Assembly (NCBI GenBank): GCA_027080315.1
Contig: JALWSI010000022.1
Span: forward strand, 1 to 9,098
Length of the DNA: 9,098 nucleotides
Direction: 5' to 3'
DNA from: a bacterium
Lineage (GTDB): Bacteria; Thermosulfidibacterota; Thermosulfidibacteria; Thermosulfidibacterales; JALWSI01
Numbering within the stretch: the first letter of the stretch is position 1; every line of letters starts with the position of its first letter. Made by a program: the position numbers and the translations under genes. Shown one piece after another: positions 1 through 9,098 of the stretch. Under the pieces are notes generated by a model. The model saw only the letters and a program-made list of their open reading frames with translations, made no database searches and was not told the DNA's origin.

Positions 1-1371
1 CCCGACGAGGGCAGAAACGCAGAGGTTGCCCGGGAGATGGTTGAGGAGGGTCACTGGTTGCCACCTACCCTCAACGGTGAGGTTAGATACCAGAAGCCCC
101 CGCTCTACTACTGGCTTGTGGCCTCATCCTTTAAGGCCTTTGGTAAAGGGGAGTTCCCCGCGAGGCTTCCCTCTGCCCTGGCGGCTATGCTCTGCGTATT
201 CGCAACGGTGTTGCTGGGCAGAAGGATCTTGGGACTTCAGAGGGGTCTATGGGCAGGGGTGATTCTCTCCACTTCCCTAATCTTTGCAGTCTATTCCCAC
301 ATCGTCATCTTTGACATGGTGCTCACTCTATTGATTCTCGCGTCAATCGCTCTCTTCTATCTGGGGCTTATTGGGGAGAGACCCTGGTACCTACGCCTCT
401 CTGCCCTCTTTGCAGCCCTGGCCTTTCTCACCAAGGGGCCCATCGGCGTTCTCATACCCGCCATGGCCTTGGTTCCGGTGATGATCTATCGTGGGGCCAA
501 GGGGGAGCCAATGAGAATACCCTGGCTCTCCATGTCGCTCATTTTCGTGGTGGTGGCCCTGCCAACCTACCTTGTGGCAGAGATACGGGCCCCGGGTTAC
601 TGTTACCACTTCTTCTGGGAGGAGAACGTGCTGCGTTACCTCACCCCAAGATTCCACCGGGAAGGCCCCGTTTTCTACTACCTGTTGGTGATCTTAGCGG
701 GGCTATTCCCCTGGACCTGGATGCTCAAGGATCTTCCCTCAACGGTTAGTAAGATGAAGCGTGAGAAGATGGAGGTTCTTATTCTGCTGGGCTCTTGGAT
801 ACTGCTGCCCACCCTTTTCTTCACCCTCTCCCACTCCAAGCTGCCCCATTACATACTGCCCACCTTCCCCGGTTGGGCCCTCATGCTGGCAGATGGCCTG
901 CCGGAGATGGTCACAGTCCAGGCAAAGAGAAGGATTCTCACCACCCTTGGGGCGGCTGGTGTTCTCTATGCCGGGGGACTCTTGTTTATCACCTATCCTG
1001 TGGCTCTCTACCACTCGGCAGCCCCTGTTCTTCAAAGGGCGTCACTGAAACCAGAAGTTCCCCTGGTCGCCTTTAAGGCAAAGAGATACTCTTTGGCCTT
1101 CTACACCGGCAGAAGGCTATTGGCCGTGGAAAATAAAGGGGGTATGGAGAGAACCATAAAGGAGATGGAGTCCCTCTATCTCTTCACAAAGAACAAGGAG
1201 AGGAGGGTGAGGTATATTGAGACCCTTGCCCGCCAGGCAGGTAAAAAGGTGGAGGTGCTTGGAAAGTCACCGCGCTATTTGCTGCTGTTGGTGGTGAGAG
1301 ATGGCTCGGATTCTTCAGAAAAGATCTCCCGCTACCACCTACCCAAAGACCTGTCCAAGAACAAAACTTAG
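1..1371 (+). CDS. ArnT/PMT-like membrane glycosyltransferase, 5' end cut by window edge
   Basis: The reading frame is open from base 1, so the gene begins upstream. The ATG at 37 is internal, because the family's most conserved segment lies partly before it. Visible codons (456) start with PDEGRNAEVAREM, then LNGEVRYQKPPLYYWL. This is the first periplasmic loop of GT-C enzymes of the ArnT/PMT_2 type, with the catalytic-type Asp-Glu at visible residues 2-3. Later family-like stretches are IVIFDMVLTLL, FLTKGPIGVLIPA, FFWEENVLRYL and KLPHYILPTFPGWALM, between many hydrophobic helices, followed by a more polar C-terminal part. Known members move a sugar from an undecaprenyl-phosphate carrier to lipid A or another acceptor on the outer face of the inner membrane. 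Donor and acceptor cannot be read from this sequence. About 20-30 N-terminal residues with the first membrane helix are probably missing. It may or may not be co-transcribed with the next genes; no terminator is visible after it. Confidence 0.88.
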   Translation, partial: PDEGRNAEVAREMVEEGHWLPPTLNGEVRYQKPPLYYWLVASSFKAFGKGEFPARLPSALAAMLCVFATVLLGRRILGLQRGLWAGVILSTSLIFAVYSHIVIFDMVLTLLILASIALFYLGLIGERPWYLRLSALFAALAFLTKGPIGVLIPAMALVPVMIYRGAKGEPMRIPWLSMSLIFVVVALPTYLVAEIRAPGYCYHFFWEENVLRYLTPRFHREGPVFYYLLVILAGLFPWTWMLKDLPSTVSKMKREKMEVLILLGSWILLPTLFFTLSHSKLPHYILPTFPGWALMLADGLPEMVTVQAKRRILTTLGAAGVLYAGGLLFITYPVALYHSAAPVLQRASLKPEVPLVAFKAKRYSLAFYTGRRLLAVENKGGMERTIKEMESLYLFTKNKERRVRYIETLARQAGKKVEVLGKSPRYLLLLVVRDGSDSSEKISRYHLPKDLSKNKT

Positions 1372-1410
1372 GGAACTCTAACCAGATTTGACTTGCTCAG
1401 CCTTAGGTAT

Positions 1411-1440
1411 ATTGGTATTACCAATTATTGGTAAGGTCAG
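1411..1440. promoter_or_regulatory. Predicted FadR/PdhR-type (GntR family) operator in front of lrgA
   Basis: Positions 1411-1425 read ATTGGTATTACCAAT, a perfect 6-3-6 palindrome. It matches the TTGGT-N3-ACCAA pattern known for PdhR, LldR and related FCD-domain GntR regulators. A further ATTGGT at 1427-1432 pairs with the preceding half-site as TTACCAAT-T-ATTGGTAA (1418-1434), so three half-sites alternate in orientation. A possible -35 box, TTGACT, lies at 1388-1393; the -10 region it would need falls on or beside the palindrome, so a bound regulator should block RNA polymerase. No convincing -10 was found at normal spacing. The third gene of the operon downstream encodes a regulator of exactly this class, which makes autoregulation the simplest reading. 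Binding itself is inferred. Confidence 0.82.
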
Positions 1441-1473
1441 ATTCAAGGTTTGGGTTTAAGGAGGTGGCGAGAG

Positions 1474-1812
1474 ATGGAGATCTACCGTGGGTTGGCCATT
1501 ATTCTTGGGTTTCTCTTCTCGGGACAGGCTATATCCAAGTTCACCCATATTCCTGTGCCGGGAAGCGTTCTGGGTATGATCTTTCTCACCTTGGCCCTCA
1601 TGACAGGGGTGGTGAAGCTTGAGCACGTGGAAGAGGTGGGAACCTTTCTCATCAGAAACATGAGCGTTATGTTCATCCCTCCGGGAGTGGGGGTGGTGGT
1701 TTACTGGTCGCTGGTGAAGAGAGACCTTCTTCCAATCTCTGTGGCTCTGGTGGTGAGCTTTGTTCTCACCGTTGTCCTCACCGCCAAGGTGGTTGAGCTA
1801 ATAAGGAGGTGA
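1474..1812 (+). CDS. LrgA/CidA family small membrane protein
   Basis: The predicted protein has 112 residues, mostly in four hydrophobic helices, typical of the LrgA/CidA family (holin-like, about 110-140 residues). Family-like segments are GFLFSGQAISKFTHIPVPGSVLGMIF near the N-terminus, split by a short polar turn, and RNMSVMFIPPGVGVVVYW in the middle. The ATG at 1474 is preferred to a TTG at 1450 because AAGGAGG at 1459-1465 sits eight bases before it and the family N-terminus starts there. LrgA acts with LrgB. The pair was first described as modulating murein hydrolase export and cell lysis. In some Firmicutes the homologous pair (PftAB) is a pyruvate transporter. The stop TGA is four bases before the lrgB ATG, so the two are translated together. 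The operator upstream and the regulator downstream favour a transport role for a small organic acid, but the substrate is unproven. Confidence 0.9.
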   Translation: MEIYRGLAIILGFLFSGQAISKFTHIPVPGSVLGMIFLTLALMTGVVKLEHVEEVGTFLIRNMSVMFIPPGVGVVVYWSLVKRDLLPISVALVVSFVLTVVLTAKVVELIRR

Positions 1813-1816
1813 TGTA

Positions 1817-2503
1817 ATGGGCAGCTTTGGGATCTTTGTAACCATATTTCTATTCTACGGTTTCTCAAAGCTCTTTGAGAAGGGCAAAAAGTTCTACCTC
1901 AATCCCATTCTTTTAAGCATAGTCACCATCTCCCTTTTTCTGAAAAGTACGGGAATCAGCTACGACTATTACATGAAGAGTGCCAGGTTTCTCTTCTTTC
2001 TGCTGGGTCCAGCGGTGGTCTCTCTCTCTATCCCTCTCTACAAAGAGAGAGAGACCATAAAGTCTTACGCCAAAGAGATCGTGGTTGGCATACTCTTCGG
2101 TGGCATGGTGGCTGCACTTTCAGCCGTATTGATCGCCAAGTTCCTGGGAGCCGACAAAACCGTGGTCTTGAGCATAGCCCCCAAGAGCGTCACCACCGCC
2201 ATTGCCATTGGAATAAGCGACAAGATAGGTGGTATTCCTGCACTTACGGCGGTTCTGGTTATCATCACCGGGATAATGGGCAACGCCGTGGGGGTAGAGG
2301 TGTTGAATCTGGCCAGAATTAAAGACCGTGTGGCGAGAGGACTTGGTATGGGGGTCACCTCTCACGGTCTGGGGACCGCCAGAATCATTCTTGATGACGA
2401 GCTGAGTGGGGCGGTTAGTGGGCTCTCAATAGCCCTCAATGGCATATACACCTCTTTCATGCTTCCCTACCTCATGGTGTTACTCATGAGGTTCTTTAAC
2501 TAA
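1817..2503 (+). CDS. LrgB/CidB family membrane protein
   Basis: This 228-residue protein has about six or seven hydrophobic segments and is full length for the LrgB/CidB/YohK family. Diagnostic stretches are LGPAVVSLSIPLYK (around residues 63-76), APKSVTTAIAIGIS (around 121-134), GIMGNAVG and the SHGLGTARI motif (around 182-190). The start at 1817 is supported by AGGAGG at 1804-1809. A competing ATG at 1812 is followed at once by TAA and lies too close to the Shine-Dalgarno. LrgB is the larger partner of LrgA; together they form an inner-membrane complex implicated in pyruvate uptake or export, or in lysis control. The stop is nine bases before the GntR regulator gene, which places that regulator in the same transcript. 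Confidence 0.92.
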   Translation: MGSFGIFVTIFLFYGFSKLFEKGKKFYLNPILLSIVTISLFLKSTGISYDYYMKSARFLFFLLGPAVVSLSIPLYKERETIKSYAKEIVVGILFGGMVAALSAVLIAKFLGADKTVVLSIAPKSVTTAIAIGISDKIGGIPALTAVLVIITGIMGNAVGVEVLNLARIKDRVARGLGMGVTSHGLGTARIILDDELSGAVSGLSIALNGIYTSFMLPYLMVLLMRFFN

Positions 2504-2512
2504 GGTGGATCC

Positions 2513-3268
2513 ATGTTCAAAAAGATAAGACCTAAGCGGATAAGCGACGAGATAGTTGAGCATATCCGTGAGCTTATCCTTGATGGCAAACTGAAGCCCG
2601 GAGACCAGCTACCCCCAGAGAGGGAGCTGGCCCTCAAGATGGGGGTGAGCCGACCTGTGGTGAGGGAGGCCATAATAAGGCTCATAGACATGGGCTATTT
2701 AGAGAACCTTCAGGGAAGGGGCACCTTTGTTAGGTCCATAACAGACGACTACATTAAGAATCCTCCCATCCACGACCTTCTCAACAAGGGGGCAATGGCC
2801 CTTCCAGAGATCGTTGAGGTGCGCAAGATCTTTGAGACCTGGGCCGCAGCCACCGCGGCCCTTAGGGCCACCCATAGGGAGCTGGAGCAGATGGAGGAGT
2901 ATCTGGGGGAGATGGAGGATGCCAAGAATCGGGGAGAGCTTGGCCATGTGGCAGATGCCAACTTTCATCTGGCCATCTCTTATGCCACCCACAACACCTT
3001 GCTTATTCACCTTATGAACAGCATCTACGAGATGATAGAGCAGGTTACCTACGAGATTGGCGTGAAGATGTACAACGATCCCCAGAGTTATCAAGACCTT
3101 TTTGATCAGCACGTGGCTATCTTTAAAGCCATAAAAGAGAAGGATCCTGATGGGGCATACATAAAGATGCTCAACCACATGCACTACATAGAGACAGAGA
3201 TCAGAAGGCAGTTGAAAGGCACCACAAGGTTCCAGGCCTCGGTTTACCCATTGTACAGAAAGGTCTGA
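2513..3268 (+). CDS. FadR/PdhR-subfamily GntR transcriptional regulator
   Basis: The 251-residue protein has an N-terminal winged helix-turn-helix (residues 8-75, with KPGDQLPPERELA and the recognition stretch SRPVVREAI, then the wing QGRGTFV). An all-helical FCD effector domain follows (about 97-235). Asp148, His152, His200 and His222 fit the D-x3-H...H...H metal site of FCD regulators that sense small carboxylates, such as the pyruvate and lactate regulators. E. coli FadR lacks this site. The ATG at 2513 is preceded by AAGGTGG. As third gene of the lrgAB operon, and with a perfect PdhR-like operator upstream of lrgA, it most likely represses its own operon and is released by a small acid. 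The last 15 residues are not conserved-looking. The effector is inferred from family membership, not shown by the sequence. Confidence 0.93.
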   Translation: MFKKIRPKRISDEIVEHIRELILDGKLKPGDQLPPERELALKMGVSRPVVREAIIRLIDMGYLENLQGRGTFVRSITDDYIKNPPIHDLLNKGAMALPEIVEVRKIFETWAAATAALRATHRELEQMEEYLGEMEDAKNRGELGHVADANFHLAISYATHNTLLIHLMNSIYEMIEQVTYEIGVKMYNDPQSYQDLFDQHVAIFKAIKEKDPDGAYIKMLNHMHYIETEIRRQLKGTTRFQASVYPLYRKV

Positions 3269-3348
3269 AGGTGTGCTCTGGGTTGGAGTATGAGAGGAGA
3301 CTCTTCCACCATGTTTTCCATAGGCTTAGAGGCTTTTAATTAAGGGGC
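3269..3348. other. Convergent intergenic gap, no terminator recognised
   Basis: Eighty bases separate the stop codons of the GntR regulator (+) and the response regulator (-). Such a gap should stop transcription from both sides. I see only weak pairing, a TTAATTAA palindrome in an AT-rich patch around 3336-3345, and no GC-rich hairpin with a T-run. Termination here is probably Rho-dependent or leaky. Confidence 0.4.
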
Positions 3349-4674
3349 TTAGGTTAATTTAGAGGGTTTAATCTCGTACTTCTTCATCTTGTACTGAAGC
3401 ATCCTTCTCGTGATGCCGAGCCTCTCGGCTGCTTTGGTCTGGTTTCCTCCACACTCCTGCAAGGCCTGGGTGATCATCTCTCTCTCCAGGTTCTCCACCA
3501 TGTCTATGAGGGAGCCCGGTTGGGTTTTGGGGCTTATTCCCTCTTTGAGCCAGTGGGGAAGGTGTCTCTCTGTTAACACCTTCTCCCCTTCCTCACACAG
3601 GGCTAAGGCGCTCTCAATGGCGTTCTCCAGCTCCCTCACGTTTCCCGGCCATGTGTGCCCAACGAGGATCTCCATGGCACGGCGGGAGACCTTCTCTACC
3701 TTAACCCCTGTGCGCACCCCGTACTTCTTGATGAAGTGGGAGACCAGGTGGGGTATATCCTCTCTTCGCTCCCTTAATGGAGGGATTGGGATCTCCATCA
3801 CCCTTAGCCGATAGAACAGGTCTCTTCTGAAAGCGTCTTCTTCAACAAGCCTGTTCAAATCCTTGGTGGTTGTGGCTATGATTCTCACCTTGGGAGACTC
3901 TGAGACCCGTTGCTCTTCAAGAAAGCGGAGCAGCCTTGCCTGTACCTCCAAAGAGAGCTCGTCAACCTGGTCAAGCAATAGGGTGCCTCCCTCTGCCAGG
4001 TCTATCTTGCCCTTTGCAGTCCCTTCTCCAAAGAGCTCCTCTTCAACCCTCTGGGGTTCCAAGAAGGCGCAGTCAACCAAGGTGAAGGGCCCATGGCTAC
4101 GGGGGCTTGTGGAGTGGATAACCTTGGCAACAAGCTCTTTGCCAACCCCCGTTTCTCCCACCAGAAGAAGGGGGGTATCAACCTGGGACGCCTTTCTTAT
4201 GATGGGGATGAGATTTGACATGGCTGGGCTCTCCGCCACTATGGAGAACTCCCGATAGAGGGTGCTGAGAGAGGCTTTAAGGGCTATGTTCTCCTTGGTT
4301 ATCCTTTGGAGCTTGAGGGCCCGGGAGACCACGATCTTGAGTTGATCAACGTCAACCGGTTTCAGAATGTAGTCAAAGGCTCCCAGTTTCATGGCCTTAA
4401 CAGCGGTTTCCACGGTTCCAAAGGCTGTTAGCAGAATCACAGGAACCTCAGACGAGAGCTTCCGTATCCCTTCAAGCAGAGAGAGCCCGTCTCCCCCTGG
4501 CATTTTAAGGTCGGTGATCACAAGCTCGTAGTCCCCTTCCTTGAAACGTTGCAGGGCCTTTTCACCGCTTGTGGCGGTATCTACCACATAGCCCTCGTCC
4601 ATGAGGTGCAGGGACATCACCTTGCAGAAGTGGGGCTCATCATCCACCAGAAGCAACCGGGCTTTCTCTTCCAT
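3349..4674 (-). CDS. NtrC-family response regulator lacking the GAFTGA loop
   Basis: The protein has 441 residues in the usual three-part layout. The receiver domain (about 5-118) has acidic pocket D11/D12, phospho-acceptor D55, T83 and K105. The AAA+ domain (about 143-375) has Walker A GETGVGKE at 173-180, arginine fingers R283 and R289, and a sensor II WPGNVREL with R348. The Fis-type helix-turn-helix lies at about 408-434. Two parts are abnormal. Between ELFG (214-217) and GGTLLLD (229-235) there are only about a dozen residues, and GAFTGA, which contacts sigma-54, is absent. The Walker B pair is D235-Q236 instead of Asp-Glu. It is therefore probably a phosphorylation-controlled DNA-binding regulator that does not open sigma-54 promoters, perhaps sigma-70-dependent like the GAFTGA-less NtrC of Rhodobacter capsulatus. 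No histidine kinase lies in the window. The ATG is 14 bases from the nearest AGGAGG, an unusually long gap. Confidence 0.93.
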   Translation of the reverse strand: MEEKARLLLVDDEPHFCKVMSLHLMDEGYVVDTATSGEKALQRFKEGDYELVITDLKMPGGDGLSLLEGIRKLSSEVPVILLTAFGTVETAVKAMKLGAFDYILKPVDVDQLKIVVSRALKLQRITKENIALKASLSTLYREFSIVAESPAMSNLIPIIRKASQVDTPLLLVGETGVGKELVAKVIHSTSPRSHGPFTLVDCAFLEPQRVEEELFGEGTAKGKIDLAEGGTLLLDQVDELSLEVQARLLRFLEEQRVSESPKVRIIATTTKDLNRLVEEDAFRRDLFYRLRVMEIPIPPLRERREDIPHLVSHFIKKYGVRTGVKVEKVSRRAMEILVGHTWPGNVRELENAIESALALCEEGEKVLTERHLPHWLKEGISPKTQPGSLIDMVENLEREMITQALQECGGNQTKAAERLGITRRMLQYKMKKYEIKPSKLT

Positions 4675-4717
4675 AACCAGAGAGGTGGCCTCCTTACCGT
4701 TTTAGATTCCTCTTCAA

Positions 4718-4746
4718 AGGATACCCTTTGTGGTCTTAAAAGACAA
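4718..4746 (-). promoter_or_regulatory. Possible sigma-70 promoter of the response regulator gene
   Basis: On the minus strand TTGTCT (4746-4741) and TATCCT (4723-4718) are separated by 17 bases. The start codon lies about 44 bases downstream of the -10 box. Each box is a partial match to consensus, so this is a candidate only. No -24/-12 sigma-54 element (GG-N10-GC) was recognised in the divergent region. Confidence 0.35.
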
Positions 4747-4790
4747 AATGTGTGGAGCATATCCATTTTTCAATCTTCTCTTTGGTGCAA

Positions 4791-4820
4791 TTGACACTTA
4801 CTTAAGGCTTTACCTATACT
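4791..4820 (+). promoter_or_regulatory. Strong sigma-70 promoter for glyQ
   Basis: TTGACA (4791-4796) is a perfect -35 box. TATACT (4815-4820) is a five-of-six -10 box, with an 18-base spacer. Transcription would start near 4827, leaving a short leader with AGGAGG at 4845-4850 before the glyQ ATG. There is no room for a T-box or other large leader element. This should be the main promoter of the glyQ-CNNM-hemL operon. Confidence 0.8.
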
Positions 4821-4860
4821 CACAGTACCGGCGCACGAGGAAGAAGGAGGAGCTGCAAAG

Positions 4861-5766
4861 ATGATGACATACCAAGAGGTGGTTATCGCCTTAGAGAGGT
4901 TCTGGGCAGAGAGAAACTGCATTATTCAGCAGCCTTACGATGTAGAGGTGGGGGCTGGGACCATGAATCCCGCCACCCTTCTCAGGGTGCTTGGCCCTGA
5001 GCCCTGGAGGGTGGCCTACGTTGAACCCTCTCGCAGACCCACAGACGGTAGATATGGAGAGAACCCCAACAGGCTGCAGCACTACTACCAGTATCAGGTG
5101 ATATTGAAGCCTTCTCCTGTTGATGTTCAGGAGCTTTACCTGGACAGTCTTCGGGCGCTGGGAATAGACCCCATGAAGCACGACATAAGGTTTGTTGAAG
5201 ACGACTGGGAGTCTCCCACCCTTGGAGCCTGGGGCATTGGATGGGAGGTGTGGCTGGATGGAATGGAGATCACCCAGTTCACCTACTTTCAGCAGGCTGG
5301 AGGGATAGACCTGAAGCCCGTATGCGTGGAGCTAACCTATGGGCTTGAGCGTATTGCCATGTATATTCAGGGAGTTGACAGCGTCTTTGACCTTGTGTGG
5401 GCAGACAATGTGACCTACGGAGACGTTCACCACCAAGGTGAGGTGGAATGGTCTCACTTCAACTTTGAAGAGGCTGACGTGGCAATGCACTTCAAGATGT
5501 TTGAGATGTGCGAAGAGGAGTCTCGCCGTTTGATTGAGAAGGGGCTTGTGTTGCCCGCTTACGACTACTGTCTCAAGTGCTCTCACCTCTTCAACATACT
5601 TGATGCCCGTAACGCCATAAGCGTGAAGGAACGCACCTCTTACGTGGCCCGGGTGCGCCAGCTGGCCAGGGCCTGCGCCGAGGCCTATGTGAAGCAGAGA
5701 GAAGAGATGGGCTTCCCTCTGCTTGCCAAGGGGGCCTTTGGCTACAAACCCAGGGAGGCTGAGTAG
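4861..5766 (+). CDS. glyQ: Glycyl-tRNA synthetase alpha subunit
   Basis: This 301-residue protein aligns by eye along its whole length with bacterial GlyQ. Visible signatures are [19 protein letters not shown] (about 21-39), [20 protein letters not shown] (44-63) followed by RYGENPNR, the long [18 protein letters not shown] block, and [20 protein letters not shown]. It is the class II catalytic subunit of the alpha2beta2 enzyme, which activates glycine and charges tRNA-Gly in the cytoplasm. It needs the beta subunit GlyS for tRNA binding and activity. AGGAGG lies ten bases before the ATG at 4861; a second ATG at 4864 is an equally possible start. In most bacteria with this enzyme type glyS follows directly, but here a membrane-protein gene does, so glyS must lie elsewhere. 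The C-terminus overlaps the ribosome-binding region of the next gene. Confidence 0.97.
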
Positions 5767-5768
5767 AG

Positions 5769-7019
5769 ATAGACTGGGTTCCACTTTTAGCGGTTCTGCT
5801 CATACTGCTTGAGGGGTTCTTCTCGGGTACCGAGATGGCCCTCATCTCGTGCAGCCCCATCAGACTCAAGAGGCTTGCAGAAGAGGGGAAGGGGAGGGCT
5901 GCGTATAGGTTTGTGGAGGATCCAGACACCCTCTTTGGAACCACCTTGCTGGGAACGAATCTGTGCGTGGTGCTTAACTCCTCTTTGATCACCTGGTATC
6001 TTCACTCTCGCTTTCACTTTGGCTCTGAGCTCTACACCACTTTGATACTCTCTCCCCTTGTGCTTCTCTTCGGAGAGATGCTTCCCAAGGCCTATGCCCA
6101 GGCCCACGCCGAAAGGGTTAGCCTTGCCATGGCGCCTCCTCTAAGGGTCTTTTCCAAGATCTTCTCCCCTGTGAGCAGCGTTATTCTCTTTGCCGCCAGG
6201 CTTCTGTCTCCTGGAAATGGGGACGAGAAGAGGGAGAGCCTTCTGGTGAAGAAGGATGAGCTGAGAATCCTGCTTGATCGCCACTTTGAGGGCAGCGACA
6301 TACTTGAGGAAGAGAAAGAGCTCATCAAGAACATCTTCTCTTTTGGAGAGGTGAGGGTGAGGGAGGCCATGAAGCCTCTAATAGAGGTTGTGGCTCTAAG
6401 CGAGGATGACACCGTTTCAAAGGCTGCAAGGCTAATCCAAGAAAGGGGGTTTTCCCGCCTTCCCGTATATTCTGGCAATATCTTTAGAATCATAGGCATA
6501 GTTTCGGTTTACGACATTATGGAGGCAGAAGACGGAAACCTCAAGGTGAGAGAGTTTCTTAGAAACACCTTGTTCGTGTCTGAGTTCACCTATGTTGATG
6601 AGCTTTTGAGGCGAATGCAGATGGAGAAACAGGTTATGGCCGTTGTGGTGAACGAACACGGGGCATGCGTGGGTATCATCACTATTGAGGACATACTTGA
6701 GGAGCTTGTGGGGGAGATAGAGGACGAGTACGACCTATCCCTATCAAGGGGGGAAAAGAGGATTGAGAAGGTGAAGGGCGGATACGTGGTAGATGCCCGA
6801 ATAGAGCTTGATCTACTTGAGGAGAAGCTGGGGCTGAAGTTTGAGAAGAGGGACGTTTATGAGACCTTGGCGGGACACATCTTGTTCCACACGGGGTTTA
6901 TCCCAGAAGAGGGATCAAGGATAACCTTGGACGGCGTCACCATGTACATTCAGGAGACAACCGAGAGAAGTGTGAGAAAGGTGTTCATTCCTGAGATGTC
7001 TTGCTCAGTTAAGCTGTGA
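5769..7019 (+). CDS. CNNM/CorC-type transmembrane protein with CBS domains (predicted ATA start)
   Basis: Domains in order (numbering from the ATA) are a DUF21/CNNM membrane domain (about 1-145), a CBS pair (about 190-312) and a C-terminal CorC_HlyC domain (about 325-410). Clear motifs are LLILLEGFFSGTEMAL in helix 1, LLGTNLCVVLNSS, the FGEMLPK motif, and EHGACVGIITIEDILEELVGEI at the end of the second CBS. Family members are linked to Mg2+ or divalent cation efflux, or appear as TlyC/HlyC-like proteins. Length would be 416 residues. The first usable ATG is at 5835, but starting there removes helix 1 and its conserved EGFFSGTE segment. The frame upstream is open only to a TGA at 5760-5762 and holds no ATG, GTG or TTG. 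AGGGAGG at 5752-5758 sits ten bases before ATA at 5769, giving (M)DWVPLLAVLL. I place the start there, with moderate certainty. The stop is 14 bases before hemL. Confidence 0.85.
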   Translation: MDWVPLLAVLLILLEGFFSGTEMALISCSPIRLKRLAEEGKGRAAYRFVEDPDTLFGTTLLGTNLCVVLNSSLITWYLHSRFHFGSELYTTLILSPLVLLFGEMLPKAYAQAHAERVSLAMAPPLRVFSKIFSPVSSVILFAARLLSPGNGDEKRESLLVKKDELRILLDRHFEGSDILEEEKELIKNIFSFGEVRVREAMKPLIEVVALSEDDTVSKAARLIQERGFSRLPVYSGNIFRIIGIVSVYDIMEAEDGNLKVREFLRNTLFVSEFTYVDELLRRMQMEKQVMAVVVNEHGACVGIITIEDILEELVGEIEDEYDLSLSRGEKRIEKVKGGYVVDARIELDLLEEKLGLKFEKRDVYETLAGHILFHTGFIPEEGSRITLDGVTMYIQETTERSVRKVFIPEMSCSVKL

Positions 7020-7033
7020 ATGGGGAGGAAGCT

Positions 7034-8335
7034 ATGAGGTTAAGCAGATCGCAAGAGATTTACAAAGAGGCCCTTACCTGGCTGCCGGGGGGAGTGAATA
7101 GCCCCGTTAGGGCCTTCAAATCCGTGGGCGGCTCACCGGTGGTTATGGCCAAGGGCAAGGGCCCCCGGATCTGGGATGCAGATGGAAACAGCTACATTGA
7201 TTATGTTGCCTCTTGGGGGCCCCTTATTCTGGGACACGCCCATCCAGAGGTGGTTGAGGCTGTGTGTGTGGCGGCTGAGAAGGGTACCAGCTTTGGAGCC
7301 CTCACCGATATGGAGGTGAAGATGGCCAAACAGGTGGTTGATGCCGTGCCCTCAATGGAGATGGTGAGATTCGTGAACTCGGGAACAGAGGCCACCATGA
7401 GCGCCATAAGGCTTGCCCGGGGGGTTACCGGCCGCAGCAAGATCGTGAAGTTTGAAGGGTGTTACCACGGGCACGTTGATTATCTATTGGCAAAAGCAGG
7501 CTCGGGGGTGCTCACCTTTGCCCTGCCGGGGACCCCGGGAGTGCCAGAGAGCTTCACTGCAGAGACCCTTATTGCGAGGTTCAACGACCTGAGCAGCGTG
7601 GAGGAGCTGTTTGATAAAAATAGAGACCAGATTGCCGCGGTGATTCTTGAGCCAATCATGTGCAATGCCGGGGTGATTTTGCCTGAACCTGGTTTCTTGG
7701 AGGGATTGAGAGAGATCACCAAAAAGAATAACGCCCTGCTCATCTTTGACGAGGTGATAACCGGCTTCAGGGTTGCCTACGGAGGGGCCCAGGAGCTCTA
7801 CGGTATAACCCCCGACCTCACCTGTTTGGGCAAGATTATCGGGGGGGGGCTTCCTGTGGGGGCCTACGGAGGCAGAAGAGACCTCATGGAGCAGGTGGCC
7901 CCAGTGGGAGATGTTTACCAGGCAGGCACCCTCTCTGGTAATCCCTTGGCCATGGCTGCTGGCTCAAAGACCCTTGAGATCCTGGCAAGGCCGGGAACAT
8001 ACCAGCGGCTTGAAGAACTCGGGGCCAAGGCAGAGGTTTCAATAAAGGGAGTTTTGGACGAGCATGGCGTTAAGGCCACCCTTAACAGAGTGGGCTCGGT
8101 GATGTGTCTATTCTTCACCCATAGTCCTGTTAAGAGCTACCAGGATGCCTTAACCTCCAATACAGACCTTTACGCCGCCTATTTCTGGAAGATGCTTGAA
8201 AACGGGGTGTATCTTGCTCCTTCTCAGTTTGAAGCGGCCTTCATTTCGTGTGTCCACGGAGACCAGGAGCTGGAGGAGACCGTAAGGGCAATTGAGAGGT
8301 CCATTGAGGCCCTAAAGAAGGATAACCTCTTGTAG
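7034..8335 (+). CDS. hemL: Glutamate-1-semialdehyde 2,1-aminomutase
   Basis: HemL is a PLP enzyme that converts glutamate-1-semialdehyde to 5-aminolevulinate, the last C5-pathway step feeding haem, sirohaem and cobalamin synthesis. The 433 residues match the family from end to end: LPGGVNSPVRAF, DYVASWGPLILGH, MVRFVNSGTEATMSAIRLARG, KFEGCYHGHVD, FDEVITGFRV with the PLP-binding Asp239, and LTCLGKIIGGGLPVGAYGG with Lys267 as the PLP lysine. LAPSQFEAAFIS is near the end. The ATG at 7034 has GGGGAGG five bases upstream (7022-7028) and gives the usual N-terminus. A GTG at 7016 that overlaps the preceding stop would add six residues and has no good Shine-Dalgarno. The segment after the strand preceding FDEVITG reads EPIMCNAGV rather than the commoner EPVAGNMGV, a small deviation. 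It is probably co-transcribed with glyQ and the CNNM gene. Confidence 0.96.
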   Translation: MRLSRSQEIYKEALTWLPGGVNSPVRAFKSVGGSPVVMAKGKGPRIWDADGNSYIDYVASWGPLILGHAHPEVVEAVCVAAEKGTSFGALTDMEVKMAKQVVDAVPSMEMVRFVNSGTEATMSAIRLARGVTGRSKIVKFEGCYHGHVDYLLAKAGSGVLTFALPGTPGVPESFTAETLIARFNDLSSVEELFDKNRDQIAAVILEPIMCNAGVILPEPGFLEGLREITKKNNALLIFDEVITGFRVAYGGAQELYGITPDLTCLGKIIGGGLPVGAYGGRRDLMEQVAPVGDVYQAGTLSGNPLAMAAGSKTLEILARPGTYQRLEELGAKAEVSIKGVLDEHGVKATLNRVGSVMCLFFTHSPVKSYQDALTSNTDLYAAYFWKMLENGVYLAPSQFEAAFISCVHGDQELEETVRAIERSIEALKKDNLL

Positions 8336-8376
8336 CTTCGGGGGTTGGAGTTTGAGAAAATTTTTACAAGCAGGGG

Positions 8377-8405
8377 TTGACTGCAACACACCCCCTTGCT
8401 ACAAG
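8377..8405 (+). promoter_or_regulatory. Probable promoter of the atpZ-atpI-atpB cluster
   Basis: TTGACT (8377-8382) and TACAAG (8400-8405) are separated by 17 bases. The -35 box matches five of six positions, the -10 four of six. It lies in the 117-base gap after hemL and would give a leader of about 40 bases before the predicted atpZ start. The rest of the gap holds short GGGG/CCCC inverted repeats but no clear terminator for the upstream operon. Confidence 0.5.
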
Positions 8406-8452
8406 GAGCCCCGTTTCCAGCAGGGGATTAAGGAAGGCTTGAGGAGAGGGTA

Positions 8453-8719
8453 ATCGCAAAAGGCGGTAGATGGTTAAAAGAACTCATCAACCTCAGCTCC
8501 TTGGGTCTTACCCTGGCGATTGCAACCATGATAGGGTTTGGGTTGGGGGTCTATGTAGACCACAAGTTTCACACCAACCCATGGGGATCGTTGGGAGGGC
8601 TTCTGCTGGGTGTTGCATCGGGGTTTTACACCTTAGTGAAAGAGTCGTTGAAGGGCATGCGTAAGGCCGAGAGGGAGGATGAGAGGGCAAAGGATGGTTC
8701 TGGCGAAGATGGAGAGTAG
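8453..8719 (+). CDS. atpZ: AtpZ/AtpI-family F0F1-ATPase accessory protein (predicted ATC start)
   Basis: The product is a small two-helix membrane protein of about 88 residues: WLKELINLSSLGLTLAIATM, then IGFGLGVYVDHKF, a short turn TNPWGS, and LGGLLLGVASGFYTLVKE, followed by a charged tail rich in Lys, Glu and Asp. This is the AtpZ/AtpI-like layout (putative F0F1-ATPase subunit, Ca2+/Mg2+ transporter family) found at the head of atp operons. The only ordinary start in frame is a TTG at 8501, with no Shine-Dalgarno, and it would remove the conserved LKELINLSSLG segment. The frame runs back to a TAA at 8429-8431 without ATG, GTG or TTG. GAGGAG at 8441-8446 is six bases before ATC at 8453, giving (M)AKGGRWLKEL. 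I therefore place the start at ATC. It overlaps the start of the next gene. Confidence 0.8.
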   Translation: MAKGGRWLKELINLSSLGLTLAIATMIGFGLGVYVDHKFHTNPWGSLGGLLLGVASGFYTLVKESLKGMRKAEREDERAKDGSGEDGE

Positions 8720-9053
8720 GGGATGGATTCTGCTGGGCGTTTTTCTCGTGTTGAGTGTGGCCTGGTTGGATCCCAAGGTTACCCTGGGAGTTGCTGTGGG
8801 AGGAGTTCTTGCCCTCTGCGATTTTGGTCTTATGCGACGGTTTCTCGCTCCAGCCGTTAGAAACGGCGCTGGCAAAGGGGCTCTTTTCGTTCTGCAAGCA
8901 ATCAAGTATCTGGTGATGGGAGCGGTGTTGGGAACCCTGTTCTGGTTCAAGGTTATCAACCCCATTGCTTCGGTTGTGGGGCTTTCAATCATGTTCCTGA
9001 TACCCCTTCTTCACTTGTTTGACTTAAAACGAGAGCTTGAGGAGGTTGCCTAA
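8694..9053 (+). CDS. atpI: ATP synthase subunit I-like membrane protein
   Basis: This protein of about 119 residues has four predicted hydrophobic helices: ILLGVFLVLSVAWL, VTLGVAVGGVLALCDFGLM, FVLQAIKYLVMGAVLGTLFW and VVGLSIMFLIPLLHLF. A short acidic-basic tail follows. The layout and its position between atpZ and a probable atpB fit the ATP synthase I-chain family, which assists assembly of the c-ring and is not part of the finished enzyme. Sequence motifs are weak in this family, so the call rests mainly on topology and context. In-frame ATGs at 8679, 8694 and 8709 are possible. I chose 8694 because AGAGGG lies about six bases upstream, whereas 8679 directly abuts GGAGG. Any of them overlaps the end of atpZ, indicating coupled translation. 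Confidence 0.78.
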   Translation: MVLAKMESRGWILLGVFLVLSVAWLDPKVTLGVAVGGVLALCDFGLMRRFLAPAVRNGAGKGALFVLQAIKYLVMGAVLGTLFWFKVINPIASVVGLSIMFLIPLLHLFDLKRELEEVA

Positions 9054-9058
9054 GTCCT

Positions 9059-9098
9059 ATGTACGAACCTTATGTTATCAATCCTTTAGGTCATGGTT
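9059..9098 (+). CDS. atpB: Probable start of ATP synthase F0 subunit a, cut by window edge
   Basis: An ATG at 9059, five bases after the atpI stop, opens a frame reading MYEPYVINPLGHG to the window end. AGGAGG at 9040-9045 is 13 bases upstream, a little far. Subunit a (proton channel) normally follows atpZ-atpI in split F0 clusters. Thirteen residues are too few to identify it by sequence, so the name rests on gene order. Confidence 0.5.
   Translation, partial: MYEPYVINPLGHG

Follow-up and report, generated by a model that had tools for sequence, protein, structure and literature searches.

A predicted self-regulated operon joining lrgAB to an LldR-like FCD regulator

The LrgAB proteins, which were long seen as holin/antiholin-like agents of cell death, are now being reinterpreted as transporters of small acids. 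The plastid member of the family, PLGG1, transports glycolate and glycerate, the PftAB pair of Bacillus subtilis is a pyruvate transporter (PMC5626966), and YohJK of Escherichia coli has a putative role in 3-hydroxypropionate transport (PMC7642389). There is also precedent for an FCD regulator that exerts one-component control over an LrgAB homologue: the E. coli FCD-type GntR protein YieP has yohJK in its regulon as defined by ChIP-exo and RNA-seq, and deletion of yieP raises yohJK (PMC7642389). The combination of an in-operon regulator, a transporter and a TGGTN3ACCA-type operator is likewise standard for LldR. Both the parts and the regulatory logic of the locus described here are therefore familiar, and the surprise that it offers is modest. 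Nonetheless, lrgAB accompanied by an apparent carboxylate-sensing regulator and an adjacent operator constitutes a simple test case, in which the ligand of the regulator would suggest the substrate of the transporter.

The lrgAB-gntR locus

The window that we analysed is a whole contig (C22) of 9098 bases from a 1.84 Mb draft genome (completeness 94%, contamination 2.8%), and its source lineage is sparsely sampled, with nine genomes for the phylum. A mannosyltransferase-type gene ends at 1371 and is followed, after 39 bases, by a palindrome and then by three genes:

1411-1425, no strand: predicted operator palindrome ATTGGT-ATT-ACCAAT (ATTGGTATTACCAAT), 48 bases 5' of the lrgA ATG (1474)
1418-1434, no strand: overlapping perfect palindrome of 17 bases, TTACCAAT-T-ATTGGTAA (TTACCAATTATTGGTAA), missed by the first-pass annotation
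1474-1812, plus strand: lrgA, small membrane subunit of 112 aa (Pfam LrgA PF03788, 106.9 bits, E=5.3e-31)
1817-2503, plus strand: lrgB, transporter subunit of 228 aa (Pfam LrgB PF04172, 248.2 bits, E=7.3e-74)
2513-3268, plus strand: FCD-domain GntR regulator gene, LldR-like, 251 aa (GntR 78.8 bits, FCD 92.0 bits)

The LrgA and LrgB partners, encoded in one operon, both exceed the Pfam gathering cut-offs; LrgB also exceeds that of TIGR00659 (256.5 vs 249.7 bits), and the two are respectively 31.9% and 43.5% identical to E. coli YohJ and YohK. Only 4 bases separate lrgA from lrgB and 9 bases separate lrgB from the regulator gene. A Shine-Dalgarno-like AAGGAGGTG precedes both lrgA and lrgB; the list of open reading frames offers an alternative upstream start for lrgA (TTG at 1450), but it is the ATG at 1474 that has the AAGGAGGTG sequence before it. 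By this spacing the three genes form a tight predicted operon and would be transcribed together. Convergent with it, on the minus strand at 3349-4674, lies a gene for an AtoC/NtrC-type sigma-54 response regulator, which has no adjoining histidine kinase gene within the window.

The regulator and its orthologues

The first-pass annotation had described the third gene as encoding an FCD-domain GntR regulator with an intact D/H/H/H metal site, and this was borne out. Pfam places a GntR helix-turn-helix (PF00392) at residues 11-73 and an FCD domain (PF07729) at 99-224, a combination that assigns the protein to the FadR subfamily, and the metal-site residues are D148, H152, H200 and H222. The same residues occupy all four aligned positions in E. 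coli LldR and GlcC; E. coli PdhR differs at three of them. Among the NCBIfam models the best score is that of LldR (PRK10421, 181 bits, below its cut-off of 311), followed by PdhR (PRK09464, 156 bits, below its cut-off of 330) and GlcC (126 bits), and identity to the E. coli proteins is 33% for LldR, 35% for PdhR and 30% for GlcC. We place the regulator within the LldR/PdhR/GlcC branch, as an orthologue, by these models, of none of the three: it is LldR-like, not an LldR. The earlier description of it as specifically PdhR-like was too narrow, since the LldR model scores higher and the metal site fits LldR and GlcC rather than E. coli PdhR. The predicted structure (pLDDT 77.7) matched FCD structures in Foldseek with E values of 1e-9 to 1e-7, among them DhdR, a D-2-hydroxyglutarate sensor, and the Corynebacterium glutamicum protein 2di3 (LldR); the structures superpose only loosely, at about 10 A rmsd, and the match does not settle the ligand.

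The operator was similarly described at first as PdhR-type, and it does match the PdhR consensus ATTGGTnnnACCAAT at 12 of 12 positions, as well as the E. coli pdhR operator ATTGGTAAGACCAAT. On the same 12-position pattern, however, the E. coli pdhR site scores 12/12, the lldP site 11/12 and the glcC/glcD site 10/12, and a GT-N3-AC spacing is common to most FadR-subfamily regulators, including DgoR, ExuR, FadR, GlcC, LldR and PdhR (PMC4494728). Because the lldP and glcC/glcD sites match nearly as well, the motif is one shared by PdhR, LldR and GlcC and cannot tell them apart.

A search of contigs with the regulator gave only two relatives, both 69% identical and both from the same order (G005, locus L019; G003, locus L020). 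In each, the gene closes an operon of dctPQM (a TRAP transporter), a GlcD-like FAD-linked oxidase and a CCG-domain Fe-S protein, and upstream of dctP there are two TGGTN3ACCA sites, TTTGGTAATACCACT and AATGGTCTTACCATA in L019 and CATGGTAATACCACC and AATGGTAAGACCAAT in L020. The target regions of E. coli LldR likewise hold two boxes (PMC10272880). The oxidase and TRAP transporter genes beside the orthologous regulator point to a 2-hydroxyacid as the probable ligand.

On the 3' side of these orthologues (L020:6778-10408, L019:6772-10416) there are genes for a large subunit like that of methylmalonyl-CoA mutase (591 aa), a B12-binding protein encoded separately and an enzyme resembling phenylacetate-CoA ligase. 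This set may be akin to 2-hydroxyisobutyryl-CoA mutase systems and, together with the TRAP transporter, it may represent an operon for 2-hydroxyacid degradation. The same two genomes carry a second FCD regulator (L025 on contig C117 of G005, L026 on contig C63 of G003), 38-40% identical to that of the window, which is also located 3' of a CCG-domain Fe-S protein gene and in which the first metal ligand is changed from D to N.

These observations bear on the strongest competing explanation, namely that the regulator genuinely senses pyruvate in the manner of PdhR and that LrgAB, like PftAB, transports pyruvate, so that the locus would be a one-component counterpart of the Bacillus LytST-PftAB switch. 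The complete match to the PdhR box, the second rank of the PdhR model and the transport of pyruvate by PftAB (PMC5626966) all agree with such a view. We nevertheless consider it unlikely, given the higher score of LldR, the absence from E. coli PdhR of three metal ligands that are intact here, and the location of the orthologous regulators beside an oxidase and a TRAP transporter, not pyruvate dehydrogenase.

Conservation of the layout and the candidate operator

Within the order, orthologues of LrgB are found in G005 (79% identical) and G006 (77%), each with lrgA adjoining, and at both loci the regulator gene and the motif are absent; G005 holds lrgAB and the orthologous regulator at separate places. 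Conservation of the lrgAB-GntR arrangement was not found in the order. A further 65 lrgB loci were examined, 14 of them in a domain-wide spread of 386 genomes and 51 in 368 genomes sampled from a single class. None had an adjacent FCD gene in a tblastn search with ten FCD seeds, the GntR-type matches at two loci (L167 and L189) being more than 1 kb away; nor did TGGTN3ACCA occur in the 500-nt stretches upstream of these genes, a weak result as only about 0.5 occurrences would be expected by chance. The combination of palindrome, lrgAB and in-operon regulator is therefore not conserved and was seen once among the genomes examined. The first-pass annotation had looked to relatives for such conservation; it fails for the arrangement as a whole but holds for the regulator and its motif, which recur together in the 69% orthologues.

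In one genome (L055 of G290, about 200-6640, reversed), lrgAB appears on inspection by eye to lie between isocitrate-lyase-like and LysR genes on one side and a malate-synthase-G-like gene on the other, neighbours that hint at a link to glycolate/glyoxylate metabolism.

The pattern WTGGTN3ACCAW occurs 17 times in the window's own genome, against 15 for a reversed control pattern, and in raw numbers this is unremarkable. It is the placement that is distinctive: 16 of the 17 sites fall within open reading frames, and that of the window is the sole intergenic copy found in the draft (open reading frames were called mechanically and sites judged from short stretches; one of the 16 overlaps a start codon). 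The operon's regulator is, in turn, the only GntR-family protein detected, although in a 94% complete draft a second protein or site could be missing. This placement weighs against the idea that the regulator acts mainly in trans, or on an unrelated acid, its position behind lrgB being incidental and LrgAB having a holin-like or export function unconnected with the regulator's ligand. Such a function would accord with the holin-type activity of Staphylococcus aureus LrgA and CidA (PMC8805020), and related genomes manage their lrgAB without the regulator, in a layout that is not conserved. We regard this explanation as quite improbable, since the operator immediately precedes lrgA and the scan of the draft genome gave no second intergenic site.

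The perfect ATTGGT-N3-ACCAAT palindrome reported ahead of lrgA was confirmed exactly at 1411-1425. When the 102 intergenic bases (1372-1473) were put through 5000 dinucleotide shuffles, ATTGGTN3ACCAAT never appeared and TGGTN3ACCA appeared in 10; any palindrome with 6-base arms and a 3-base spacer appeared in 117. The evidence therefore lies in the agreement with the GntR motif and not in symmetry alone. The overlapping TTACCAATTATTGGTAA palindrome supplies a third half-site, TTGGT at 1428-1432, whose centre is 12 nt from that of the first palindrome; this fits the 7-12 nt between extra boxes and the centre of the main site found in a survey of GntR operators (PMC4494728). An origin of the palindrome by chance, or its use by another DNA-binding protein, is most improbable. 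Arms and a spacer of these lengths do appear in about 2% of the shuffled sequences, and a second full copy of the 15-mer lies inside an open reading frame (L006), but the specific GntR motif arose in 0/5000 and recurs upstream of the orthologous regulators' operons.

The sole GntR protein detected, the sole intergenic motif and the presence of the motif upstream of the orthologues' operons together make it very probable that the regulator binds the palindrome upstream of lrgA, and the predicted pairing is well supported. A single regulator gene lying next to a single intergenic site is likely to constitute an autoregulatory pair, a local switch on the lrgAB-gntR operon. The original proposal of a one-component sensor controlling lrgAB is in this respect strengthened, by uniqueness and by the motifs of the orthologues, but the sensor is not specifically PdhR-like.

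Proposed mechanism and comparison with known systems

We suggest that a dimer of the FCD regulator would bind the palindrome ahead of lrgA, and probably also the overlapping third half-site, and would thereby repress lrgA, lrgB and its own gene. The repressor would be released when a small carboxylate, for which 2-hydroxy- and 2-oxo-monocarboxylates (lactate, glycolate and pyruvate, for example) are the likeliest candidates, enters the metal-containing FCD pocket; LrgAB would then be produced and would move that acid, or a close relative of it, across the membrane. To this model of a single operon, self-repressed, released by a carboxylate and encoding a transporter of the acid, we assign a probability of about 0.72. 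What can be read directly from the sequence is the order of the genes and the distances between them, the operator, the fact that the regulator-site pair is unique in the genome, and the motif that accompanies the orthologous regulator. The sign of regulation, repression rather than activation, is one that we infer, since a consensus scan placed no convincing sigma-70 promoter near the operator and E. coli LldR can act as an activator too (PMC10272880). We likewise infer the effector, the substrate and the direction of transport, and a 2-hydroxy- or 2-oxo-monocarboxylate in both roles is the most economical guess.

A more tentative extension, which we think doubtful, is that in this lineage the regulator was relocated between a TRAP/oxidase operon and lrgAB, in one direction or the other, and that LrgAB became a dedicated inducible transporter for the same 2-hydroxyacid, which might be lactate, glycolate or a branched compound. 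The window's own draft genome gave no match to DctM, the TRAP permease, which would fit a replacement of that transporter by LrgAB, speculative as this is.

Four described or observed arrangements resemble the locus in part. LytST-pftAB of B. subtilis also has an LrgAB-type transporter under control, pyruvate-responsive in that case (PMC5626966), but this control is by a two-component system, whereas that of the window would be one-component. YieP-yohJK resembles the present locus in that an LrgAB homologue is paired with an FCD-type GntR regulator; yieP, however, is unlinked to yohJK, the YieP motif is atTTGTaTGAcaAAT, and YieP is only 25% identical to the window's regulator, which is nearer LldR and PdhR. 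In E. coli lldPRD, an in-operon FCD regulator with the same four metal ligands accompanies a small-carboxylate transporter and a TGGT-N3-ACCA-type operator lies upstream, but transport there falls to LldP, an unrelated permease, a lactate dehydrogenase gene is part of the operon and the regulators share only 33% identity. The dctPQM-glcD-like-CCG-FCD operon of G003 and G005 has the orthologous regulator and TGGTN3ACCA sites upstream, and differs in its TRAP-type transporter, its oxidase and its lack of lrgAB. Searches of the open-access literature on LrgAB with GntR or LldR gave no description of an lrgAB-GntR operon; what is new here in relation to these systems is an LldR-like regulator that shares an operon with lrgAB, with a predicted operator directly upstream, in a layout that is probably self-regulated.

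Follow-up and report, generated by a model that had tools for sequence, protein, structure and literature searches.

An atpZ gene lacking an ordinary start codon before its conserved N-terminus, and a probable programmed frameshift in its relatives

The atpZ gene that opens the F0 cluster in the stretch of DNA analyzed here (the window, the 9,098 bases of contig C22) is a real, intact gene, and its translation very probably begins upstream of TTG 8501, its first ordinary in-frame start, because the protein segment encoded before that codon is conserved. The best in-frame candidate for the start codon is AUC 8453, to which we give about an even chance. In six of the seven relatives from the same phylum in which the gene was found, atpZ is broken mid-gene at a run of T, with the C-terminal half continuing in the −1 frame, which probably reflects programmed frameshifting. 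This conserved frame break is the more solid and the more surprising result compared to the AUC start.

The atpZ frame and its N-terminal part

Window atpZ is the single match in the assembly (G000), one MAG of 1.84 Mb in 253 contigs. The frame lies downstream of hemL, opens after TAA 8429-8431 and closes at TAG 8717-8719. It matches PF09527 (ATPase_gene1/AtpZ) with an E-value of 2.3e-15 and 56.8 bits, thus passing the Pfam gathering score of 26.6, and does not reach the cut-off of NCBIfam TIGR02230 (ATPase_gene1; 18.5 bits vs 46.7). The encoded protein is 51% identical to AtpZ of the related genome G001. In the F0 cluster, atpZ directly precedes atpI, followed by atpB, and the order is the same in the relatives. 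The profile match, the small hydrophobic product and the position before atpI and atpB are shared with AtpZ as encoded by the additional gene in the atp operon of Bacillus pseudofirmus OF4 (PMC4453477), from which window atpZ differs in having no ordinary start at the conserved N-terminus. As a separate observation on the upstream gene (window 7016-7036), hemL is listed from GTG 7016, and ATG 7034 behind GGGGAGGA better fits the N-terminus of the relatives.

Read codon by codon, the frame begins TAA(8429-8431) GGA AGG CTT GAG GAG AGG GTA ATC(8453) GCA AAA GGC GGT AGA and continues TGG(8471) TTA AAA GAA CTC ATC AAC CTC AGC TCC TTG(8501), with no ATG, GTG or TTG between the TAA and TTG 8501. The first-pass annotation had described exactly this situation, and every coordinate that it gave was right. 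Taken alone, a run of 23 codons that contains no ordinary start is not unusual; the missing start is notable because the coding sequence upstream of 8501 is conserved. The annotation had placed the conserved LKELINLSSLG stretch ahead of TTG 8501, and several lines of evidence bear this out. The PF09527 match spans frame residues 19-70, so that the domain starts near 8486 and thus ahead of TTG 8501. A W-L-K-x-x-I-x-L-S-x-L-G stretch is common to AtpZ of the same order, and LS-x-x-G or near variants recur in AtpZ across other phyla. Finally, pN/pS is 0.36 for codons 8471-8500 and 0.32 for the rest of the gene, with few codons involved and the values pooled from non-independent pairs.

These observations bear directly on whether translation could start at TTG 8501, leaving the upstream segment untranslated. 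This codon is, as previously noted, the only ordinary in-frame start, and an automatic gene caller would pick it. However, a start at this position would cut into the Pfam domain and the conserved LSxxG, no Shine-Dalgarno (SD) sequence precedes it (energy of 0), and the codons upstream look selected as protein; accordingly, we consider initiation at TTG 8501 improbable.

The rarity of such an arrangement was gauged by comparing 40 contigs of the assembly together with the window (235 kb) to about 630 kb of G001, using 60 pairs of orthologues that do not overlap and have a stop codon further 5' in the contig. Among these roughly 60 pairs, atpZ was the sole clear case in which a conserved part lies upstream of all ordinary starts. 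The remaining flags concern shadow frames, alignments overrunning the start by a few codons, and a threonyl-tRNA synthetase (L073 1-130) located at a contig edge, in which a stop sits just before conserved sequence, probably an effect of the assembly edge. Gene callers miss AUC starts by design, which makes a conserved gene with no ordinary start valuable as a test case.

Table 1. Features of the window around atpZ and of the broken atpZ genes in related species
Feature	Position	Strand	Remarks
Probable F0-cluster promoter	8377..8405	+	TTGACT 8377-8382, 17-nt spacer, TACAAG 8400-8405
Possible leader mini-ORF TTG AGG AGA GGG TAA	8439..8453	+	stop overlaps ATC (TAATC); SD-like TAAGGA 8429-8434
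GAGGAG, Shine-Dalgarno for the candidate ATC start	8441..8446	+	six bases before ATC 8453; −9.3 kcal/mol
atpZ, 88 codons	8453..8719	+	probable AUC start 8453-8455, stop TAG 8717-8719
Out-of-frame ATG, rival start	8470..8472	+	needs +1 frameshift, e.g. in AAAA 8476-8479
TTG, first ordinary in-frame start	8501..8503	+	within conserved domain; no Shine-Dalgarno
atpI	8709..9053	+	PF03899 E 3.3e-7; overlaps atpZ end; other in-frame starts 8679, 8694
atpB start, cut by window end	9059..9098	+	from sequence; gene order as in relatives
T9 break site, CTG GCT TTT TTT TTG TAG	G003, G005, G007 (G008: TTG GCT...)		
T6A break site, CTG GCT TTT TTA TCC	G002		
T6A break site, CTG GGT TTT TTA TTA TAG	G006		
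Split atpZ, six relatives	L004 1083-1310; L005; L006; L007; L008; L009	L004 +; L006, L007, L009 −	wider: L048-L053

AUC 8453 and competing starts

To our knowledge, natural AUC starts in bacteria are rare and hardly documented. Upstream of the conserved TGG 8471, ATC 8453 is the sole in-frame start codon of NCBI table 11; a second in-frame ATC, at about 8486 (CTC ATC AAC), sits within the conserved stretch. The spacing of six bases between GAGGAG and ATC 8453, also reported by the first-pass annotation, is confirmed, and the SD energy for this codon (UGAGGAG) is −9.3 kcal/mol, compared to −6.1 for TTG 8439 and −6.5 for ATG 8470, each at suitable spacing. The energies were computed against an assumed anti-SD tail, ACCUCCUUA, because a 16S rRNA search of the assembly found nothing; the search likewise found none in G001 or G003. 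An SD as good as that of ATC 8453 occurs by chance at 4.8% of the window positions and at 6% of near-cognate codons in any frame. Because about 5% of the window positions score equally well, the SD support for the AUC start is only moderate.

Window atpZ shows two features expected of genes with near-cognate starts, a strong SD at proper spacing (6 nt) and the lack of ATG, GTG and TTG before the conserved coding region. With the AUU- and AUA-start genes (infC, and cvfC1 and ccpN of S. aureus), window atpZ would share the near-cognate start, the strong SD and an expected low initiation rate (PMC13009471). It differs from infC, cvfC1 and ccpN in that the candidate codon is AUC rather than AUU or AUA, is not conserved in relatives, and is predicted from the sequence. 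AUU and AUA starts with strong SDs in S. aureus yield approximately 10-30% of AUG expression (PMC13009471), and low-rate initiation at AUC would fit these known starts.

In the comparison of orthologous start codons that had been suggested along with the ATC start, the unusual AUC is kept in none of the seven phylum-mates with atpZ. All seven have an in-frame ATG, which lies upstream of the TGG position by 11 codons in four relatives of family f2, by 8 codons in G001, and by 10-12 codons in two relatives of family f3. In a MAFFT alignment, the ATG of the four f2 relatives falls on CTT 8438 of the window, not on ATC, with no net indel up to TGG; therefore, the frame looks ancestral, with the old ATG lost and a new start used. 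The leader aligns weakly with that of the relatives, so that a one-base indel is possible. Thus, of the proposal that atpZ starts at ATC, translation from upstream and the rank of ATC as the best in-frame candidate have held up; the codon itself is not conserved and comes from a single MAG contig.

Because only one assembly is available, the possibility of a read error, of a real one-base indel or of initiation in a different frame has to be weighed. A one-base assembly or read error, or else a real recent point mutation or indel, would imply that the true or ancestral start is ordinary. The options are TTG 8439, if GGG 8448-8450 lacks one G, ATG 8470, if AAAA 8476-8479 has an extra A, and an ATG or GTG one substitution away. 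In favor of this explanation, only a single genome is at hand, TTG 8439 is closely preceded by TAAGGA and is 32 nt away from TGG, as against exactly 33 nt for the four f2 ATGs, and ATG 8470 has AAGG six bases upstream. However, short homopolymers of 3-4 bases are seldom miscalled in short-read assembly, if this MAG is one, the neighboring window genes are intact, and the alignment puts the ATG of the relatives on CTT 8438 in frame without an indel. We regard such an error or mutation as somewhat unlikely.

Another possibility is a start in a different frame, at TTG 8439 or ATG 8470, combined with a frameshift, or a stop-restart at TAATC 8451-8455. Frame breaks are common in atpZ of the phylum, and TAA 8451-8453 overlaps ATC; the mini-ORF ending on ATC could help a restart, or may be a chance occurrence. 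In relatives, GGA TGG yields the same out-of-frame ATG. However, there is no good slippery heptamer near 8439-8453, the AAAA at 8476 would require a +1 shift, and neither site is conserved, so that we consider out-of-frame initiation or restart quite unlikely.

The frame break in atpZ of related species

The phylum comparison included nine genomes; apart from the window species, atpZ was found in seven relatives and was not found in G004 (genome 71% complete). The relatives' records are MAGs (WFSL, WFSI, JALUVF, JAJSAC, QMPS and JALVZS) labelled Aquificota, Thermodesulfobacteriota or bacterium, and some of their isolate names suggest deep-sea vent samples. The break site is GGCTTTTTTTTTGTAG (T9) in four species and T6A in two, the sequences at the frame change being GGCTTTTTTTTTGTAG and GGGTTTTTTATTATAG. 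The N half ends with ...LAFFL* or a similar sequence at or soon after the T run, and the C half begins with FVGVASGFYTVFKEVFKE... The frame change coincides with a slippery sequence, T_TTT_TTT/T_TTT_TTG in the four species and T_TTT_TTA in the two, and a −1 slip on T_TTT_TTG or T_TTT_TTA yields a product that is colinear with intact AtpZ as encoded in G001 and the window. These are the two unbroken genes: G001 shares its genus with G007, and the window, where the frame break is absent, reads CTT CTG CTG GGT. The hemL (where covered), atpI, atpB and atpE genes of the relatives are all open.

Pooled over the f2 pairs, the N half has a pN/pS of 0.18 in frame 0 and the C half one of 0.15 in frame −1, compared to 0.87-4.3 for the other frames. 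To judge by these ratios, both halves are under purifying selection in the f2 family, each in its own frame. Four genomes each contain the 16-mer GGCTTTTTTTTTGTAG a single time, and runs of at least nine A or T are found only once in 619 kb of G001.

Several other explanations of the break were considered and rejected: a pseudogene, given the pN/pS of 0.15; an assembly error, given that the break recurs at one site in six MAGs of several accession series; two separate genes, given that the C half has no shared start codon; and ordinary phase variation, given that each of the four f2 copies carries exactly nine Ts and is out of frame.

The sequence comparison thus points to a programmed −1 frameshift as the probable state of atpZ in the relatives, with the slippage probably ribosomal at T6A and either ribosomal or transcriptional at T9. 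The slippery T run, the early stop in frame 0 and the conserved −1 continuation in six relatives are shared with known programmed −1 frameshift or transcriptional slippage genes, such as dnaX, IS elements and those with a site of the U_UUU_UUA type. The differences from these frameshift genes are that the gene is atpZ, that the slippery sequence is a T run rather than A_AAA_AAG, that no conserved stimulator is seen, and that window atpZ itself has no frameshift site. A search for a hairpin or other stimulator common to the frameshift sites found none; GGGGGA occurs upstream in the two f3 species only. Searches of the open-access literature yielded no account of frameshifting for atpZ or an atp operon.

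A wider screen covered 290 genomes, of which 165 had an AtpZ match. No mid-gene break outside the phylum was seen in the ten rows opened for a stop or a second match; rows G018 and G166 from outside the phylum, with one stop at the match end, were not among these ten. One Rokubacteria MAG (QHSR01000061, L043 1123-1803) shows AtpZ running into AtpI-like sequence in one 226-codon frame, possibly a gene fusion or an indel.

Putative control of AtpZ output, promoter and leader

These findings can be joined in a simple model. Under this model, window atpZ would be transcribed, probably from its own promoter just upstream, and ribosomes would initiate ahead of TTG 8501, with AUC 8453 as the likeliest codon, positioned by GAGGAG, and with fMet inserted at AUC despite the third-base mismatch. 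The outcome would be a low output of the 88-residue AtpZ, a small membrane protein encoded beside AtpI. The frame, its lack of ordinary starts, the conserved upstream segment, the SD and the alignment of the promoter are shown by the sequences; we infer that AUC is used, that output is low and that the low output is selected. As the first-pass annotation proposed, a low initiation rate at AUC might tune the ATP synthase assembly proteins. In the six sister species, the conserved −1 frameshift site would also limit full-length AtpZ. The lineage may thus keep full-length AtpZ low in two ways, the window species by a weak start and its relatives by a frameshift; the two features occur in different species, and the conserved frameshift makes tuning of AtpZ output more plausible. 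In B. pseudofirmus OF4, AtpZ has been tied to Mg2+ acquisition, and AtpI helps assembly (PMC4453477).

We put forward tentatively, as rather less than an even prospect, the broader idea that AtpZ is kept low throughout the phylum by recoding, that is, by −1 frameshifting in two families and by an AUC start in the family of the window species. If so, the T-run frameshift would give a short AtpZ in addition to the full one. We know of no earlier recoding control in an ATP synthase operon, and this phylum-wide reading would be the first. Confirmation of the frameshift would mean that AtpZ exists as two forms or is produced at a fixed ratio, and would offer a direct handle on the function of AtpZ, whose role is not settled.

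With regard to the probable promoter itself, the window elements (Table 1) are matched by conserved TTGAC(G/T) and TTAAAT at the corresponding position in the aligned relatives. A generic promoter scanner reported no promoter at the window site because it demands a terminal T in the −10 element. In the four f2 species, the conserved promoter is followed by a near-identical leader of about 36 nt without a clear SD. At the 5' end of the window leader, CCCCGTTTCCAGCAGGGG (window 8409-8426) could fold into a small hairpin.
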